The notes beneath the pieces were generated by a model, which was not told the origin of the DNA, did no database searches, and worked only from the letters and a program-made list of their open reading frames with translations. A stretch of DNA of 64,000 nt from contig JACRMT010000004.1 in assembly GCA_016214855.1 (NCBI GenBank), forward strand, positions 1-64,000, in the 5' to 3' direction. Numbering within the stretch: position 1 is the stretch's first letter; each line of letters begins with the position of its first letter. The DNA comes from Nitrospirota bacterium. GTDB lineage: Bacteria; Nitrospirota; Thermodesulfovibrionia; Thermodesulfovibrionales; UBA6898. The translations under genes and the position numbers were made by a program. Below, piece by piece: positions 1 to 64,000 of this stretch.

Positions 1-2
1 TG

Positions 3-848
3 ACATCAGTATCCGGGCCAGTCAGTGGAGGTTCAGGCCAGACGATCACGATTAATAGTGTGGTAAAAAACCAGGGGATTGGAATGTCGCAGGGGTTCAG
101 TGGCGGGTATTATTTGTCGACTGACGCAAACATAACGACCAGCGATATATACGTGGGGGGATATTCACGAAGCGGACTGCTTGCCGGTGAGGAGTGGACA
201 GACACGCGCAGTGTACAATTACCGACGAACCTGGCCTCGGGCGTGTATTACATTGGAGCGATAGCAGACTCTGCAGGAGTAGTGCAGGAGTCAAACGAGA
301 CGAACAATTCTCTTGCGGGCAACCAGATAACGATTGCAATGCCAGCAACAGCAGGGCCGAACAGTCCGACAGTTGCTGCCAATAATGCAACCTTAGGCAC
401 GGTAGCCTGGACCAATCCTGCAAATGTATATACCTCGAATAATGTGTATGCAACAGCCGTCTTGGGCAATAACATAAAATCCCAGTATCTTCTTGTGTCA
501 GGGTTTAATTTTGCGATACCTGCTGGCTCAACCATTAGTGGCATTGTCGTTTCAGTAGAGCGTAAAGAGGGAATGGCAGCATTTATTGGAATAAAGGACA
601 ACAGCCTCAGGATCGTGAAGGGCGGGGTAATAACCGGAACAGAGCATGCTGTTACAACACTCTGGGGCAGCACAGAGACTATGGTAATGTATGGTTCATC
701 TACGGATCTTTGGGATACTGCCTGGACAGAGGCAGACATCAACAATCCCAACTTCGGTGTTGCCATATCAGCAAAAGGTAGTGGCACACAGGGAACGGAT
801 ACAGCATCCATAGACAATGTGATGATCACTGTGTACTATACGCATTGA
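3..848 (+). CDS. Secreted CARDB-domain surface protein (5' end outside window)
   Basis: The frame is open from the first bases of the window, so the true start lies upstream; 281 residues are visible. The first ~110 residues look like a CARDB (cell-adhesion-related) beta-sandwich: 'NQGIGMSQGF', 'YYLSTDANIT' and 'VQESNETNNS' are typical family patterns. After a short linker rich in Ala, Pro and Asn comes a second beta-rich module ending 'SIDNVMITVYYTH', of a kind often repeated in large extracellular bacterial proteins. Low Cys and high Ser/Thr/Asn fit export. It is probably the tail of a much longer adhesin or cell-surface protein; its ligand cannot be told. No anchor is visible at the C-terminus. 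Confidence 0.75.
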   Translation, partial: TSVSGPVSGGSGQTITINSVVKNQGIGMSQGFSGGYYLSTDANITTSDIYVGGYSRSGLLAGEEWTDTRSVQLPTNLASGVYYIGAIADSAGVVQESNETNNSLAGNQITIAMPATAGPNSPTVAANNATLGTVAWTNPANVYTSNNVYATAVLGNNIKSQYLLVSGFNFAIPAGSTISGIVVSVERKEGMAAFIGIKDNSLRIVKGGVITGTEHAVTTLWGSTETMVMYGSSTDLWDTAWTEADINNPNFGVAISAKGSGTQGTDTASIDNVMITVYYTH

Positions 849-850
849 AA

Positions 851-988
851 GTGGTAAATGTAACTATACCGGAGGGAACGACGGCGAAGCACAACGCAGC
901 CGGAAGCTATGCGAGTTCCACTGCAGTGTCTTGGAGCGGAACAACCAGTTCCCGGTCCGGTTTGGTGGTCGTTTCCCTGCAGCCGTAG
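851..988 (+). pseudogene. Fragment of an extracellular protein domain
   Basis: Directly after the stop of the CARDB protein, another frame reads 45 residues and ends in TAG. It contains 'GSYASSTAVSWSGTTSSRSG' and closes with 'VVSLQP', which looks like the C-terminal strand pattern of a secreted beta-sandwich module. There is no convincing start codon or ribosome binding site. It is best read as the leftover 3' end of a longer surface-protein gene that was truncated or shifted out of frame relative to the upstream ORF. Confidence 0.4.
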
Positions 989-1026
989 AATCGATAGCCG
1001 AGCAGGAAGGTGGCGCAAAGAGGAAA

Positions 1027-1050
1027 GGGGGGCGATTGGCCCCCCTTCTT
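1027..1050 (+). terminator. Rho-independent terminator
   Basis: Six G (1027-1032), a seven-base spacer and six C (1040-1045) form a very stable hairpin followed by TTCTTTTCTT. It lies downstream of the surface-protein gene and its fragment and ends that transcript. Confidence 0.85.
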
Positions 1051-1149
1051 TTCTTCAGATTTTTTCTTCTTGCTTTCCTGTTCATTTTGCTCTAAGGTCT
1101 AATCATAGATTCCCTTATAAATGTGACTAACAGGAAAGGTGGTAAAAGT

Positions 1150-1335
1150 ATGACACTTAAAGATGTTAAGGAAAAAGCCCAAGATCATGGCATAAAGACC
1201 GGCAGGATGAAGAAGGACGAGATCATCCGGGCCATCCAGAGAGCAGAGGGTAACTTCGACTGTTTCGGTTCAGCCGGAGCAGGGCACTGCACTCAGCAGG
1301 AATGCCTCTGGCGGAAGGACTGCCTGAACTGCTGA
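1150..1335 (+). CDS. Small SAP/Rho-N-like protein with C-terminal Cys cluster
   Basis: 61 residues. The ATG at 1150 is preferred over GTG at 1123 because AGGAAAGGTGG lies at a proper distance upstream and the domain starts here. Residues 1-35 (MTLKDVKEKA...MKKDEIIRAIQ) form a SAP or Rho-N-type helix-extended-helix, a nucleic-acid-binding fold. The remainder, 'NFDCFGSAGAGHC' and 'CLWRKDCLNC', has five cysteines and may bind a metal. Small proteins of this form occur in anaerobic Deltaproteobacteria and Nitrospirota. It is monocistronic, flanked by the terminator and a gene-poor stretch. The role is unknown; RNA or DNA binding is inferred. Confidence 0.7.
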   Translation: MTLKDVKEKAQDHGIKTGRMKKDEIIRAIQRAEGNFDCFGSAGAGHCTQQECLWRKDCLNC

Positions 1336-1639
1336 AGGTCTGCAGGCCGCTTTGATTCCAAGTTCCTTCGCACGTTCTTCTATCAGCAGTTGCAGAGTAT
1401 CCTTGCAGTTCTGGGAGAAATGCATGCCCGCCGGCCCCTTCATTTTTGCAGCTTGCAGCTGTTGATGCTGCAGTGCTTTCCGTCAGCCGAACGAGCCTGT
1501 TCCTATGGGGTCATTGAGCAGCCTTTGACGGAATGTCGCTTTCATTTGTTCACGTGATATAATACCCGAAATCAAAAAGCATGAAATGGGGCTGGATTGT
1601 CATTTTTCTGCTCCTTTCTTTGCAATATTGGGAGGATAT
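1336..1639 (+). other. Gene-poor region with possible minus-strand remnant and galT promoter
   Basis: About 300 bases with no convincing plus-strand gene. On the minus strand, 1482 to 1336 reads as a coherent peptide (contains 'KMKGPAGMHFSQNC' and 'LLIEERAKELGIKAACR') that runs on antisense into the SAP gene; it has no clear ribosome binding site and may be a gene remnant. On the plus strand, TGATATAAT (1555-1563) is an extended -10 box likely to drive galT, giving a leader of roughly 70 nt. Confidence 0.35.
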
Positions 1640-2635
1640 ATGCCTGAACTGAGAAAAGATCCCATTGTAGGCAGGTGGGTTATCATATCGATCGAGCGGG
1701 GGAAAAGACCGACGGATTTCCTTTCTGCTTCGCAGAGAAAAAAAGGCGGGTTCTGTCCTTTCTGTCCGGGCAATGAATATACGACACCGCCTGAGATCAT
1801 GGCCTTCAGACCGCCCGGTTCTCCTGCCAATAGTCCTGACTGGACACTGCGGGTAATGCCTAACAAATTTCCTGCGCTCCAGATCTATGGCGACCTGAAC
1901 AAATCAGGCGAAGGCATATTCGACAAGATGAACGGTGTCGGCGCCCATGAGGTCATTGTTGAATCTCCTGATCACAGCCACTCCCTTGCGACCATGTCGC
2001 AGAAGGCCGTGGAGGACGTTCTCTGGGCGGCATTTCTCAGATTATCTGACCTGAAAAAGGACCAACGGTTCAAATACGGACTGGTCTTCAAGAATGAGGG
2101 AGAGGTTGCCGGAGCATCGCTTGAACATACCCATACACAGCTCATCGCCCTTCCGATCGTGCCGAAGCTGGTCAAGGAAGAGCTTGACGCTGCACGTCAG
2201 CACTACGAGTTCAAGGAGCGTTGCATTTTCTGCGACGTTATCAGTCAGGAGCTGTCAGACGGAAAACGCGTTATCTACGAAAATGCCAAATATGTGGCGC
2301 TTGCGCCCTTTGCGCCCAGAGCGCCCTTTGAAACATGGATCCTGCCGAAGCGGCATGAGTCCACATTCAGCCCGGCTGACAAGAACTATGGCGATCTTGC
2401 CGAGATCCTCCAGCGGATCCTGCGCCAGATGGACAGGATTCTGGATGCGCCTCCGTACAATTTCGTTATCCACACGTCACCGTTCTATGATGAGGTGAAT
2501 GACTATTACCACTGGCATATCGAGCTGGTGCCGAAGCTCACCAAAATCGCAGGCTTTGAATGGGGGTCGGGTTTTTATATCAATCCGACACCTCCTGAGG
2601 AATCGGCCAAGTTCATGCGTGAGGCCAGGATTTGA
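1640..2635 (+). CDS. galT: Galactose-1-phosphate uridylyltransferase
   Basis: 331 residues from ATG 1640, chosen because GGGAGGA lies just upstream and the family begins 'PELRKDPIVGRWVIIS'; the longer ATG at 1586 adds an unrelated stretch. GalT (HIT superfamily) exchanges UMP between UDP-sugar and hexose-1-phosphate in the Leloir pathway. Visible are the zinc-type 'FCPFCPGNE', the His-rich 'ASLEHTHTQLIALP', and the C-terminal 'YYHWHIELVPKL'. The TTG start of glgA overlaps its stop by 4 nt, so the two are translationally coupled. In such galT-glgA pairs the enzyme may feed nucleotide-sugar or glycogen metabolism rather than galactose use; a related ADP-sugar specificity is possible. Confidence 0.9.
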   Translation: MPELRKDPIVGRWVIISIERGKRPTDFLSASQRKKGGFCPFCPGNEYTTPPEIMAFRPPGSPANSPDWTLRVMPNKFPALQIYGDLNKSGEGIFDKMNGVGAHEVIVESPDHSHSLATMSQKAVEDVLWAAFLRLSDLKKDQRFKYGLVFKNEGEVAGASLEHTHTQLIALPIVPKLVKEELDAARQHYEFKERCIFCDVISQELSDGKRVIYENAKYVALAPFAPRAPFETWILPKRHESTFSPADKNYGDLAEILQRILRQMDRILDAPPYNFVIHTSPFYDEVNDYYHWHIELVPKLTKIAGFEWGSGFYINPTPPEESAKFMREARI

Positions 2636-4083
2636 ATATTCTCATTGCCTGTTCTGAGGCTGTGCCCTATGCAAAGACAGGGGGGCTTGCTGATGTAACA
2701 GGTGCCCTTGTCAGGGAGTTTCGCACGAGAAAGCATAAGGCATCGCTTATCCTTCCGCTGTACGCGTCGGTCAGGGAGAAGTTCAGTCTGCAGAAGACCG
2801 GGAAAACGATCAGGGTCCCTATGGGCAACTTTAGCCTTGAGGGTGCGATCTACACCACCGGGAAGAGTAAGGTGCCTGAGGCATATTTTATCGAATGCAA
2901 TCAGCTTTTCGACAGGCCCGAGCTGTATGGGACAGCGTACGGCGAGTATGGGGATAATGCCGTCAGGTTCATCTTCTTCTGCCGCGCAGTATTCGAAACA
3001 TGCATAGCCCTGGATATTCGTCCTGACATCATTCACTGCAATGACTGGCAGACTGGCCTGATACCGCTGTATCTCAGATCCCTTTACGCTCATCACCGGC
3101 AGTTCAGCAGTACCGCAACGCTTTTCACCGTGCATAACCTCGGGTATCAGGGCAATTTTGAGGCTGCCAATCTGGCTTTTACCGGACTGGGCTGGGACTA
3201 TTTCGTGCCTGAGCGGCTTGAGTTCTACGGTACGCTCAGTCTGATGAAGGCAGGGCTGCTGTATGCTGATCTGCTCAATACGGTCAGCGAGACCTACAGC
3301 CGGGAGATCCTTGGTCCTGAACACGGAAGCAGCATGGACGGGCTGCTGCTCAAAAGAAGGCAGGACCTTTTCGGCGTCATCAATGGCATTGACGATCAGG
3401 AATGGGATCCGCAGCAGGATGCATTGCTCCCTTCACCATACAGTGTAAAGGACCTGAAGGGCAAGGCAGTATGCAGGGAACGGCTGATCGGGCTGGTCGG
3501 CTTTAAGAACCGGAGAGCTCCGATCGTCAGTATCGTGAGCAGGCTTTCATTTCAGAAGGGACTGGATATCGTAATTCAGGCGGTCGACGAACTTGTCAGG
3601 CTCGGAGCGAATCTCCTGGTGCTTGGCAGGGGAGAGGAGATCTACCAGTCTGCGCTGGCAGCCAAGGCTGAGGAGCACAGGGGAAAGGTCTATCTGAAGA
3701 TCGGGTTCGAAGAAGCCTTTGCACATCTTATCTATGCCGGGTCTGATTTTTTTCTAATGCCCTCGCGGTATGAGCCGTGCGGCATTGGTCAGCTTATTGC
3801 CATGAAATACGGCACCATTCCGATCGTCAGAAAGACCGGCGGTCTTGCAGACACGGTGGATGACTATGATCATCTTGCCGGCAGAGGAACAGGGTTTCTC
3901 TTCGAGGAATACGCGTCACGTGCGTTGCTTGAGGCTTCCAAGAGGGCGTTCTGCGTTTATGCTGACAAAAAGAGGATGCAGGAGCTGATCCGCCGGGCCA
4001 TGGAAGAGAATTTCTCCTGGGAGAAGGCCGCAGAAGCCTACCTTGACCTGTACCGCAGGGCAGGAGAAAAAAGGCCGGCATGA
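2632..4083 (+). CDS. glgA: Glycogen/starch synthase (GT5)
   Basis: 483 residues, TTG start overlapping the galT stop (TTGA). Transfers glucosyl units from ADP-glucose (or UDP-glucose) to a growing alpha-1,4-glucan in the cytoplasm. The N-terminal 'SEAVPYAKTGGLADV' carries the KTGGL nucleotide-sugar loop, 'HCNDWQTGLIPLYL' and 'TVHNLGYQG' are GT5 signatures, and the C-terminal half has 'SRLSFQKGLD', 'PSRYEPCGIGQL' and the second 'KTGGLADTV'. Length is normal for the family. The stop overlaps the start of the following sensor-kinase gene (ATGA), an unusual direct coupling of a polysaccharide enzyme to a signalling gene. Confidence 0.93.
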   Translation: MNILIACSEAVPYAKTGGLADVTGALVREFRTRKHKASLILPLYASVREKFSLQKTGKTIRVPMGNFSLEGAIYTTGKSKVPEAYFIECNQLFDRPELYGTAYGEYGDNAVRFIFFCRAVFETCIALDIRPDIIHCNDWQTGLIPLYLRSLYAHHRQFSSTATLFTVHNLGYQGNFEAANLAFTGLGWDYFVPERLEFYGTLSLMKAGLLYADLLNTVSETYSREILGPEHGSSMDGLLLKRRQDLFGVINGIDDQEWDPQQDALLPSPYSVKDLKGKAVCRERLIGLVGFKNRRAPIVSIVSRLSFQKGLDIVIQAVDELVRLGANLLVLGRGEEIYQSALAAKAEEHRGKVYLKIGFEEAFAHLIYAGSDFFLMPSRYEPCGIGQLIAMKYGTIPIVRKTGGLADTVDDYDHLAGRGTGFLFEEYASRALLEASKRAFCVYADKKRMQELIRRAMEENFSWEKAAEAYLDLYRRAGEKRPA

Positions 4084-7000
4084 CACTAAGAACCAGAATT
4101 ACCGTCATGCTCTCAGTTTTCCTTGTCGCGATCGCGATCCTTGGTTTCGGAACGATCCTGATCTTTGAGAGCCTGAGCAGGCATCTGGGTACACTCAGAA
4201 TGGTGAGCGCGGAAAGCAAAATGATCAGCGATCTTGACCGCAATATCGCTGATTTTGTCGAAGATGTAAGGGACTGGGGCCTTACCGGAGAGGTAAGATT
4301 CAAAAGGCAGTTTGCGAACCGTCTTGCTGATGTATACAAGGATTTTGGGACGCTCAGCGTCCAGGCCGAGCATCAGGAAGAGATCCTGAAGCTCTCCGAT
4401 AAATTCTATGAGGTTCTCAGCCATGCAATAATCATCATTGATAAGCGGGAGCCTGTGGGAGATCCCGAGGTTGCCGTCCTGATCCGCAAAATGGAGACCC
4501 TCACCCTCGAAATAGTCTCAGGCATCGATATGATACAGGAAGCCACGGTAAAAGCAGTTGTTGACGTCGCACAGACGGGCGAAAAGACCAAGAGAAGAAT
4601 GATCATATACCACTTTACTCTTATAGGACTGGTCTCCGTTATCGCATTTATCCTTATTATCAGCATCCGCAAGGCCATAGCATCTCCTTTCAACGAGCTG
4701 CTTAAGGCAACGGCCAAGATCAGCGCCGGAGACCTTTCCTACCGGATCAGGATGGACCGCTCTGATGAGTTCGGCGTTGTTGCTGCACGATTTGATGATA
4801 TGGTGTCTGACCTTGAATCGTCGAGTACCAAACTGGGGCGAAAACTGAACGAGACAGAGCTGCTTCTTGACGTAGCGCGTATCGCCGGCGCTACGCTTGA
4901 AAGAAAAACGGTCTTTGCTCAAATGGCACAGATGCTTGCCGTAAAGCTTAACTACGGCACCTGTTCAATTTATATGCTTTCCCCTGAACAGAAGGTCTTT
5001 TACCGCGAAGCATCGAATGATCCCGGTGATGGAATTCATGAACTGCGCATCTCGCTGGGCAATCGCCTGGTGCAGCAGATCCTTGCATCTCATGAGCCGT
5101 TCACGATCAGATCTCTTTCAGAACTTTTAGCTGATGACAGCCATGCCGGTACAGATGAGAGCGGGCTGGTCATACCCATAACGCGCGATGAGAACTGCAT
5201 CGGCCTGCTCGTCATCATGAACCGGAAGGAACATGTCTTTTCCGATGACGAGATCAACACCCTCCGGATCGTTTCCCTGAGTATCGGGTCTGTTATGCGG
5301 AATGCCGAGCTCTACGATGCGGCAAAGGTCCAGATCCTGAAAATGACCGTTCTCTTTGACATCAGCAGGGCGATAACGTCACTCCTGGATTCGGATCGGC
5401 TGTTGAGAAAGATCACCGAAGAGATGTCCCGACTGGTCTCTTCGCGGGGCTGCATCATCCGTCTGCTGGAGGGCGGCAAGCTGAAGATCAGGTCTTCCTA
5501 TGGTCTGCAGAAGGAGCTTGAGCCGCAGCTCGAATTGGCCCTTGGCGAGGGCATTGCAGGATGGGTCGCAGAACATAATGAAGCGATGCTTGTTGAGGAT
5601 GCAAAGAATATATCGGTAAATATGAAAATACCGGGTATCGATATCAAGACAGCCATATGCGTTCCTCTGAAAGTGGGCAGTACCGTGATCGGCACCCTCA
5701 GTCTTTATGACAAGGTTGACAGCGAGGGAAGGCAGATCCCCTTCACAGCCGATGATCTGAACACGGTAGAAGGCTTTGCCTCCATAGCATCCATCGCCAT
5801 AGAAAAGGCAAGAATATTTGAGAATGAAATAGAACGGCAGAAGCATGTGCTTGAAGAAAAAAAGCGGCTTAACATACTGTTCGACAGTGTTCAGGGCGGG
5901 ATCATCACGCTTGACAGGGATTTTACGGTCACCTCGGCAAACAGATTTGTTGAGGAGTGGATAGGTCTTTCGGGTGATGATCTTGTCGGCAAGGACAGTC
6001 AGCAGATATTCCACGATAAAATAGGCATCTGTCCTCACTGTGCAGCGAAGGCCACCTTTGAGACGGGCGAGATCAATACCATTACGCAGTCGCGAAATGT
6101 CAATTATGCAGAGCTTACGGCATATCCCATACGCAACGAAGCGGGTGAAGTAGGCGAGTGTGTTGTATTTATCATGGATATCACCGAGAGGATCCTGTAT
6201 CAGGAGGAGACGCTGAGCCTGTACCGTGAGGTGATCCAGACCAAGGAATACCTTGAGAGCATCATTGACAACTCTGCTGATGCTATCGTTACCAGTGATC
6301 TTGCAGGACTGGTAACCTCATGGAATGTCGGCGCTGAGAGGACCTTTGGCTTTTCCGGGCAGGAGGTGATGGGCAAGTTTCTGCCTTTCGTGCCTGATTT
6401 TATGGTCGAAAAAGAAAAAGACCATATCGAGAAACTGAAGCAGGGAGAAGTGCTCAAGGATATAGAAACACTGAGGAAGAGAAAGGACGGGGCTGTTATC
6501 GAGGTCAGCCTGACCCTTTCACCGATCAAGGATGCTGCGGGAGAGGTGATCGGTATCTGCGGCATATCACGGGACATCTCTGAGAAGAAGCGGGTAGAAA
6601 AGGAACTGATCAGGAGAAATCAGGAGATGTCGCGGCTCTTCTTCATCTCCACGGCGATGCGCAGCACGCTTGAACTCGACAAGCTTCTTAGGATGGTCCT
6701 GACTGCGGTGACCATGAGCGACGGCATGGGATTCAACCGGGCCATTCTGTTCCTTGTCGACGATCAGAAGAACGTGATCAAAGGCGTTATGGGGGTAGGG
6801 CCTGCTACGCCGGAGGAGGCCTGGAAGGTCTGGGACGATCTCTCGCTTAAGCACAAGACGCTGGATGAGATCATGCAGGATATTATTGCGAGTCCTGTGC
6901 GCAGGGACTCGTTCCTGGAGCGCCTTAGCCTGGGTATTGAATTATCTCTTGAGGAAAACACCATACTGACGCGTTCCGTGAAGGACAAGCTGCCGTTCAA

Positions 7001-8270
7001 TGTGCTTGATGTGAAGCAGGAAGCACTTGCGGATCCTGTTCTTATTCAGCAGTTGGGAACCCAGGCGTATGCTGTGGTCCCGCTCATCTCCCGCGATAAG
7101 GTAATCGGCCTGATCTGGGTCGACAACTACTTCAACCGAAAAGCGGTTACCAACGAGGACATGCAGTTCCTTGCGAGTTTTTCGAACCAGATCGCATCCG
7201 CCATTGAGAGTGCCCGTCTTTACGAGCAGATGACCCTTGCCGAGCAGCAGCTTGAGAATATCTTTGAATCCATGTCCGACATGGTCTATTTCAACAGCAA
7301 CGATTATGTGATTAAGAGGGTTAACAAGGCCGTAATGAACAGGCTGGGGCTCCCTGCTGAACAGATCCTCGGCAGGAAGTGTTATGAGCTGTTCCATGGA
7401 ACGAATGAACCCCTTGGGAAGTGCCCCCATCATAAGACCGTGAACACCATGAAGGCCTATGTAGAGGAACTCGATGAGCCGCACCTTGGCGGAACATTCC
7501 TTACCTCAAGTTCTCCTATCTTTGATACGAGCGGCGAGTTCATCGGCTCCGTGCACGTTGTCCGTGATATTTCCGAGCTGAAGCAGCTGCAGAAAAAAGT
7601 GGGCATGTCGGAAAAAATGGCAGCGCTGGGCGAGGTTGCTGCCAGGGTTGCTCATGAGATCAGGAACCCTCTGGTCTCTGTCGGAGGGTTTGCGAAGCGG
7701 CTGGAGAAAAAGCTTGACGGAAACCTCAAAGAGTATGCCGGGATCATTGTTAAGGAGGTATCACGCCTTGAAGGCATTCTCCGGGAGATCCTCGGTTATG
7801 TGAAAGAGGTGAGACTTGCCCGGGAGCAGGTGAACATGAATGATATCGTCGAGGAGATCGTCCGCCTGATGCAGTCAGATATTAATGAGCGCGGGATCGT
7901 GCTGCAGAAGGAGTATCAGCCTGTGCCGGATGTCTTCGTTGATCCGGACAGGACCAAGGAAGCGATTGTGAACATTATCAACAATGCAATTCAGGCCCTC
8001 CAGGGCACGGGAACGATATCCGTGAAGACCTATGCTGAGGCAGATGATGTTGTCCTTGAGGTGCGCGACACGGGCAGGGGCATACCCGCAGCCGACATGA
8101 ACTCCATCTTTAACCCTTTCTTTACGACAAAGGCGTCAGGCACCGGTCTCGGACTGGCGATTACGCACAAGATCATCCAGGAACATAATGGACGGATAGA
8201 GGTTGAGAGCGAAGTTGATCACGGTACTGTTTTTAGAGTTTATATACCGACAAAGGAGGCAGAAGCATGA
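4080..8270 (+). CDS. Large multi-sensor histidine kinase (HAMP-GAF-GAF-PAS-PAS-GAF-PAS-HisKA)
   Basis: 1396 residues. Membrane segments at about 8-29 and 172-196 flank a ~140-residue extracytoplasmic helical sensor; a HAMP domain (~198-250) follows. Then come GAF (~262-410), GAF (~420-580), PAS (~595-710), PAS (~720-845), GAF (~855-1040) and PAS (~1045-1170). The kinase core has the phospho-acceptor His1192 in 'VAHEIRNPLVSVGGF', an N box ('IVNIINNAIQAL'), G1 ('DTGRGIP') and G2 ('GTGLGLAITHKI'). The second PAS-like region has Cys pairs ('ICPHCA') and the last 'GKCPHHK', so metal or redox sensing is possible. It overlaps glgA and the receiver gene by ATGA on both sides, so the receiver is its likely partner. 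Confidence 0.9.
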   Translation: MTLRTRITVMLSVFLVAIAILGFGTILIFESLSRHLGTLRMVSAESKMISDLDRNIADFVEDVRDWGLTGEVRFKRQFANRLADVYKDFGTLSVQAEHQEEILKLSDKFYEVLSHAIIIIDKREPVGDPEVAVLIRKMETLTLEIVSGIDMIQEATVKAVVDVAQTGEKTKRRMIIYHFTLIGLVSVIAFILIISIRKAIASPFNELLKATAKISAGDLSYRIRMDRSDEFGVVAARFDDMVSDLESSSTKLGRKLNETELLLDVARIAGATLERKTVFAQMAQMLAVKLNYGTCSIYMLSPEQKVFYREASNDPGDGIHELRISLGNRLVQQILASHEPFTIRSLSELLADDSHAGTDESGLVIPITRDENCIGLLVIMNRKEHVFSDDEINTLRIVSLSIGSVMRNAELYDAAKVQILKMTVLFDISRAITSLLDSDRLLRKITEEMSRLVSSRGCIIRLLEGGKLKIRSSYGLQKELEPQLELALGEGIAGWVAEHNEAMLVEDAKNISVNMKIPGIDIKTAICVPLKVGSTVIGTLSLYDKVDSEGRQIPFTADDLNTVEGFASIASIAIEKARIFENEIERQKHVLEEKKRLNILFDSVQGGIITLDRDFTVTSANRFVEEWIGLSGDDLVGKDSQQIFHDKIGICPHCAAKATFETGEINTITQSRNVNYAELTAYPIRNEAGEVGECVVFIMDITERILYQEETLSLYREVIQTKEYLESIIDNSADAIVTSDLAGLVTSWNVGAERTFGFSGQEVMGKFLPFVPDFMVEKEKDHIEKLKQGEVLKDIETLRKRKDGAVIEVSLTLSPIKDAAGEVIGICGISRDISEKKRVEKELIRRNQEMSRLFFISTAMRSTLELDKLLRMVLTAVTMSDGMGFNRAILFLVDDQKNVIKGVMGVGPATPEEAWKVWDDLSLKHKTLDEIMQDIIASPVRRDSFLERLSLGIELSLEENTILTRSVKDKLPFNVLDVKQEALADPVLIQQLGTQAYAVVPLISRDKVIGLIWVDNYFNRKAVTNEDMQFLASFSNQIASAIESARLYEQMTLAEQQLENIFESMSDMVYFNSNDYVIKRVNKAVMNRLGLPAEQILGRKCYELFHGTNEPLGKCPHHKTVNTMKAYVEELDEPHLGGTFLTSSSPIFDTSGEFIGSVHVVRDISELKQLQKKVGMSEKMAALGEVAARVAHEIRNPLVSVGGFAKRLEKKLDGNLKEYAGIIVKEVSRLEGILREILGYVKEVRLAREQVNMNDIVEEIVRLMQSDINERGIVLQKEYQPVPDVFVDPDRTKEAIVNIINNAIQALQGTGTISVKTYAEADDVVLEVRDTGRGIPAADMNSIFNPFFTTKASGTGLGLAITHKIIQEHNGRIEVESEVDHGTVFRVYIPTKEAEA

Positions 8271-8617
8271 AAATTCTTATTGTTGATGATGACCTGAGCA
8301 TCCTCAGACTCTACCAGGAGGAACTTGAGGAGGAGGGATACCAGATCGTCACTGCCGCAACCGGCAAGGAAGGTCTGGCAAAATTCGAGGCAGAGGAGTT
8401 CGATCTGGTGACGCTCGATATTCACCTCCCCGATATTGACGGCATCAAACTGCTCAGGCAGATGAAGGAGAAGAAGCCGAGAATGCCGATCATTATGTCG
8501 ACGGCCTATGATTACCGCGATGATTTTTCGGTCTGGGCATCAGAGGCATACCTTGTCAAGTCTGCGGACCTTACCGAGATGAAGGCGACGATCAAGAAAC
8601 TCGCAGGAAAGGAATAA
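8267..8617 (+). CDS. Single-domain response regulator (receiver only)
   Basis: 116 residues, ATG overlapping the kinase stop. A complete CheY-like receiver: acidic pocket 'IVDDD', phospho-acceptor Asp in 'VTLDIHLPDIDG', conserved Thr/Ser in 'IIMSTAYD' and Lys in 'YLVKSADL'. There is no output domain, so it must pass phosphate on or act by protein contact. The overlap makes it the probable cognate partner of the preceding multi-sensor kinase. The next gene starts 5 nt downstream and is probably co-transcribed. Confidence 0.9.
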   Translation: MKILIVDDDLSILRLYQEELEEEGYQIVTAATGKEGLAKFEAEEFDLVTLDIHLPDIDGIKLLRQMKEKKPRMPIIMSTAYDYRDDFSVWASEAYLVKSADLTEMKATIKKLAGKE

Positions 8618-8622
8618 CGGCA

Positions 8623-9819
8623 TTGATCCTAAGACCATCACTGCCGGCATACGGCGGCTATAGTTTAGCGCGGGACGAGAAGGTCATTCTGATCAAGGGA
8701 GCTGTCCCCGGTGAGCTCGTTGAAGTGAATATTGACGAAAAGAAACGCGACTACATGCTCGCCACGGTCACCCAGGTATTAGAGCCGTCCGAGTTCAGGG
8801 TCGAACCGAAATGCCCTGTCTTCGGGATCTGCGGCGGATGTCATCTGCAGTTCATAGCCTATGAAAAGCAGGTGAGCATGAAGGAGGAGGTCCTTGTTGA
8901 TTCCCTGACAAGACTTGGCGGCATCGATGTTCAGCTTTCTCCTTCCCTGACGGATGCTCAGTGGCATTACCGCCACAGAGCCCAGTTCAAGATCTCAAAG
9001 GAGGGAACCATCGGTTTCTTCAGGGAGTCTTCGAGGGATGTGGTGCTCTTTGAGTCCTGCCCGCTTATGATCGACCGTATCAACGAGCTGCTTAAGCGCA
9101 TCAAGGAAAAAGACCTTGCCTCCGGTCTCAAAGAGATCCACCTGTCGATAGGGGATTCTGCAGCTGCGCTGCTTAAGGGTGATGCCGCAGATTCAGGGCG
9201 GAACGAGGCATTCAGGGAAATAGGGATATCGTCCGTTGCGGTGAACGATACTCTCATCGAAGGTTCAGGCACCGTCATGTTCGATCTGAACGGCATGAAA
9301 TATACGGTCTCTCCGTGGACTTTTTTTCAGGCGCATTGGGGTCTTAACCTGAAGGTCGCGGAGTTTGTTGCCGGACTGGCTGCTCCCCTGGAAGGGAAAA
9401 AGGTGCTCGACCTGTATGCCGGTGCAGGGAACTTTTCGCTGCCTGTTGCCCGGTACGCAGCAGAGGTTGTGCTTGTTGAGGAAAATCCCTTTGCTGTTGA
9501 GGACGGAACGAGGAACCTGAAACTCAACGGGTTGAAGAACTGCAAGTTTGTCAGATCGACTGCAGAAAAATACCGCATCCAGAAGACCTTTGATACGATA
9601 ATCCTTGATCCTCCCCGCCCCGGCCTGACATCGGAGGTTGTAAAAAAGGTCCTTGAGATGCCGTCTGATACTATCGTCTATATCTCATGCAATCCCTCGA
9701 CACTGGCCAGGGACCTGAAGAAGCTGAAAGTCGCCTATGATGTTCAGTCCGTGCAGATGATCGATTTTTTCCCGAACACGTTTCATATAGAGGCTGCTGC
9801 ACTGCTGAGACGCAAATGA
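8623..9819 (+). CDS. rlmD: RNA m5U methyltransferase, RlmD/RumA (TrmA) family
   Basis: 398 residues from TTG 8623. Methylates C5 of a uridine, probably in 23S rRNA. The N-terminus is a TRAM-like beta-barrel ('GAVPGELVEVNI'); it is followed by the Fe-S motif 'CPVFGICGGCHLQF', with a further Cys in 'FESCPLM'. The Rossmann domain has 'VLDLYAGAGNFSLP' (SAM binding), 'ILDPPRPGL', and the nucleophile Cys in 'YISCNPSTLARDL'. Exact target (U747, U1939 or tRNA U54) cannot be assigned from sequence alone. It sits at the end of the galT-glgA-kinase-receiver operon. Confidence 0.85.
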   Translation: MILRPSLPAYGGYSLARDEKVILIKGAVPGELVEVNIDEKKRDYMLATVTQVLEPSEFRVEPKCPVFGICGGCHLQFIAYEKQVSMKEEVLVDSLTRLGGIDVQLSPSLTDAQWHYRHRAQFKISKEGTIGFFRESSRDVVLFESCPLMIDRINELLKRIKEKDLASGLKEIHLSIGDSAAALLKGDAADSGRNEAFREIGISSVAVNDTLIEGSGTVMFDLNGMKYTVSPWTFFQAHWGLNLKVAEFVAGLAAPLEGKKVLDLYAGAGNFSLPVARYAAEVVLVEENPFAVEDGTRNLKLNGLKNCKFVRSTAEKYRIQKTFDTIILDPPRPGLTSEVVKKVLEMPSDTIVYISCNPSTLARDLKKLKVAYDVQSVQMIDFFPNTFHIEAAALLRRK

Positions 9820-9872
9820 GATAACCCAAGCAGGCGTCATGACGAACTGAAGGAATTCAGCGGAACGAAATA

Positions 9873-10355
9873 ATGACAGAACCATCCGGGATGAATGATA
9901 TCAGGGAGGTAGTGATCTCCCCTAATGAGCTTTCGGCGAGGGCACATAAGGAGCTCTATGCATTTCAGGACGCACGCTATATCATGAGCGGAGCTGATCT
10001 CCTTGCATCGATCCTTTCGACTGCTGAACAGGGTGCTGACCGCCTGCATATTTCGGTTGATTGGGAGAACCTGCTTAAAATAGCGCTCTGGTCTTCTGCA
10101 CGGCCCCTGCTTTTTGACGTCATACATCTGCTGAAGAAATCCGGTGCAGGAGAGACAGAACTTCAGCCCTTCATGAAGGCAGAGATCAGCGACCTGCTAC
10201 CCTGGCTCTATTACGGCAGAAAATTCGATATCCTGCGGCGCATCTGCCAAGCGGCCAAGACAAAGGCGGAAGCAAAGGCCAACAGAAAGGGTCTGCACAT
10301 TTACTGTCATCTTGTTTCGGATGAAAGCCGGAGCATCATTGCCAGCAGCCTTTGA
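9873..10355 (+). CDS. Hypothetical protein, 160 aa
   Basis: ATG at 9873, within a spaced gene pair before the diguanylate cyclase. No family recognised. It is soluble and mostly helical, with 'ELSARAHKELYAFQDARYIM' near the N-terminus, a central 'WENLLKIALWSSARPLLFDV', and a basic 'AAKTKAEAKANRKG' stretch near the end. No signal peptide, membrane segment or metal motif is visible. It is the only unrecognised mid-sized gene in this part of the window; co-transcription with the downstream response regulator (90 nt gap) is possible. Confidence 0.6.
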   Translation: MTEPSGMNDIREVVISPNELSARAHKELYAFQDARYIMSGADLLASILSTAEQGADRLHISVDWENLLKIALWSSARPLLFDVIHLLKKSGAGETELQPFMKAEISDLLPWLYYGRKFDILRRICQAAKTKAEAKANRKGLHIYCHLVSDESRSIIASSL

Positions 10356-10445
10356 AGGTGCTGATGAGCCCCGTGCGGGCTATAAAAAGGCTTGTATATC
10401 TTGTTTTCCAATTGGTATGCTTAACAGACGTAAGGGGAGGATAAA

Positions 10446-11402
10446 GTGGCAAAAGCGAAGGTTTTGCTCGTTGAAGATGATCCCATCCAGGCCTCAGCCA
10501 CAAAGGAAATCCTAAGGAAGGTCGGTTATGAGATCCTCTGGGCAGAGGACGGCATTAACGCCATCAAGCTGGTTAAATCGGAAAAACCGGATATCATCGT
10601 TCTTGATGTCATTCTGCCCGGCATGGACGGATATGAGGTTTGCCGCTGGCTGAAGCTTGATGAAAGCACCAAAGGTATACCGGTCATCATGCTTACGGTG
10701 AAGAAGGAGCTTTCTGACAAGATCTCGGGCCTGCAGATCGGGGCTGACGACTACCTGCCGAAGCCCTACAATGAACTTGAGCTCAATGCACGGATCTATG
10801 CCTCGCTCAGGACAAAGGCCCTGCAGGATGAACTGAGACTGAAGAACAGACAGCTTGAGGAATTGCTCGACAAGGTCAATTATATGGCAATCACGGATGC
10901 CCTTACCGGCCTGTATAACAGACGACGTTTCCATGACGCTCTTACCAGTGAGTATGAGCGTGCGAAACGGTATGGCACACCATTCTCGGTGGTCATGCTT
11001 GATATAGATTATTTCAAGAAGGTCAATGACACCTTCGGCCATGATGCAGGAGACCGGGTATTAAAAGAGGTTTCGGGCATAATCATAAAGAGCATCAGGG
11101 ATATCGATACTGCTGCCCGTTATGGCGGCGAGGAATTCATGATCATCCTTCCGAACACGGACAAAGTTCATGCCAGGGTCGTTGCCGAACGGATGAGGCA
11201 GGCGATAGAGAAGCATGATTTTGCCGAGATCGACCGAAGGATCTCCGTAAGTATCGGTATTTCAGGTATGCCTGATGCCAAGGTCGAAAATGAAGACCGG
11301 CTGATCCGCTGCGCTGACTTTGCCATGTACCGCGCAAAGCAGCTTGGCAGGAACCGAACGGTTACCGTAGAGGCGCGTGAGCTTGAGGATGTGAAGGAAT
11401 AG
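10446..11402 (+). CDS. PleD-like response regulator diguanylate cyclase (REC-GGDEF)
   Basis: 318 residues, GTG start at 10446 with AGGGGAGG upstream. Residues 1-120 are a receiver: 'LLVEDDPIQ', phospho-acceptor Asp in 'IIVLDVILPGMDG', Lys in 'DDYLPKPYNEL'. Residues ~150-310 are a GGDEF cyclase with signature 'ARYGGEEFMIILP' (GGEEF) and 'DALTGLYNRR'. It makes c-di-GMP from two GTP when phosphorylated. A c-di-GMP effector (receiver-PilZ, 15.6-16.3 kb) is encoded nearby on the other strand. No inhibitory RxxD motif is evident just before the GGEEF loop. Confidence 0.92.
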   Translation: MAKAKVLLVEDDPIQASATKEILRKVGYEILWAEDGINAIKLVKSEKPDIIVLDVILPGMDGYEVCRWLKLDESTKGIPVIMLTVKKELSDKISGLQIGADDYLPKPYNELELNARIYASLRTKALQDELRLKNRQLEELLDKVNYMAITDALTGLYNRRRFHDALTSEYERAKRYGTPFSVVMLDIDYFKKVNDTFGHDAGDRVLKEVSGIIIKSIRDIDTAARYGGEEFMIILPNTDKVHARVVAERMRQAIEKHDFAEIDRRISVSIGISGMPDAKVENEDRLIRCADFAMYRAKQLGRNRTVTVEARELEDVKE

Positions 11403-11512
11403 ATCTCCCGTAATTTCTCTGTTTCGCCTTTTGTTGATTTAGTCCCGCCATTGTTTAATAATAACGTTCAGACATGAGGTAATACCACTCTAATATTTTT
11501 GAGTTAATTCAT

Positions 11513-11586
11513 AAAATCCCTCCTAACCTCCCTTTGCCAAAGGGAGGAATGATCCTCTTTAGCAAAGAGGGGTAAGGGGAGATTTT
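11513..11586. repeat. Palindromic repeat, copy 1 (double hairpin)
   Basis: Outer arms AAAATCCC...AACC and GGTAAGGGGAGATTTT enclose two small hairpins: CCTCCCTTTGCCAAAGGGAGG (11527-11547) and CCTCTTTAGCAAAGAGG (11554-11570). The same CCCTC-TTTGCAA-GAGGG unit recurs at 36565-36650 and 37918-37955. It lies in the 240-nt gap before moeA, which otherwise holds only AT-rich sequence and the moeA ribosome binding site (AAGGAGA). Confidence 0.8.
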
Positions 11587-11642
11587 GTGAATAATATCTG
11601 TTTGGTCATTTTTTGTTGTATCTTGTCATGTAAGGAGATGCT

Positions 11643-13574
11643 GTGAAAAAGGGAATTTATATTGAGAACACCCCGCTTGAAAAGGCTCTGCAGCTCTGGC
11701 AGGAAGGTCTGTCTGAACAGATATCCGTTCCGCTGCCTGCTGAATCGGTCCTTGTGCAGGAGGCTCTCGGTAGGGTGACTGCCGAGGCAGTCTTTGCCCG
11801 TGTATCCTCTCCTTTTTATCATTCCGCTGCCATGGATGGATTTGCCGTCAGGTTCAGCGATACGTTCGGAGCATCGGAAACTGGGCCGAAAAGCCTCCTG
11901 CTTCCGTTAGATGCCGTTTATGTCGATACCGGAGATCCGATCCCTGATGGCTTTAACGCTGTCATTATGATCGAAGACGTGAACCGCATGGTGAAGGACG
12001 GCCAGGATGCGATCGAGATCATCGAGCCGGTGACTCCCTGGCAGCATGTCAGGGTTATAGGTGAGGATATTGTCGTTACAGAACTGATCCTTACCGAGGG
12101 CCACAGGATACGGCCTGTAGATATCGGCGCCATGCTGTCTGGAGGGCACACAGAGATACTGGTGAGGAGGCGTCCGAGAGTTGCCGTTATTCCGACCGGC
12201 ACAGAGCTGGTGGAACCGGGTCAGCCTCTTGTGAAGGGCAGCATCATTGAATTTAATTCGCGCATACTTTCATCTCTGGTCGAACAATGGGGCGGGAGGC
12301 CGGTCAGGTTCGGTCCTGTTCCTGACGATAAAGAGCAGATAACGGAAACACTCAGGAAAGCCTGTGAGCTGTATGATGTCATTGTGATCAATGCCGGTTC
12401 GTCTGCAGGCTCTGAAGACTATACGGCAAAGGCGATAGCATCTCTGGGCAGGGTCCTCCTCCACGGCGTTAACATAAAACCGGGCAAGCCTGTTATTCTT
12501 GGCCTGGTTATGGGCAAACCCGTGCTCGGCATACCCGGATATCCTGTTTCAGCGTATATAACATTCAATCTGTTCGGCAAAGAGCTCATCCATGCCTTGC
12601 AGGGGATAGAAGCGCCCCCAGCCGAGGTGATGAAGGCAAAGCTCTCGCGGCAGGTCGCCTCTTCTCTCGGCCAGGAAGAATTTTTGAGAGTAAAACTTGG
12701 CAAGGTCGGTCAGAATATCATTGCCACACCGGTAAGCAGGGGCGCCGGCGTTCTTATGTCTTTGGTCAGGGCGGACGGCTTTGTGAGAGTCCCTTCCATG
12801 TCCGAAGGGTATGGCGCAGGGACTGAAGTCGATGTTGAGATGCTGCGGGAAAAAAGCGAGATAGAGAATACCATCGTCTGTATCGGGAGCCACGACAATG
12901 CCCTTGACCTGCTTGCGAACCGGCTCAGAAAACTATATCCGAAATATTCGCTTTCTTCTGCTCATGTCGGCTCCATGGGCGGCATTATAGCCCTGAAAAA
13001 GGGCGAGGCGCATATTGCCGGTACGCACCTGCTGGACGAGACAACCGGAGAATATAATGTTGCTTTTCTCCAGAGGTTTCTTGACGACAGAAACATGCTC
13101 CTTATCAATCTGGTCTATCGGGAGCAGGGATTCATGGTCACGAAAGGGAATCCAAAGCATATCAGGGATTTTGAGGACCTGCTGCGGGCTGACGTATGCT
13201 TTATTAACAGGCAGGGAGGTTCCGGTACACGACTGCTGACGGACAAACATCTGAAAGAAAGAGGAATATTTCCCGGGCAGATAAAGGGTTATGACCGGGA
13301 GGAATATACGCATATGGGAGTGGCGTCTGCAGTCCTGACCGGGATAGCTGACATTGGCATGGGCATTCTTGCTGCAGCGAATGCATTAGGGCTGGACTTC
13401 ATACCCATTGCAAAGGAGCGCTATGATCTCGCCATTCCGAAGGACTTTGCTCTGATACCTCAGATAGGCGCAATGCTCGATATTATCAGAAATGACAGCG
13501 AGTTCAGGTTATCGGTCGAAAAGCTTGGGGGATATGATGTTTCAGATATGGGTGCAATAATGTATGAATCATAG
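11643..13574 (+). CDS. moeA: MoeA molybdopterin molybdotransferase fused to a PBP-like substrate-binding domain
   Basis: 643 residues, GTG start after AAGGAG. The N-terminal ~415 residues are MoeA: 'AAMDGFAVRF', 'DTGDPIPDGFNAVIMIED', 'PTGTELVEPGQPL', and 'KPGKPVILGLVMGKPVLGIP'. MoeA inserts molybdate into adenylylated molybdopterin. Residues ~425-640 are a periplasmic-binding-protein-like (PBP-like/LysR-type) domain: 'IVCIGSHDNALDLLANRL', 'INRQGGSGTRLL', 'HMGVASAVLTGIADIGMG'. There is no signal peptide, so the domain is cytoplasmic and probably binds oxyanion or a cofactor. This fusion is known in anaerobes. It overlaps the next gene by 11 nt. Confidence 0.9.
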   Translation: MKKGIYIENTPLEKALQLWQEGLSEQISVPLPAESVLVQEALGRVTAEAVFARVSSPFYHSAAMDGFAVRFSDTFGASETGPKSLLLPLDAVYVDTGDPIPDGFNAVIMIEDVNRMVKDGQDAIEIIEPVTPWQHVRVIGEDIVVTELILTEGHRIRPVDIGAMLSGGHTEILVRRRPRVAVIPTGTELVEPGQPLVKGSIIEFNSRILSSLVEQWGGRPVRFGPVPDDKEQITETLRKACELYDVIVINAGSSAGSEDYTAKAIASLGRVLLHGVNIKPGKPVILGLVMGKPVLGIPGYPVSAYITFNLFGKELIHALQGIEAPPAEVMKAKLSRQVASSLGQEEFLRVKLGKVGQNIIATPVSRGAGVLMSLVRADGFVRVPSMSEGYGAGTEVDVEMLREKSEIENTIVCIGSHDNALDLLANRLRKLYPKYSLSSAHVGSMGGIIALKKGEAHIAGTHLLDETTGEYNVAFLQRFLDDRNMLLINLVYREQGFMVTKGNPKHIRDFEDLLRADVCFINRQGGSGTRLLTDKHLKERGIFPGQIKGYDREEYTHMGVASAVLTGIADIGMGILAAANALGLDFIPIAKERYDLAIPKDFALIPQIGAMLDIIRNDSEFRLSVEKLGGYDVSDMGAIMYES

Positions 13575-15060
13575 GTCTCTCGCATTTAGTCTTGATGTTA
13601 AGCTTTCTCATCCTTCTTCTGAAGACAGGCTTGCTGATGCAGAGCGATTGAAAGATGCGCTGAAGTTGTTCGGGCTCTCTTCTGTTGCCATTCCCCTTAA
13701 TGTTCTCAGAAGACTTTCTGAGGAATTGAGAAAGAACGACTTTTCTCTGACCGTGGTGATAGGTCATGATGAGCGGGGTTTCAGAGTAATTGAGATCAGC
13801 CGCAGCACGGTATACGGCATTGCTCTGGATATCGGAACCACAATGCTCGAATGCGCCCTTTTTGAGCTTGATACCAGGAAAAGAGTTGCCGTATCTGAAG
13901 GAGAGAACCCTCAGATACAGTTTGGAACGGACGTTCTTTCCCGCGCGCAGATGGCAATGACAGGCAAGGCTGCTGAGCTTACAACGCTTTTGAGAGACGG
14001 TGTGAACAGCCTTGTGCAGGATATCTGCAGCAAGAATGGTGTTCAGAAAAATGATGTTTATGCCATGACCGTTGCCGGCAATACTATTATGTCCCATTTT
14101 TTCCTCGGTCTCGATGTCAGGAACATCCCGGTTGCTCCCAACACGCCTGCAATGAGCAGTGCTGTCTTCTGCACAGCTGATGAGATAGGCATATCGATCC
14201 ATCCGGATGCAACGATCTACGTTCTTCCGAATGCCGGCAGCTATGTGGGCGGGGATATCATCAGCGGCATGATCTGCACGGAGCTTCTGGAGCAGGAAGA
14301 TCCTGTCCTTTTCATGGATGTCGGCACAAATGTCGAGATTACGCTTGGATGCAGACACTGGATCATGGTAGGAGCCGGGGCTGCCGGCCCTGCTCTTGAA
14401 GGGGGCGTCGCTGATATCGGGAAAAAGGCTGAGAAGGGTACGATCAGCCGGGTAGAGATCGACCGCGATAACAAGGAGCCGAGGCTCTCTGTTATCGGCA
14501 AGGGAACTCCTGCGGGCATCTGCGGATCGGGACTTATAGACCTTGTCTCTGAGCTCTATGCGAACGGCATTATTGATCAAGCCGGCAGGTTCAACAGGCA
14601 GGAAAAGGGTGTTATGATGAAAGATGGGGTCCCTTCCTATCTGCTGTATCGCTCACCTGACAGAGAGCTGCTGTTTACCGAGCACGAACTGCAGAACTTT
14701 CTCCGCTCCAAGGCTGCCCTGTTTGCCTTCCTTTATGTGTTCCTGAGGCTGGTCGGCATGCGGATCGCAGATATCGGGAAGATCTACATATCCGGGGCTC
14801 TCGGATGCGGCATCAATATCGAAAGCGCAGTGAATATCGGCATGCTCCCTGATATTCAGAGGGACAAGATCGTGCTGTTGGGTAATTCATCCCTGAAAGG
14901 CGCTTCCATGATCCTTATCGACAGTTCTCTGGTAAAAGAGGTTGAAGAGCTGCAGTCCCTGATAACCTATAGAGAGATGAGCGAAGATACAGACCTGCTG
15001 AACGTGCTCCAGGGCGCGCTCTTCATACCGCATACGAATCCGGAGATGCTCAGGGGATAG
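13564..15060 (+). CDS. RACo-like ASKHA ATPase (DUF4445 family) lacking the [2Fe-2S] domain
   Basis: 498 residues. ASKHA phosphate motifs are clear: 'GIALDIGTTMLECALFEL' (PHOSPHATE-1), 'MTVAGNTIMSHFFLG', 'LFMDVGTNVEITLG' (PHOSPHATE-2) and 'GAGAAGPALEGGV'. Characterised RACo proteins use ATP to re-reduce corrinoid proteins and begin with a plant-type ferredoxin domain. Here the N-terminal ~80 residues have no Cys motif, so electrons must come from another protein or the role differs. It overlaps the moeA fusion by 11 nt and so is co-translated with it, hinting at a metal-cofactor role. No corrinoid protein or methyltransferase is seen nearby. Confidence 0.8.
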   Translation: MNHRSLAFSLDVKLSHPSSEDRLADAERLKDALKLFGLSSVAIPLNVLRRLSEELRKNDFSLTVVIGHDERGFRVIEISRSTVYGIALDIGTTMLECALFELDTRKRVAVSEGENPQIQFGTDVLSRAQMAMTGKAAELTTLLRDGVNSLVQDICSKNGVQKNDVYAMTVAGNTIMSHFFLGLDVRNIPVAPNTPAMSSAVFCTADEIGISIHPDATIYVLPNAGSYVGGDIISGMICTELLEQEDPVLFMDVGTNVEITLGCRHWIMVGAGAAGPALEGGVADIGKKAEKGTISRVEIDRDNKEPRLSVIGKGTPAGICGSGLIDLVSELYANGIIDQAGRFNRQEKGVMMKDGVPSYLLYRSPDRELLFTEHELQNFLRSKAALFAFLYVFLRLVGMRIADIGKIYISGALGCGINIESAVNIGMLPDIQRDKIVLLGNSSLKGASMILIDSSLVKEVEELQSLITYREMSEDTDLLNVLQGALFIPHTNPEMLRG

Positions 15061-15064
15061 CAGC

Positions 15065-15580
15065 CTATTGTTGAGCTTCGATCTGATGTGAATAGTGACG
15101 GAATTCCTGTTCGAAGTGATTGCTGAAGACCCCTTTGCCTATCTGCTCTCTGATGCTCTGCAGTTTCCAGAACCTGACCTCGTCTATTTCCCCGGCATTG
15201 AAATGGACCTCTTCTTCACAGACGCAGGTGAATGTGCTTACCAGTTCAGACTCGCGATGATTCCTGTAGAGATAGCTGTACAGGAACGGCAGGCCGGAAG
15301 GGGTGATGCCGAGTTCTTCCCTCATTTCTCTAAGAGCGGCATCACGAACATCTTCTCCCGGATTGACATGTCCTCCGACAGAGGTATCCCATCTGCCCGG
15401 CGCTATATCTTTGTTCATCGAGCGTTTTTGTAGCAGCAGACTGCCCTGGTTATTAAAGACCAATACATGAACGACGCGGTGGATAAGGGACGGATTGCCA
15501 TGCAGTTCAGCGCGGGCAGCAAGACCGGTTACGCGGCCTTCGGCATCGACGGTCTCGAAGATTTCCCCGCCTGAAGGCAT
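15065..15580 (-). CDS. Nudix hydrolase
   Basis: 171 residues. The ATG at 15580 is chosen because it lies 1 nt after the stop of the upstream receiver-PilZ gene and the protein begins 'MPSGGEIFETVDAEGRVTGL'; longer starts would run through that gene. A full Nudix box is present: 'GGHVNPGEDVRDAALREM' followed by REELGI. The layout, with 'HRVVHVLVFNNQGSLLLQKR', matches the YfcD/IPP-isomerase-like nudix group, which hydrolyses nucleoside-diphosphate-linked compounds. Substrate unknown. It is convergent with the ASKHA gene with only 4 nt between stops and no terminator visible. Confidence 0.87.
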   Translation of the reverse strand: MPSGGEIFETVDAEGRVTGLAARAELHGNPSLIHRVVHVLVFNNQGSLLLQKRSMNKDIAPGRWDTSVGGHVNPGEDVRDAALREMREELGITPSGLPFLYSYLYRNHRESELVSTFTCVCEEEVHFNAGEIDEVRFWKLQSIREQIGKGVFSNHFEQEFRHYSHQIEAQQ

Positions 15581-15581
15581 A

Positions 15582-16265
15582 TCAGATCTTTTGTCCTGTT
15601 CGATTGGCAATAAAGGTATCGATGCCGTTCTTGCATGCAGGGTCCAGATAGCGGAAGCGAACACCATACCGTGCGATAGCTCCGCTATTGTCTGTACGCA
15701 TGATCTCTCCGTCAACATTGATCTTTCCAAAGCCGGGCAGAAAAAAAGAACAGGACAGAAGATCGCCTTTGGCAAGCTGCTTGTCTGTTTCGATCATGAT
15801 GCCTGTGGCACTGATGTCACGTGATGAGCAGAAGAAGGCCTTATTGTCAAAACTGCCCTTGATCGATATCCTCAGGAGCACACGGTAGCTCTGTCTCTGC
15901 GGTATGGAGAGGAGTTTTGTCACTTGTTCTGTAAGCTGACCGGAATGGAACGGTTTTGTTATATGAGCATTGGCACCGCAGCGCGTTGCCCGTTCGATAC
16001 AGTCCGCATCATTGCTGCAGGTCATAATGACCGACACCTGCCTGAGATCCGCCTCTTTTCGTATAGAGGAACAGAGTTTGTCTCCGCTCATGTCCGGGAG
16101 GTCAAGAGATATCACCATGAGATCAACCCGATGCTCTCTATGGACTGACAGGGCCTCGTGACCTGTTGAAGCTGTAAATATCTCGAAGCTTACCCTGTTG
16201 AGGATCGTCTTTTCACGTTCGAGCATGTCTTCCAGATTGTCCACAATAAGTATCTTTTTTCGCAT
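15582..16265 (-). CDS. Receiver-PilZ protein with Ser at the phospho-acceptor site
   Basis: 227 residues. N-terminal CheY-like fold (1-120): 'KKILIVDNLED', 'LMVISLDLPDMSG', Lys in 'AHITKPFHSG'. Aligning on LPxMSG puts Ser53 where the phosphorylated Asp should be; Asp55 is two residues off. The C-terminal PilZ domain keeps both c-di-GMP motifs: RxxxR in 'QRQSYRVLL' and DxSxxG in 'SRDISATGIMIE'. It is thus a likely c-di-GMP effector with a phosphorylation-independent receiver. A diguanylate cyclase is encoded 4 kb away. It is upstream of, and 1 nt from, the nudix gene. Confidence 0.88.
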   Translation of the reverse strand: MRKKILIVDNLEDMLEREKTILNRVSFEIFTASTGHEALSVHREHRVDLMVISLDLPDMSGDKLCSSIRKEADLRQVSVIMTCSNDADCIERATRCGANAHITKPFHSGQLTEQVTKLLSIPQRQSYRVLLRISIKGSFDNKAFFCSSRDISATGIMIETDKQLAKGDLLSCSFFLPGFGKINVDGEIMRTDNSGAIARYGVRFRYLDPACKNGIDTFIANRTGQKI

Positions 16266-16365
16266 GCGGTAATTTTACCATGCACACATTTTAATTTCTC
16301 ACGCTTTTTTGAAACATGTAAGACTAATAAACAATTTATGGTAACCCCCGAATAAGGCTTAAATA

Positions 16366-16394
16366 TTGACTCGCTGTGCTTTCCGTGGTAACAT
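16366..16394 (+). promoter_or_regulatory. Promoter of the lytic transglycosylase gene, leaderless spacing
   Basis: TTGACT (16366-16371), 17-nt spacer, TAACAT (16389-16394). Only 6 nt separate the -10 box from the ATG at 16401, and no Shine-Dalgarno sequence is present, so the transcript should start at or next to the start codon. Confidence 0.6.
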
Positions 16395-16400
16395 AATTTC

Positions 16401-17126
16401 ATGCTTAAAGCCGCGATGGTAATCTGTTCTCTTTTTCTGGCAGTTGCTGATGTTTCTGCTGACATCTATAAATATGTGGATGAGAACGGTGTCGTCTGTT
16501 TTACTGATGCTCCCTATGGAAAAAAGACTCAGCATGTCAGCAGCGACAGGATAAGTGACGGTATAAGTGACAGGAAAGCAGAAAAGACAGCACAGCCGGC
16601 TGCTGTTGTTTTTCCTAAGGATTATTCCCGATATATTCAGAAGGCTGCGTCAAGATATGCGCTTGAGCCTGAACTGATCAAGGCTGTTATAAAGACAGAG
16701 TCCAACGGCAATCACAGGGCCGTCTCCCGAAAGGGTGCGAAGGGTCTTATGCAGCTCATGCCGTCTACAGCGAGGGACATGAACGTCTCCAACCCTTTTG
16801 ACCCCGAGGAGAACATTGAGGGGGGGGCCAGATACCTGAAATATCTTCTGGAGCGGTTCAACGGGAATATGACCCTTGCGCTTGCTGCGTATAATTCGGG
16901 CCCCGGAACAGTTGAGAAATATGGCAATGTCCCTCCTATTGACGAGACGCGCCAGTATGTGAAAAGGGTGTTTAACCTGTACAATGGCAGGAAGAGCTAT
17001 ACGTTTGCAGATGCGAGCGCCGCTCCCCGCGAGAAAATTGCCCCTATCTATAAAGTTGTCCTTGAGGATGGAACAATCCTTTTTACGAACGCCACGCTCG
17101 AAAAGAACAATAAGACCAGGCTGTAA
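16401..17126 (+). CDS. Lytic transglycosylase with DUF4124 domain
   Basis: 241 residues. A Sec signal peptide (1-~20, 'AAMVICSLFLAVADVSA') precedes a DUF4124 module ('DIYKYVDENGVVCFTDAP'). Residues ~75-195 are a family 1 SLT (lysozyme-like) domain: catalytic Glu in 'AVIKTESNGNH', 'GAKGLMQLMPSTARDM', 'NIEGGARYLKYLLERF', 'LALAAYNSGPGTVEKY'. It cleaves peptidoglycan in the periplasm, making anhydromuropeptides. The C-terminal tail repeats a DUF4124-like strand ('YKVVLEDGTILFTN'). nadA begins at the very next base, so the two share a transcript. Confidence 0.9.
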   Translation: MLKAAMVICSLFLAVADVSADIYKYVDENGVVCFTDAPYGKKTQHVSSDRISDGISDRKAEKTAQPAAVVFPKDYSRYIQKAASRYALEPELIKAVIKTESNGNHRAVSRKGAKGLMQLMPSTARDMNVSNPFDPEENIEGGARYLKYLLERFNGNMTLALAAYNSGPGTVEKYGNVPPIDETRQYVKRVFNLYNGRKSYTFADASAAPREKIAPIYKVVLEDGTILFTNATLEKNNKTRL

Positions 17127-18113
17127 ATGACCGCTGCCCTCTCCGCCCTTCGGAGTCAGATCCTGACGTTCAAGCAGGAAAAGAACGCAATAATTTTGTC
17201 GCATAATTATCAGCGCGACGAGGTGCAGGAAATAGCCGATTTTGTCGGCGATTCACTCGAGCTTTCGCGCATTGCAGCAACGCGGGACTGTGAAATGATC
17301 GTTTTTTGCGGTGTCCATTTTATGGCTGAGAGTGCTGCGATCCTTTCCCCTGATAAGACCGTCCTTTTACCCGAGATCGATGCAGGCTGCCCTATGGCGG
17401 ACATGATCAGCGCTGATGCTCCGCGGCCGGTGAGAAAAAGCTTTCCCGGTTTTGATAACCCCCCTGCTTACATCTATCCTCCCGAGTTTACCCTGAAAGA
17501 TATAAAGAAGCAGTATCCGGGTGTTCCTGTTGTCGCCTATGTGAATACAACTGCAGAGGTCAAGGCGGAGAGCGATATCTGTTGCACCTCAGCCAATGTT
17601 GTGAAGATCATCGATTCTCTGCCGGGCGATTCAGTGATCTGTATTCCGGACAAGAACCTGTCGATGTGGGCTGCAAAGAACACCAGAAAAAAGGTCATTG
17701 CCTGGGACGGGTACTGCAATGTGCATGAGCGCGTCACGGTAAAGGATATTGAAGAGGCGAGGGAGCAGCATCCGGACGCTGTTATTCTGGCGCATCCTGA
17801 GTGTCGTATTGAGGTGCTTGAGATGGCTGATCATGTCACCAGCACTTCCGGCATGCTCAGATTTGTCCAGGCATCTGCAGAGCAAGAGTTCGTTGTGGGT
17901 ACAGAGATCGGTCTCATGTACCGGCTTCGCAAAGAAAACCCCGGCAAGGTCTTCTATGCTCTCAGGAAAGACATGATATGTCCCAATATGAAGAGGACCA
18001 CACTCCAGAGTGTGCTGCGGGCTTTTCAGGATACCACGTATGTCGTAACGGTATCTGAAGATGTCCGTATCAGGGCAAAAAGGGCACTCGACAGGATGCT
18101 CGAAGTTGTATGA
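17127..18113 (+). CDS. nadA: Quinolinate synthase
   Basis: 328 residues; the ATG directly follows the previous stop. Condenses iminoaspartate with dihydroxyacetone phosphate to quinolinate in de novo NAD synthesis, using a [4Fe-4S] cluster. Ligand cysteines are in 'VFCGVHFMAESA', 'DICCTSANVV' and 'MICPNMKRTTL'. Also visible are 'ILSHNYQRDEVQEIADFVGD' and 'AHPECRIEVLEMADHVTSTS'. Length matches the short NadA class. nadB and nadC are not in the window. Confidence 0.95.
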   Translation: MTAALSALRSQILTFKQEKNAIILSHNYQRDEVQEIADFVGDSLELSRIAATRDCEMIVFCGVHFMAESAAILSPDKTVLLPEIDAGCPMADMISADAPRPVRKSFPGFDNPPAYIYPPEFTLKDIKKQYPGVPVVAYVNTTAEVKAESDICCTSANVVKIIDSLPGDSVICIPDKNLSMWAAKNTRKKVIAWDGYCNVHERVTVKDIEEAREQHPDAVILAHPECRIEVLEMADHVTSTSGMLRFVQASAEQEFVVGTEIGLMYRLRKENPGKVFYALRKDMICPNMKRTTLQSVLRAFQDTTYVVTVSEDVRIRAKRALDRMLEVV

Positions 18114-18176
18114 GTTAACAGGCAATCAGGTTGTTTAGACCGTTAGTTAGACTGAAGCCTGATAGACAATGCCTTA

Positions 18177-18205
18177 CAGACTAAATACCTGCAGACTAAA
18201 TACCT
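18177..18205 (+). repeat. Tandem 14-nt direct repeat upstream of midA
   Basis: CAGACTAAATACCT occurs at 18177-18190 and again at 18192-18205, ending a few bases before the midA start. Possibly an operator or a slippage product; no known site matches. Confidence 0.5.
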
Positions 18206-18211
18206 AATACG

Positions 18212-19357
18212 ATGAATCCTCTTGAAAACAAAATACGTGAACGGATAAGAAGAGAAGGGCCGATCACCTTCGAGTCATTCATGGCTATGGCTCTCTATGA
18301 CGCTGAATTCGGCTATTATGCTAACCGGGGACAGAGGATCGGCAGAGAAGGGGATTTCTATACCAGTTCCCATCTTCACCCGGTGTTTGGCGCCATGGTC
18401 GGCAGCCAGATCATGGAGATGTGGGAAGTCATGGGTTCTCCTGAGGAGTTTACGATCATTGAGATGGGCGCAGGAGAAGGGTACGTATGCAAGGATATGT
18501 TCGATTATCTCAAGCGGGCCTCTGGCGAAGAGCCTAACGCAAAGAGGTTATTTTATCAGTGCCTGCAGTATGTGATCGTTGAGAGGAATGAATTTCAGCT
18601 TCAACGTCAGCAGGAGAGACTGCAGGGATATACGGATAAGATCTCATGGATCTCCGATATCAGGGATGCAGGAACGATCAGGGGCTGCATATTTTCGAAC
18701 GAACTTCTCGATGCATTTCCCGTTCATCTTATCAGGATGGAAGATGAGCTCAAAGAGATCTATGTCGCCTGTGACAGCACGGGCTTCACTGAGCAGACCG
18801 GCGAGCTCTCTTCAGGTGCAATTGCACACTATTTCCGGGATGCAGGGATCGAATTGGCCAGAGGGTTTACAACGGAACTGAACCTTCGTGTCCGCGACTG
18901 GCTGCTCGATGTAGGAGCTGTACTGGAAAAAGGATTTGTCTTTACCATTGACTACGGCCACCCGGCAGAAGAATATTACAGCGAGGACAGGAACAGGGGT
19001 ACGCTCATCTGCTATCACGATCACGAGTTCAACGAAGAACCCTATAAGAATATCGGCGATCAGGATATGACCAGTCATGTGAATTTCTCTTCGGTCAGGC
19101 GCTGGGGAGAGGAATCAGGGCTGAGGTCTTTAGGCTACTGCAGTCAGGGTTCATTTCTTCTCGCCATGGGCATCGATCAGGAGATCGCCAGGCTTGCAGA
19201 GAGTTCAGATGATTATCTTTTTGAGATCAGCCGCATCAAAAAACTCTTTCTGCCGCAGGGCATGGGCGAGTCGCACAAGGTGCTGATACAGTTTAAGGGC
19301 TCTGAACAGCCAAAGCTGCGGGGATTTTCTATGAGGAACCAGCTGCGGTTTCTGTAA
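18212..19357 (+). CDS. MidA-family SAM-dependent methyltransferase
   Basis: 381 residues. The family (DUF185; human NDUFAF7/MidA) methylates an arginine of respiratory complex I in mitochondria; the bacterial role is less clear. Visible: 'GPITFESFMAMALYDAEFGY', 'GREGDFYTSSHLHPVFG', the SAM loop 'IIEMGAGEGYVCKDM', 'FSNELLDAFPVHL' and 'FTIDYGHPAEEYY'. Its 3' end overlaps the convergent isomerase gene by 29 bp. No clear ribosome binding site is seen before the ATG at 18212; a tandem repeat lies there instead. Confidence 0.87.
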   Translation: MNPLENKIRERIRREGPITFESFMAMALYDAEFGYYANRGQRIGREGDFYTSSHLHPVFGAMVGSQIMEMWEVMGSPEEFTIIEMGAGEGYVCKDMFDYLKRASGEEPNAKRLFYQCLQYVIVERNEFQLQRQQERLQGYTDKISWISDIRDAGTIRGCIFSNELLDAFPVHLIRMEDELKEIYVACDSTGFTEQTGELSSGAIAHYFRDAGIELARGFTTELNLRVRDWLLDVGAVLEKGFVFTIDYGHPAEEYYSEDRNRGTLICYHDHEFNEEPYKNIGDQDMTSHVNFSSVRRWGEESGLRSLGYCSQGSFLLAMGIDQEIARLAESSDDYLFEISRIKKLFLPQGMGESHKVLIQFKGSEQPKLRGFSMRNQLRFL

Positions 19358-20105
19358 AGCGGGCGATATTTTCCATGGACCGCATCACGTTGTCCGCGGA
19401 ATGGGCCTCAATGGTATGTATGCAGTCCCTGTATTTCAGAAGATGGAAAAACTTGCCGAAATCAAAAGTCCCCTCGCCAACCGGAAGATGCTGGTCTGAA
19501 GACCTGTCATTGTCATGGAGATGCAATTCAATGATATGCGGGTTCAATGCCTCCATCCAGTCTTCAAGTCTGACCTTTGAGAAAAGATTGCAATGGCCGG
19601 TATCGAAACAGATGCCGAAGTTGTCTGTGTGCATCTGTTCCATCAGCATCTTCAGGTTTGAGGGCTCATCTTCGAAAATATTCTCGATAGCCAGCTTAAC
19701 GCCCATATCTGAAGCCCTCCTGTTGAGCGGCTGCCAGGTAAGAAGGCTCATTTCGAGCCACCAGTCCGGTTTCAGCGCATACCGCCATTTCTCATATCCT
19801 GAATGGCAGACGATAGCCTTTGGCTGCAGCACCTCCGCGACATCGAGTATATGGTTAAATCTCTTCATGGTGGCTTCTCTTACGAGCGAGTCAACCGCGC
19901 CCGGCGAAAGGTCCATGAAGGGTGCATGAAAAGAGAGGGAAGGGTTGTGGTCAAGCAGTTCCCGGGTCTTTTGGACATCGCTGAGGGTGATGGCATCAAG
20001 CACATCACCGGGAAAATATAACTCAAGGTTCAGAGATCGTTTCCTGATGAGATCAAGATGCTCGGAGAGTTTGCTGAACGGTATATGAACGTGCGGAGAG
20101 ATCAC
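19329..20105 (-). CDS. Sugar phosphate isomerase/epimerase-like TIM barrel (AP endonuclease 2 superfamily)
   Basis: 258 residues. TIM-barrel pattern of the xylose-isomerase-like/AP-endonuclease-2 superfamily: '[14 protein letters not shown]', '[12 protein letters not shown]', '[17 protein letters not shown]', '[14 protein letters not shown]', '[20 protein letters not shown]', 'IHTIEAHS'. The His, Glu and Asp residues in these motifs are the usual metal ligands. Substrate cannot be assigned. Its start overlaps the stop of the FmdB-type gene (4 nt), forming a two-gene operon; its 3' end overlaps midA by 29 bp. Confidence 0.82.
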
Positions 20106-20443
20106 TCTTTGGACTTTTGCGACGGCTTTGGCTCTGATTTTGATTCTTTCTTTGTCTCTTTTCCCGTTGTGCCGTCTGTCTTTTCCTTTTTGTGTTCCTT
20201 CTGCACAGAGCTGTCAGCCTTTTCCTTCTTTTCAGAACCTTCCTTGCCGGCGCTCTTGCGGTTTTTGTTCCCATAGTCAGTCACATACCATCCTGAACCT
20301 TTCAGAACAAACGATGTGCTCGAGATCAGCTTTTTCAGATTCCCGCCGCAGCCAGGGCAGATGGTAAGGGATTTTTCTGTGATCTTCTGCATGATCTCAT
20401 GATGCTTCCTGCATTTGTCGCATTTATACTCATATATCGGCAT
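20102..20443 (-). CDS. FmdB-type zinc ribbon protein
   Basis: 113 residues. The first 45 residues are the FmdB/CxxC-CxxC zinc ribbon: '[19 protein letters not shown]', '[15 protein letters not shown]', followed by '[14 protein letters not shown]'. The rest (from ~65) is a low-complexity Lys/Glu/Ser tail, likely disordered. The family was named from a putative formamidase regulator, but function is not established. AGGTTTATCG-type sequence precedes the ATG. First gene of a pair with the TIM-barrel isomerase. Confidence 0.88.
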
Positions 20444-20537
20444 AACGATAAACCTCCAATATTCAGCTAACTCTTTAATATAACTGAATAATTACGCTCG
20501 GGTCAATGAACTGACACACCCCCGCGTATTGTTTGGG

Positions 20538-20543
20538 TATAAT
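20538..20543 (+). promoter_or_regulatory. -10 box of coaE, leaderless spacing
   Basis: Perfect TATAAT ending 5 nt before the coaE ATG, with no Shine-Dalgarno sequence. The -35 region is poor (CTGACA is present but 21 nt upstream). Same spacing as at def and ubiA. Confidence 0.5.
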
Positions 20544-20548
20544 GAATC

Positions 20549-21145
20549 ATGGTTGTCGCGGCGCTTACCGGAAATTACGGCATGGGAAAAAGCTCGGTGG
20601 CATCCCTGTTCAGGGCATGCGGGGCTTACACTCTTGACAGCGATGCGGTCGTTGCGACTCTCCTGCGGAAAAAGCCGGTCATTGAAAAGATCAGGTTGTT
20701 GCTTGGCCCTGATGTTCTCCGTCCGGACAACAGCCTCGATAAGAGCGTTGTTGCCGATATCATTTTCAGGAATAAGACCGCGCGAAGGAAGATCGAGGCC
20801 TTGCTGCACCCGCTTGTCTTTCAGGCAGTGGAAGCCGCAATAAAGAAGATCAGGGCAGTCAATGCCGTGGTGATCGTAGAAGTACCGCTGCTTTTCGAGG
20901 GCGGGTTTCAGAAGCGCTTTGACAGGACGATCGTTGTGCACACGACCCGGAAAACTGCACTTGGCCGGCTCAGGATGAAAGAGGTTACCCGAAAAAATGC
21001 ACTTGCAAGACTTCATGCCCAGATGGATATCCGGAAGAAGAAGCTCCTTGCTGATTATGCAATAGATAACAATGGGACAAGGCAGCAGACCATGGTTCAG
21101 GTCAGGAAGGTCTTTAAGGCGTTGACAGAGGATACAGAACGGTAG
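20549..21145 (+). CDS. coaE: Dephospho-CoA kinase
   Basis: 198 residues. Phosphorylates the 3'-OH of dephospho-CoA, the last step of CoA synthesis. P-loop 'LTGNYGMGKSSVASLF', then 'LDSDAVVATLL', 'IEALLHPLVF', 'VVIVEVPLLFEGGFQKRFD' and the lid 'ARLHAQMDIRKKKLLADYAI'. The P-loop carries NYGMGKS instead of the more common GGIGSGKS but keeps Gly-Lys-Ser. It is divergent from the FmdB-type gene and convergent with the AAA ATPase gene. Confidence 0.9.
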   Translation: MVVAALTGNYGMGKSSVASLFRACGAYTLDSDAVVATLLRKKPVIEKIRLLLGPDVLRPDNSLDKSVVADIIFRNKTARRKIEALLHPLVFQAVEAAIKKIRAVNAVVIVEVPLLFEGGFQKRFDRTIVVHTTRKTALGRLRMKEVTRKNALARLHAQMDIRKKKLLADYAIDNNGTRQQTMVQVRKVFKALTEDTER

Positions 21146-21203
21146 TCATTGTTCGGCGTGCAGGTTATGTTTCCCGATGCCTTCCTGCTGCGATCGCAGT
21201 CAT

Positions 21204-22697
21204 CTATCGGTGATATTTCCCCGAAGCAGGTACTGCGCGTTGATAGGCCCAGGCTTCAATACTCTTGATCTGTTCTGCCATCGTGACCGAAAGAGGTACG
21301 GTTCTGCTCAACGCAACCAGAAAATCCTGTTCAACTACAGGACGCTTCTCGGCAAGGGCTTCGAAAACCGCGGATTTGACCACCTGCTCGATCTCTGCCC
21401 CTGAAAGATGCTTTGGTGATGATACCATCAGCGAGAGATCAATCCCGGAAATATCGATATTCTGCTTCTTCATATGAATGCGGTATATCTCTTCACGCGC
21501 CTTCTCATCCGGAAGTCCGACATAAAATATCTCATCGAAGCGTCCCTTGCGCAGGACTTCTGCAGGCAGCATTTCAATGGCGTTAGCGGTAGCTGCGACA
21601 AAAACAGGCGCTTTCTTTTCCTGCATCCAGGTCAGGAACGACCCTAATACGCGGGACGCTGAGCCTCCTTCAGCCTTGAATCCCTGTGATGAAATGCCGG
21701 CCTCGATCTCGTCTATCCAGAGGACGCAGGGCGCTATTGCCTCCGCAGTTCTGAATGCCTTGCGCAGGCTGGACTCGGGCGACCCGAATGATCCCCCGTA
21801 CAAAATTGCCATATCCAGACGGATAAGGGGGAGACGCCAGTGCGCAGCGATAACCTTGACGAAGAGTGACTTGCCGCAGCCCGATATGCCCATGACGAGC
21901 ACCCCTTTCGGCATCATGGCGCCGGAAGAGAGGTTATCCAGGCCAAACACCTTTTCGCGGCGTTCCAGCCAAAGCTTGAGGTTCTCCATCCCCCCTAACT
22001 GGTCCTTGTCCGCATCATTGACGATGAACTCCATGATGCCGCTTTTTCTGATGATCTGCTGCTTGATCTCAAAGAGCATCTGAACAATATCGTTTTGGCT
22101 GTTGGTATGAGCGTAATCGTATGTGCGGATGCTGCGCTCGATGTCAGTGAGATAAAGCCCCTGGGAGGCTACTGCCAATCGTTCCTCCAATTCAGGAAAT
22201 TCGGCACAGGCCTGGGCCAGCAGAGGAATACGTTCTCTCAAGACTGCCAGATGCTCCCTGATCTCCCCAATGCGGGGAAGTCCCTGATACAGAATGACGA
22301 GGTCTTCCTGTAATTGTTCAGGAACAGACTCTTCTTCACCCAGGATGATCAGGATGTTTGATCGTCCGCGAGCAACAAATTCCTTCAGTTTTCTGATGAT
22401 AAACGGATTATTTTTCCAGAAGAAAGAAAGGTCCTTGAAAAGAAAGATGGCCGGCCCCTGCTGCGACAGAGCGAAGTCAATCGCAGCAAGAGGCTCGACG
22501 GTCTCTTTATACGGCTCTCCCTTGCGGATGATCCCTTCGGTGCAGGTCCATACAAAAGGACTCCCAACGCCCTCAACATCTGCAGCCGCCTCTAGGATAA
22601 CTGCCTCTGTGCTCCGCTCGTTGTCGGTAACTACGTAGATCAGGTTATTTTCTGATCTGATTATTCTCAGCAGGTCGCGCGCATTCAGGTTTTCCAT
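21204..22697 (-). CDS. AAA+ ATPase of the Ycf46-like type
   Basis: 497 residues. The N-terminal ~240 residues are the degenerate module usual in this group ('[20 protein letters not shown]', '[10 protein letters not shown]'). The C-terminal AAA domain has Walker A '[19 protein letters not shown]', Walker B '[12 protein letters not shown]', sensor 1 '[20 protein letters not shown]' and Arg finger '[15 protein letters not shown]'. Cyanobacterial and plastid Ycf46 homologues are linked to inorganic-carbon responses; the role here is unknown. It is transcribed in the same direction as priA, 134 nt downstream of it. Confidence 0.88.
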
Positions 22698-22831
22698 TAT
22701 TCTCCGATGACGTCCCTTACCAGTCTTCAGTTTAAGTATATCACTACGCTAGCGTTTTATATCCCCATGTCCCGGGATCAATGTATTTTTGATACAGGGG
22801 TAACCATTGCCCGCAAAGCAATACTGAGCGG

Positions 22832-24730
22832 TCAGTACGGGTCTGTGTCGATCCTGATCTCGACGTCCTTTGCATTCTTGAAGTGCTTTACCACTGCGCT
22901 CGCTGCAGCATGCAGTATCTTTCTTTCACTATGCTTGAGCAGGAAGGAATACTCGATTCCTTTTTTTGTCTTCTTTTCCGTTGGGCCGAGAATTTCGACA
23001 GGTCCTGCCGATTCTCCGATTATCTTCATGATCTTCTCTGCAAGGTCCGCTTTGCCATATGCAAGAATATTGAGCAGCTTTGCGTAGGGAGGAAAGCTCA
23101 ATGCTGCCCGCATTGCAAGTTCCTCTGCGGCGAAGGCATCATAATTGCCATCTCGCAGATGCCGGAACAAAGGATCCTGCGGAAACCGCGTCTGGACGAC
23201 GACTTCGCCTTTTGGAGCAACAAGATCACGGATCGAGATGATCTCCTGATAGGTCTTTTCACGTGCCCGAAAATCCGGGATATTAAGGCTGCTGTCAGCA
23301 TTAAGAAGTGCAGCCAGGGAGAAACTGCTGCCCGGAGTCAGGCGTTTCGTCAGCATTTTTGTGCCGACGATGATCCGCGGCTCATCAGTGGCAATGCTTT
23401 TCAGGAGTCCCTGTATCTCTGTTTTCCTGCTTGCGCTGTCGCTGTCAAAACGCAGTGGTTCTATATTGAAAAGGTCCCTGATATCTTCCTCGATCCTCTG
23501 TGTCCCCGCCCCAAGCTGTTCAATAGTAGGACTGCTGCATTTGGAGCATACATCAGGCACACTAAGAGTTTTGGCGCAGTAGTGACACTCAAGCAGGCCC
23601 CTGTCTTTATGGAGCACCAGGGGTATGCCGCAGTCAGGACATGATTCTGTATTGCCGCAGTCAGCGCAATGAAGAAAGGTTGCATGTCCTCTCCTGTTGA
23701 TAATGAAGAGTATCCTCCCATTCTTCTGCAAAACTCTTCTGGCCTTGTCGATCACCGCGGTTGAGAGATACGAGCGGCCTTTTTTCCCGAATCGCTGATC
23801 AGCTATCCTGATCAGCGGTTTCAGGGTATTTTCCTGCAGCCGTATAAGACGGTATTTGCCGGATTGCGCGTTGAACCACGAATCCATTGACGGTGCAGGT
23901 GACATCAGGATTACCGGGATCTTTTTCAGAAACCCCCTCATGACCGCGGTATCCCGGACATTAAGCCTGATCCCCTCCTCAAGCTTGTATGAAGACGAAT
24001 GCTCGTCGATCACCATGATAAGGGAAAGCGTATGCATAGGAGCAAAGAGGGCTAATCTGGTGCCTATGATAATGTCGTGTTTTCCGGAGATAATGCCGTC
24101 GATGCTCTCTGAACGTCTGCCCGCAGCCATGTCGCTGTGGAGCATGCAGACGCGCTCTCCGTGTTCGTTCCTGATCGCCCGGTAAAAGAGCTCTGCCTGT
24201 GAGATCTCCGGGAAGAGGACCATGACATTGCGGTGCGACCTGAGTATTGAGGCTGCAACAGAGTATTCATGGACAACTGAAGCTGTATGCAGGAGCGAGG
24301 TCTGATACCGCTTCTGACTGACAGCAGATTCAAGCTCGGGAAGGTCATTAAGGCGGATGTCTGTCAATGCCGGGATCCCGGCGGAAAAGGTATCTTCGGA
24401 CCCCCTGCGTTTCGTTCTTGTGAATATCTCTTTCGGCAGGGACTGCTTCAAAACAAGACCCTCTGGCGATAGATAGTATTCGGACGTCCATTTGATCAGC
24501 TTCAGGTCAGCGGCGCTGAAAACCGGAGCATGGCCGTGGACCTGGGCGATATCTTTAAGGCGGCCGGCAGGAGGCGATGCGTTCCTTGTATAGATGATCC
24601 CCATTGCGATGCTCTTTCTGAGCGGCGCTGAAACGATCATGCCGGGTTCAGCCAGATGTCTCAGACTGTCCGGGCAACGGTAGGTGAGGGGCCCCAGGTT
24701 AATAGGGAATATGATATCGAAGCATGTCAT
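22832..24730 (-). CDS. priA: PriA-like primosomal protein with lost helicase motifs
   Basis: 632 residues from ATG 24730 (TTG 24736 possible). Normally PriA (~730 aa) is a 3'-5' helicase that reloads the replisome. Kept: the N-terminal 3'-DNA-binding domain ('FDIIFPINLGPLTYRCP'), eight zinc cysteines (CADC, CPDC, CHYC, CSKC at ~355-400) and the C-terminal domain ending 'VEIRIDTDPY'. Lost: the Walker A site (GVTGSGKTEVY in E. coli) aligns to 'TASVVHEYSV'; the DEEH box reads 'DEHS'; motif V 'KG' reads 'KR'; motif VI QVAGRAGR reads 'ISIRDLVAP'. It should not hydrolyse ATP. Reading frame is intact, so it is a protein with changed function, not a simple pseudogene. Confidence 0.87.
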   Translation of the reverse strand: MTCFDIIFPINLGPLTYRCPDSLRHLAEPGMIVSAPLRKSIAMGIIYTRNASPPAGRLKDIAQVHGHAPVFSAADLKLIKWTSEYYLSPEGLVLKQSLPKEIFTRTKRRGSEDTFSAGIPALTDIRLNDLPELESAVSQKRYQTSLLHTASVVHEYSVAASILRSHRNVMVLFPEISQAELFYRAIRNEHGERVCMLHSDMAAGRRSESIDGIISGKHDIIIGTRLALFAPMHTLSLIMVIDEHSSSYKLEEGIRLNVRDTAVMRGFLKKIPVILMSPAPSMDSWFNAQSGKYRLIRLQENTLKPLIRIADQRFGKKGRSYLSTAVIDKARRVLQKNGRILFIINRRGHATFLHCADCGNTESCPDCGIPLVLHKDRGLLECHYCAKTLSVPDVCSKCSSPTIEQLGAGTQRIEEDIRDLFNIEPLRFDSDSASRKTEIQGLLKSIATDEPRIIVGTKMLTKRLTPGSSFSLAALLNADSSLNIPDFRAREKTYQEIISIRDLVAPKGEVVVQTRFPQDPLFRHLRDGNYDAFAAEELAMRAALSFPPYAKLLNILAYGKADLAEKIMKIIGESAGPVEILGPTEKKTKKGIEYSFLLKHSERKILHAAASAVVKHFKNAKDVEIRIDTDPY

Positions 24731-24772
24731 AGCCAACGGTCAGCCAGCCTGCATTGTGCAGGCGCCGGTCTG

Positions 24773-25090
24773 TTACGCCTTAATGAACGAGCAGCAGTAG
24801 TCGCTGATGGTCTTCACGTTCATTGAGAACCTGGCGTTTGCCGGAACCTCGAAAGATTCTCCCCCTTTGACCGGCTGCCAGGAGTTCTGACCGGGCAGGA
24901 GCAGATCGAGCTCTCCTGAAAAGATCTCCATGATCTCCCTGTCGCCGGTATTGAACTCATACTCTCCGGGCAGCATGACACCCAGAGTCTTCTTCGAGCC
25001 GTCCTTGAATATGATTGTCCTGCTTGTTACCTTGCCGTTAAAATAAACGTTTGCTTTTTTGACGACCGTTACATCCCTGAATTCAGACAT
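24773..25090 (-). CDS. ppnP: Pyrimidine/purine nucleoside phosphorylase
   Basis: 105 residues. Small cupin of the PpnP/YaiE (DUF1255) family, which phosphorolyses a range of nucleosides. Visible: '[20 protein letters not shown]', '[17 protein letters not shown]', '[16 protein letters not shown]', '[17 protein letters not shown]' and the terminal 'DYCCSF'. Length and motif order fit the family. It sits upstream of priA on the same strand with a ~40-nt gap, and is insulated from further upstream by two hairpin terminators. Confidence 0.92.
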
Positions 25091-25182
25091 AGAGTCACCT
25101 CACATGGATTTGATATATGTCACCCGAGCTGACAGGACGTATCTTACCAGATGCGGAATGAGCGAGTAAATCAGGGCTGGTG

Positions 25183-25218
25183 AAAAAAACAGGCTCCCTG
25201 CAGAACAGGGAGCCTGTT
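25183..25218 (-). terminator. Strong intrinsic terminator, minus strand
   Basis: Perfect 13-bp stem AACAGGCTCCCTG (25188-25200) / CAGGGAGCCTGTT (25206-25218), followed on the minus strand by seven T (25189-25183). No minus-strand gene is annotated upstream of it. Confidence 0.85.
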
Positions 25219-25260
25219 AACCGCACCTATAGACTAAAGCCTCAGGAAGCGCTTCAAAAT

Positions 25261-25294
25261 AAAAAAGCCACAAAGCAAAGAGTCTTTGTGGCTT
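25261..25294 (-). terminator. Second intrinsic terminator, minus strand
   Basis: Perfect 11-bp stem AAGCCACAAAG (25265-25275) / CTTTGTGGCTT (25284-25294), followed on the minus strand by six T and then ATTTT. The 360-nt gap around it (25091-25451) otherwise holds the plus-strand promoter box TATAAT (25419-25424) and a 37-codon minus-strand frame, 25416 to 25303, that ends just before this hairpin. Confidence 0.8.
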
Positions 25295-25451
25295 CAGTTT
25301 ACCTACAGAAATTTCTGAAACTTCAGGCGTAATAATCTCATGGGGTGTGCTGAAAAATCAATGCCGGTTTTCTCTTTGCCGCCGCTTCTCCTGACAGTAA
25401 TTAGTCGCTGTATCATGGTATAATTACCCAATATTTTTGGGGGAGGCCGAT

Positions 25452-25700
25452 ATGGCAAAACGTGCAGGCGCATATAAAAGTGAGAAGAGAAAGAAGGAAG
25501 TGAAGAGGCAAAAGAAGCAGGAAGAGAAGAGATTGCGGCGAAGCGGCCTACTCAAGCCGGCAGGAGAGGGCGAGAATCCTGATGGGATGGATCCAGAGGC
25601 AGCACTGTCCGGTGAGGCTGGTGACGGACATGAGGAAGGGCAGGACGAGGGACAGGCTGAGGAATCTGATGAAGTCAAGGCGGAAGAAAAAAGCGCATAG
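25452..25700 (+). CDS. Small highly charged protein
   Basis: 82 residues. The ATG at 25452 is preferred because TTGGGGGAGG lies just upstream. The first ~30 residues are very basic (MAKRAGAYKSEKRKKEVKRQ, then KKQEEK), the rest is acidic and rich in Gly and Glu. Proteins beginning MAKRAGAxKSEKR are seen in deltaproteobacterial-type genomes without known function. It is likely disordered or a coiled coil and may bind RNA. First gene of a plus-strand cluster with lemA and an M48 peptidase. Confidence 0.7.
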   Translation: MAKRAGAYKSEKRKKEVKRQKKQEEKRLRRSGLLKPAGEGENPDGMDPEAALSGEAGDGHEEGQDEGQAEESDEVKAEEKSA

Positions 25701-25709
25701 GCTGCAGGT

Positions 25710-26276
25710 ATGAGCGTTGTCTGGATCCTGGCCGGCTTTTTCCTTTTGCTGGCCCTCTGGGGCATCTGTATTTACAACAGGCTCGTCATGCTGAAAAATG
25801 ACGTAAGAAATGCCTGGAGTCAGGTAGATGTGCAGCTGAAACGCAGATATGATCTCATCCCGAACCTTGTTGCCGCGGTAAAAGGGTTCATGGAACATGA
25901 GAAGACCTTACTTCAGAATGTGGTTGACGCCCGGGCCCGGGCCATGGCAGCAGACCGGATAAGAGACAGATCGTCTGCAGAAGATTCCCTGACGAACTGT
26001 CTGAATGGCTTTTTTGCGGTGATGGAAGGCTACCCTGTACTCAAGAGCAATGAAAATGTCATGCACCTTCAGGAAGAACTTGTTTCTACCGAGAACCGCA
26101 TCGCTTTTTCCCGCCAGCTTTATAATGATCTCGTTGCCAACTACAGGACAAGGCTTGAGGTCTTTCCTGACATGATCATCTCCTCGCTTTTTTCGTTCAG
26201 GCCGGCAGAATACTTCAGCGCCGGCAGAGATGATCTGCAGCTGCCTAAAGCCGCGCTTTCTTCTTCTGCACAATAA
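25710..26276 (+). CDS. lemA: LemA family membrane protein
   Basis: 188 residues. One N-terminal membrane segment (~2-22, 'VVWILAGFFLLLALWGICIY') followed by the LemA signature 'NRLVMLKNDVRNAWSQVDVQ' and 'RRYDLIPNLVAAVKGFMEHE'. The rest is a helical bundle: 'TENRIAFSRQLYNDLVANYR'. Molecular role is unknown. It is followed after 3 nt by a membrane M48 metallopeptidase; LemA with an HtpX-type protease is a recurrent pair, so the two probably act together at the inner membrane. Confidence 0.92.
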   Translation: MSVVWILAGFFLLLALWGICIYNRLVMLKNDVRNAWSQVDVQLKRRYDLIPNLVAAVKGFMEHEKTLLQNVVDARARAMAADRIRDRSSAEDSLTNCLNGFFAVMEGYPVLKSNENVMHLQEELVSTENRIAFSRQLYNDLVANYRTRLEVFPDMIISSLFSFRPAEYFSAGRDDLQLPKAALSSSAQ

Positions 26277-26279
26277 TTC

Positions 26280-27746
26280 ATGCCGATCACCTTTATAGAC
26301 ATCGAGAGGCAGAAGAGCTGGCGGATAGGGCTTCTCCTATTCTTCCTTGTGGCGCTCTATTTTCTTTTCGCTTTCATCATTGCCCAGGCCGTTGTCCTCT
26401 TCTTGTTAGGGACACGTTCTTTTTTTGTTATTGGTTCCGCGAACTATGCGGTCATTATCGCTGTCTCTGTCCTGACCCTTGCCCTTGTCCACTTTGGCAT
26501 CTCCGGCTATACAGCGGTGCAGCGAGTAATAGAGCAGGTTCGCGCCGAAACTCCTGATCCCGAAGACGGCATTCACCGGCAGCTTGTAAATATCATCGCT
26601 GAGATCCACATTGCATCCGGCAATACACGAAAGATCAGATGCATGGTCATCCCCACGCTCTCAATGAATGCCCTGGCAGTGACTGATCTTAAGGGTGAAG
26701 CGGTGATTGCCATAACCGAAGGTCTGCTTTCGCGCCTGTCCCGTGACCAGCTTGAGGCTGTTGTCGCGCATGAAGCGTATCACATCCTCTCGGGTGACTG
26801 CCTCGAAACCTCTCTTGCTGCAAGCCTTTTCGGCATATACGCCTCTGCGGTGGACGGGCTGAAGGGCGCGAGCACGGAAGATGTCAGAGCGGTCCCCTTC
26901 CTGCTGCTCTTCTGGATGCTGTCTACGTTAGCTTCGATGGTAAATATGTTCATTTCCCGCGAACGGGAATATCGTGCGGATGCCGGTGCCGTACGAATGA
27001 CGCGTAATCCTCTCGCACTTGCTGAAGCCCTTCATCGCATTTCTGCCCGCTGGAGCGGCGCCGGGTTCATCAGTGATGGACTTGAAATGCTCTGCATCAG
27101 CAGTCCCACGGTCGATTCTCATGATGAGGCTGAAGGCTGGCTTGATGATCTTCTCTCGACGCATCCTCCTGTCAGGAAGCGTATTGCTGTCCTTCTCGGC
27201 ATGGCCCATCTCAGTCCTTCGGCCCTCGACAAGCAGGACCGGTCCCGAACGCCGGTGCAGATGCCGCCCTTGCCGGCTGGTTCTTTTGAGGGCGGGTCTG
27301 TTCAGGAACCGCTAATGTTCTGTCCTTCATGCCGAGGGCCGCTCGTTCGGGAACCGGCTGAAAGCACTACCGTATTCAGATGCCACGCCTGCAGGGGACT
27401 GCTTGTTGATAATGATAAGATCCCCCGCATTCTTGCGAGAAAGCAGGTGGAGTGCACGGACAGGCTCCTGGCTCTGGTGCGGGCCGTGACGGCTGACAAT
27501 CAGCGCAGTCTGGCAATAAGACAGAAAAGATTGAAGGAGAGAAAGAACGCGGAGACCATTCCCTGTCCGAAGTGCGGAAGGGTCATGTTCAGGACTTTTT
27601 ACAGTTACGCCTATCTCATAGAGATCGACCGCTGCAACGCCTGCTGTCTTACCTGGTTTGATGCTGATGAACTGGAGATGCTTCAGTACATCATCGAGAA
27701 CAAGATCACCGGGGCGATCGAAAACCTGCAGGAGTTCCATGGCTGA
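26280..27746 (+). CDS. M48 family metallopeptidase with zinc ribbons
   Basis: 488 residues. Two N-terminal membrane segments (~18-45 and 52-80), then an HtpX/Ste24-type peptidase: zinc motif HExxH in 'VVAHEAYHILSGDC' and the downstream Glu in 'SREREYRADAGAVRMT'; further membrane segment 'AVPFLLLFWMLSTLASMVNM'. The C-terminal third is unusual, carrying two TFIIB-like zinc ribbons: 'FCPSCRGPLV...FRCHACRG' and 'PCPKCGRVM...DRCNACCLTW', with 'FDADELEMLQYI'. It is probably a quality-control protease of the inner membrane; LemA lies just upstream. Its end overlaps the GIY-YIG gene by 8 nt. Confidence 0.9.
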   Translation: MPITFIDIERQKSWRIGLLLFFLVALYFLFAFIIAQAVVLFLLGTRSFFVIGSANYAVIIAVSVLTLALVHFGISGYTAVQRVIEQVRAETPDPEDGIHRQLVNIIAEIHIASGNTRKIRCMVIPTLSMNALAVTDLKGEAVIAITEGLLSRLSRDQLEAVVAHEAYHILSGDCLETSLAASLFGIYASAVDGLKGASTEDVRAVPFLLLFWMLSTLASMVNMFISREREYRADAGAVRMTRNPLALAEALHRISARWSGAGFISDGLEMLCISSPTVDSHDEAEGWLDDLLSTHPPVRKRIAVLLGMAHLSPSALDKQDRSRTPVQMPPLPAGSFEGGSVQEPLMFCPSCRGPLVREPAESTTVFRCHACRGLLVDNDKIPRILARKQVECTDRLLALVRAVTADNQRSLAIRQKRLKERKNAETIPCPKCGRVMFRTFYSYAYLIEIDRCNACCLTWFDADELEMLQYIIENKITGAIENLQEFHG

Positions 27747-28050
27747 ACCGGCAGAGGCGGAAGAGACACCTGCCGGCAGCGGGCATGATGAGCATTGGTG
27801 CGTCTATGTTCTCAGATGCCGGAATAATTCCCTGTATACCGGCATGACGAATAATCTCGAGAGAAGGCTTGTGTTACACGATCAGGGCAGGGGCAGTAAA
27901 TATGTCAGAGCATGGAGACCGTTTGAGCTGGTTAAAACCATACCGTGCAGGAATGCAGGAGAAGCGGGAAGGCTTGAGCGCGAACTGAAAAAACTTTCAC
28001 GCAAAGAAAAGATCGATGTCCTTGAACTCTTCATTGAACCGTTACGATAA
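27739..28050 (+). CDS. GIY-YIG endonuclease domain protein (UPF0213/YhbQ-like)
   Basis: 103 residues from ATG 27739; longer starts would lie in the peptidase gene. Single GIY-YIG fold: 'WCVYVLRCRNNSLYTGMTNN' (VYV...YTG), Arg in 'LERRLVLHDQGRGSKYVRAW', Glu in 'AGRLERELKKLSRKEK'. Small stand-alone members (YhbQ) are structure-specific or non-specific nucleases of uncertain role. It overlaps the M48 peptidase by 8 nt and converges on the DUF190 gene. Confidence 0.9.
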   Translation: MAEPAEAEETPAGSGHDEHWCVYVLRCRNNSLYTGMTNNLERRLVLHDQGRGSKYVRAWRPFELVKTIPCRNAGEAGRLERELKKLSRKEKIDVLELFIEPLR

Positions 28051-28074
28051 GAATGTTGTCGTTGTCCGGTCTCC

Positions 28075-28401
28075 TTAGATGCTTTTTTCCACGATCGTCG
28101 TATCAGCGACCTCCACAAGGCCTTTGGTGATGAGAGCGGTTATTTCGGGCAGGACCCTGTTGATCGTTTCTTCTCTGTCCACGATCTCGATCTTGACCGG
28201 CAGGCTGGTTGAAAGTTCCAGTATCTTTGCCGTATGGAAAACCCTCTGTCCGCCATACCCTGCAACGCCGCGGAATACGCTCACGCCGGATACCTTGTTG
28301 CGATAGCATAACTCCATAACGACCTCGTAAGCCGGTTTTCCATGCACTTTGTCCGTCTCGTCCAGATAGATCGTTAGCTTCCTGGCAGGCCTGATATTCA
28401 T
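28075..28401 (-). CDS. DUF190 family (PII-like) protein
   Basis: 108 residues. DUF190 has a PII-like ferredoxin fold: 'KLTIYLDETDKVHGKPAYEV', 'KVSGVSVFRGVAGYGGQRVF', 'LPVKIEIVDREETINRVLPE', 'GLVEVADTTIVEKS'. It follows crcB by 10 nt, a common pairing, so a role in sensing or regulating fluoride or anion export is inferred. Confidence 0.92.
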   Translation of the reverse strand: MNIRPARKLTIYLDETDKVHGKPAYEVVMELCYRNKVSGVSVFRGVAGYGGQRVFHTAKILELSTSLPVKIEIVDREETINRVLPEITALITKGLVEVADTTIVEKSI

Positions 28402-28411
28402 GGGATATCTC

Positions 28412-28786
28412 CTATAGCACCCGTGCTGCGCCTTCGCCGACCTTCAGGGCAGCGAAGCCGATTATAACGCTGAGAGCAACATTGAGCGATGCGATGAACC
28501 ACTCACCGTCCCTGAGGAGTGCTCCTGTCTCATATTCGAAGGTAGAAAAGGTTGTGTAGGCTCCAAGGAAGCCGATAACAAAGAACATCCTCCATTGAGG
28601 ATTGAGCATAAGCCTTTCCGTGAAAAGTGCCATAAGAAAGCCGATAAGAAAACTGCCGCTTACATTAATGACAAAGGTGCCGAGAGGGAATGTCCTGCCC
28701 CATCTCTGGCCGATCCAGAGGCCTATGGCGTAGCGGGCAACTGCGCCCAGGAAACCACCTAACCCGATGATAAGAACGTTCTGCAT
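28412..28786 (-). CDS. crcB: Fluoride ion exporter CrcB/Fluc
   Basis: 124 residues with four membrane helices. Typical Fluc signatures: 'GLGGFLGAVARYAIGLWIG', 'PLGTFVINVSGSFLIGFLMA' (conserved Asn and Gly), 'FFVIGFLGAYTTFSTFEYET' (Phe/Thr-Ser track). Works as an antiparallel dimer that passes fluoride out of the cell. It forms an operon with DUF190. Only ~35 nt lie between its start and the upstream terminator, too short for a fluoride riboswitch. Confidence 0.93.
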   Translation of the reverse strand: MQNVLIIGLGGFLGAVARYAIGLWIGQRWGRTFPLGTFVINVSGSFLIGFLMALFTERLMLNPQWRMFFVIGFLGAYTTFSTFEYETGALLRDGEWFIASLNVALSVIIGFAALKVGEGAARVL

Positions 28787-28814
28787 GGCGATGGAATATA
28801 TTACTATAGTTGCA

Positions 28815-28861
28815 GAGTAAAAACGAAGAGACCCGCGGACATTGCCGCAGGTCTCTTCGTT
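28815..28861 (-). terminator. Intrinsic terminator after the LysM-NlpC/P60 gene
   Basis: Stem AACGAAGAGACC (28822-28833) / GGTCTCTTCGTT (28850-28861), extended by inner GCGG/CCGC pairing. On the minus strand it is followed by TTTTTAC. It separates the peptidoglycan hydrolase gene from crcB. Confidence 0.85.
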
Positions 28862-28882
28862 CTCAGGCTGAGGATGAACTGC

Positions 28883-30073
28883 TTAGCTTGCCGGATCAGA
28901 TGCTGCTTTTTCCTGCTCCTCAGATGCCGAAATGAGCCTCTTTGCGCCGATGAAACGCTTCACGTAATAGGGCGTTTCAAGGTTATCGATGGTGACCTTC
29001 TTGCCTCTGGACGAGGCATGGATGAAAAGGTTGTTCCCGAGATAGATGCCCACATGGGACGGGAAAGATGCATACGTCCTGAAGAAAACAAGGTCCCCTA
29101 CCGAAAGTTCTTCCTTTTCGATCTCTTCACCTTCCTTGAACTGTTCACGGGCAGTTCGCGGAAGGTTGACGCCCATCAGGCCATAGACCTTCTTCACATA
29201 GCTTGAGCAATCAATGCCAAGAATGGTGTTGCCGCCGAACTTGTACGGGATGTTCAGCAGTTTCTTTGCAAAGGTGACCAGCTTGTCAGGAGAGGTCTTT
29301 TCAGCAAATTCCGGAGATTCCGGGACCCTTTTCAGTTCCTCTTCGATATTCCTGGCCATGACAATATACTTCTGATCCACATTGACAACTTCCGGCTTTT
29401 CCTCCAGAAACAGTTTCTGTCCGACCTTGAGATCAGGGGAGGACATCTCGTTAATCTCCATGAGGTCATCAGAATCCATATCGAACTTCTTTGCTATCTG
29501 CCAGAGGTTGTCGCCCTTCCTGACCGTATAGGTCTTTGGGCCGGAGAGCGCTACGAGGAGCTTCTGTCCGGCCTTTAGTTTTGCTGAATGCAGGTCATTC
29601 AGACCCTTTACATCTGATACGGATACACTGTACTTCCTGGCGATAGCCCTAAGGGTATCGCCTTTTTTCACAACATGATACTTACTGCTGTCAGCGGCTG
29701 TTTTTACAGGCTGAATGGTTTCCCTTTCTGTTTTTTCACGGTTTGATGGCTTCGACGGTGAGGCTGTTTCGGCCTTTACATACTTCGCTGATGATCTGGC
29801 AGATGTTATGGCTGTTGTTTTGTCCTTTCTTGATCCTTTCTTTGCTGATTTTTGAGACTTATTCTCCACAGGGATCGTGATCTTTGTCCCCGGTTTCAGA
29901 TTTGCAGCATTGACCTTGTTCACGCTCTGGATGTCACTGACCGCAATATGATATTTCCTTGCAATGTCGTGAAGGTTATCACCTTTTTTTATCGTATAGG
30001 TGGTCCTTGCCGATGCCCCGGTGACAAAAAGAAGCAGGATAAATAATGCCAAAACGAGCGATACTTTTTTCAT
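28883..30073 (-). CDS. LysM-LysM-LysM-NlpC/P60 peptidoglycan hydrolase
   Basis: 396 residues from ATG 30073 (GTG 30076 also possible). Signal peptide (~1-23). Three LysM domains: 'TYTIKKGDNLHDIARKYHIA', 'KYHVVKKGDTLRAIARKYSV', 'TYTVRKGDNLWQIAKKFDMD', with a charged linker between the first two. The C-terminal NlpC/P60 domain has catalytic Cys in 'GIDCSSYVKKVYGLMGVNLP' and His in 'SHVGIYLGNNLFIHASSRG'. It cleaves gamma-D-Glu-diamino acid stem-peptide bonds in the periplasm. Its start overlaps the scpB stop by 1 nt (TGATG). Confidence 0.93.
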   Translation of the reverse strand: MKKVSLVLALFILLLFVTGASARTTYTIKKGDNLHDIARKYHIAVSDIQSVNKVNAANLKPGTKITIPVENKSQKSAKKGSRKDKTTAITSARSSAKYVKAETASPSKPSNREKTERETIQPVKTAADSSKYHVVKKGDTLRAIARKYSVSVSDVKGLNDLHSAKLKAGQKLLVALSGPKTYTVRKGDNLWQIAKKFDMDSDDLMEINEMSSPDLKVGQKLFLEEKPEVVNVDQKYIVMARNIEEELKRVPESPEFAEKTSPDKLVTFAKKLLNIPYKFGGNTILGIDCSSYVKKVYGLMGVNLPRTAREQFKEGEEIEKEELSVGDLVFFRTYASFPSHVGIYLGNNLFIHASSRGKKVTIDNLETPYYVKRFIGAKRLISASEEQEKAASDPAS

Positions 30074-30603
30074 CACGCCGCCTCCTCCCGTGTTAGCTCC
30101 CTCAGAGTAGGGAGCTCGGTCAGATCCTTCAGTCCGAAATACTGAAGAAACTCCTTGGTCGTGCCGTACAGCATAGGTTTTCCCGGTGCTTCCTTCTGGC
30201 CGACGATCCTGATGAGCCTCTTGTCAAGCAGGCTCTTCATAACACCGTCCGAGTTAACGCCTCGTATCTGCTCAACCTCTGCCTTTATGAGCGGCTGTTT
30301 GTATGCAACGATGGCAAGGGTCTCAAGTGCAGGCATCGAGAGCTTGTTCGATGCAGCGGTATTGGTAAACTTGCGCAGAAGCTTTGCATACAGCGGATTG
30401 GTCACCATCTGATAGCCGTCAGCTATCTCCATGATGAGTATCCCGCGGTCGCGCTCCTTATACTCGGCAATGAGCTCGTCTACTGTCTGTTTGATATCAG
30501 CCTCAGGCATATCCATGGCGCTTTTCAATGAAGCAAGCGTTACCGGCTCTCCTGAGACAAAAAACATTGCCTCGATAAGAGATATCTTTTCCTTGTCCGC
30601 CAT
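30073..30603 (-). CDS. scpB: Segregation and condensation protein ScpB
   Basis: 176 residues. Tandem winged-helix protein of the SMC-ScpA-ScpB condensin. Visible: 'LIEAMFFVSGEPVTLASLKS', 'GILIMEIADGYQMVTNPLYA', 'LSMPALETLAIVAYKQPLIK', 'EVEQIRGVNSDGVMKSLLDK', 'GKPMLYGTTKEFLQYFGLK'. The usual partner scpA is not next to it. A TATAAT lies 12 nt before the ATG on the minus strand, giving a very short leader. Confidence 0.93.
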   Translation of the reverse strand: MADKEKISLIEAMFFVSGEPVTLASLKSAMDMPEADIKQTVDELIAEYKERDRGILIMEIADGYQMVTNPLYAKLLRKFTNTAASNKLSMPALETLAIVAYKQPLIKAEVEQIRGVNSDGVMKSLLDKRLIRIVGQKEAPGKPMLYGTTKEFLQYFGLKDLTELPTLRELTREEAA

Positions 30604-30681
30604 AAAAGTGGATTAATTATAGCAAAAAGTGAAATAAAATTCATCAAAACTGACAGCCAATGTAGTATGCTGTTCTGAATC

Positions 30682-30710
30682 TTGTAAATTATCTCAAAAC
30701 AGGTTACTAT
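30682..30710 (+). promoter_or_regulatory. Promoter of the rubredoxin gene
   Basis: TTGTAA (30682-30687), 17-nt spacer, TACTAT (30705-30710). The predicted start leaves a ~35-nt leader with GAGGTGA before the ATG. Confidence 0.55.
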
Positions 30711-30750
30711 TTTTCTATCGGTATCATATTTCTTATGGATGAGGTGAATA

Positions 30751-30909
30751 ATGGGAAAGTGGAGATGTACTATTTGCGGTTATGTCTATGATCCGGAGTT
30801 TGGCGACAGTGATGGCGGTATTGCTCCTGGTACGAAGTTCGAAGATATTCCTGATGGCTGGACCTGTCCTGTCTGCGGCGCCACAAAAGACTCATTCGAG
30901 CAGGTGTGA
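30751..30909 (+). CDS. rub: Rubredoxin
   Basis: 52 residues, ATG at 30751 with GAGGTGA upstream. Small electron carrier with one Fe bound by four Cys: '[16 protein letters not shown]' and '[16 protein letters not shown]'. Length and spacing are canonical. Such rubredoxins commonly serve oxygen or superoxide detoxification in anaerobes. Monocistronic, with its own promoter and a strong terminator. Confidence 0.97.
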
Positions 30910-30950
30910 TCTCTCATTGCAGTCTTGGCTTAGAAGTCTTGCGTTTAACT

Positions 30951-30996
30951 AAATAAAATAAAACTCTGCTATAGTTGGCAGAGTTTTATTTTATTT
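30951..30996. terminator. Bidirectional terminator between rubredoxin and dapB
   Basis: Perfect 19-bp stem (30951-30969 / 30978-30996) with an 8-nt loop; the core is ACTCTGC/GCAGAGT and the outer part is an A-rich/T-rich arm on each strand, so it can stop both converging transcripts. Confidence 0.92.
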
Positions 30997-31024
30997 CTCA
31001 TAGTTACATTATATTTTCTGGAAT

Positions 31025-31828
31025 CTACTTTAGGCCTAAAACGTCCTGCATATCATAAAGGCCTGCAGGTTTTCCTGCCAGCCAAAGGGCTGCTTTGAGC
31101 GCTCCCCGTGCAAAGGTGTCTCTGCTTGAAGCCTTGTGCGTTATTTCTATCCTTTCGCCAAGCCCGCCGAACAGTACCGTATGTTCTCCTACAATATCAC
31201 CAGCCCTGACGGTCTGAATGCCTATTTCTTTTTTTGTTCTCTGTCCGATAATGCCGTGCCTCGCATAGATGCCCACCTCGTCAAGGTTCCTGTTTACGGC
31301 ATCTGCAATGACCTGGGCCATCTTCAGCGCGGTGCCGCTAGGGGCATCCTTTTTCAGCCTGTGGTGTGCTTCAACGATCTCGATATCATAATCGTCTCCG
31401 AGTACCCGGGCAACATCCTGCAGAACTTTAAGCAGCAGGTTCACGCCCAGGCTCATATTCGATGCCATTACGCAGGGGATCTTCCTGAGCAACGGTTCGA
31501 TCCGTTTTATGTCATCACGGGAAAGGCCGGTTGTGCCGATGACCATTGCCTTGCCTTTTTGGGCTGCGATCTCCAGGTTCTTTACCGTTGACTCAATTGA
31601 GGTGAAATCAATAATAATATCGACTGCATCCATGACTTTTTCCATACTGTCCTGCAGAGTGACGCCTGTCCCGCCAATACCGGCAACAAAGCCGATGTCC
31701 TTGCCGATCTCTGTATGCCCTGTCCTTTCGCACGCCCCTGCGAGCTCCAGTCCTTCATATTCCCTGCAAAGGGCGGTGATCCTGCTCCCCATCTTTCCTG
31801 CTGCTCCTGCTACGCCGATCTTTATCAT
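31025..31828 (-). CDS. dapB: 4-hydroxy-tetrahydrodipicolinate reductase
   Basis: 267 residues. Reduces HTPA to tetrahydrodipicolinate in lysine and diaminopimelate synthesis. NAD(P) motif 'IGVAGAAGKMGSRITAL', 'DFTSIESTVKNLEIA', 'VIGTTGLSRDDI', 'ASNMSLGVNLLLKVLQDVA', and the catalytic 'EAHHRLKKDAPSGTALKMA'. It ends the minus-strand series uvrA-apbE-NusG_II-Gx-yacG-dapB, 12 nt after yacG, and is followed by the bidirectional terminator. Confidence 0.95.
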   Translation of the reverse strand: MIKIGVAGAAGKMGSRITALCREYEGLELAGACERTGHTEIGKDIGFVAGIGGTGVTLQDSMEKVMDAVDIIIDFTSIESTVKNLEIAAQKGKAMVIGTTGLSRDDIKRIEPLLRKIPCVMASNMSLGVNLLLKVLQDVARVLGDDYDIEIVEAHHRLKKDAPSGTALKMAQVIADAVNRNLDEVGIYARHGIIGQRTKKEIGIQTVRAGDIVGEHTVLFGGLGERIEITHKASSRDTFARGALKAALWLAGKPAGLYDMQDVLGLK

Positions 31829-31840
31829 GCTTCCTCCTGT

Positions 31841-32014
31841 CTAATCATCCAGTTCCTGTTCATCTTCCTCTTCTTCTTTTCTGCCTTCCACGCGATACTC
31901 CTCAGCTGCCCAGGCGCCCAGGTCGATCGTTTTGCAACGCGCAGAACAGAACGGCCTGTAGGGGTTCTCCTCCCAGGTTGTTATATTCTTGCATATGCGG
32001 CAGGTGATCTGCAT
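31841..32014 (-). CDS. yacG: YacG-type zinc finger protein (DNA gyrase inhibitor family)
   Basis: 57 residues, ATG at 32014, 1 nt after the stop of the Gx gene. Four-Cys zinc finger: 'ITCRICKNITTWEENPYRPF' then 'CSARCKTIDLGAWAAEEYRV', matching YacG, which in E. coli binds GyrB and inhibits gyrase. The C-terminal tail is very acidic (EEEEDEQELDD), longer than in many homologues. It is too short for routine ORF cut-offs and easy to miss. Confidence 0.9.
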   Translation of the reverse strand: MQITCRICKNITTWEENPYRPFCSARCKTIDLGAWAAEEYRVEGRKEEEEDEQELDD

Positions 32015-32015
32015 A

Positions 32016-32549
32016 TCAGGCCCGGGCTACATTTTGTATTGAGTCCTGTCCTTTTTTCAACAGGTTTTTTATCAGGATGTCCGCAACAAGACCGTTTGCA
32101 AAACCGGTCAGTGTGCCTATGAGCAGAATCACAGGGCTGATCAGCAACACTGCCTCGATCCTCCGGATAAAGAGGAGATATGCGAAAAAAAGCTGGGCCG
32201 CATTATGAAAAAGCGCCCCAATGAGGCTGAGGCCGACCGGACCGAAGATATTCCTGCTGACACTGAACACTGCGCCCATCGCAATAGTTCCCGCCAGACC
32301 GCCTCCCAGGCTGAGGATGAATGCGGGCCCCAGGAACGTGCCGGCGAAGATGGAGCCAAGCATGACCCTGATGAGCGTGATCATCATCGCAGTCCTGAAC
32401 CCGAACAATACGAGCGCGGTAAGGGTTATTATGTTCGAAATCCCGAATCTGAGCCATGGCAGCGGACTCGGCAGCATTGCTTCAAATCCGTGCAGGGCCA
32501 GGGCATAGGCAGACAGGATGGCTATGCGGTATTTATCCTGTAATTGCAT
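32016..32549 (-). CDS. Gx transporter/HepS-component-I-like membrane protein (EetB-like)
   Basis: 177 residues from ATG 32549, overlapping the NusG_II gene by 17 nt. About five membrane helices; the family (Hpre_diP_synt_I / 'Gx transporter') shows 'FEAMLPSPLPWLRFGISNII', 'ITLIRVMLGSIFAGTFLGPA', 'LSLGGGLAGTIAMGAVF' and 'GLSLIGALFHNAAQLFFAYL'. These look like ECF S components. The trio ApbE-NusG_II-Gx occurs in flavin-based redox loci, including Gram-positive extracellular electron transfer clusters where I recall NusG_II and Gx proteins being named EetA and EetB. Function here is inferred. Confidence 0.85.
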   Translation of the reverse strand: MQLQDKYRIAILSAYALALHGFEAMLPSPLPWLRFGISNIITLTALVLFGFRTAMMITLIRVMLGSIFAGTFLGPAFILSLGGGLAGTIAMGAVFSVSRNIFGPVGLSLIGALFHNAAQLFFAYLLFIRRIEAVLLISPVILLIGTLTGFANGLVADILIKNLLKKGQDSIQNVARA

Positions 32550-32910
32550 CAATATCTTTTTTCGTACCGCTGCCGACGATCACAACAATATTGTTCGGCA
32601 GGCAGACGATCGTTCCCCTGGATATCCAGCCCTGCTTTTTGCATGTCTGGTTGCTGCAATCCGCCTCTTTCATGCGCACTTTGCTGGCCCTGATCTCGAG
32701 AACGGTCCGGCCGTGTGTTCCCTCTATCGGGACCTCAGTATCGGCATCAAGAGAAAGGGTATAAACAGGCCTGCCGTTCACTTCGACCACAACATCAGAG
32801 CCCAGAGATAACGCTTCCCGCGTGTACACAAGTCCTGCAGCCGAGGCGACGATCAGGAACAGGAACAGGAGCCTGTCCGCTATCGTTGTGTTTTTAATGG
32901 CCTTTTTCAT
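32533..32910 (-). CDS. NusG domain II protein (EetA-like)
   Basis: 125 residues. One N-terminal membrane anchor (~11-30, 'RLLFLFLIVASAAGLVY'), then an extracytoplasmic NusG_II (DUF1312) beta domain: 'VVVEVNGRPVYTLSLDAD', 'HGRTVLEIRASKVRMKEADC', 'CKKQGWISRGTIVCLPNNIV'. Two Cys of 'CSNQTCKKQG' and the third in 'VCLPN' are family hallmarks. It overlaps apbE by 17 nt and Gx by 17 nt, so the three are co-translated; a role with a flavinylated partner is likely, but no FMN-binding-domain protein is in the window. Confidence 0.9.
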   Translation of the reverse strand: MKKAIKNTTIADRLLFLFLIVASAAGLVYTREALSLGSDVVVEVNGRPVYTLSLDADTEVPIEGTHGRTVLEIRASKVRMKEADCSNQTCKKQGWISRGTIVCLPNNIVVIVGSGTKKDIDAITG

Positions 32911-33916
32911 GTGTAATCTTTTCCTTTATGGCATCGGTTATATGGATCGTACCGCTGCCGTCGATGACCATGGCATCCATACCCATTTCTCTCATAAGCT
33001 TCATGCCTTTCTCAGGGCCAAGGATAAAAACTGCCGTGGAAAAAGCGTCTGTGTTGACCGCCTTGTCGGTGACGATACTGACACTCCTGCACCCGAAGGC
33101 CGGCATGCCGGTCTTCGGATCGAGAAGGTGATGGTACCGTTTATCATCAGAAATAAAATACCGCTCATAATCACCGGATGTGGAGATCGCCTCGTCGTCG
33201 AGCCGTATCTTTGCGATGATCTCATCCTTCTCACCCGTCTGACGGGGGTTCTTAATGCCTATGGTCCATGGGCTTTTATCCGGCTTCCTGCCAAAGGTCC
33301 TGATGTCGCCGGCGATCGAAACAAGGCCTGACAGGATACCCGTCTTCTTTAGCGATTCCACCGCAAGGTCAGCGGCATATCCCTTTGCAATGCCTCCGAG
33401 GTCTATCATCATGCCTTTTCGTTTGAGAAAGACGGTGGCTGCCGGGCTGTCAATAAGTATATCCTTGTAGTTCACCAGAGGTAAAGCCTCTGCGATCGCG
33501 GCCCCGGTCGGTTTCTTCTTATTCAGAAAATCCCAAAGCTTGACGATCGGACCGATCGTGGGATCGAATGCACCTCCTGATCTTTCCGCAGCAAAGACCG
33601 CTTTTTCTATGACATCAAGAGTTTCAGGGGAGACCTTTACGCTACGAAGGCCTGCATTTCTGTTGATGCCTGCAAGTTCGCTCTTCTCAGAATAAAAATC
33701 TATCAGATCGCCGAACCTGCTGATCTCTGCAAATGCGTTTTCTATGGCCTTTTCTGCTCGGTCTTTTGAGTCGGTAACGACCGTGATACTGACCATGGTG
33801 TCCATGAGCGGCCTGGTCTTCTTAAAGACAGAGTCTTTTCCGGATGAACAGGAAACGGCAGTTGTCACGAGCATGAGAACGATCACCGCTCTATATCGAA
33901 ATGTATTCGTCAGCAT
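32894..33916 (-). CDS. apbE: FAD:protein FMN transferase (ApbE lipoprotein)
   Basis: 340 residues. Signal peptide with lipobox ending at Cys23 ('TTAVSCSSG'), so periplasmic and membrane-tethered. ApbE attaches FMN from FAD to Thr/Ser of target proteins (Rnf, Nqr, FMN-binding domains). Visible: 'MDTMVSITV', 'GGAFDPTIGPIVKLWDF', 'MMIDLGGIAKGYAADLAVE', 'GLVSIAGDIRTFG', 'AISTSGDYERYFISDDKRYH', 'HLLDPKTGMPAFGCRSVSIV', 'KAVNTDAFSTAVFILG'. All are typical Mg/FAD-site segments. It follows uvrA by 42 nt and overlaps the NusG_II gene. Confidence 0.93.
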   Translation of the reverse strand: MLTNTFRYRAVIVLMLVTTAVSCSSGKDSVFKKTRPLMDTMVSITVVTDSKDRAEKAIENAFAEISRFGDLIDFYSEKSELAGINRNAGLRSVKVSPETLDVIEKAVFAAERSGGAFDPTIGPIVKLWDFLNKKKPTGAAIAEALPLVNYKDILIDSPAATVFLKRKGMMIDLGGIAKGYAADLAVESLKKTGILSGLVSIAGDIRTFGRKPDKSPWTIGIKNPRQTGEKDEIIAKIRLDDEAISTSGDYERYFISDDKRYHHLLDPKTGMPAFGCRSVSIVTDKAVNTDAFSTAVFILGPEKGMKLMREMGMDAMVIDGSGTIHITDAIKEKITHEKGH

Positions 33917-33958
33917 GATATTGTCTATTTTAGATCAAAGCGGTGTGCCAGGAAAAGA

Positions 33959-36469
33959 CTAACGGGCCGCAAGGCGTTCTTTCAGAAATCTGCCTGTATA
34001 GGATGCCGGGGTTCTGCTTACTTCTTCAGGTGTTCCGGCCGCAAGGACCTCTCCTCCCTGGTCACCGCCTTCAGGCCCGAGATCGATGATGAAGTCAGCT
34101 GATTTGATGATGTCAAGATTGTGCTCTATCACCACGACCGTGTTGCCCCGGTCAACGAGCATGGTGATAACATCAAGCAGCCTCTGGATGTCAACAAAAT
34201 GCAGGCCTGTGGTCGGTTCGTCGAGGATATACAGGGTATTGCCTGTTGTCCTCTTGCCGAGTTCTTTTGACAGCCGTATTCTCTGCGACTCGCCGCCTGA
34301 CAGTGTGGTGGCAGACTGGCCCAACTGGATGTACCCAAGCCCGATCTCTTCGAGCATTTCGAGTTTTCTGCGCAGCAGCGGGATATTCTCAAAAAAGATC
34401 AGGGCGTCAGATACGGTCATGTCGAGCAGTTCTGCGATATTTTTGTCCCGGTATCTGATCTCGAGAGTTTCGTCATTGTAGCGTTCACCCTTGCACTTCT
34501 CACAGTGCACATATACATCGGGAAGGAAGTGCATCTCGACCTTGATGAGGCCGTTGCCGCGGCATGATTCGCATCTGCCGCCCTCAACATTGAAGCTGAA
34601 GCGCGAAGCCGAATACCCGCGCTTTTTCGCCTCAGGCACCAGAGCAAAGATATCTCTCATCAGGCCAAAGAAGCCTGTATATGTTGCCGGATTCGAACGC
34701 GGCGTCCTGCCGATGGGCGACTGATCAACGCTTATTACCTTATCTATCTTTTCAAGGCCAACGATCTTTTTGTGCGCTCCCGCTGCACGGACTCCGGACA
34801 AGCCTTTGGAAAATACTTTTTCTGCAGCTCGCTGGAGGATATCAAATACCAGTGTGCTCTTGCCAGAGCCTGACACGCCGGTAACGCAAGTGAATGTCTT
34901 AAGTGGTATGCTGATATCAATATGCTTCAGGTTATGCTCCGAGGCCCCATGAATGACGATGAACTCTGCTGCCTTTCTTCTCTGTGCCGGTGTCTCGATC
35001 CTGATATGCCCGCTCAGATAGTTGCCGGTGAGGGATTCGCTGTTCTTCTCTATCTCTGCAGGTGTCCCGGCAGCAACGACCGATCCGCCGTGAGTTCCCG
35101 CGCCGGGTCCCATGTCAACGATATAGTCTGCCCATCTGATCGTCTCCTCGTCATGTTCGACGACAATCACCGTGTTGCCGGCATTCCTGACCGCGGTGAG
35201 GCTTTCAAGGAGTTTTCCGCAGTCCCGGGGATGGAGTCCTATGCTCGGTTCATCGAGGACATACAGCACGCCGGTAAGGGACGAGCCCATCTGTGTGGCG
35301 AGACGCACTCGTTGAGATTCTCCTCCTGACAAAGTTAGGGAAGGTCTGTCGAGGGTGAGATAGCCGATGCCGACCTTTGAGAGGAAGAAGAGTCTGTCAT
35401 TAATCTCTTTCATGATCCTTGCAGCAATGGTCTTTTCCCTTTCGGTGAACTTTACGTTCCTCAGAAATGCCAGGGCCTGATCTACAGACATCCTGCTGAG
35501 CTCAGCGATATTGAGGCCATGGAATCTGACGCTCAGCGATTCCTTCTTCAGCCTCAGGCCATGGCACTCCCTGCAGAGCTTCTGCTCGTCCAGGTCGACA
35601 GCCTCCTCCAGGATATGTTCAAAGCCGAGGCCGTTGCAGACCGGACAGGCACCTGCCGTGCTGTTGAAGGAGAAGAAACGCGGCACGATATCCGGATAGC
35701 TGACGCCGCATTTCGGGCAGGCAGCTGTCTTCGAGAAGAGGATATCCTTATTTTCATTGATCAGGTTAACGACAAGAGAGTCGGTGTATTTGAAGGCGGT
35801 CTCGACAGAATCATTGATCTGACGCTCAATGCCTCTTTTGACGATCAGCCTGTCAATAACGATCTCGATGGTGTGGCGCTTCTGTTTTGCGAGGATAATG
35901 TTCTGCGTGAGGTCTTTCATCTCACCGTCAATGCGTGCCCTCACGAACCCCTCGCTTCTCATCTCCTGAAGTTCTTTGCGGTAATTCCCTTTCCTGTCCC
36001 TGATGATCGGTGAAAGGACCTGTATCCTGGTCCCTTCCGGCAGAGAGAGCACTGCATGGATGATATTTTTTGACTCCTGCGTGGATATTTCGACATTGCA
36101 TCGGTAGCAGAAGGCTGTACCAAGCCGGGTGTACAATACGCGGAGATAGTCATAGATCTCGGTTATGGTGCCGAGCGTTGACCGGGGGCTTCTGCTTACG
36201 GTCTTCTGGTCGATGGCAACAGACGGAGAAAGGCCCTCAATGGAATCGACATCAGGCTTCTGCATCTGTTCAAGGAACTGACGGGAATAGGGCGAGAGAC
36301 TTTCTACATATCTTCTCTGACCTTCTGCATAAATGGTATCAATGGCAAGCGAGGATTTGCCTGACCCTGACGGCCCGGTGATGACTGTTATAGCATCCCT
36401 TGGGATCGAGAGTTCAAGATTCTTGAGGTTATGCTCTCTGGCGCCCTTGATATGTATTGCTGTCTGCAT
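33959..36469 (-). CDS. uvrA: UvrABC excision nuclease subunit A, short form
   Basis: 836 residues; E. coli UvrA has ~940. Damage-recognition ATPase of nucleotide excision repair. Two ABC cassettes: Walker A '[20 protein letters not shown]' (~32) and '[15 protein letters not shown]', signatures '[19 protein letters not shown]' and '[19 protein letters not shown]'. Zinc modules '[10 protein letters not shown]...CPVC' (~251-278) and 'CESCRGNG...CEKCKG' are kept. The shortening lies between CPVCNGLG (~282) and 'CRECHGLRL' (~299), where about 100 residues of the usual linker are missing. A TATACT lies 8 nt before its ATG. Confidence 0.95.
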
Positions 36470-36477
36470 AGATTTTT

Positions 36478-36483
36478 AGTATA
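36478..36483 (-). promoter_or_regulatory. -10 box of uvrA
   Basis: TATACT on the minus strand ends 8 nt before the uvrA ATG; no Shine-Dalgarno sequence lies between. Weak -35 region. Confidence 0.4.
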
Positions 36484-36564
36484 ACTGAAATGGCTGCAAG
36501 GAAAGCGATACTGCCTATGAACAACTATGTCGTTGCGAATATCCCTTTAGTTGCAGGTGCAATA

Positions 36565-36650
36565 ATTCTCCCCTTTCCAAGGGGAGGCATGGAGGGGTAT
36601 AGATATAATTACCAAAACCTCCCCACCCCCTCTTTTGTAAGGAGGGGATT
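36565..36650. repeat. Palindromic repeat, copy 2 (two units head to head)
   Basis: Unit A (about 36565-36599) contains CTCCCCTTTCCAAGGGGAG; unit B (about 36616-36650) contains CCCCTCTTTTGTAAGGAGGGG. Each is a small hairpin and B is an inverted copy of A, separated by an AT-rich spacer. It fills the 243-nt divergent gap between uvrA and ubiA. Confidence 0.8.
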
Positions 36651-36677
36651 CAGCCCGTAACGGTTCTGCCTCTGTTT

Positions 36678-36707
36678 TTGATAGTTCCTTCAGGTATTGT
36701 TTATAAT
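36678..36707 (+). promoter_or_regulatory. Promoter of ubiA, leaderless spacing
   Basis: TTGATA (36678-36683), 18-nt spacer, TATAAT (36702-36707), then 5 nt to the ATG at 36713. No ribosome binding site. Confidence 0.6.
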
Positions 36708-36712
36708 GAGTT

Positions 36713-37472
36713 ATGAGCGCGGCTCTTCAGAAAGTTTCCCTCTACCTGAAAATGATCAAATTCTCTCATTCGATCTTTGCCCTCCCGTTTGCCTTTACCG
36801 CTGCACTGATAGCCGCTTCAGGAATACCCGCTCTGGACCGGGTTCTCTGGATCACCGTGGCCATGATTGGAGCGCGTTCCGGTGCCATGGGACTGAACAG
36901 GATCATTGACCGGAAGATAGACAGGGGTAATCCGCGTACCGCCGGGAGAGAGATTCCACAAGGCCTCATAAGGGTCTCTGAGGCTGTCGGTTTCGTCGTC
37001 TTGTCTTTTGGCTGTATGCTGTTTGCCGCGTACATGCTGAATCCTCTCTGCCTGCTGCTTTCACCCATAGCCATCGCTGTTCTTGTCCTCTACTCCTATA
37101 CAAAAAGATTTACCTGGACAGCGCACTTTGTCCTTGGGCTGGCGATCTCTGCGGCGCCGCTTGGCTCCTGGATAGCTGTTACAGGGACCTTTGATCCTGC
37201 GGTCATTCCTCTTGCCGCTGCAGTGATATTCTGGCTTGCGGGGTTTGATGTACTCTATGCGCTTCAGGACATTGAATTTGACAGACAGAGCTCTCTTCCG
37301 GTTGGGCGTGGCGTACTGGGCAGGCATGATCATCATAGCAGGACTTTTTCTCTATGAGCATTCACTCGTTAAAAAAGATGATCTCAGCAGGCTCGATATG
37401 GCATTCTTTAATATGAATGGATATATCAGTATGACCGTTTTTCTGTTCACGCTTGCGGATTTCCTGCTATGA
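36713..37472 (+). pseudogene. ubiA: UbiA/MqnP-like prenyltransferase, broken by deletion and frameshift
   Basis: The first frame gives 'YLKMIKFSHSIFALPFAFTA', the first Asp motif 'MGLNRIIDRKIDRGNPRTAG' and the second 'FDVLYALQDIEFDR', then leaves the family and stops at 37357. A second frame resumes near 37290 with 'FRLGVAYWAGMIIIAGLFLY', 'EHSLVKKDDLSRLDMAFFNM' and 'NGYISMTVFLFTLADFLL', the normal C-terminal third, ending at 37472. About 35-40 residues that normally lie between these parts are missing. So a deletion not divisible by three has joined the two parts. Family members prenylate aromatic acids for ubiquinone or menaquinone (MqnP in the futalosine route). A ubiX copy overlaps the end (ATGA). 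Confidence 0.8.
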
Positions 37473-38032
37473 AGAGATTCGTCTTTGCCATAAGCGGCGC
37501 CTCGGGCTCCATCATAGGCATCAGGGTTCTTCGTGAACTTGTCAGGACGTCCGAGATCTATCTGATCATTTCTGCTCCGTCTTTCCCGATGATCAGGGAA
37601 GAGACCGGCATTGATTGGCATGCCGCGTCAGACGCTGCCATCGAAAAGAAGATCCGTTCATCCCTGAGATCGACGAAGATCCGCTACTGCAATGAACAGA
37701 ATATGGCTGCGCCCATATCAAGCGGTTCGTTCAAACATGACGGCATGTTCATTGTCCCCTGCTCCATGAAGACTCTCTCCGGGGTTGCACAGGGCTATAC
37801 AGAGAACCTGATCCAGCGTGCGGCTGATGTGACGATAAAGGAGGGCAGGCCTCTGTTGCTTTCACCCCGGGAGATGCCGTTCAGTGCCATACATCTCGAA
37901 AATATGCTTAACGCAACAAATCTCCCCACACCCCTCTTTGGCAAGGGGAGGAGACAGGTGAGGTCGATGATGATAGCAGGCCTGTTGGCGCCCCGTTCAT
38001 GGCAAGGAGAATCGGTGATGCGTGACGTGTAA
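37469..38032 (+). CDS. ubiX: UbiX flavin prenyltransferase with replaced C-terminus
   Basis: 187 residues. UbiX makes prenylated FMN for UbiD-type decarboxylases. The first ~150 residues are normal: 'FVFAISGASGSIIGIRVLRE', 'IPCSMKTLSG'-type segment (here 'VPCSMKTLSGVAQGYTENLI'), 'RPLLLSPREMPFSAIHLENM'. From about residue 151 (nt 37918) the frame runs into a palindromic repeat unit and then unrelated sequence ('TNLPTPLFGKGRRQVRSMM'). The usual ending with the PAFYxxP-type Tyr and C-terminal helix that hold the prenyl phosphate is absent. Likely inactive or impaired. Confidence 0.8.
   Translation: MKRFVFAISGASGSIIGIRVLRELVRTSEIYLIISAPSFPMIREETGIDWHAASDAAIEKKIRSSLRSTKIRYCNEQNMAAPISSGSFKHDGMFIVPCSMKTLSGVAQGYTENLIQRAADVTIKEGRPLLLSPREMPFSAIHLENMLNATNLPTPLFGKGRRQVRSMMIAGLLAPRSWQGESVMRDV
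37918..37955. repeat. Palindromic repeat, copy 3, inside ubiX
   Basis: Single unit: AAATCTCCCCACACCCCTC then TTTGGCAAGGGGAGGAGA, the same layout as the units at 11.5 and 36.6 kb. It begins exactly where UbiX homology stops. Confidence 0.8.
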
Positions 38033-38119
38033 TTGAGGATGCGATGGCCTGTAATGTCAGGTGTGCTGTAGGGGGCCTGGTTCCAGCTCCCATCAGACCT
38101 GTAGTCGCAGGAATAGAGA

Positions 38120-38154
38120 GACAGTCATATATCCCGGTGGATGATATGACTGTC
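38120..38154. repeat. Inverted repeat spanning the rapZ stop codon
   Basis: Perfect 11-bp arms GACAGTCATAT (38120-38130) and ATATGACTGTC (38144-38154) with a 13-nt loop. It contains the rapZ stop; no U-tract follows on either strand, so it may be an RNA-stabilising or weak termination hairpin. Confidence 0.6.
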
Positions 38155-39024
38155 AAGGTTATTCTTTGCCATGAATTTCGAGATATCCTCGGCAATGGCC
38201 GGTGAGCGGTGCCTTCCGCCTGTGCAGCCAAAGGCGATCGAGATGTATGACTTGCCTTCCCGAATATAATGAGGGATGAGAAAGTCCAGAAGATCTTTTA
38301 CTTTTTTCATGAACTGTTTGGTTACAGGCTGTGAAAAGACAAAGTCAGAGACCTTTTTATCCCGGCCGGTAAGCTCTTTGAGCACAGGGACGAAATGCGG
38401 ATTGGGCAGGAACCTTACATCAAAAAGCAGGTCAATGTTCTGCGGGATCCCGTATTTGAACCCAAAGGATATAACGCTGACCGCAAGATCTTTATGTCCT
38501 GTCCTGGGGGCATAGAGCGACGTTACCAGTTTTCGCAGTTCATGGGGAGAAAGCGCGGTTGTGTCGATCACCCGGTCTGCGTTCGCCTTGAGCCCGGAAA
38601 GGACCTTCTTCTCGGCCTTGATCGCGTCTTCAATACTCCCGCCAAGCGGATGGGGTCTTCTCGTCTCCTTGAATCTCCTGACAAGCACCTCAGGTTCTGC
38701 CTCAAGATACAGGATCTGGAACGGGAATTTCTTCCTGAGCAAGGCCACTGCTGCATCAATATCTCCAAGAAATTCCTTTTCGCGGATATCGATCCCGATA
38801 GCAATATGTTTTGAGCCGCTCTGCCGGGAGATCTTATCGATCAGCGAACTGATGAGCGATACCGGAATGTTGTCAACACAATAGAAGCCTGCATCTTCAA
38901 CCGCACGCAGGGCAACAGTCTTGCCGGACCCGGAAAGACCGCTTACAATAAGAATTCTGGATCCCCTGCTGCCTTTTTTTGCTGCCGGGGATTTCAAAAC
39001 CTTATTTCTCCCACTCGGTGCCAT
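38125..39024 (-). CDS. rapZ: RNase adapter protein RapZ (YvcJ-type nucleotide-binding protein)
   Basis: 299 residues. P-loop 'IVSGLSGSGKTVALRAVEDA', 'GFYCVDNIPVSL', 'LEAEPEVLVRRFKETRRPHP', 'VISFGFKYGIPQNIDLLFDV', and C-terminal 'ISIAFGCTGGRHRSPAIAED'. In E. coli RapZ senses glucosamine-6-phosphate and guides RNase E to the sRNA GlmZ; in other phyla targets are unknown. An N-terminal basic extension (~20 residues) precedes the P-loop. Last gene of the lpt-rpoN-hpf-rapZ series; the ptsN gene often found here is absent. Confidence 0.93.
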   Translation of the reverse strand: MAPSGRNKVLKSPAAKKGSRGSRILIVSGLSGSGKTVALRAVEDAGFYCVDNIPVSLISSLIDKISRQSGSKHIAIGIDIREKEFLGDIDAAVALLRKKFPFQILYLEAEPEVLVRRFKETRRPHPLGGSIEDAIKAEKKVLSGLKANADRVIDTTALSPHELRKLVTSLYAPRTGHKDLAVSVISFGFKYGIPQNIDLLFDVRFLPNPHFVPVLKELTGRDKKVSDFVFSQPVTKQFMKKVKDLLDFLIPHYIREGKSYISIAFGCTGGRHRSPAIAEDISKFMAKNNLDSHIIHRDI

Positions 39025-39031
39025 CGGCCGG

Positions 39032-39553
39032 CTACTGCGGCTCGATCAGACCGAAATTTCCGTCTTTCCTGCGGTAAATGACATTGATCAGATTGCTCTT
39101 GTCATTCATAAAGACGAAAAAGTCCTTATCCAGAAGCTCCATCTGCATGGCTGCCTCGTCCGGGTTCATGGGCTTAAGATCGAAACGCTTATTTTTTATG
39201 ATCTTGCCGCCATCAGGTGCTGCCGCTTCTTTTTCTGTTGTCTCGGTCTGCTTTGCAGCACCTTTTCGGTATGAACTGTGTTTTTCCTTGTACTTTTTGA
39301 CCTGACGGTCGAGCTTTTCCGAGACCTCGTCAATGGATGAATAGATCTCTCCGGTCACGCTTTCGGCCTGAATAAGCACGCCGTTCGTTTTGAGCAGGAC
39401 CTCTGCCTTATGGCGGTATTTTTCAACGCTGAGGGTTACGATGGCGTCTGACCCATCCGGAAGAAACTTCTCGAATTTCCTGATCTTCTCCTCCGAATAG
39501 CTTTTGAGTGCCGGTGTTACTTCAAGGTGTCTGCCGTTTACAATGATGTTCAT
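39032..39553 (-). CDS. hpf: Ribosome hibernation promoting factor, long form
   Basis: 173 residues. N-terminal HPF/YfiA domain: 'MNIIVNGRHLEVTPALKSYS', 'FLPDGSDAIVTLSVEKYRHK', 'SIDEVSEKLDRQVKKYKEKH'. A variable Ala/Glu/Thr linker is followed by the long-form dimerisation domain: 'NKRFDLKPMNPDEAAMQMEL', 'DFFVFMNDKSNLINVIYRRK'. Long HPF pairs 70S ribosomes into 100S dimers in stationary phase. It lies directly downstream of rpoN, the usual arrangement. Confidence 0.95.
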   Translation of the reverse strand: MNIIVNGRHLEVTPALKSYSEEKIRKFEKFLPDGSDAIVTLSVEKYRHKAEVLLKTNGVLIQAESVTGEIYSSIDEVSEKLDRQVKKYKEKHSSYRKGAAKQTETTEKEAAAPDGGKIIKNKRFDLKPMNPDEAAMQMELLDKDFFVFMNDKSNLINVIYRRKDGNFGLIEPQ

Positions 39554-39589
39554 GTTGATCTCCTTTCTGTAGAATAGGAGCTCAGGCTC

Positions 39590-41026
39590 CTATCTTCTCC
39601 TCTGGCTCTGCGGGGGAATCTTCAGTTCCTCCCGGTATTTTGCTATGGTCCTTCGTGCGATGGTTATGTTCTGGCTCTTGAAGATATCCACGATCTTCAT
39701 ATCGCTGAGCGGGTTGGCGACTGCTTCTTCCTGAATGATCTTCCTGATCATATCCTTTACCGAGGTAGAGGAAAGCTCTCCGCCTTCACTGGGAATGGCA
39801 TTGCTGAAGAAATACTTGAAGCCGTAAATGCCGCGCGGGCAGGCAAGATGTTTGGTCGAGGTGACCCTGCTGACCGTGCTTTCGTGCAGACCCAGTTCTG
39901 TTGCGATATCCTTGAGGTTAAGCGGCCTCAGATGGCTGACGCCTGCTTCGAAGAAATCCTTCTGATAGTTCAGTATGCATTCTGTAACACGATAGATCGT
40001 CTTGTTCCTGTGGTCAAGGCTCTTGATCAGGTCTTTTGCAGCGCGGAGCTTTTCCTCCAAAAAATTGCGTTCCTCTTTAGGGATAAGATTTTTCTGCTGC
40101 AGCAGCCGCATATAGTAGCTGTTTATCCTGAGTTTTGGCATGCCTTCGTCGTTCAGCACGATCTGATACCCTTCCTCTGTCTTGAAGATGTACACATCCG
40201 GCGTGATGTAGTTGGTAGTATCTGTCGAGAAGTGCCGGGCAGGCTTCGGGTCAAGCCCTTCAATGATCCTGACTGCTGCCATGACCTCTTCGAGCGGTAC
40301 ATTGCAGGTCTTTGCGACCTGCTGATACTTCTTTTTACCGATCAGCTCCAGATGGCACAGTATCAGCGTGTCGACAAGCGTACCCAACAGATTGAGCGGT
40401 CTGAGCTGAAGCTGAAGGCATTCCCTGAGGTCACGGGCGGCAATACCGGGAGGGTCAAAGCTCTGAACAAGCATGAGCGCCTCTTCCACGATCTCAGGCG
40501 TTGCCAGCGATGTCTGCTGGAGTTCCTCGACCGACACCATGAGATAGCCCTTCTCATCTATATTGCCGATAATGAGTTCAGCGACCGTTCTTATCTCATC
40601 AGCATCCCTGCTGTGGCGAAGCTGGGTGATAAGGTGATCATAAAGGTCAGGGGCAGTGCTCAGAAAGTATTCGAAGGACGGCTGGGTTACGGTGCCGGGA
40701 GTGAAATACCCGAGGTCTCTGCCGTCAGAACGGCGTTCGTCAAAATAATCGTCAGTGGTAAAGCTGGCAAGACCTTCAAGGGGCAGCTCAGAATCATCCC
40801 GCTCGTCATCGATCTGCTCAAAAGATTCCTTTTCCTCCGCAGAAAGTTCGTCGATCGAGACATTGTCAACGGATTCCTCGAGAAAAGGGTTCTCAGTCAG
40901 TTCCACCGTAAGGGTCTGTGAAAGTTCAAGCTGGGGCATCTGAAGGAGCTTGATCGCCATCTGAAGCTGGGGGGTAAGCACCAGCTTCTGGCTGAGCTTG
41001 AGCTCAAGCCGGTTTTGAAGGGCCAT
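39590..41026 (-). CDS. rpoN: RNA polymerase sigma-54 factor
   Basis: 478 residues. Region I 'LELKLSQKLVLTPQLQMAIK' and 'LLQMPQLELSQTLTVELTEN', an acidic region II, core-binding region III, the HTH ('ATELGLHESTVSRVTSTKHL') and the RpoN box in 'IARRTIAKYREELKIPP'. Recognises -24/-12 promoters with AAA+ activators. Its start overlaps the lptB stop by 1 nt. No bacterial enhancer-binding protein is encoded in the window. Confidence 0.97.
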   Translation of the reverse strand: MALQNRLELKLSQKLVLTPQLQMAIKLLQMPQLELSQTLTVELTENPFLEESVDNVSIDELSAEEKESFEQIDDERDDSELPLEGLASFTTDDYFDERRSDGRDLGYFTPGTVTQPSFEYFLSTAPDLYDHLITQLRHSRDADEIRTVAELIIGNIDEKGYLMVSVEELQQTSLATPEIVEEALMLVQSFDPPGIAARDLRECLQLQLRPLNLLGTLVDTLILCHLELIGKKKYQQVAKTCNVPLEEVMAAVRIIEGLDPKPARHFSTDTTNYITPDVYIFKTEEGYQIVLNDEGMPKLRINSYYMRLLQQKNLIPKEERNFLEEKLRAAKDLIKSLDHRNKTIYRVTECILNYQKDFFEAGVSHLRPLNLKDIATELGLHESTVSRVTSTKHLACPRGIYGFKYFFSNAIPSEGGELSSTSVKDMIRKIIQEEAVANPLSDMKIVDIFKSQNITIARRTIAKYREELKIPPQSQRRR

Positions 41027-41748
41027 TAGAGCCTGAATTCCTCGCCGAGATACGCTTCTTTCACCTTGGGGGTTGCCACCAGTTTTTCCGGCGTGCCTTC
41101 TTCCAGGATCTCGCCGTCGCTGATGATATAAGCCCTGTCTGTGATCGAGAGGGTATCCCTGACATTATGATCTGTGATGATGATGCCGAGGCCTTTGGAC
41201 CTGAGATAGATCATCATCTTCTTGAGTTCTATGATCGCAAGCGGGTCAATGCCGGCGAATGGTTCATCAAAAAGGATAAAGGTCGGCTTTGTCGCAAGCG
41301 CGCGCGCGATCTCGGTCCGTCTTCTCTCGCCGCCTGACAATTTGTAGCCGTCTCTCTTCGAGAATTCGGTCAGATTGAATTCACGGAGAAGATCTTTGAG
41401 CTCTGTTTCGATCTCGTCCCTGTTCAGGCCTTTTATCTCGAGTACTGCCCTGAGGTTGTCCTCGACCGAAAGTTTCCTGAAGATCGAGGGCTCCTGAGGC
41501 AGATAACTGATGCCCCGCCTGGCCCGCTGATACATGGGGAGAGCGCTGATGTCCTGATTGTCGAGCAGTATTCTGCCTCCCTCAGGCCTGATAAGCCCGA
41601 GAATGCTGTAGAAGGTGGTTGTCTTTCCAGCGCCGTTGGGCCCGAGGAGTCCGACGATCTCCGAGGTCGAAACATAAAGATCGATATTCTTTATGACGAC
41701 CTTCCTGCCGTATCTCTTTTGAAGTCCTTTAACCTCGAGAAGGTGCAT
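41026..41748 (-). CDS. lptB: LPS export ABC transporter ATP-binding protein LptB
   Basis: 240 residues. Walker A 'LLGPNGAGKTTTFYSILGLI', Q-loop 'ISYLPQEPSIFRKLSVEDNL', signature 'LSGGERRRTEIARALATKP', Walker B 'FILFDEPFAGIDPLAI', H-loop 'IIITDHNVRDTLSI'. Powers transport of lipopolysaccharide from inner membrane to the Lpt bridge. Adjacent to lptA (1-nt overlap) and rpoN; the permeases LptF/LptG are not in the window. Confidence 0.96.
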   Translation of the reverse strand: MHLLEVKGLQKRYGRKVVIKNIDLYVSTSEIVGLLGPNGAGKTTTFYSILGLIRPEGGRILLDNQDISALPMYQRARRGISYLPQEPSIFRKLSVEDNLRAVLEIKGLNRDEIETELKDLLREFNLTEFSKRDGYKLSGGERRRTEIARALATKPTFILFDEPFAGIDPLAIIELKKMMIYLRSKGLGIIITDHNVRDTLSITDRAYIISDGEILEEGTPEKLVATPKVKEAYLGEEFRL

Positions 41749-42278
41749 TACCTGTCCTGCGTGCTCTTCATGATGACCTTGCTGCTGCCCTCAACAAAGG
41801 ACCGGTCGCCGTCAATATAGTATGTTATCTTTGTTCCGGAAACGATATTCTGTCCGTCAAAGGCCCGCGGACCTCCGGTAAATACGATCCTCTCCGGAGA
41901 CTCTGCGAAGTAAGTCGCTTCCTGTGATGTTATCACCTTGTCTTCTTTTTGAACCTTCACATTACCCTTTGATTCGATCCTGGTTATATCGCCGCCCGGG
42001 TCTGTGTAGTGTACCAGCATCCAGTCTGCTGACATGGTCATGTCAGTGGTCTTTGCGATCACATTTTTTTCAAAAAGGGCTGTGTGGGCCAGATTGTCAG
42101 CGGTCAGCGTCTCGGATGTAACAGTCACCGGACCCTTTACTTTCGGCTTTGAACTCCCTGATGATTTGGCACTCTCCTGCGTCCTGGATTTTTGAGCCGG
42201 CACCGGCATCTCTGCAGATGAGATCCCCAGACAGAATACAAAAAATGAAAGACTAACGATTAAAGGTAGCTTTGACAT
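41748..42278 (-). CDS. lptA: LPS transport periplasmic protein LptA
   Basis: 176 residues. Signal peptide (~1-22, 'PLIVSLSFFVFCLGISSA'), a Ser/Lys-rich linker, then the OstA/LptA beta-jellyroll: 'VTSETLTADNLAHTALFEKN', 'TMSADWMLVHYTDPGGDITR', 'IESKGNVKVQKEDKVITSQE', 'TYFAESPERIVFTGGPRAFD'. Forms the periplasmic bridge for LPS. Overlaps lptC by 26 nt. Confidence 0.9.
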   Translation of the reverse strand: MSKLPLIVSLSFFVFCLGISSAEMPVPAQKSRTQESAKSSGSSKPKVKGPVTVTSETLTADNLAHTALFEKNVIAKTTDMTMSADWMLVHYTDPGGDITRIESKGNVKVQKEDKVITSQEATYFAESPERIVFTGGPRAFDGQNIVSGTKITYYIDGDRSFVEGSSKVIMKSTQDR

Positions 42279-42765
42279 CCTTCAGTATCCTCACTTTGTG
42301 ATCGTTATTTTCTGCCTGCATGCCTTTACCTTCGAGCTCGAACTTTTTGCCGTCGATCTTTACATCTCCCGCAGTATCAAGATGTCCCTTCCTGCCGTCA
42401 AATAAAACCTTGCTCGTTGTAAGGGTGAAATTCCTGCTGCTGGCCTGCAGAAATCCCTCAACGGATATCTGCCCTGTCTCCATATCGTACACACCTCTGT
42501 CAGCCGAGACGGTCAGCCCCTGTCTCTCGAGTTTCATCTCGACGCCGCTCAATAAGGCCTGTTTCCCGTCGCTGGTCATGTCTGCTCTTTTTGCCAGTAA
42601 TATCCAGTCTGCCGCGCCATCTTTCCTGTTTATGATCTTCAGACCCTCAAAAAAGGAGTCCCCCTTTAACTGGGCATCAAGCCTGGCCCCTTTTTCACCC
42701 CCAATAAGATAAAAAAAGGAAAATGCGGTAATAATTATGATGGCGAAAATGACCTTTTTTGTCAT
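42253..42765 (-). CDS. lptC: LPS export system protein LptC
   Basis: 170 residues. N-terminal membrane anchor (~4-22, 'VIFAIIIITAFSFFYLIGG') and a periplasmic LptC/YrbK jellyroll: 'FFEGLKIINRKDGAADWILL', 'LLSGVEMKLERQGLTVSADR', 'VYDMETGQISVEGFLQASSR', 'KGHLDTAGDVKIDGKKFELE'. Receives LPS from LptFG and passes it to LptA. It is first of the lptC-lptA-lptB-rpoN-hpf-rapZ set; kdsC, often upstream, is replaced by aroE. Confidence 0.88.
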   Translation of the reverse strand: MTKKVIFAIIIITAFSFFYLIGGEKGARLDAQLKGDSFFEGLKIINRKDGAADWILLAKRADMTSDGKQALLSGVEMKLERQGLTVSADRGVYDMETGQISVEGFLQASSRNFTLTTSKVLFDGRKGHLDTAGDVKIDGKKFELEGKGMQAENNDHKVRILKDVKATFNR

Positions 42766-42821
42766 GAAAAAAGTTTATCACAAGGCCGGGTATTAGTAAA
42801 GGCAAAAAGTATGCCAAAACG

Positions 42822-43652
42822 TCAGGCTGAATGGCTCAGGAGTGCGCTTCTCATGATCTCTACAGGGGGGATCTTGCCTGTCCAGAGCTCAAAGGCAAGG
42901 GCTCCCTGCCAGAGCAGCATTCCGATTCCCCCTACGGTCTTGCAGCCCTTTGCCTCTGCCCGGCTGAGCAGAGGTGTCTTGTGGTAGATAAGGTCGCATA
43001 CGACAATGGTCGGCTCCAATGCATCAGGATCAAGCGGCATGGCATCGCATTCCTGAAGGCCCAGAGAAGTCGCATTGACAATGATGTCAAACCCTCCGAG
43101 GTCCCTGAGGTCTGCTGCTACGGTAACCTTTCCACCGGCTGACGCCAGATCGGCTGCAAGCGCCTCTGCCTTGTCTCTGCTCCTGTTATAGAGCGTAAGG
43201 CCGCCCGTTCCTCTGCTCAGGTAATAGCCGATCGCGCGCGACGAACCGCCTGCGCCGATGATCAGGACTTTCCTGTCGGCCGGGTCGACACCCAGCTCTT
43301 TGAGGGAGCGCATAAACCCCTTGCCGTCAGTATTAAATCCGGTCAGTTTCCCGTCATGATTCACGATCGTATTTACGGCGCTGATAGCGGCTGCTTCTGC
43401 ATCCAGAGCATCAAGGAAGGGAATGACCGTTTCCTTGTGGGGGGTGGTCAGGTTTGCGCCGAGCAGGGAGAGTGCCCGGATCGACTCCACTGCCTGTTTC
43501 AGTGAATCAGGATGCACCGGGAAGGGGAGGTAGCAGCAGTCCAGCCCCAAATGGTCAAATGCCGCATTCTGCATCACCGGAGAGAGCGTATGCTCGACCG
43601 GGTATCCGAAAAGGGCCGCGACCTTTGTCCTGCCGGTAATGCGCATGGTCAT
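42822..43652 (-). CDS. aroE: Shikimate dehydrogenase
   Basis: 276 residues, ATG overlapping the stop of the DUF512 gene (ATGA). NADPH-dependent reduction of 3-dehydroshikimate in the chorismate pathway. Visible: 'ALFGYPVEHTLSPVMQNAAF', 'GANLTTPHKETVIPFLDALD' (catalytic Lys), 'NTDGKGFMRSL', 'VLIIGAGGSSRAIGYYLSRG', 'IVNATSLGLQ', and 'GIGMLLWQGALAFELWTGK'. Confidence 0.95.
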   Translation of the reverse strand: MTMRITGRTKVAALFGYPVEHTLSPVMQNAAFDHLGLDCCYLPFPVHPDSLKQAVESIRALSLLGANLTTPHKETVIPFLDALDAEAAAISAVNTIVNHDGKLTGFNTDGKGFMRSLKELGVDPADRKVLIIGAGGSSRAIGYYLSRGTGGLTLYNRSRDKAEALAADLASAGGKVTVAADLRDLGGFDIIVNATSLGLQECDAMPLDPDALEPTIVVCDLIYHKTPLLSRAEAKGCKTVGGIGMLLWQGALAFELWTGKIPPVEIMRSALLSHSA

Positions 43653-44947
43653 TCGATCCCTGACAGGGTGTCTATAAATCCCTGGGGGGTGCCGTCCGTA
43701 GTGACTACCCTTAAACCGGTTGCCTCTTCCAGGTCCTGAAGCGAGACATTGTCGAGGAAGAGGGTATCGCCCTCCCGCAGTACCACATCAGGGACCGCAA
43801 GGATCTCGTAGCCGTCGATATTGTCATGAAGCGCCGAGATCACGTCCCTGCCGGTGAGCAGGCCGGTGACAGTCACTGTTTCTCCGAAGAAGCTGTTCTT
43901 GACCGGGATCACATCCACCGGCAGATGTTCCTTCTCTGCCAACCGCCCTATGAATTTTTTCAGGTACGGATAAAAGGACGTTCCGGTAAAGGTCAGAACT
44001 TTGTGCTTGTTGCCGAGCGTTTTCGGGATTTTCAGTCTGCGCGACTGACTGATGAACAGCGGCACCATACCGACTCCGTTCTCAAGCTGCGGCAGTTCGC
44101 CATATTCCTGCACGGACGGAAAGGGTGCTTCCGCCTTGATATACATCTCATCTGCGCAGTACACGATAGCCTCGCCGTGTTTTTTTCTGAAGCGTTTCTG
44201 AAAGGCATTCACAATATCAAGAGAGCTCTGGGCTGCCTCTTTGGTCATCGGCGCAAGCTGCACTCTTCTGTGCTTTGTGAGCCCTACAGGGACAACAGCT
44301 ATGGACGACACATACGGATGGAACCGGTAGATGTCCTGGATCGTGGACTGCAGCTCCCTGCCGTCATTCAGGCCGGGGCAGACAACGATCTGGATATGCA
44401 TCCTGATCTTGTGGTCGGCAAAATACTTCAGTTCCTTGAGTATGTCCGAAGCCTTGGGGTTGCCTAACATCTTATTTCTGAGCGCCCGGTTTGTCGTATG
44501 CACGGAGATATACATGGGGCTCAGTCTCTGCTGGACGATCCTTTTTTTCTCCTCAGCCGTGATATTCGAGAGCGTTGTGTAATTGCCATACAGGAAGGAC
44601 AGCCGATAATCCTCATCCTTGATATAGAGCGGCTTCCTGAGACCCTTGGGAAGCTGTTTGACAAAACAGAAAAGACAGTTGTTCTTGCATATTTTGACCT
44701 TCAGCGGCTTGAATATTATGCCCAGGTCAGCACCGCTGTCGGACAAAATGCTGATCTTCTTTCTTGAGCCGTCCCGCCGGAATCCGACGTTCAGTTCATC
44801 CTCATCCTTATGGAACATGAAATCAATGACATCTCTCATGGGTGAGGAATTGACATCGCATACAATGTCTCCCGCACAAAGTCCGGCAGCCTCGGCAATG
44901 CTGCCCGGCGTTACGCGCTCGATCGTTATGCCTCTGTTAGATCGCAT
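43649..44947 (-). CDS. DUF512 radical-SAM-like protein with PDZ domain
   Basis: 432 residues from ATG 44947 (TTG 44953 possible); overlaps pgsA by 11 nt. N-terminal PDZ-like domain ('GSIAEAAGLCAGDIVCDVNS'), then the hallmark 'KICKNNCLFCFVKQLPKGLR' with a CxxxCxxC cluster of radical SAM type, 'YIKDEDYRLSFLYGNYTTLS', 'YISVHTTNRALRNKMLGN', and C-terminal DUF512 ('VVPVGLTKHRR', 'VYCADEMYIKAEAP'). Firmicute and cyanobacterial homologues lack a settled function. It is part of a long housekeeping operon. Confidence 0.88.
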   Translation of the reverse strand: MRSNRGITIERVTPGSIAEAAGLCAGDIVCDVNSSPMRDVIDFMFHKDEDELNVGFRRDGSRKKISILSDSGADLGIIFKPLKVKICKNNCLFCFVKQLPKGLRKPLYIKDEDYRLSFLYGNYTTLSNITAEEKKRIVQQRLSPMYISVHTTNRALRNKMLGNPKASDILKELKYFADHKIRMHIQIVVCPGLNDGRELQSTIQDIYRFHPYVSSIAVVPVGLTKHRRVQLAPMTKEAAQSSLDIVNAFQKRFRKKHGEAIVYCADEMYIKAEAPFPSVQEYGELPQLENGVGMVPLFISQSRRLKIPKTLGNKHKVLTFTGTSFYPYLKKFIGRLAEKEHLPVDVIPVKNSFFGETVTVTGLLTGRDVISALHDNIDGYEILAVPDVVLREGDTLFLDNVSLQDLEEATGLRVVTTDGTPQGFIDTLSGIE

Positions 44948-45476
44948 CGGCAAGCCTCAGCCCTTTATAGATATACTGGATCCCCGAGATGCCGGTCACC
45001 GCTGCCGTGGCTGCAAAGAGCAGTTCCTGCTGCGGGATCGTTGAGGACAGGTTAATGTCCAGAAGGACGATGGCAAGCGTTATCAGCTGCAGGGCAATCG
45101 CTGTCTTGCCGAGCAGCACGGGTTCTATGGTGACCCTATGGGTGAGCAGGTAAAGAAGGAACCAGCCGATGACAACAATGAGGTCTCTGCTGATGACCGT
45201 GATCGTGAGCCAGAGGGGGATCCACCCCTGGACCGAAAAAAGAATGAATGATGAGACCAGCAGAAACTTGTCGGCAAGAGGGTCGAGGAACTGTCCCAGG
45301 GCAGTCTTCTGATTGGTCAGCCGCGCGATAAACCCGTCCAGAAGGTCAGTGAGCGCAGCAATAACGAACAGCGCGAGAGCGTGGCGATGCTTCTGGTAAA
45401 TGACCGCTGTGATGAACACGGGGATAATGACAATGCGCGCAACGGTCAGCGTGTTCGGCAGATTCAATATTCTCAA
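44937..45476 (-). CDS. pgsA: CDP-diacylglycerol-glycerol-3-phosphate 3-phosphatidyltransferase
   Basis: 179 residues with about four to five membrane helices. The CDP-alcohol phosphotransferase motif is complete: 'DLLDGFIARLTNQKTALGQF' followed by LDPLADK (D-x2-DG-x2-AR-x8-G-x3-D-x3-D). Begins 'NLPNTLTVARIVIIPVFI', typical of PgsA. Makes phosphatidylglycerophosphate from CDP-DAG and glycerol-3-phosphate in the inner membrane. Confidence 0.93.
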   Translation of the reverse strand: MRILNLPNTLTVARIVIIPVFITAVIYQKHRHALALFVIAALTDLLDGFIARLTNQKTALGQFLDPLADKFLLVSSFILFSVQGWIPLWLTITVISRDLIVVIGWFLLYLLTHRVTIEPVLLGKTAIALQLITLAIVLLDINLSSTIPQQELLFAATAAVTGISGIQYIYKGLRLADAI

Positions 45477-45527
45477 GAAACAGTTCTCCTAAGAGTGTTT
45501 ATATGCGGAAAGAGATACAGGAAAAAC

Positions 45528-46613
45528 TCAGGGAATATTAAACGGCGCCTCGTTGAAGTCCATTTTTATCCCCAAGCTATTATAACAGACCATATTCTTT
45601 TTTCCATATGCATAAGACAGCAGCATGGCAGCATGGCAGCTTTCAACCTTGAACCCGTATTTCTTTGCCTGGCTCAGGGAGGTCTTGAAATGGCGCAGGG
45701 CGCTGGCAGTCTTGCCCCTGAGCAGTGCGATCTCGCCAAAGCCGAGCTGACAGTATATGAGACCGCGGGGATCCTTTGTCTTTTTAAAGAGCCCCTGCGC
45801 TTCTTTGAACAATTCTTCTGCTGAGGCATGATCGTGGAGCATCTTATGCGTTGTCCCCATGCTCCAGAGCGTGTACGAGTAGCTGACCCGGTCGCCGATC
45901 TTCTTATACAGGGCTGAAGCCTTTGCAAAGGATGCCAGGGCCTTCCGGTAATTTCCCGTCATCCGGTGCGCATTGCCGATGCCGCAGTGGGAATAGGCAG
46001 TGCCGAAGGTATCGCATAATTCCCGGAACAGCTCGTTTGCCGCAAGGTAATAGGCAAGAGATTCTTTGAACATGCCTGCTATGCGTGAACTGCCGCCAAG
46101 ACCGCAGAGGCAGTAACCGATCCCTGAATGTGAGCGCAGCGACTGAAATGCCTTGAACGCTTCTTTGTATGTCTTGAGCGCGCCGGGGACGTCTCCTTTT
46201 ATGCGCAATGAACCTGCAAGAGACCAGAGTGTGAAGGCAATGCCTTCCCTGTCCCGTTTTTTTCGGTAAAAGGCCAGTGCCTTATTGAGCATGGTCAGTG
46301 CATACTTCCAGTCTCCTCTGCCCCGGCGTGAAAGTCCAATGCCTGCACTGGCGTCTGCTACAGCCTCATCGTCTTTGATCTTTTTTGCCTCTATGACCGC
46401 GCGGGCATACGCCTTTTCTGACTGCTCAAAATCCCCGATCATCCGATTTACGTCGCCGATAGACAAAAGGCATGCAATGGCGCTGCTCTGATTTTTTTCT
46501 TTTATGCTTTTTTTCAGCGCCAGCGTATACGAAAGCAGTGCCTGGGCATATTGGCTTTTTTGTCTGAGCAGTTCAGCCTTTTCTATGAGCTTATCGATTT
46601 CTGAGGGTGTCAT
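45528..46613 (-). CDS. Tetratricopeptide repeat protein
   Basis: 361 residues made almost wholly of ~40-residue TPR units of the LGN/NPHP3 kind: repeats of 'YCLCGLGGSSRIAGMFKESL', 'YSHCGIGNAHRMTGNYRKAL', 'YTLWSMGTTHKMLHDHASAE'. At least seven units can be traced. No signal peptide or membrane segment, so a cytoplasmic scaffold is likely. Partner unknown. Its start overlaps the end of rpe by 23 nt, so it is translated in the same operon. Confidence 0.88.
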   Translation of the reverse strand: MTPSEIDKLIEKAELLRQKSQYAQALLSYTLALKKSIKEKNQSSAIACLLSIGDVNRMIGDFEQSEKAYARAVIEAKKIKDDEAVADASAGIGLSRRGRGDWKYALTMLNKALAFYRKKRDREGIAFTLWSLAGSLRIKGDVPGALKTYKEAFKAFQSLRSHSGIGYCLCGLGGSSRIAGMFKESLAYYLAANELFRELCDTFGTAYSHCGIGNAHRMTGNYRKALASFAKASALYKKIGDRVSYSYTLWSMGTTHKMLHDHASAEELFKEAQGLFKKTKDPRGLIYCQLGFGEIALLRGKTASALRHFKTSLSQAKKYGFKVESCHAAMLLSYAYGKKNMVCYNSLGIKMDFNEAPFNIP

Positions 46614-47250
46614 TCAGTTTCTCCATGGTTTTTTTGTAATCGCCTGACTCAAAGAACGCGGAACCCATTACAAGGATTTGAGCTCCTGCGTCAGCTATCT
46701 CTTTTGCGTTGTCCTGTTTAACTCCTCCGTCGATCTCGATAACGGCACGGGAACCTGATACCCTGATCATTTCCCCGGCCTTCCGGATCTTCTCCATGGT
46801 AGCAGGGATGAATTTCTGCCCTCCAAAACCCGGATTCACCGACATCAGAAGCACGAGGTCGATATCGTCAATGATGCATTCGAGCACTGATACGGGTGTT
46901 GCCGGATTGATCGAGACCCCAGCCTTGATACCTGTTTCCCTGATCCCCTGCACGGTCCTGTGCAGGTGCACTGCCGCCTCAGCATGCACAGTCAGGTAGT
47001 CGGCTCCGGCCCTTACAAAATCCGAAAGATACTTGTCAGGATCCTCGATCATGAGATGCACATCGAGCGGCAGCTTCGTGATCTTTCTGATGGCTGTCAC
47101 AACGGCAGGTCCGATCGTGATGTTCGGCACAAAGTGACCGTCCATAATGTCGATATGGAGAAGGTCTGCTCCTGCTTCTTCTGCTGCGCGGATCTCCTCT
47201 CCCAGGCGCATGAAATCTGCCGAGAGGATGGACGGGGCGATCTGGATCAT
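46591..47250 (-). CDS. rpe: Ribulose-phosphate 3-epimerase
   Basis: 219 residues. Interconverts ribulose-5-P and xylulose-5-P. TIM-barrel motifs: 'APSILSADFMRLGEEIRAAE', 'LLHIDIMDGHFVPNITIGPA', 'PLDVHLMIEDPDKYLSDFV', 'VLLMSVNPGFGGQKFIPATM', 'IEIDGGVKQDNAKEIADAGA'. His and Asp metal ligands are all present. It overlaps the PASTA gene by 4 nt and the TPR gene by 23 nt. Confidence 0.96.
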   Translation of the reverse strand: MIQIAPSILSADFMRLGEEIRAAEEAGADLLHIDIMDGHFVPNITIGPAVVTAIRKITKLPLDVHLMIEDPDKYLSDFVRAGADYLTVHAEAAVHLHRTVQGIRETGIKAGVSINPATPVSVLECIIDDIDLVLLMSVNPGFGGQKFIPATMEKIRKAGEMIRVSGSRAVIEIDGGVKQDNAKEIADAGAQILVMGSAFFESGDYKKTMEKLNDTLRNR

Positions 47251-47942
47251 GGTGTTGTAACCTCTTTTATTTCAAGATAAAGCTTTTCGCCGCTTTTTAT
47301 AACCGTACCCGGCTTCGGTCTCTGTATTGTAACGATGCTGCCGGTTCCCTGTATCTCGATCTCAAGTCCCATCTTTTGTGCCACTTCCCGGACGTCCTCC
47401 ACCTGTTTGCCCTGAAAATCAGGGCAATAAAATGCCTGATCATGGGGCCCTGCGCTTACCAGGACGGTGATGACATCAGTAAGCTTGTCGTCCGGTTCCG
47501 GTCTCTGGGCCACAATGATGCCTTTTTGCACTGCGTCTGAGCGGACCGTGATAACCTTGCCGATCCTGAGACCCTTTTGCAGCAGTATGGCCTCGGCGTT
47601 CTGCAGGGTTTCGTTCACCAGAAGCGGGATCGAAAGGACCTTTGGTCCTTTGCTGATAACTACCCTGATCGCCCTTTTTTCCTTTACGGTCTTTCCGGGC
47701 GGAACATCCTGTCTGACAATTTTACCTGAAGGGACCATGGAATCAAAGTCCTCTCCCTCGATCTTCAGATCAAGTCCTGCCTTTCCAAGCACCTTGTCCG
47801 CCTCGATTACGGTCATATTCGTTATAGGGGGCACTTCGACCGTCCGGCTGAAGCTCAGGATTTTAAAGGTAAGGAACCCGAAGGTCAGGCCGAGGACAAC
47901 AAAGAGCGCAAAAAAGAGGGCTGCCCTCAGAAAACTGTTCAT
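47247..47942 (-). CDS. PASTA-domain membrane protein
   Basis: 231 residues from ATG 47942, overlapping the rsmB stop (ATGA); GTG 47954 would add four residues. One N-terminal membrane segment ('ALFFALFVVLGLTFGFLTFK'), then three PASTA domains: 'VPPITNMTVIEADKVLGKAG', 'IPLLVNETLQNAEAILLQKG', 'CPDFQGKQVEDVREVAQKMG', each with a VxRQxPxPG-like turn. PASTA domains bind muropeptides or beta-lactams and usually sit on Ser/Thr kinases or PBPs. Here there is no kinase or transpeptidase domain. In this lineage type the gene commonly lies between rsmB and rpe. Confidence 0.9.
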   Translation of the reverse strand: MNSFLRAALFFALFVVLGLTFGFLTFKILSFSRTVEVPPITNMTVIEADKVLGKAGLDLKIEGEDFDSMVPSGKIVRQDVPPGKTVKEKRAIRVVISKGPKVLSIPLLVNETLQNAEAILLQKGLRIGKVITVRSDAVQKGIIVAQRPEPDDKLTDVITVLVSAGPHDQAFYCPDFQGKQVEDVREVAQKMGLEIEIQGTGSIVTIQRPKPGTVIKSGEKLYLEIKEVTTP

Positions 47943-49243
47943 GCCTTTCTGCACAGTATTGCTCCAAAAAAGCCGTCCATGTTGTCTTTATGGGGGAACG
48001 TCCTGAAAAAGCCGTTTTTCGAAAATGGTTTCATGAATTCCTGATCAGCCTCTATAATACGGAATTCGTCTGTTGTCTTCAAGAAATCCATGATGACCTG
48101 TTCCCCCTCCTCAGGTTCGATCGAACAGACCGAATAGACAAGCCGTCCTTCCCTTCGAAGCAGAGGAGAAACTGCCTTCAGAAGATCTGTCTGCTTTTTC
48201 CCGAAATCAAGAATATCCTTCAGGGTGTGACGATATTTCACATCAGGGTTTCTCCTGATAACGCCCGTGGAAGAGCAGGGAGCATCGAGGAGTATCCGGT
48301 CAAAAGTCCCTATGCCCGTCAGTTCGCTGATATCTGCCCTGACAGCTTTTGCTGACCGGACGCCGAGGCTTGATATGCTTTCCTCAAGCTTTAGTATCCT
48401 CTGCGGGTCCTTCTCGACCGCAGTGATCTCACCCGTATTCCCCATGATCTGCGCGATATGGGTTGTCTTGCCGCCCGGAGCTGCGCAGGCGTCGAGGACC
48501 CTTTCCCCTCTTTTGGGATCAAGCAGGTAGCTGACCAGCTGAGACGCCTCATCCTGAACGGCAAAAAGTCCGAGAAAGGGGGAAAGGTCCTGATATGAGC
48601 TTTCCACTCCCAGGACGATACCGTCTGGAGAGAACCGTGCAGTCTCGGCCGGTATATCTGCTTTTTCAAGACCGCTGAGCAGTTCATCGCGGGAGGTCCT
48701 GAGCGTATTGGTCCTCAGAACAAGCGGCGGCATACAATTATTTGCTTCTCCAAGCAGCCGGGCCTCATCCCTGCCAAAGCGGGCTATCCAGCGCCTGACC
48801 ATCCATTCCTGATGCGAAGTATTGATCGAAATGTCTTTTACGCTGTCTTTATAAATAAGGGGAAGTGCCGTCTTTTCTTTGCGACGAATCAAATTTCTGA
48901 GCACGGCATTGAGCAGGGACGGCTTGCCGCCTGTTTTTTCCATTTCGACCGATTCGTTTACCACGGCATAGCCAGGCACCCTCATGAACAGGATCTGGTA
49001 CAGGGCTATGCGGAGGTTGTTGATCGTTTCGTCGCTGAGGGTCTTCCTGTTTCGGATAAATGTGCCGATGATCTCATCCAGTGCATAGAGGTTCCGCATG
49101 ACGCCGTACACGATCTCCATCAGGAAAGCCCTGTCTCTCCGGTCAAGGTCCTCCGAGAACTGTTCGAGGGCTTTTTTTGATCTGGCTCCGTGCTTCAGGA
49201 TATCGATAAGACAGGCAACAGCAGCGGTCCGGGTTCTTGTCAT
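47939..49243 (-). CDS. rsmB: 16S rRNA (cytosine-967-C5)-methyltransferase
   Basis: 434 residues. N-terminal NusB-like RNA-binding domain ('RDRAFLMEIVYGVMRNLYAL', 'FMRVPGYAVVNESVEMEK'), C-terminal Rossmann methyltransferase: 'VLDACAAPGGKTTHIAQIMG', 'ILLDAPCSSTGVIRRNPDVK' (first catalytic Cys), 'LVYSVCSIEPEEGEQV' (nucleophile Cys). Modifies C967 of 16S rRNA. 8 nt downstream of the zinc-ribbon gene. Confidence 0.94.
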   Translation of the reverse strand: MTRTRTAAVACLIDILKHGARSKKALEQFSEDLDRRDRAFLMEIVYGVMRNLYALDEIIGTFIRNRKTLSDETINNLRIALYQILFMRVPGYAVVNESVEMEKTGGKPSLLNAVLRNLIRRKEKTALPLIYKDSVKDISINTSHQEWMVRRWIARFGRDEARLLGEANNCMPPLVLRTNTLRTSRDELLSGLEKADIPAETARFSPDGIVLGVESSYQDLSPFLGLFAVQDEASQLVSYLLDPKRGERVLDACAAPGGKTTHIAQIMGNTGEITAVEKDPQRILKLEESISSLGVRSAKAVRADISELTGIGTFDRILLDAPCSSTGVIRRNPDVKYRHTLKDILDFGKKQTDLLKAVSPLLRREGRLVYSVCSIEPEEGEQVIMDFLKTTDEFRIIEADQEFMKPFSKNGFFRTFPHKDNMDGFFGAILCRKA

Positions 49244-49251
49244 AAGACAGT

Positions 49252-50352
49252 CTACTGACCTGCTTTTCTGACCGAAGCTATCTTGAGCTTATGGTCTTCG
49301 ACGACGAATGCCGAGAGGAGCGTCTGAACGGTTCGGGTCACCCTGCCGGATTCTTTTGATCTCAGTTCCATATCCCATGAGATCACAGCGGTTATCTCTC
49401 CTGGGAGCATCCGGATATCAGTTACCCTGTATTGCAGGGAGAGAAAATCGAATTTCTTCCAGTTCTCCGCGGTATCATACTTCTTTCTGCCGGCCTCAAG
49501 ATATTGCCTGCTATAGCGGGATTCCCACAGGGTGAGATCTTTTTTTATGTTCGCCTGCCTGATGTCCTCAAGAAGATCGTAAATATCCTTTGCCTGGCCG
49601 GATGCCTTTGCTGACGCTTTGTCGGATGTTGCTGAAGATGACAGAACGCCGCCTTTTCGGGAAAACATGGTCAGGGCACCTGCAATGATCAGGAGCAGAA
49701 CAATAAAAAATGCGTATTTCAGCAGGGGATTTTTTTTGCTATAGGTCCTTGTCTCTATTGCGGCGAGAAGCTCTTTCTTGGTCCGCGCCTCAGCGGAAAG
49801 CATCCTGAAATACCGGCCTGCAGCAGAAAGAACGGCGAACCATCCCGGCCTTTCTGCGTCAGTGATCTGCGCATGCAGTCTGTCTATATCTGCCTCCAGC
49901 TTCTTCCTGAGGTTGTCAAGGATCGCCTCGATCTTCGCGGTTCTTTTTAATGCTTCATTAACTTCAGCCTCTGCCCTGCCTATCTTTTGGACAAGATCAG
50001 GGCTGCTGAACTCCTCCCGCTGTTTCTGCAGGTCGGAAAGTGCGGTCTCCTTTTTTTCCCTGCGATCTCTCAACCGCTTCAGCTCATAGAGCAGGGCGGA
50101 GACAAAGCTCTCCTCGATATCGGTCTTCAGACTGTCTATCCTGACATCCTCTATCTGCTCATCGCTTGCCTCAGCAGCCTCAACAGGGGATGTTGACGGC
50201 AGTGGTTCCATCGGTCGAATCGGTGCTTCCTGTGCCTTTTCGGTCGGCTCGAGCATGGCTGTGCAGTCCTCGCAGTAATTCGTGTCCAAAGGGAATTCCT
50301 TCCTGCACTTCGGGCACTGCATGACAATGATCGGCGTCTCTTCCATAGTCAC
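49252..50352 (-). CDS. Zinc-ribbon, coiled-coil membrane protein with NTF2-like C-terminus
   Basis: 366 residues; GTG 50352 overlaps the upstream stop (GTGA), ATG 50346 is an alternative. N-terminal zinc ribbon 'VMQCPKCRKEFPLDTNYCED' + C. A long coiled coil (~75-175) follows, then one membrane helix ('YAFFIVLLLIIAGALTMFSR'). The C-terminal ~110 residues ('IYDLLEDIRQANIKKDLTLW', 'SLQYRVTDIRMLPGEITAVI') look like an NTF2/SnoaL-like fold outside the membrane. No named family recognised. Cotranscribed with the lipoprotein gene upstream, suggesting the two work together in the envelope. Confidence 0.75.
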   Translation of the reverse strand: MTMEETPIIVMQCPKCRKEFPLDTNYCEDCTAMLEPTEKAQEAPIRPMEPLPSTSPVEAAEASDEQIEDVRIDSLKTDIEESFVSALLYELKRLRDRREKKETALSDLQKQREEFSSPDLVQKIGRAEAEVNEALKRTAKIEAILDNLRKKLEADIDRLHAQITDAERPGWFAVLSAAGRYFRMLSAEARTKKELLAAIETRTYSKKNPLLKYAFFIVLLLIIAGALTMFSRKGGVLSSSATSDKASAKASGQAKDIYDLLEDIRQANIKKDLTLWESRYSRQYLEAGRKKYDTAENWKKFDFLSLQYRVTDIRMLPGEITAVISWDMELRSKESGRVTRTVQTLLSAFVVEDHKLKIASVRKAGQ

Positions 50353-51080
50353 ATCGGACTGACGTCTTCTGCCGCCTGGGGCGGCCTTACGTCTTTTTCA
50401 GGCTTTTTCGATGGTTTGGCTTTCTTTTCGGATCTGGGCATCTGATCCGGTTTCTGCGGCTGCTCAGATCTCTGATCAGGTTCAGTTTTTTGCTGCAACT
50501 CCTGTTTAGGCTGTGCCTGTGGAACAGGCCTATCTTTTTTCCCGAGCACCGGCATAAGCGATGAAAGCATCCTGCTGAGCAGTTCCTTCTGGTCGTTCTT
50601 CGTGATCTGATCGCCCTGAAAAGAAAAATCAGCTGCCTGAAACCAGAGAACGCGGGAATCCCTTGATGCCACGAGTTGGAGAATGAGTTCGTAGCGGTCG
50701 TCCCGGCTCAAGATCATACCGTTCAGCACCGCGTCAGCCTGGACAGACCTTCCGAGCCTGCCGGTATACTCGATCCTTTCCTCCGGCAAAAGGTGAGCCG
50801 GTTCCTTCTTTGCTGCCTTTATTGCAGAATCAAGTTTCTTTTGAGGTATCAGGGCTGATTTTGGCGACTGCGCCATAACTTCCAGCGCCGCTTCATGCCA
50901 GGCATGTGAGTCTCCCGAGAAGGGCGGCACTGCAATGTTCTGCACTTCCTCTGCACGGTCTTTTGCCAGCAAGGGAAGTCTATTTTTTGGTTCACCAGCA
51001 GAAAACTTCTGGCCAATCGAGGCGCAGCCGGCAAGCAGGAGCAGAAGTGCCGCGATAATAATGATGTGGTTTCTGATCAT
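50349..51080 (-). CDS. Envelope lipoprotein with Lys/Pro/Gln-rich tail
   Basis: 243 residues from ATG 51080, chosen because it opens a lipoprotein signal ('MIRNHIIIIAALLLLLAGC', lipobox LAGC). The domain from ~45 to 185 ('VQNIAVPPFSGDSHAWHEAA', 'VQADAVLNGMILSRDDRYEL', 'SRDSRVLWFQAADFSFQGDQ') resembles CsgG/GNA1162-type or DUF799-like lipoproteins that report variable 'PFSGD...A' motifs. The last ~65 residues are low-complexity and disordered. Start of the long minus-strand series; divergent from def. Confidence 0.75.
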   Translation of the reverse strand: MIRNHIIIIAALLLLLAGCASIGQKFSAGEPKNRLPLLAKDRAEEVQNIAVPPFSGDSHAWHEAALEVMAQSPKSALIPQKKLDSAIKAAKKEPAHLLPEERIEYTGRLGRSVQADAVLNGMILSRDDRYELILQLVASRDSRVLWFQAADFSFQGDQITKNDQKELLSRMLSSLMPVLGKKDRPVPQAQPKQELQQKTEPDQRSEQPQKPDQMPRSEKKAKPSKKPEKDVRPPQAAEDVSPM

Positions 51081-51178
51081 ATGATTTTTCACGAAGGATT
51101 GCTTACATAATGCCACGCCTACGTTGAAAATTCAATGCAATAGGGGGATTCGTATCGACCCTCATGAAAGAAATGTTT

Positions 51179-51184
51179 TATAAT
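51179..51184 (+). promoter_or_regulatory. -10 box of def, leaderless spacing
   Basis: TATAAT ends 5 nt before the def ATG; TCGACC at 51155-51160 (18-nt spacer) may serve as -35. No ribosome binding site. Confidence 0.55.
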
Positions 51185-51189
51185 TAACC

Positions 51190-51699
51190 ATGGCAATTCG
51201 CGAAATAAAAAAATTCCCTGAACCGGTGCTGAAGAAGAAGGCTGCGCCTGTCACAGCCTTTGATGAGGATCTTCAGAAGCTGATCGACGACATGGTCGAG
51301 ACGATGTACGCAGCTCCGGGTGTCGGGCTTGCAGCTCCGCAGGTCGGCGTCTCGAAAAGACTTGCGGTGATAGATATCAGTTCTCGTGAGGAGCAGTACC
51401 CGCTTATCGTGCTTGTCAATCCTTCGATCCTGAAGAGCGAGGGAGAGGTGGAGTTCGAAGAAGGCTGTCTCAGTATTCCCGAATATACTGCTAAAGTAAA
51501 ACGTGCAGAGCAGCTCATCGTGGGCTGCTGTGACAGAGAAGGCAATCAGATCGAGATCGACGCGGGCGGGCTTCTTGCCATAGCCATTCAGCATGAGATA
51601 GACCATCTCGACGGTCTTCTTTTTATTGACAGGATCAGTCCGATCAAACGGGAATTTTTCAAGAAGCGCTACAAGAAGAGCGTCAAGGCCGAGAAGTAA
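51190..51699 (+). CDS. def: Peptide deformylase
   Basis: 169 residues. Removes the formyl group from nascent N-termini. All three metal motifs: 'APGVGLAAPQVGVSKR' (GxGLAAxQ), 'EFEEGCLSIPEYTAKV' (EGCLS), 'IAIQHEIDHLDGLLFIDR' (QHExDHLxG). First gene of def-fmt-DUF116, 6 nt before fmt. Confidence 0.97.
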   Translation: MAIREIKKFPEPVLKKKAAPVTAFDEDLQKLIDDMVETMYAAPGVGLAAPQVGVSKRLAVIDISSREEQYPLIVLVNPSILKSEGEVEFEEGCLSIPEYTAKVKRAEQLIVGCCDREGNQIEIDAGGLLAIAIQHEIDHLDGLLFIDRISPIKREFFKKRYKKSVKAEK

Positions 51700-51705
51700 T
51701 CGATC

Positions 51706-52638
51706 ATGAGGATCGTATTCTTCGGCACCCCGGATTTTGCCGTGCCTTCCCTCAAAAAACTGGCGGCATCAGGTGAAGAAGTTATTGCAGTTGTTACGCA
51801 GCCGGACAGGGTAAAGGGAAGGGGGCATAAGCTTTCAGCTCCGCCAGTGAAAGAATACGCTGTCTCTCAGGGCATTCCAGTGTTTCAGCCCGCAGGCATA
51901 CGTTCAGAGGAATTCTTTAAGACCGTTGCAGAGATGAGGCCCGATATGATCGTTGTGGTCGCGTATGGCAGGATCTTGCCGCCGGACATGCTGGCCTTGC
52001 CGCCCAAGGGCTGTATCAATCTGCATGCCTCGCTCCTTCCCAAATACCGGGGAGCCGCACCCATTCAGTGGGCGATTGTGCGCGGAGAGAAAAAAACAGG
52101 TGTTACAACCATGCTTATGGATGAAGGACTTGACACCGGCGATATGCTGCTTAGAGAAGAGACAGAGATACTGTCTGAGGACAATGCAGAGACCCTGGGA
52201 AACAGGCTTTCTGAAATGGGCGCTGATCTCCTGATAACGACCATCAGCGGCATTGCCGGGGGAACAGTCAGACCGGTTCCCCAGACAGGCGAATCAACCT
52301 ATGCTCCGATCATAAGAAAAGAGAACGGCAAGATAGACTGGAACGCATCTGCGCAGGAGATATTCAACCTGACAAGAGGCATGTACCCCTGGCCGGGCGG
52401 CCAGTGCGTATTTGAGGGGGAGAAGATCACGATCGTCAGGTCGGTGGTCGCTGATACTGAGGCCGGAGTAACGGCCGGCAGTATTGTGAAGATCCAAGGG
52501 GACGAACTCCATGTTGGTGCCGGGATCGGCATTCTTGCCCTGCTGGAACTGAAACCTGAAGGAAAGAAGACAATGACAGGGGCTGCCTTTGCCCGCGGCC
52601 GTCATATCAGGGAAGGGATGAAATTTGAAGATCAGTAA
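51706..52638 (+). CDS. fmt: Methionyl-tRNA formyltransferase
   Basis: 310 residues. Formylates initiator Met-tRNA with 10-formyl-THF. 'MRIVFFGTPDFAVPSLKKLA', 'PDMIVVVAYGRILPPDMLAL', and the catalytic 'GCINLHASLLPKYRGAAPIQ' (Asn, His) with 'MDEGLDTGDML' (Asp). C-terminal domain 'RGMYPWPGGQCVFEGEKI'. It overlaps the DUF116 gene by 14 nt. Confidence 0.97.
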   Translation: MRIVFFGTPDFAVPSLKKLAASGEEVIAVVTQPDRVKGRGHKLSAPPVKEYAVSQGIPVFQPAGIRSEEFFKTVAEMRPDMIVVVAYGRILPPDMLALPPKGCINLHASLLPKYRGAAPIQWAIVRGEKKTGVTTMLMDEGLDTGDMLLREETEILSEDNAETLGNRLSEMGADLLITTISGIAGGTVRPVPQTGESTYAPIIRKENGKIDWNASAQEIFNLTRGMYPWPGGQCVFEGEKITIVRSVVADTEAGVTAGSIVKIQGDELHVGAGIGILALLELKPEGKKTMTGAAFARGRHIREGMKFEDQ

Positions 52639-53152
52639 ATTATCACGGGGGATTGTCCTTAAGATATTTTATCCCGTACTCATGCTTATTGCTGCGTTCA
52701 TGAAGGGCAGGAAAGAGGCCTTCCAGTACGCGATCATTCGCATGAATAATAGGCTGGTAAGGGCCGAGAAGACCCGGACAAAGAAGATACTTATCCTGTT
52801 GCCCCACTGTCTGCAGATCAGCGACTGCGAGATCCGGCTTACCCATAATATCTATAACTGCAAACGGTGCGGCAGGTGCGGGATCAAGGGCCTGATAGAG
52901 ATCACTGATGCCTTCAAGCTCAACCTTTCTGTTGCGACCGGCGGCACTCTTGCGAGGAAGATTGTTCAGGAGGTCAGGCCTGAGGCGATCATAGCGGTTG
53001 CCTGCGAGCGCGACCTTTCGAGCGGGCTTGTGGATACATACCCGCTTCCTGTGCTGGGCATCCCCAATGAACGGCCTTTTGGCCCCTGTTTCAATACAAG
53101 GGTTGACCTCGACAGGGTGAAAGAGGCGATAACCTTCTTCGGCAGGGATTAG
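52625..53152 (+). CDS. DUF116 family protein
   Basis: 175 residues, TTG start at 52625 overlapping fmt. N-terminal membrane segment ('GIVLKIFYPVLMLIAAFMKG'), then the DUF116 core 'ILILLPHCLQISDCEIRLTH', 'YNCKRCGRCGIKGLIEITDA' (CxxCxxC), 'ATGGTLARKIVQEVRPEAII', 'VACERDLSSGLVDTYPLPVL', 'PCFNTRVDL'. The Cys residues probably bind Fe-S or zinc. DUF116 genes often follow def-fmt. Function unknown. The accessory island begins after it. Confidence 0.9.
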   Translation: MKISKLSRGIVLKIFYPVLMLIAAFMKGRKEAFQYAIIRMNNRLVRAEKTRTKKILILLPHCLQISDCEIRLTHNIYNCKRCGRCGIKGLIEITDAFKLNLSVATGGTLARKIVQEVRPEAIIAVACERDLSSGLVDTYPLPVLGIPNERPFGPCFNTRVDLDRVKEAITFFGRD

Positions 53153-53185
53153 GCTGTTTCAGAAGTAGGAGTGATATAATTGCTT

Positions 53186-53737
53186 ATGGACTTCAAACTC
53201 GTTCTTGAGCGTCTTTTGTCCGGTTTTCAGGACAAGGATATCCGCTATGCACTGCTGGGAGGAATGGCACTCGGTGCCTGGGGGGCGCCACGGGGCACAG
53301 TCGATATAGATTTCCTCGTTCATCTTGATGATATGCCAAAGGTTGCCGCTCTCATGCAGGGTCTCGGTTACGAGTGCAGATACCAGACGGAGAACGTCTC
53401 ACAATACGTGTCGCCGCTTCAGGTTTTCGGAGAGGTTGATTTCCTCCATGCTTTCAGGACGCCGTCTCTCAGCATGATTCAGAGGGCAGAAGACAGGAAG
53501 ATATTCGACGGAACAGTATCGGTAAAGGTGCTGAAAATCGAAGATCTGATAGGCTTTAAGGTACAGGCTATGGCAAACAATGAAAGTAGAAAGGCTTTGG
53601 ATATGACTGATATAGAATCATTGCTTTCCCTCCATGCCTCTACTGTTGACTGGACTCTGATCGAGGAATACTTTGGGCTGTTCGGTCTCAATGACCTTTG
53701 CACGGAATTGAGGAGAAAATATGCCGGGCATCAGTGA
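53186..53737 (+). CDS. Nucleotidyltransferase of the AbiEii/MNT-like kind
   Basis: 183 residues from ATG 53186; TTG 53180 is also possible and has AGGAG 8 nt upstream. Pol-beta-type nucleotidyltransferase signature: 'IRYALLGGMALGAWGAPRGT' followed by VDIDFLV (GG...G-x-T-x-DIDF), with 'GEVDFLHAFRT' as third Asp and 'VLKIEDLIGFKVQAMANN'. Such small proteins act as toxins or antitoxins in MNT/HEPN or AbiE-type pairs. It overlaps a small partner gene by 17 nt. TATAAT (53176-53181) ends 4 nt before the ATG. Confidence 0.82.
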   Translation: MDFKLVLERLLSGFQDKDIRYALLGGMALGAWGAPRGTVDIDFLVHLDDMPKVAALMQGLGYECRYQTENVSQYVSPLQVFGEVDFLHAFRTPSLSMIQRAEDRKIFDGTVSVKVLKIEDLIGFKVQAMANNESRKALDMTDIESLLSLHASTVDWTLIEEYFGLFGLNDLCTELRRKYAGHQ

Positions 53738-53948
53738 GCAGGAGCGGCAAGAGATGCAGCGATTGGTTGAATCATCATCCATGAGAAAGGATATGGAATA
53801 CCTTTCTTCACATCGTCATAATCCGGTGCTCGTGAACGGAGCTTTTGATATGGATAGACTGATAGAATTCCTTTTGCAGTTCAACGAGTTCATCAACCAT
53901 CAGCCGAAGCCTTTTCGGCCTATGATCGAGAAGAATATGAAACTGTGA
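53721..53948 (+). CDS. Small partner protein of the nucleotidyltransferase
   Basis: 75 residues, ATG overlapping the previous gene by 17 nt. Begins 'MPGISEQERQEMQRLVESSS'; central 'NPVLVNGAFDMDRLIEFLLQ' and C-terminal 'NHQPKPFRPMIEKNMKL'. It appears helical and has no known motif. The tight overlap and small size suggest a two-gene module with the nucleotidyltransferase, possibly toxin-antitoxin, but this is inference. Confidence 0.65.
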   Translation: MPGISEQERQEMQRLVESSSMRKDMEYLSSHRHNPVLVNGAFDMDRLIEFLLQFNEFINHQPKPFRPMIEKNMKL

Positions 53949-53995
53949 GAGGGAACCCAATGAACAGCCCTTTGCCTACTGTTTCAACGACCTCG

Positions 53996-54055
53996 TTGAC
54001 ATAAGAAGTCTTTTGTCAATAAAACTTTACATTATTCCCCATTTAATGATATTTT
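53996..54055 (+). promoter_or_regulatory. Promoter region of the XRE/ImmA gene
   Basis: An AT-rich stretch with TTGACA (53996-54001) and, further on, TTTACA (54026-54031) placed 18 nt before TATTTT (54050-54055). The TTTAC...GTAAA pairing nearby may be an operator for the XRE protein. The gene itself has GGGGGAAG before its ATG. Confidence 0.4.
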
Positions 54056-54090
54056 ATAAAAAATAAAGTAAACTTCTGTCAGGGGGAAGA

Positions 54091-55194
54091 ATGAGCTGGA
54101 ATGGAGCAAAAATAAGGGAGCGGGCCGGGGAGATGAGCAAAACGCTCACTGAGCTATCACATGCCATTGGTGTTTCAAGGCAAACAGTTGATGCCTGGAT
54201 TAAGGGCCAAATCCCGCGCGGTCAGCATTTGATCAGATTGTGCAAGGAACTGGGGGCAACCCCTGGCTATTTCTTCACCGCAGAGAGAGAAACCCTTATC
54301 TCAGTGCCCCAGCATAGAACGATCAGGAAAAGACCTGTGACTGATGAGATGAGAGACGCAACACTTGAGATGGCCGGACAGTATCTCAACCTCTTCAGAT
54401 CTGCTCCTGCGTCAAGCATTGTGAGAGTTATTAGGGCAAGCCGAAGAGACAGTGAAAATGCAAAGAAGATAGGGGCACAGTTAAGAACGTTATCCGGTAT
54501 CGCTAACGATTGGCCCATGGATTTCGATCATGCATTAGCAATGCTGAACGAATTAGATGTTTATGTTGTTTTCAGGCCCTTCCCCGAAGATATCCAAAAG
54601 AAAATCTATGCTTTTTACTCTAAGATTTGTGACCAGAGGGTTATCTTTGTAAATACTGATACGAACATCATCGATTTGATATTCCAGTTGCTCCATGAAA
54701 CGGTCCACGCTGTCCGTGATGAAGAGCCGGAGATGTTCAATGAGCAGGAGGAAGAGGATTTCTGTGATGTGGTAGCGACTTATATACAGTTTCCAGAAGG
54801 ATATGTAGAGACTGTGGCACAGGCTATCAAAGGCTGTCCTCATGGAGTAGCTGTAAATAAACTCAAGGACTTTGCCAAAAAATATAAGCATTCTATTTTC
54901 GGCATTAGTAAGCGACTTGAGCAGTCAGGCGTATCACTAAACATCAAACTTGCCGGTGCAGATGTTAACCTCAAAAAAACAGTTCATTCTGTTAATGAAG
55001 TCCTTTTTACCGACGGTGACGCACGAAGCTATATTGAGAAACTTCACATCCTGTCACCTAAATTCACAAGTCTGGTTGCAGCTCAAGCGCCCGAGGCTTC
55101 ATTACGGAAATTAGGTGAGTGGCTCGGCCTTGACAGTAGTATCGATGCTCAGTCAGTCTTGAGCGAATTACGCCGCATTGGTGAAGGCAAGTAA
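54091..55194 (+). CDS. XRE-family HTH fused to ImmA/IrrE zinc protease
   Basis: 367 residues. N-terminal helix-turn-helix (~5-60): 'TLTELSHAIGVSRQTVDAWI'. The middle and C-terminal part is an ImmA/IrrE (COG2856) gluzincin: HExxH as His202-Glu-Thr-Val-His206 in 'LIFQLLHETVHAVRDEEPEM', with downstream acidic 'EEEDFCDVVATYIQFPEGYV' for the third ligand. Such proteins sense DNA damage or phage and cleave a repressor, and often serve as the regulator/antitoxin of a neighbouring toxin. The next gene, 11 nt downstream, encodes a PIN-like protein, making a plausible toxin-antitoxin or stress-defence pair. Confidence 0.88.
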   Translation: MSWNGAKIRERAGEMSKTLTELSHAIGVSRQTVDAWIKGQIPRGQHLIRLCKELGATPGYFFTAERETLISVPQHRTIRKRPVTDEMRDATLEMAGQYLNLFRSAPASSIVRVIRASRRDSENAKKIGAQLRTLSGIANDWPMDFDHALAMLNELDVYVVFRPFPEDIQKKIYAFYSKICDQRVIFVNTDTNIIDLIFQLLHETVHAVRDEEPEMFNEQEEEDFCDVVATYIQFPEGYVETVAQAIKGCPHGVAVNKLKDFAKKYKHSIFGISKRLEQSGVSLNIKLAGADVNLKKTVHSVNEVLFTDGDARSYIEKLHILSPKFTSLVAAQAPEASLRKLGEWLGLDSSIDAQSVLSELRRIGEGK

Positions 55195-55205
55195 GGATCT
55201 GGCTG

Positions 55206-55787
55206 GTGATCATACTATGTGATACTTCCAGTATCCTGATGCTGCTGCGTATAGTCCCCCAAATGTTCGAAGATGAACGGTTCGAGTGCATAACGATTCG
55301 GGAAGTCTACGACGAACTGACGCAAACGACCAAATTCAAAACCAAATATCCCTGGGCTGGTTCGATGAGGAATAAGTTGAAATCTCTTCCGACAGGGAAA
55401 ACAGGGATATCTGAGGTAAAGGACTATCATGAGGCAATTAAGGCCCTCAGCGAGAATGGGACTATAGATCAGAAAACAGACAGGTTATTCGATCTAAGCA
55501 GGGTGGATATGAGGGTAATGGCCTGTGCCTTGGCATTAGGCCACCGTGTCACTTCCGGGGACGGAGGGTTGGTGAGATTTCTGGAACAGGAATTCCCTGA
55601 TGAATTCAAGGGGAATATCACCCCATTAGGGCTTATCAATAACTGGCTTGAAAAAAAGCTCATCACGTGGGACGACGAAAAGCAGAAACAGATGGCTGAA
55701 TGGAATGACAACGAGGAACACGCTCAACCGAAGAGCGAAATAAGCAGGTTCAACAAATTGACTGGACGGCGCTATCCGGGGCCATGA
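55206..55787 (+). CDS. PIN-like domain protein
   Basis: 193 residues, GTG start with AAGGA upstream, 11 nt after the XRE/ImmA gene. PIN layout: N-terminal 'MIILCDTSSILMLLRIV' (Asp6), central 'FECITIREVYDEL' (Glu), and 'VDMRVMACALALGHRVTSGD' then GGL (Asp residues). These match the acidic quartet of PIN RNases. The C-terminal ~40 residues are acidic/basic and disordered. It is probably an RNA- or tRNA-cleaving toxin held in check by, or cleaved by, the upstream protease-regulator. No standard VapB-type antitoxin is adjacent. Confidence 0.72.
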   Translation: MIILCDTSSILMLLRIVPQMFEDERFECITIREVYDELTQTTKFKTKYPWAGSMRNKLKSLPTGKTGISEVKDYHEAIKALSENGTIDQKTDRLFDLSRVDMRVMACALALGHRVTSGDGGLVRFLEQEFPDEFKGNITPLGLINNWLEKKLITWDDEKQKQMAEWNDNEEHAQPKSEISRFNKLTGRRYPGP

Positions 55788-55898
55788 GTAAGCAGTTTTA
55801 CAAGCCAAATGCCCATTCCTAAAAGCATTGACATTCCTGAGAATATGCACTTAGGCTATATCCCATAGAACCTACATACTGCGACAAATAAACGGGGG

Positions 55899-56996
55899 AT
55901 GATTCATGGCCAAAAAGGTGCAAAAAAAACAGTAGCGGAGGGCGGCAAGACTGGGGCCTATGATCACAAAGCCGAAGAAGGTCTTTTAAGGCCGGACATC
56001 GGGCTTCAGGCGCAGTTCAAGAAGCAGAAGCCGCCGAAGACTTACAAATACGACTCAAGCCTTGATCCTGCAATGGCTTGGGATGAGGGGAATCCGGCAA
56101 GGGAGCGCGCGGAAGCCCTGATTAAGCAGATTCAGGAAGCCAAGACTGTTGAAGAAGCAAAGGCCGCCGCTGATATGCTGGCGAGGATGTCGAAGCCCTT
56201 CCTGAACTGGTCAGGCAAGGCGGAGCGGACTGAGTTCAATGTGCCTACCCTTCCTCTTTTCACACATGAGCGACTTTCCACTCAGGCAATCCTCGCAACC
56301 CTCAAGTCCAAAAAGAGAGACAAACAAGAGGCCTTCGATTTTTACGGCGATGCGGACATTGATATTGCAGACCGCGCCCTCCAAGCCTATGAGCACAAAG
56401 CCCCGTGGGTGAACAGGATGATTCTTGGGGACTCGCTTGTGGTGATGAACAGCCTGCAACAATACGAGAGCCTCGGCGGACAGGTGCAGATGATTTATTT
56501 TGACCCGCCTTATGGCGTAAAGTTCGGCTCCAACTTCCAGCCCTTCGTTCGTAAGCGCGACGTGAAACACGGGGATGATGAGAGCATGACACGTGAGCCG
56601 GAGGTTGTTCAGGCTTACCGGGATACATGGGAGCTTGGTCTGCACTCACACCTTACTTATCTTCGGGACAGGTTCAAGTTGGCGCATGACTTACTGCATC
56701 CTTCTGGGTCAATTTTTGTGCAGATAAGTGATGAGAACATTCATCACGTTAGGGAAGTCTTGGATGAAATATTCGGGCCTGAAAACTCTATGTGCATTAT
56801 TTCTTTTGCAAAAACAACTAACTTGGGCGGCCAATTTTTGGATGAGAGTTCGGACTACCTGCTTTGGTATGCCAAGGATAGGAATAGCGTAAAATTCCAT
56901 AATATTTACCAAATGAAAAAAAATAGGCGAAGAAGGTGCCAGACAATATCGTTACCTCATGAAGCCAGACGGAACTTGGAGAGAACTAAGCTCTGA
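55899..56996 (+). CDS. mod: Type III DNA methyltransferase Mod, 5' part (frame-interrupted)
   Basis: 365 residues ending early. Holds an N-terminal extension and the beta-class amino-methyltransferase motif IV 'QMIYFDPPYGVKFGSN' (DPPY at ~202), 'LAHDLLHPSGSIFVQISDEN', then 'SSDYLLWYAKDRN'. At A8 (56926-56933) the frame leaves the family, and stops at 56996. Removing one A continues into the next ORF as 'KKIGEEGARQYRYLMKPDGT'. The nominal ATG 55899 sits right against the GGGGG and is poorly placed; ATG 55906 fits better but is out of frame because of the other A8. Phase-variable, slippery or damaged. Confidence 0.8.
   Translation: MIHGQKGAKKTVAEGGKTGAYDHKAEEGLLRPDIGLQAQFKKQKPPKTYKYDSSLDPAMAWDEGNPARERAEALIKQIQEAKTVEEAKAAADMLARMSKPFLNWSGKAERTEFNVPTLPLFTHERLSTQAILATLKSKKRDKQEAFDFYGDADIDIADRALQAYEHKAPWVNRMILGDSLVVMNSLQQYESLGGQVQMIYFDPPYGVKFGSNFQPFVRKRDVKHGDDESMTREPEVVQAYRDTWELGLHSHLTYLRDRFKLAHDLLHPSGSIFVQISDENIHHVREVLDEIFGPENSMCIISFAKTTNLGGQFLDESSDYLLWYAKDRNSVKFHNIYQMKKNRRRRCQTISLPHEARRNLERTKL
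55922..55929 (+). repeat. A8 homopolymer near the mod start
   Basis: Eight A directly after the ATG at 55906, which has GGGGG at ideal distance. From that ATG the frame stops after nine codons. With nine A it would join the mod frame, giving MAKKVQKK then TVAEGGKTG. Confidence 0.7.
56926..56933 (+). repeat. A8 homopolymer splitting mod
   Basis: Eight A following ATG within mod. Seven A would keep a single ~900-residue reading frame across both halves. Confidence 0.85.
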
Positions 56997-58620
56997 AGAC
57001 CTATCGAACCCAGACAAATTTAAAACGGAGGGGAAGATTTTTAGCCACGATAACCTTACATCACAAACTGGCAATGACTCTACGATATTTCAATTTAAAG
57101 TTGGGGAGACAATTGTTCAGGCCCCTAAGAAAGGTGGATGGAAAACAAACAAGGCAGGAATGGAGAACCTATTACGGGCTGGCCGTCTAATTGTTATAGG
57201 TAACACTCCTCGCTATGTACGGCATTTTGATGACTTTCCCATATTTCCACTGAGCAATCGTTGGTTAGATACTTTAATATCAGGATTCGGTGAGGACAAG
57301 ATTTACGCTGTACAGACACTTTCTAAAGTAGTAGCGCGTTGCATACTTATGACCACCGACCCCGGCGACCTCGTTCTTGACCCGACATGCGGCAGCGGAA
57401 CAACGGCATACGTTGCGGAACAATGGGGCCGTCGTTGGATAACCATAGACACAAGCCGCGTCCCGCTTGCGCTTGCGAGGCAAAGACTGCTAACCGCCAC
57501 ATTCCCATATTATGAGTTGAAAGATCCAACAAAAGGCCCCTCCTCCGGTTTTGTCTATAAACGGAAAAAGAACAAGAAGGGTGAAAAGGTCGGCGGCATT
57601 GTGCCACATATTACTCTTAAGAGCATTGCCAACAATGAACCTCCGAAGGAAGAAGTTCTTGTTGACCGTCCGGAAGAGGTAAACGGCATTATCCGCGTGA
57701 CAGGCCCGTTCGTGGTGGAGGCTACCATCCCGCAACCTATGGACACGGCTATTGCAGATGAAGAAACAAAGATAAATCCAGGCGAGGCTATCGAGGCGGC
57801 GGACTACATAACCCGAATGCTGGAAATACTTCGCAAGGTTGCCACTATCAGGGTATCCGGCAACAAGACTGTTACATTCCAAAAAGTCCGCCGTCCTGCA
57901 AAGGCCATGGACCTTCACGCAGAGGCTATGGTTGCAAACGGTGTAGAAAAGCCGGTTGCCTTCTATTTCGGGCCGGAAAACGGCGCAGTTACGGAGACTA
58001 TGGTCCACAGGGCGTGGAAGGAAGCGAACATGAAGGGCTTTGATCATCTTTATGTCATCGGCTTTGCTATCCAGGCAAACGCGGGCACGCTGATACAGAA
58101 GGCGGGCAAAATGGGTATGCCTGCTACATACGTCCAGGCAACAATGGATCTGCAAATGTCCGACCTTTTGAAAAACCAGAGGACAAGTCAGGTCTTCAGC
58201 GTAACGGGTATGCCGGAAGTAAAGCTGATAAAGCTCAAGAAGAAGTCCGACACAGGGGAAGCCCTCTACAAGGTGGAACTGCTTGGCCTGGACGTTTTCG
58301 ATCCCATACCTGAAGAAGGCAAGGATAATTTAGTACATCTGGATGGCAACAACGTACCCTGCTGGTTCATAGACACGGACTACAACGAGCTTGCCTTCTG
58401 TGTCTCTCAGGCGTTCTTCCCGAGGACTTCCGCGTGGGACAAACTGAAGAAGGACCTCAAAGGGACTTACGAAGATTCAGTCTGGGAGCATCTTGCCGGG
58501 ACTGAAAGCGAACCCTTCATGGTAGGTGAACATGAAAGGATTGCCGTAAAGGTGATTGACGATCGGGGAAACGAACTTCTTGTTGTGAAGGAACTTAAAG
58601 AGGCCGAGTCTGAAAAATGA
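56959..58620 (+). CDS. mod: Type III DNA methyltransferase Mod, 3' part
   Basis: 553 residues; the ATG is internal to the original gene and has no ribosome binding site. Contains 'GIFSHDNL'-type linker (here 'GKIFSHDNLTSQTGND'), 'FPLSNRWLDTLISGFGEDKI', and SAM-binding motif I 'VLDPTCGSGTTAYVAEQWGR' (~139-158). The C-terminal ~350 residues are the long extension seen in large Mod proteins with a Res partner. The order motif IV then motif I is the beta class typical of type III. By itself this half lacks DPPY and cannot methylate. It overlaps res (ATGA). Confidence 0.82.
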   Translation: MKPDGTWRELSSEDLSNPDKFKTEGKIFSHDNLTSQTGNDSTIFQFKVGETIVQAPKKGGWKTNKAGMENLLRAGRLIVIGNTPRYVRHFDDFPIFPLSNRWLDTLISGFGEDKIYAVQTLSKVVARCILMTTDPGDLVLDPTCGSGTTAYVAEQWGRRWITIDTSRVPLALARQRLLTATFPYYELKDPTKGPSSGFVYKRKKNKKGEKVGGIVPHITLKSIANNEPPKEEVLVDRPEEVNGIIRVTGPFVVEATIPQPMDTAIADEETKINPGEAIEAADYITRMLEILRKVATIRVSGNKTVTFQKVRRPAKAMDLHAEAMVANGVEKPVAFYFGPENGAVTETMVHRAWKEANMKGFDHLYVIGFAIQANAGTLIQKAGKMGMPATYVQATMDLQMSDLLKNQRTSQVFSVTGMPEVKLIKLKKKSDTGEALYKVELLGLDVFDPIPEEGKDNLVHLDGNNVPCWFIDTDYNELAFCVSQAFFPRTSAWDKLKKDLKGTYEDSVWEHLAGTESEPFMVGEHERIAVKVIDDRGNELLVVKELKEAESEK

Positions 58621-61391
58621 GTGAGTTCAACGAAGTCCCTAAGCCGATAATCAACAGTCCTTATGAAGAGCCCATGAAATATTACGAAATCGCCAAGGGC
58701 GAGAAGCCTGTTCTGATCGAAGGAGGCCGCCGCGCAGCCTGCTACTACTACCGCCCCCCAAGAAGGTCAACAGGAAGAACTGCTGCGGACGAAGTAGGGA
58801 CAAAGGTTGATATGCCACTTGTCAACGACATACGTACCCGAATGAAGGAATGGCGTAAGCAAGGCTTTCCAGGCGTCACGGGAACCACAAAAGAGCTTAT
58901 AGCTTATTGGACGCGGGAGGAGCGTGAGGCAGGACAGAAACTCTTCTTCTGCCAAGTGGAGGCGGCCTTGACTGTTATCTTTCTTAAAGAGGCCAGAGCG
59001 GACTTTCTCCAGGGCCTTGAGATACCGCGCGACGAGCCCTTCAAAGAGGCAATGGAGAAGGGTTATTCCGGCTTTGCACGTTATGCTGCGAAGATGGCCA
59101 CGGGCGCAGGCAAGACCACGGTTATGGGGATGCTGGCGGCATGGAGCATATTGAACAAGGTTGCAGACAGGAGCAATGCCACCTTTTCCGACACAGTCTT
59201 TGTGATATGCCCGAACGTGACCATCCGTGAGCGCTTGCAGGAGCTTGACCCTAATCTTGGGGAAAGAAGCCTTTACATGACAAGGGACCTTGTTAGGTCG
59301 GACATGATGAAGAACCTCCGCGAAGGGCGAGTGCTGATCACAAATTGGCACATTCTGGAACCTAAGGAACTTAATACCGTTGGCAACGCTTCCTCGAAGG
59401 TGGTCAAGCGGGGAGTGCCAAGGCATATCAAGGTTGAAAAGACTGTAGAGGGCAAGAAGGTGGAGGTCGTTGAAACCAAATACATTCAATCAGACACTTC
59501 ACTCGTTGAAGAGGTGCTGAAAGCGGCCAAGGGCAAGAAAAATATTCTGGTCTTCAACGACGAGGCCCACCATGCATACAGGCTGAAAGAGATAGATAAT
59601 ACCGCGGAAGTGGAGCAGGAAGAACTCTTCAAAAACGGCGACGGCGAAGAGCTTGCATATTACAAGAAAGAGGCCACAGTCTGGATTAACGGCCTGGATA
59701 AGATCAATAAGGTGCGCGGAATTAACTGTTGCGTGGACCTCTCCGCTACGCCGTTCTACCTGAACAATACAGGCAATGACCCCGGCAGGCCGTTTCCGTG
59801 GGTGGTATCCGACTTCGGCCTTGTGGATGCAATAGAATCCGGCCTCGTTAAGATACCTCAGTTGCCGATTGAAGATACGACAGGGCGCAATATCCCTGCA
59901 TATTTCAACGTCTGGAAATGGATAGTTGAAGAGAAGCTGACAAGTGGCGAGAAAGGCGGTAGAAGAGGCCAGATCAAGCCCGCTGCCGTGCTGAAATACG
60001 CGCATCAGCCTGTTATCCAGCTTGCTACTCTATGGCAGGACACCTTTGCGGAATGGAAAAAGGACATTGAGCAGGGGCTTAGAGGCCCTGTCCCGCCTGT
60101 CTTTATCATTGTATGCAGGGATACAAGACTTGCAAAGGTTTTGTCTGACTGGATAGCACTCGGCGAATCCGAAACCACACCTTGCATTGAAGAGTTCAGA
60201 AACAGGGACGGGAAAGAGTACACCGTAAGAATCGACTCAAAGGTTGTCGAAGAGATCGAATCCGGTGTCGCCAAAAGCGACGAAGGCCGCCGCTTGCGGT
60301 TCGTCCTGGATACCATAGGCAAAACAAGCTGGCCGGGCGAGAAACCGCCTGAAGAGTATGTTCAGCTTGTCAATAAGAAGAACGAGAAAGCCATTGAAGA
60401 GGGCGGCGAGCTTATAGACCCGAATGTGCCGCCGGGCAGAGACATAAGGTGCATAATCTCCGTTGCCATGCTCACCGAGGTGTGGGACGCAAGGACGGTC
60501 ACGCATATTGTCGGCTTGAGGCCGTTTGAGTCGCAGTTGCTCTGTGAACAAGTGGTGGGGCGCGGGCTTAGAAGATCCCAATATCACGATCTGAGCGTTG
60601 AGGAAGTGGCAAAAGTGTATGGCGTGCCGTTTGAGCTTATACCCTTTAAGACGAACCCGACAGGCCCCGTTGACCCGCCGCCCAAGATTCACCACGTAAA
60701 GGCTCTGTCACCTGAACGGGACCATCTTGCAATTACATTTCCAAGGGTGGAGGGTTATTCCTTCAGAGTGCGAAACCGGATAAACGTTGACTGGTCACGA
60801 GTCCCCAAGCAGACCCTCGACCCCGGTGACATACCGGATGAAACCCTTGTGAAGGGGCTTTCAACAGACTCAGGCGGAAAGCTGACCGTCCTCGGACCCG
60901 GCAAGACAGAAGACATAACGATGGAAGGATGGCGGGCACGGATTAGACTTCAGCAGGTGGAATTTTTCTTGGCCACGGCTCTTACAAAAAAATACGTCGG
61001 TAACCCGGCCTGTGAAATTCCGGCCCATGTGCTGTTCCCCCAGATGCTGGCAGTAGTCAAGAAATACATCGGGCAATATGTCGAACCAGTAGGCCACAGG
61101 CAGAACAAGGATGTTTTCCTTTCACCTTATTATGAACATGCACTGGAAGCCTTGAACCGCGCCATAGTCCCTGATGCTGGCTCAGGCGAAGACCCCGAGC
61201 TTCCAAGATACGAGTCAGGAAGAGGGCCGGGGTCAACCTTCGATGTGGACTTCTGGACAAGCAAACCCGTCAAGGAATGCCAGAGAAGTCACCTGAACTT
61301 TGCCGTGGCTGATACCGCGAAGTGGGAGCAGATAGTCAGTTTCTACTGGTCAGTGGGATTACAGGATCATATACAAAACAACGGACGCTGA
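58617..61391 (+). CDS. res: Type III restriction subunit Res, nuclease domain lost
   Basis: 924 residues, ATG overlapping the mod stop. SF2 helicase: Walker A 'KMATGAGKTTVMGMLAAW' (162-167), DEAH box 'VFNDEAHHAYR' (315-318), 'VDLSATPFYLNN' (motif III), motif VI 'CEQVVGRGLRRSQYHDL'. The C-terminal Res segment 'STFDVDFWTSKPVKECQRSH' + 'LNFAVADTAKWEQ' is present. The frame then ends in unrelated 'IVSFYWSVGLQDHIQ'. The PD-(D/E)xK endonuclease that normally follows (with PDF and LETKG-like motifs) is missing, so cleavage is not expected. Confidence 0.88.
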   Translation: MSEFNEVPKPIINSPYEEPMKYYEIAKGEKPVLIEGGRRAACYYYRPPRRSTGRTAADEVGTKVDMPLVNDIRTRMKEWRKQGFPGVTGTTKELIAYWTREEREAGQKLFFCQVEAALTVIFLKEARADFLQGLEIPRDEPFKEAMEKGYSGFARYAAKMATGAGKTTVMGMLAAWSILNKVADRSNATFSDTVFVICPNVTIRERLQELDPNLGERSLYMTRDLVRSDMMKNLREGRVLITNWHILEPKELNTVGNASSKVVKRGVPRHIKVEKTVEGKKVEVVETKYIQSDTSLVEEVLKAAKGKKNILVFNDEAHHAYRLKEIDNTAEVEQEELFKNGDGEELAYYKKEATVWINGLDKINKVRGINCCVDLSATPFYLNNTGNDPGRPFPWVVSDFGLVDAIESGLVKIPQLPIEDTTGRNIPAYFNVWKWIVEEKLTSGEKGGRRGQIKPAAVLKYAHQPVIQLATLWQDTFAEWKKDIEQGLRGPVPPVFIIVCRDTRLAKVLSDWIALGESETTPCIEEFRNRDGKEYTVRIDSKVVEEIESGVAKSDEGRRLRFVLDTIGKTSWPGEKPPEEYVQLVNKKNEKAIEEGGELIDPNVPPGRDIRCIISVAMLTEVWDARTVTHIVGLRPFESQLLCEQVVGRGLRRSQYHDLSVEEVAKVYGVPFELIPFKTNPTGPVDPPPKIHHVKALSPERDHLAITFPRVEGYSFRVRNRINVDWSRVPKQTLDPGDIPDETLVKGLSTDSGGKLTVLGPGKTEDITMEGWRARIRLQQVEFFLATALTKKYVGNPACEIPAHVLFPQMLAVVKKYIGQYVEPVGHRQNKDVFLSPYYEHALEALNRAIVPDAGSGEDPELPRYESGRGPGSTFDVDFWTSKPVKECQRSHLNFAVADTAKWEQIVSFYWSVGLQDHIQNNGR

Positions 61392-61452
61392 TAAGGCAAT
61401 TAAAGAGGCTGTTGAAGGGTTGTCAAACGAAGTGAAGAGGACTAATCAGTAA
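61336..61452 (+). pseudogene. res: Out-of-frame remnant of the Res C-terminal tail
   Basis: In the +1 frame relative to res, 61336-61452 reads 'STGQWDYRIIYKTTDADKAI' and 'KEAVEGLSNEVKRTNQ', then TAA. This resembles the last strand and helix of intact Res proteins (GxYGxWxY-V-KV...). It suggests an internal deletion with frameshift removed about 100 residues of the nuclease while sparing the original gene end. Confidence 0.6.
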
Positions 61453-61516
61453 TGGTAAAATGTGGACAAGGATGCAGATCGAGCTGTGCAACTTTTCATA
61501 AAATAGGAGGCGATTT

Positions 61517-61780
61517 ATGATACCAATTGATGTTGATGTGATTGTGTTCGAAGAAAATGAGACGTATGTTGCTTATTGTCCTGAGCTTGATGTTTCCAGT
61601 TGCGGCAATACTGTCAACCATGCTAAAGAAATGCTCAAGACTGCCATAAGGCTTTTTGTTGAAGAGGCTGAAAAGATGGGAACGCTTGGGGACATTCTTG
61701 AAGAAGCAAATTACAAAATGGATGTAAATGGCAAATGGTTGCCGCCTAAACTTGTTGCAACTGAATTAGTGAGCCTGTAA
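61517..61780 (+). CDS. hicB: HicB-family antitoxin
   Basis: 87 residues, AGGAGG before the ATG. HicB RNase-H-like fold: 'VDVIVFEENETYVAYCPELD', 'VSSCGNTVNHAKEMLKTAIR', 'LFVEEAEKMGTLGDILEEAN'. No C-terminal DNA-binding RHH or HTH is evident, as in the short HicB group. It neutralises HicA mRNA interferase. Gene order is hicB-hicA with a 3-nt gap. Confidence 0.85.
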   Translation: MIPIDVDVIVFEENETYVAYCPELDVSSCGNTVNHAKEMLKTAIRLFVEEAEKMGTLGDILEEANYKMDVNGKWLPPKLVATELVSL

Positions 61781-61783
61781 TCT

Positions 61784-61948
61784 GTGGCAATAATAGTTCC
61801 CATTCCTGCCGCCAAACTGCGAAAGGTATTTGAGAAGGCAAGATTTAGATTCGTCAGGAGCGAAGGGGATCACTTCGTGTATACAAAGCCCGGTATTTCA
61901 AGACCTGTTGTAATCCCCTTAGAAATCTTGCATCTCAATAATCAATGA
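61784..61948 (+). CDS. hicA: HicA-like toxin, C-terminally shortened
   Basis: 54 residues, GTG start 3 nt after hicB. HicA dsRBD-like fold with catalytic His: 'PAAKLRKVFEKARFRFVRSE' then GDHFVYTKPG and 'RPVVIPLEILHLNNQ'. Typical HicA has 60-80 residues and continues after VVIP(L/H) with a helix ('LRSILRQAG'); here that helix is missing. The stop overlaps the lipA ATG (ATGA). Activity uncertain. Confidence 0.75.
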   Translation: MAIIVPIPAAKLRKVFEKARFRFVRSEGDHFVYTKPGISRPVVIPLEILHLNNQ

Positions 61949-62796
61949 GACTTCCTGACTGGATAAAAACCCCGTACCGCACTGGCCTTCACGATACAAA
62001 GCATATTCTGCGAAGACACGGACTTTCTACGGTATGCGAAGATGCCCGCTGCCCCAATCGGGGTGAATGCTTTTCGAAGCCTACGGCTACCTTTCTTATC
62101 CTCGGTTCTCACTGCACGCGCAACTGCGGATTCTGTGCTGTGACGTCTGGGACTCCTGTTGCTGTTAATGCTGATGAGCCTGATCAGGTGGCTGCGGCTG
62201 CAGCAGAGCTTGGTCTCAACTATATTGTCATTACTTCTGTCACACGCGATGACCTGCCGGATGGAGGCGCAGGTCAGTTCGCGCAGACAATACACGCACT
62301 GAGAAGACGCCTCCCTGAAGCACGGGTCGAAGTGCTTACCCCTGATCTCAACGGCGATCGCAATGCCCTTAAGGTCGTTCTTGATGCCCGGCCGGATGTG
62401 TTCAATCATAATATGGAAACCGTACTGAGGCTCTATCCTGTTGTCCGTCATCAGGCGGATTACCAGCGATCACTTGCCGTGCTGAGGGCTGCAAAGGAAC
62501 TGTTTCCGGCAATGGCTGTCAAATCAGGCTTTATGCTCGGACTCGGCGAAACCATGGATGAGGTTGTTCAACTGCTTGCTGATCTTCGCGACAGCAGGTG
62601 TGATCTTCTTACCATCGGACAGTATCTCAGGCCCACCAAGAATAACCTTCCTGTGGTAAAATACATCCTGCCAAAGACCTTTGATGAGCTGAAAGACACT
62701 GCTCTCCGTATGGGCTTCAGATATGTTGCTTCAGGTCCGCTGGTAAGAAGCTCTATGCATGCAGAAGAGATGTTTGACAGTCAACGAAATATATGA
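61945..62796 (+). CDS. lipA: Lipoyl synthase
   Basis: 283 residues. Radical SAM enzyme that inserts two sulfurs into octanoyl groups on lipoyl domains. Auxiliary cluster 'STVCEDARCPNRGECFSKPT' (CxxxxCxxxxxC) and radical SAM 'GSHCTRNCGFCAV' (CxxxCxxC), 'VITSVTRDDLPDGGAGQFAQ', 'VFNHNMETVLRLYPVVR', 'TIGQYLRPTKNNLPVVKYI', ending 'GPLVRSSMHAEEMF'. The start ATG overlaps the hicA stop, a sign that the upstream native flank was lost. lipB is not seen. Confidence 0.95.
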   Translation: MRLPDWIKTPYRTGLHDTKHILRRHGLSTVCEDARCPNRGECFSKPTATFLILGSHCTRNCGFCAVTSGTPVAVNADEPDQVAAAAAELGLNYIVITSVTRDDLPDGGAGQFAQTIHALRRRLPEARVEVLTPDLNGDRNALKVVLDARPDVFNHNMETVLRLYPVVRHQADYQRSLAVLRAAKELFPAMAVKSGFMLGLGETMDEVVQLLADLRDSRCDLLTIGQYLRPTKNNLPVVKYILPKTFDELKDTALRMGFRYVASGPLVRSSMHAEEMFDSQRNI

Positions 62797-62812
62797 AGAG
62801 GGTGCTAAGCAT

Positions 62813-64000
62813 ATGATCAACATTGGGATTATCGGTTTTGGAACGGTCGGCACAGGTACGGCAGGCATACTGCTGAAGAACAGGGATCTGCTGAAACAGC
62901 GGACAGGTATTGATATCAACCTGCGCAAGATCGCTGACCTTGATATCAGGAGGGACCGTGGCATCAAGGTCCCGAAGGGCGTATTGACAACAAAAGCGGA
63001 TGAGCTTTTTAACGATCCGGACATACATATCATTGTTGAACTCATAGGCGGCACTACGATCGCGAAAGATATGATCCTCCGCGCCATCCGGGCAGGCAAA
63101 CATGTAGTGACCGCCAACAAAGCGCTTCTTGCGACCCATGGTATAGAGATATTCAAGGCTGCCGAAAAGGCCGGCGTCGAGGTAGGCTTCGAGGCTGCTG
63201 TTGCAGGTGGTATACCGATCATAAAGGTTCTGCGGGAAGGACTTGTTGCCAACAGGATAAGGGCCGTTTACGGTATCATCAACGGTACCACGAACTATAT
63301 TCTCTCCAAGATGTCGGCAGAGAAGGCGCAGTTCTCAGACGTATTGAAGGAGGCCCAGAGACTTGGGTACGCCGAGGCAGATCCGACCTATGATATCGAA
63401 GGTATCGATTCGGCCCACAAGCTCGCCATCCTCGCATCGATCTCCTTTGGGAGACAGTTTACTATCAGGGATGTGTACCGCGAGGGAATCTCCTGGATAT
63501 CACCTCTGGATATCGAGTTTGCGCGCGAGCTGGGCTGCAAGATCAAGCTGCTCGGCATTACGAAAGAGACGAATGGTCAGGTTGAACTGAGGGTGCATCC
63601 CACGATGGTGCCTGAAGATCTCCTTATTTCGAAGGTCGATGGGGTCTTCAATGCAGTGTATGTGGAGGGAGATGCTGTCGGCTCAACGCTCTATTATGGC
63701 CGCGGCGCCGGAGACCTTCCGACAGGCAGCGCGGTGGTGAGCGACATTGTAGACATTGCCCGTGATATTACGGCCAATTCGGTCGGCAGGCTACGCGCAT
63801 TCGCGAGCTCTGAAAAGCCGATGCCTCTGATGAAGATGGATGATGTGATGTCCATGTATTACTTCAGGTTCTTCGCGATCGACAAACCCGGCGTTCTCTC
63901 GAAGATATCCGGCATTCTCGGCAAGCATAACATCAGCATCGCCTCGGTCATCCAGAAGGACCGCATGGAAGGCAAGGCCGTGCCCCTGGTAGTGTTGACG
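62813..64000 (+). CDS. hom: Homoserine dehydrogenase (3' end outside window)
   Basis: ATG 62813 with GAGGGTG upstream; 396 codons are open to the window end. NAD(P)-dependent reduction of aspartate semialdehyde in Thr/Met synthesis. 'NIGIIGFGTVGTGTAGILLK', 'ELIGGTTIAKDMILRAI', 'GKHVVTANKALLATHG', 'GIINGTTNYILSKM', 'GYAEADPTYDIEGIDSAHKL' and 'LYYGRGAGDLPTGSAVVSDI'. A C-terminal ACT domain starts near the end ('YYFRFFAIDKPGVLSKISGI'), suggesting feedback by threonine. Confidence 0.95.
   Translation, partial: MINIGIIGFGTVGTGTAGILLKNRDLLKQRTGIDINLRKIADLDIRRDRGIKVPKGVLTTKADELFNDPDIHIIVELIGGTTIAKDMILRAIRAGKHVVTANKALLATHGIEIFKAAEKAGVEVGFEAAVAGGIPIIKVLREGLVANRIRAVYGIINGTTNYILSKMSAEKAQFSDVLKEAQRLGYAEADPTYDIEGIDSAHKLAILASISFGRQFTIRDVYREGISWISPLDIEFARELGCKIKLLGITKETNGQVELRVHPTMVPEDLLISKVDGVFNAVYVEGDAVGSTLYYGRGAGDLPTGSAVVSDIVDIARDITANSVGRLRAFASSEKPMPLMKMDDVMSMYYFRFFAIDKPGVLSKISGILGKHNISIASVIQKDRMEGKAVPLVVLT

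Follow-up and report, generated by a model that had tools for sequence, protein, structure and literature searches.

PriA helicase motifs are commonly regarded as near-universal and useful. The priA gene in the window, i.e., the whole 64,000-nucleotide stretch of Nitrospirota DNA analyzed here, raises the question of what a PriA protein is, and what it may do, once these motifs are gone.

Identity of the window PriA

The priA reading frame was intact on the minus strand from TTG 24736 or ATG 24730 down to the stop at 22832, and encoded 634 aa from the TTG or 632 aa from the ATG (22832..24730). The in-frame ATG at 24730 is the likely start; it agrees with the starts of relatives (MKCYDILFP and MTCFDIIFP in L034 and L035) and fits the start coordinate given in an earlier note on this DNA.

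Three Pfam domains (PF17764, PF18319, and PF18074) each matched the protein above cut-off and in the domain order of PriA. The 3′-DNA-binding domain (PF17764, PriA_3primeBD; 3.4e-16) was located at 24434..24700, the cysteine-rich region at 23537..23668 (Pfam match, Zn_ribbon_PriA at 1e-8, and alignment), and the C-terminal domain (PF18074, PriA_C; 7.5e-6) at 22838..23047, all on the minus strand. All eight zinc cysteines were present in the window protein, and eight of eight were kept in 57/57 and in 8/8 of the sequences compared, the 57 being members of the same order. The Pfam matches and the alignment therefore agree with the earlier note that the DNA-binding N-terminus, the eight zinc cysteines, and the C-terminal domain are kept. 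Against the NCBIfam model TIGR00595 (priA) the protein scored 344 bits, for a cut-off of 230. With E. coli PriA it shared domain order, the eight zinc cysteines, and approximately 30% identity over 626 aligned positions.

Within the window genome (3.3 Mb, rated 100% complete) one PriA was found; the remaining PriA matches were weak and fell on general helicases. The second, intact priA that the earlier note had proposed to look for was thus not found in this genome. Single-copy status and the clustering of the protein with PriA of related bacteria in the tree identify the gene as a PriA orthologue.

Loss of helicase motifs

An alignment of the window protein, E. coli PriA, and 127 relatives served to compare the positions of five superfamily 2 (SF2) helicase motifs (all on the minus strand). 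Motif I (Walker A) was replaced at 24254..24286, where TASVVHEYSVA stands for GVTGSGKTEVY. At motif II (Walker B; 23999..24010), DEEH paired gap-free with IDEH, so that neither the Mg-binding Asp nor the catalytic Glu is conserved and the third residue is retained; DEHS, as first read for this motif, was one residue off in register. Motif III was SPAP for SATP (23891..23902), motif V was GTKMLTKRLTPG for the GTQMLAKGHHFP of E. coli (23330..23365), and motif VI, which carries the arginine finger, was SIRDLVAP for QVAGRAGR (23213..23236). Motif Ia (PEI) and motif IV (NRRG) were retained, as was the core of the aromatic-rich loop (R338, D339, A341, and R344). The alignment thus bears out an intact PriA homologue with Walker A and QVAGRAGR replaced; the broader statement that every ATPase motif was lost holds for motifs I, II, III, V, and VI and fails for Ia and IV.

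The motif I Lys, the motif II Asp, and those residues of motifs III, V, and VI that were invariant in 61/61 intact relatives were not retained by the 57 members of the order. Since the protein lacks SF2 motifs I, II, III, V, and VI, it is termed here a PriA orthologue and not a PriA helicase, and the automatic label "PriA helicase" is probably wrong in these genomes. The window PriA is full-length, under selection, and without its Walker A and Walker B residues, as expected of a pseudohelicase like D. radiodurans PriA; judged by its sequence, it is predicted to have neither ATPase nor helicase activity.

Distribution of the loss within Nitrospirota

The sample for the order (Thermodesulfovibrionales) comprised 57 PriA sequences from 13 families. 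The P-loop lysine was lost in all 57, with Glu in its place in 47. The intact P-loop DNA pattern, defined as G[VIAT]T-G-[ST]-G-K-T-E-[VIM]-Y, occurred in 0/176 genomes of the order versus 45/54 genomes from the other orders of its class. Profile scores followed the same division: PriA of the order scored 156–356 bits with the match beginning at model position 14 or later, while complete PriA of other orders scored approximately 500–641 bits with the match beginning at position 1 or 2, a few sister-order genomes having PriA fragments only. A loss pattern common to relatives across the order is not a chance event. The within-phylum alignment that the earlier note had called for accordingly revealed a loss that is order-wide and not specific to one strain.

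PriA of two further Nitrospirota families, f29 and f32, was also without a P-loop. These sequences had lost one residue by deletion, mostly carried Arg in place of the Lys, and read EGE for DEE. Among the genomes sampled, the intact P-loop pattern was found in none from f29 (approximately 124 genomes) or f32 (approximately 31 genomes), and in 20 of the 42 remaining genomes of their class. Families f36, f44, and f45 of that class had 0/15 genomes with the pattern, reflecting either dead PriA or a pattern that misses PriA in these families.

A maximum likelihood tree of PriA, built with the motif columns excluded and with no Deinococcus sequence, placed the order in one clade (support 100) and f29/f32 in another (100). 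The f29/f32 clade adjoined the intact family f22 (98), and the order grouped with intact orders of the class to which it belongs (95 and 99), on a stem branch of 0.64 changes per site. Two changes were required on this tree, and a second independent loss within Nitrospirota, in f29/f32, is probable.

A single ancestral loss in Nitrospirota, followed by lateral transfer of the dead gene to f29/f32, would give the same distribution with one loss. An approximately unbiased (AU) test with the order and f29/f32 as one clade gave p = 0.143, so the joint clade was not rejected and this history is formally allowed, yet it is disfavoured. It conflicts with the best tree, in which each lineage pairs with intact relatives even without the motif columns. 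Intact orders and classes also intervene between the two lineages, and the replacements differ, with K to E and xxEH in the order as opposed to K to R, a one-residue deletion, and EGE in f29/f32. Overall, one loss with transfer is quite unlikely.

Family f14, in the same class as the window order, was represented by two sequences, L082 (genome G061) and L085 (genome G064). Motif VI was damaged in both, and motif I was degenerate in L085 (IRPGIRKREIY). Family f14 is possibly an intermediate stage, with a third loss in progress.

Proposed mechanism and partners

The best explanation, at a probability of about 0.83, is that the window PriA is an ATP-independent, fork-binding pseudohelicase scaffold that recruits DnaB, probably together with DciA. 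Without normal ATP binding or hydrolysis, the protein would not unwind the lagging strand. Abandoned forks would be recognized through the 3′-binding domain and the other DNA-binding domains, and the two RecA-like lobes would be retained as a rigid frame. The zinc region and the C-terminal domain would hold single-stranded lagging DNA and partner proteins, and DnaB would be brought to the fork together with DciA. This scheme would require that the lagging arm carry no duplex, or that such duplex be removed by another helicase or exposed through SSB remodelling.

We infer fork binding and DnaB/DciA recruitment by the window PriA, and both proposed partners were found: DnaB was present in the window genome, and DciA occurred on both sides of the PriA loss, including all sampled genomes of the order. 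PriC above cut-off was found neither in the order genomes nor in the intact relatives sampled. A search among RecG, RecQ, and UvrD/PcrA for a helicase tracking the loss of the PriA motor found no compensating gene. RecG was mostly present on both sides of the loss (with a paralogue-level match only in f3, part of f4, and the intact f15), RecQ was sparse on both sides, and UvrD/PcrA occurred on both sides.

As a separate observation, no RecG scored above cut-off in f3, part of f4, or f15, though the genomes were near complete. In f3 and part of f4, therefore, both the PriA motor and RecG are apparently missing.

PriA could instead have moved from restart to another role (e.g., structural recombination or SSB binding), with another system restarting forks. 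The motor is dispensable in these bacteria, and the 3′-binding domain carries conserved residues specific to the order (F16 to L, and D at window residue 7), both of which would fit a new role. Every PriA-specific domain is kept, however, PriC is absent from these genomes, and the three helicases named above do not track the loss, which makes a change of role decidedly improbable.

A remodelled site that still binds and uses ATP would draw on two conserved features, namely the third motif II residue (Glu322 of E. coli), retained in 57/57 order members, and a common HAPSxx[HY]E pattern in the former P-loop. Against this, the P-loop glycines and lysine, the Mg-binding Asp, and the arginine finger are all missing, and the former P-loop is only moderately conserved between families (Glu at the former lysine position in 74% by family). 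ATP use through such a site is highly improbable.

Selection and structure model

Ratios of dN/dS were calculated by the Nei-Gojobori method for three same-genus pairs with 77–78% identity to the window protein. The gene-wide ratio was 0.14–0.15, with 0.14–0.15 in motor lobe 1 and 0.07–0.10 in lobe 2. Linker residues 106–150 were looser (0.36–0.50), as were 16 residues around motif I, a stretch too short for a firm value. The priA gene is under strong purifying selection, dead motor lobes included, and the low dN/dS of these lobes indicates that they are kept for shape or surfaces and not for catalysis.

A decaying pseudogene in which stop codons are yet to come, as the badly eroded ATPase motifs and the fast evolution of the order's PriA along its stem branch might suggest, is refuted by clade-wide purifying selection (dN/dS of approximately 0.14, the motor lobes not relaxed), a frame open in all complete order members examined, eight cysteines invariant across 13 families, and the lack of a second PriA as cover.

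An AlphaFold model of the window PriA, based on an alignment of 4 sequences, was of moderate quality, with a mean pLDDT of 61.5 and residues 1–123 below 50. The nine top PDB matches of this model were PriA structures, including crystal and cryo-EM structures (8fak, 6dcr, and 4nl4).

Relation to known PriA proteins

Wild-type E. coli PriA is, unlike the window PriA, an active 3′-5′ helicase with the partners PriB, DnaT, and DnaC. Its K230R variant has lost ATPase and helicase activity, and primosome assembly remains (PMC4504706). The E. coli helicase is needed if the lagging arm is duplex; with a single-stranded arm, SSB-DNA remodelling occurs instead (PMC13377028).

In D. radiodurans, PriA shows neither ATPase nor helicase activity but still binds both forks and DnaB (PMC4504706). 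The window PriA resembles it in that motor function is gone (proven in D. radiodurans, predicted here) while the DNA-binding regions, like the remainder of the protein, are kept. The two differ in extent: PriA of Deinococcus-Thermus has a degenerate P-loop with K to R, whereas the erasure in the window order takes in the entire P-loop as well as motifs II, III, V, and VI. Deinococcus-Thermus is also a different phylum, and the order's PriA clusters with intact Nitrospirota PriA, in a tree without Deinococcus sequences. The suggestion in the earlier note that a helicase-free scaffold arose more than once gains support from the Deinococcus-Thermus case (PMC4504706) and from the differently eroded f29/f32 PriA beside an intact family, tempered by the AU result (p = 0.143) and by a scaffold role that is itself deduced.

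A further reading joins these cases. The motor would have been lost repeatedly by convergence in DciA-using bacteria (two completed losses and one ongoing in Nitrospirota, plus Deinococcus-Thermus), and the HAPSxx[HY]E stretch of the order would be a new surface contacted by a partner, for instance DciA or DnaB. This combination is tentative and, taken as a whole, unlikely.

Actinobacterial PriA is said to have lost helicase motifs, and on general knowledge counts as a pseudohelicase similar in this respect to the window PriA. The window protein scored 407 bits on general PriA models versus at best 165 bits on NCBIfam PRK14873, which we take to be the model of actinobacterial PriA, annotated as without helicase motifs. 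The much higher general PriA score makes an actinobacterial origin unlikely. The actinobacterial precedent put forward in the earlier note was not found in the literature searched, and stands on general knowledge. A literature search yielded no report of a pseudohelicase PriA in Nitrospirota.

With the published Deinococcus precedent, the Nitrospirota case is a further, clade-wide, and recurrent example of a pseudohelicase PriA, and is a useful comparative case more than a novel type of system. It adds, for another phylum, a loss that spans a clade, probably a second one of independent origin, and an apparent intermediate stage, and its erasure is more complete than the K-to-R change of Deinococcus. 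Motor motifs were missing from the sole PriA found in one order (13 families or more) and in a second large Nitrospirota lineage, which suggests that PriA can often act as a passive docking platform. The purpose of the PriA motor is thereby opened to comparison, with f14 as the apparent intermediate and the intact sister orders as matched controls.

Gene neighborhood

A 497-aa AAA ATPase with a Cdc48/FtsH-like AAA module was encoded at 21204-22697 on the minus strand, between priA and coaE. As a candidate PriA partner it was rejected: no match was found within approximately 1.5 kb of priA in the relatives examined, congeners included, and the gene therefore looks like a local insertion. On the other side of priA, ppnP (24773..25090, minus strand) is a conserved neighbor in the window genus and lies outside the proposed mechanism.
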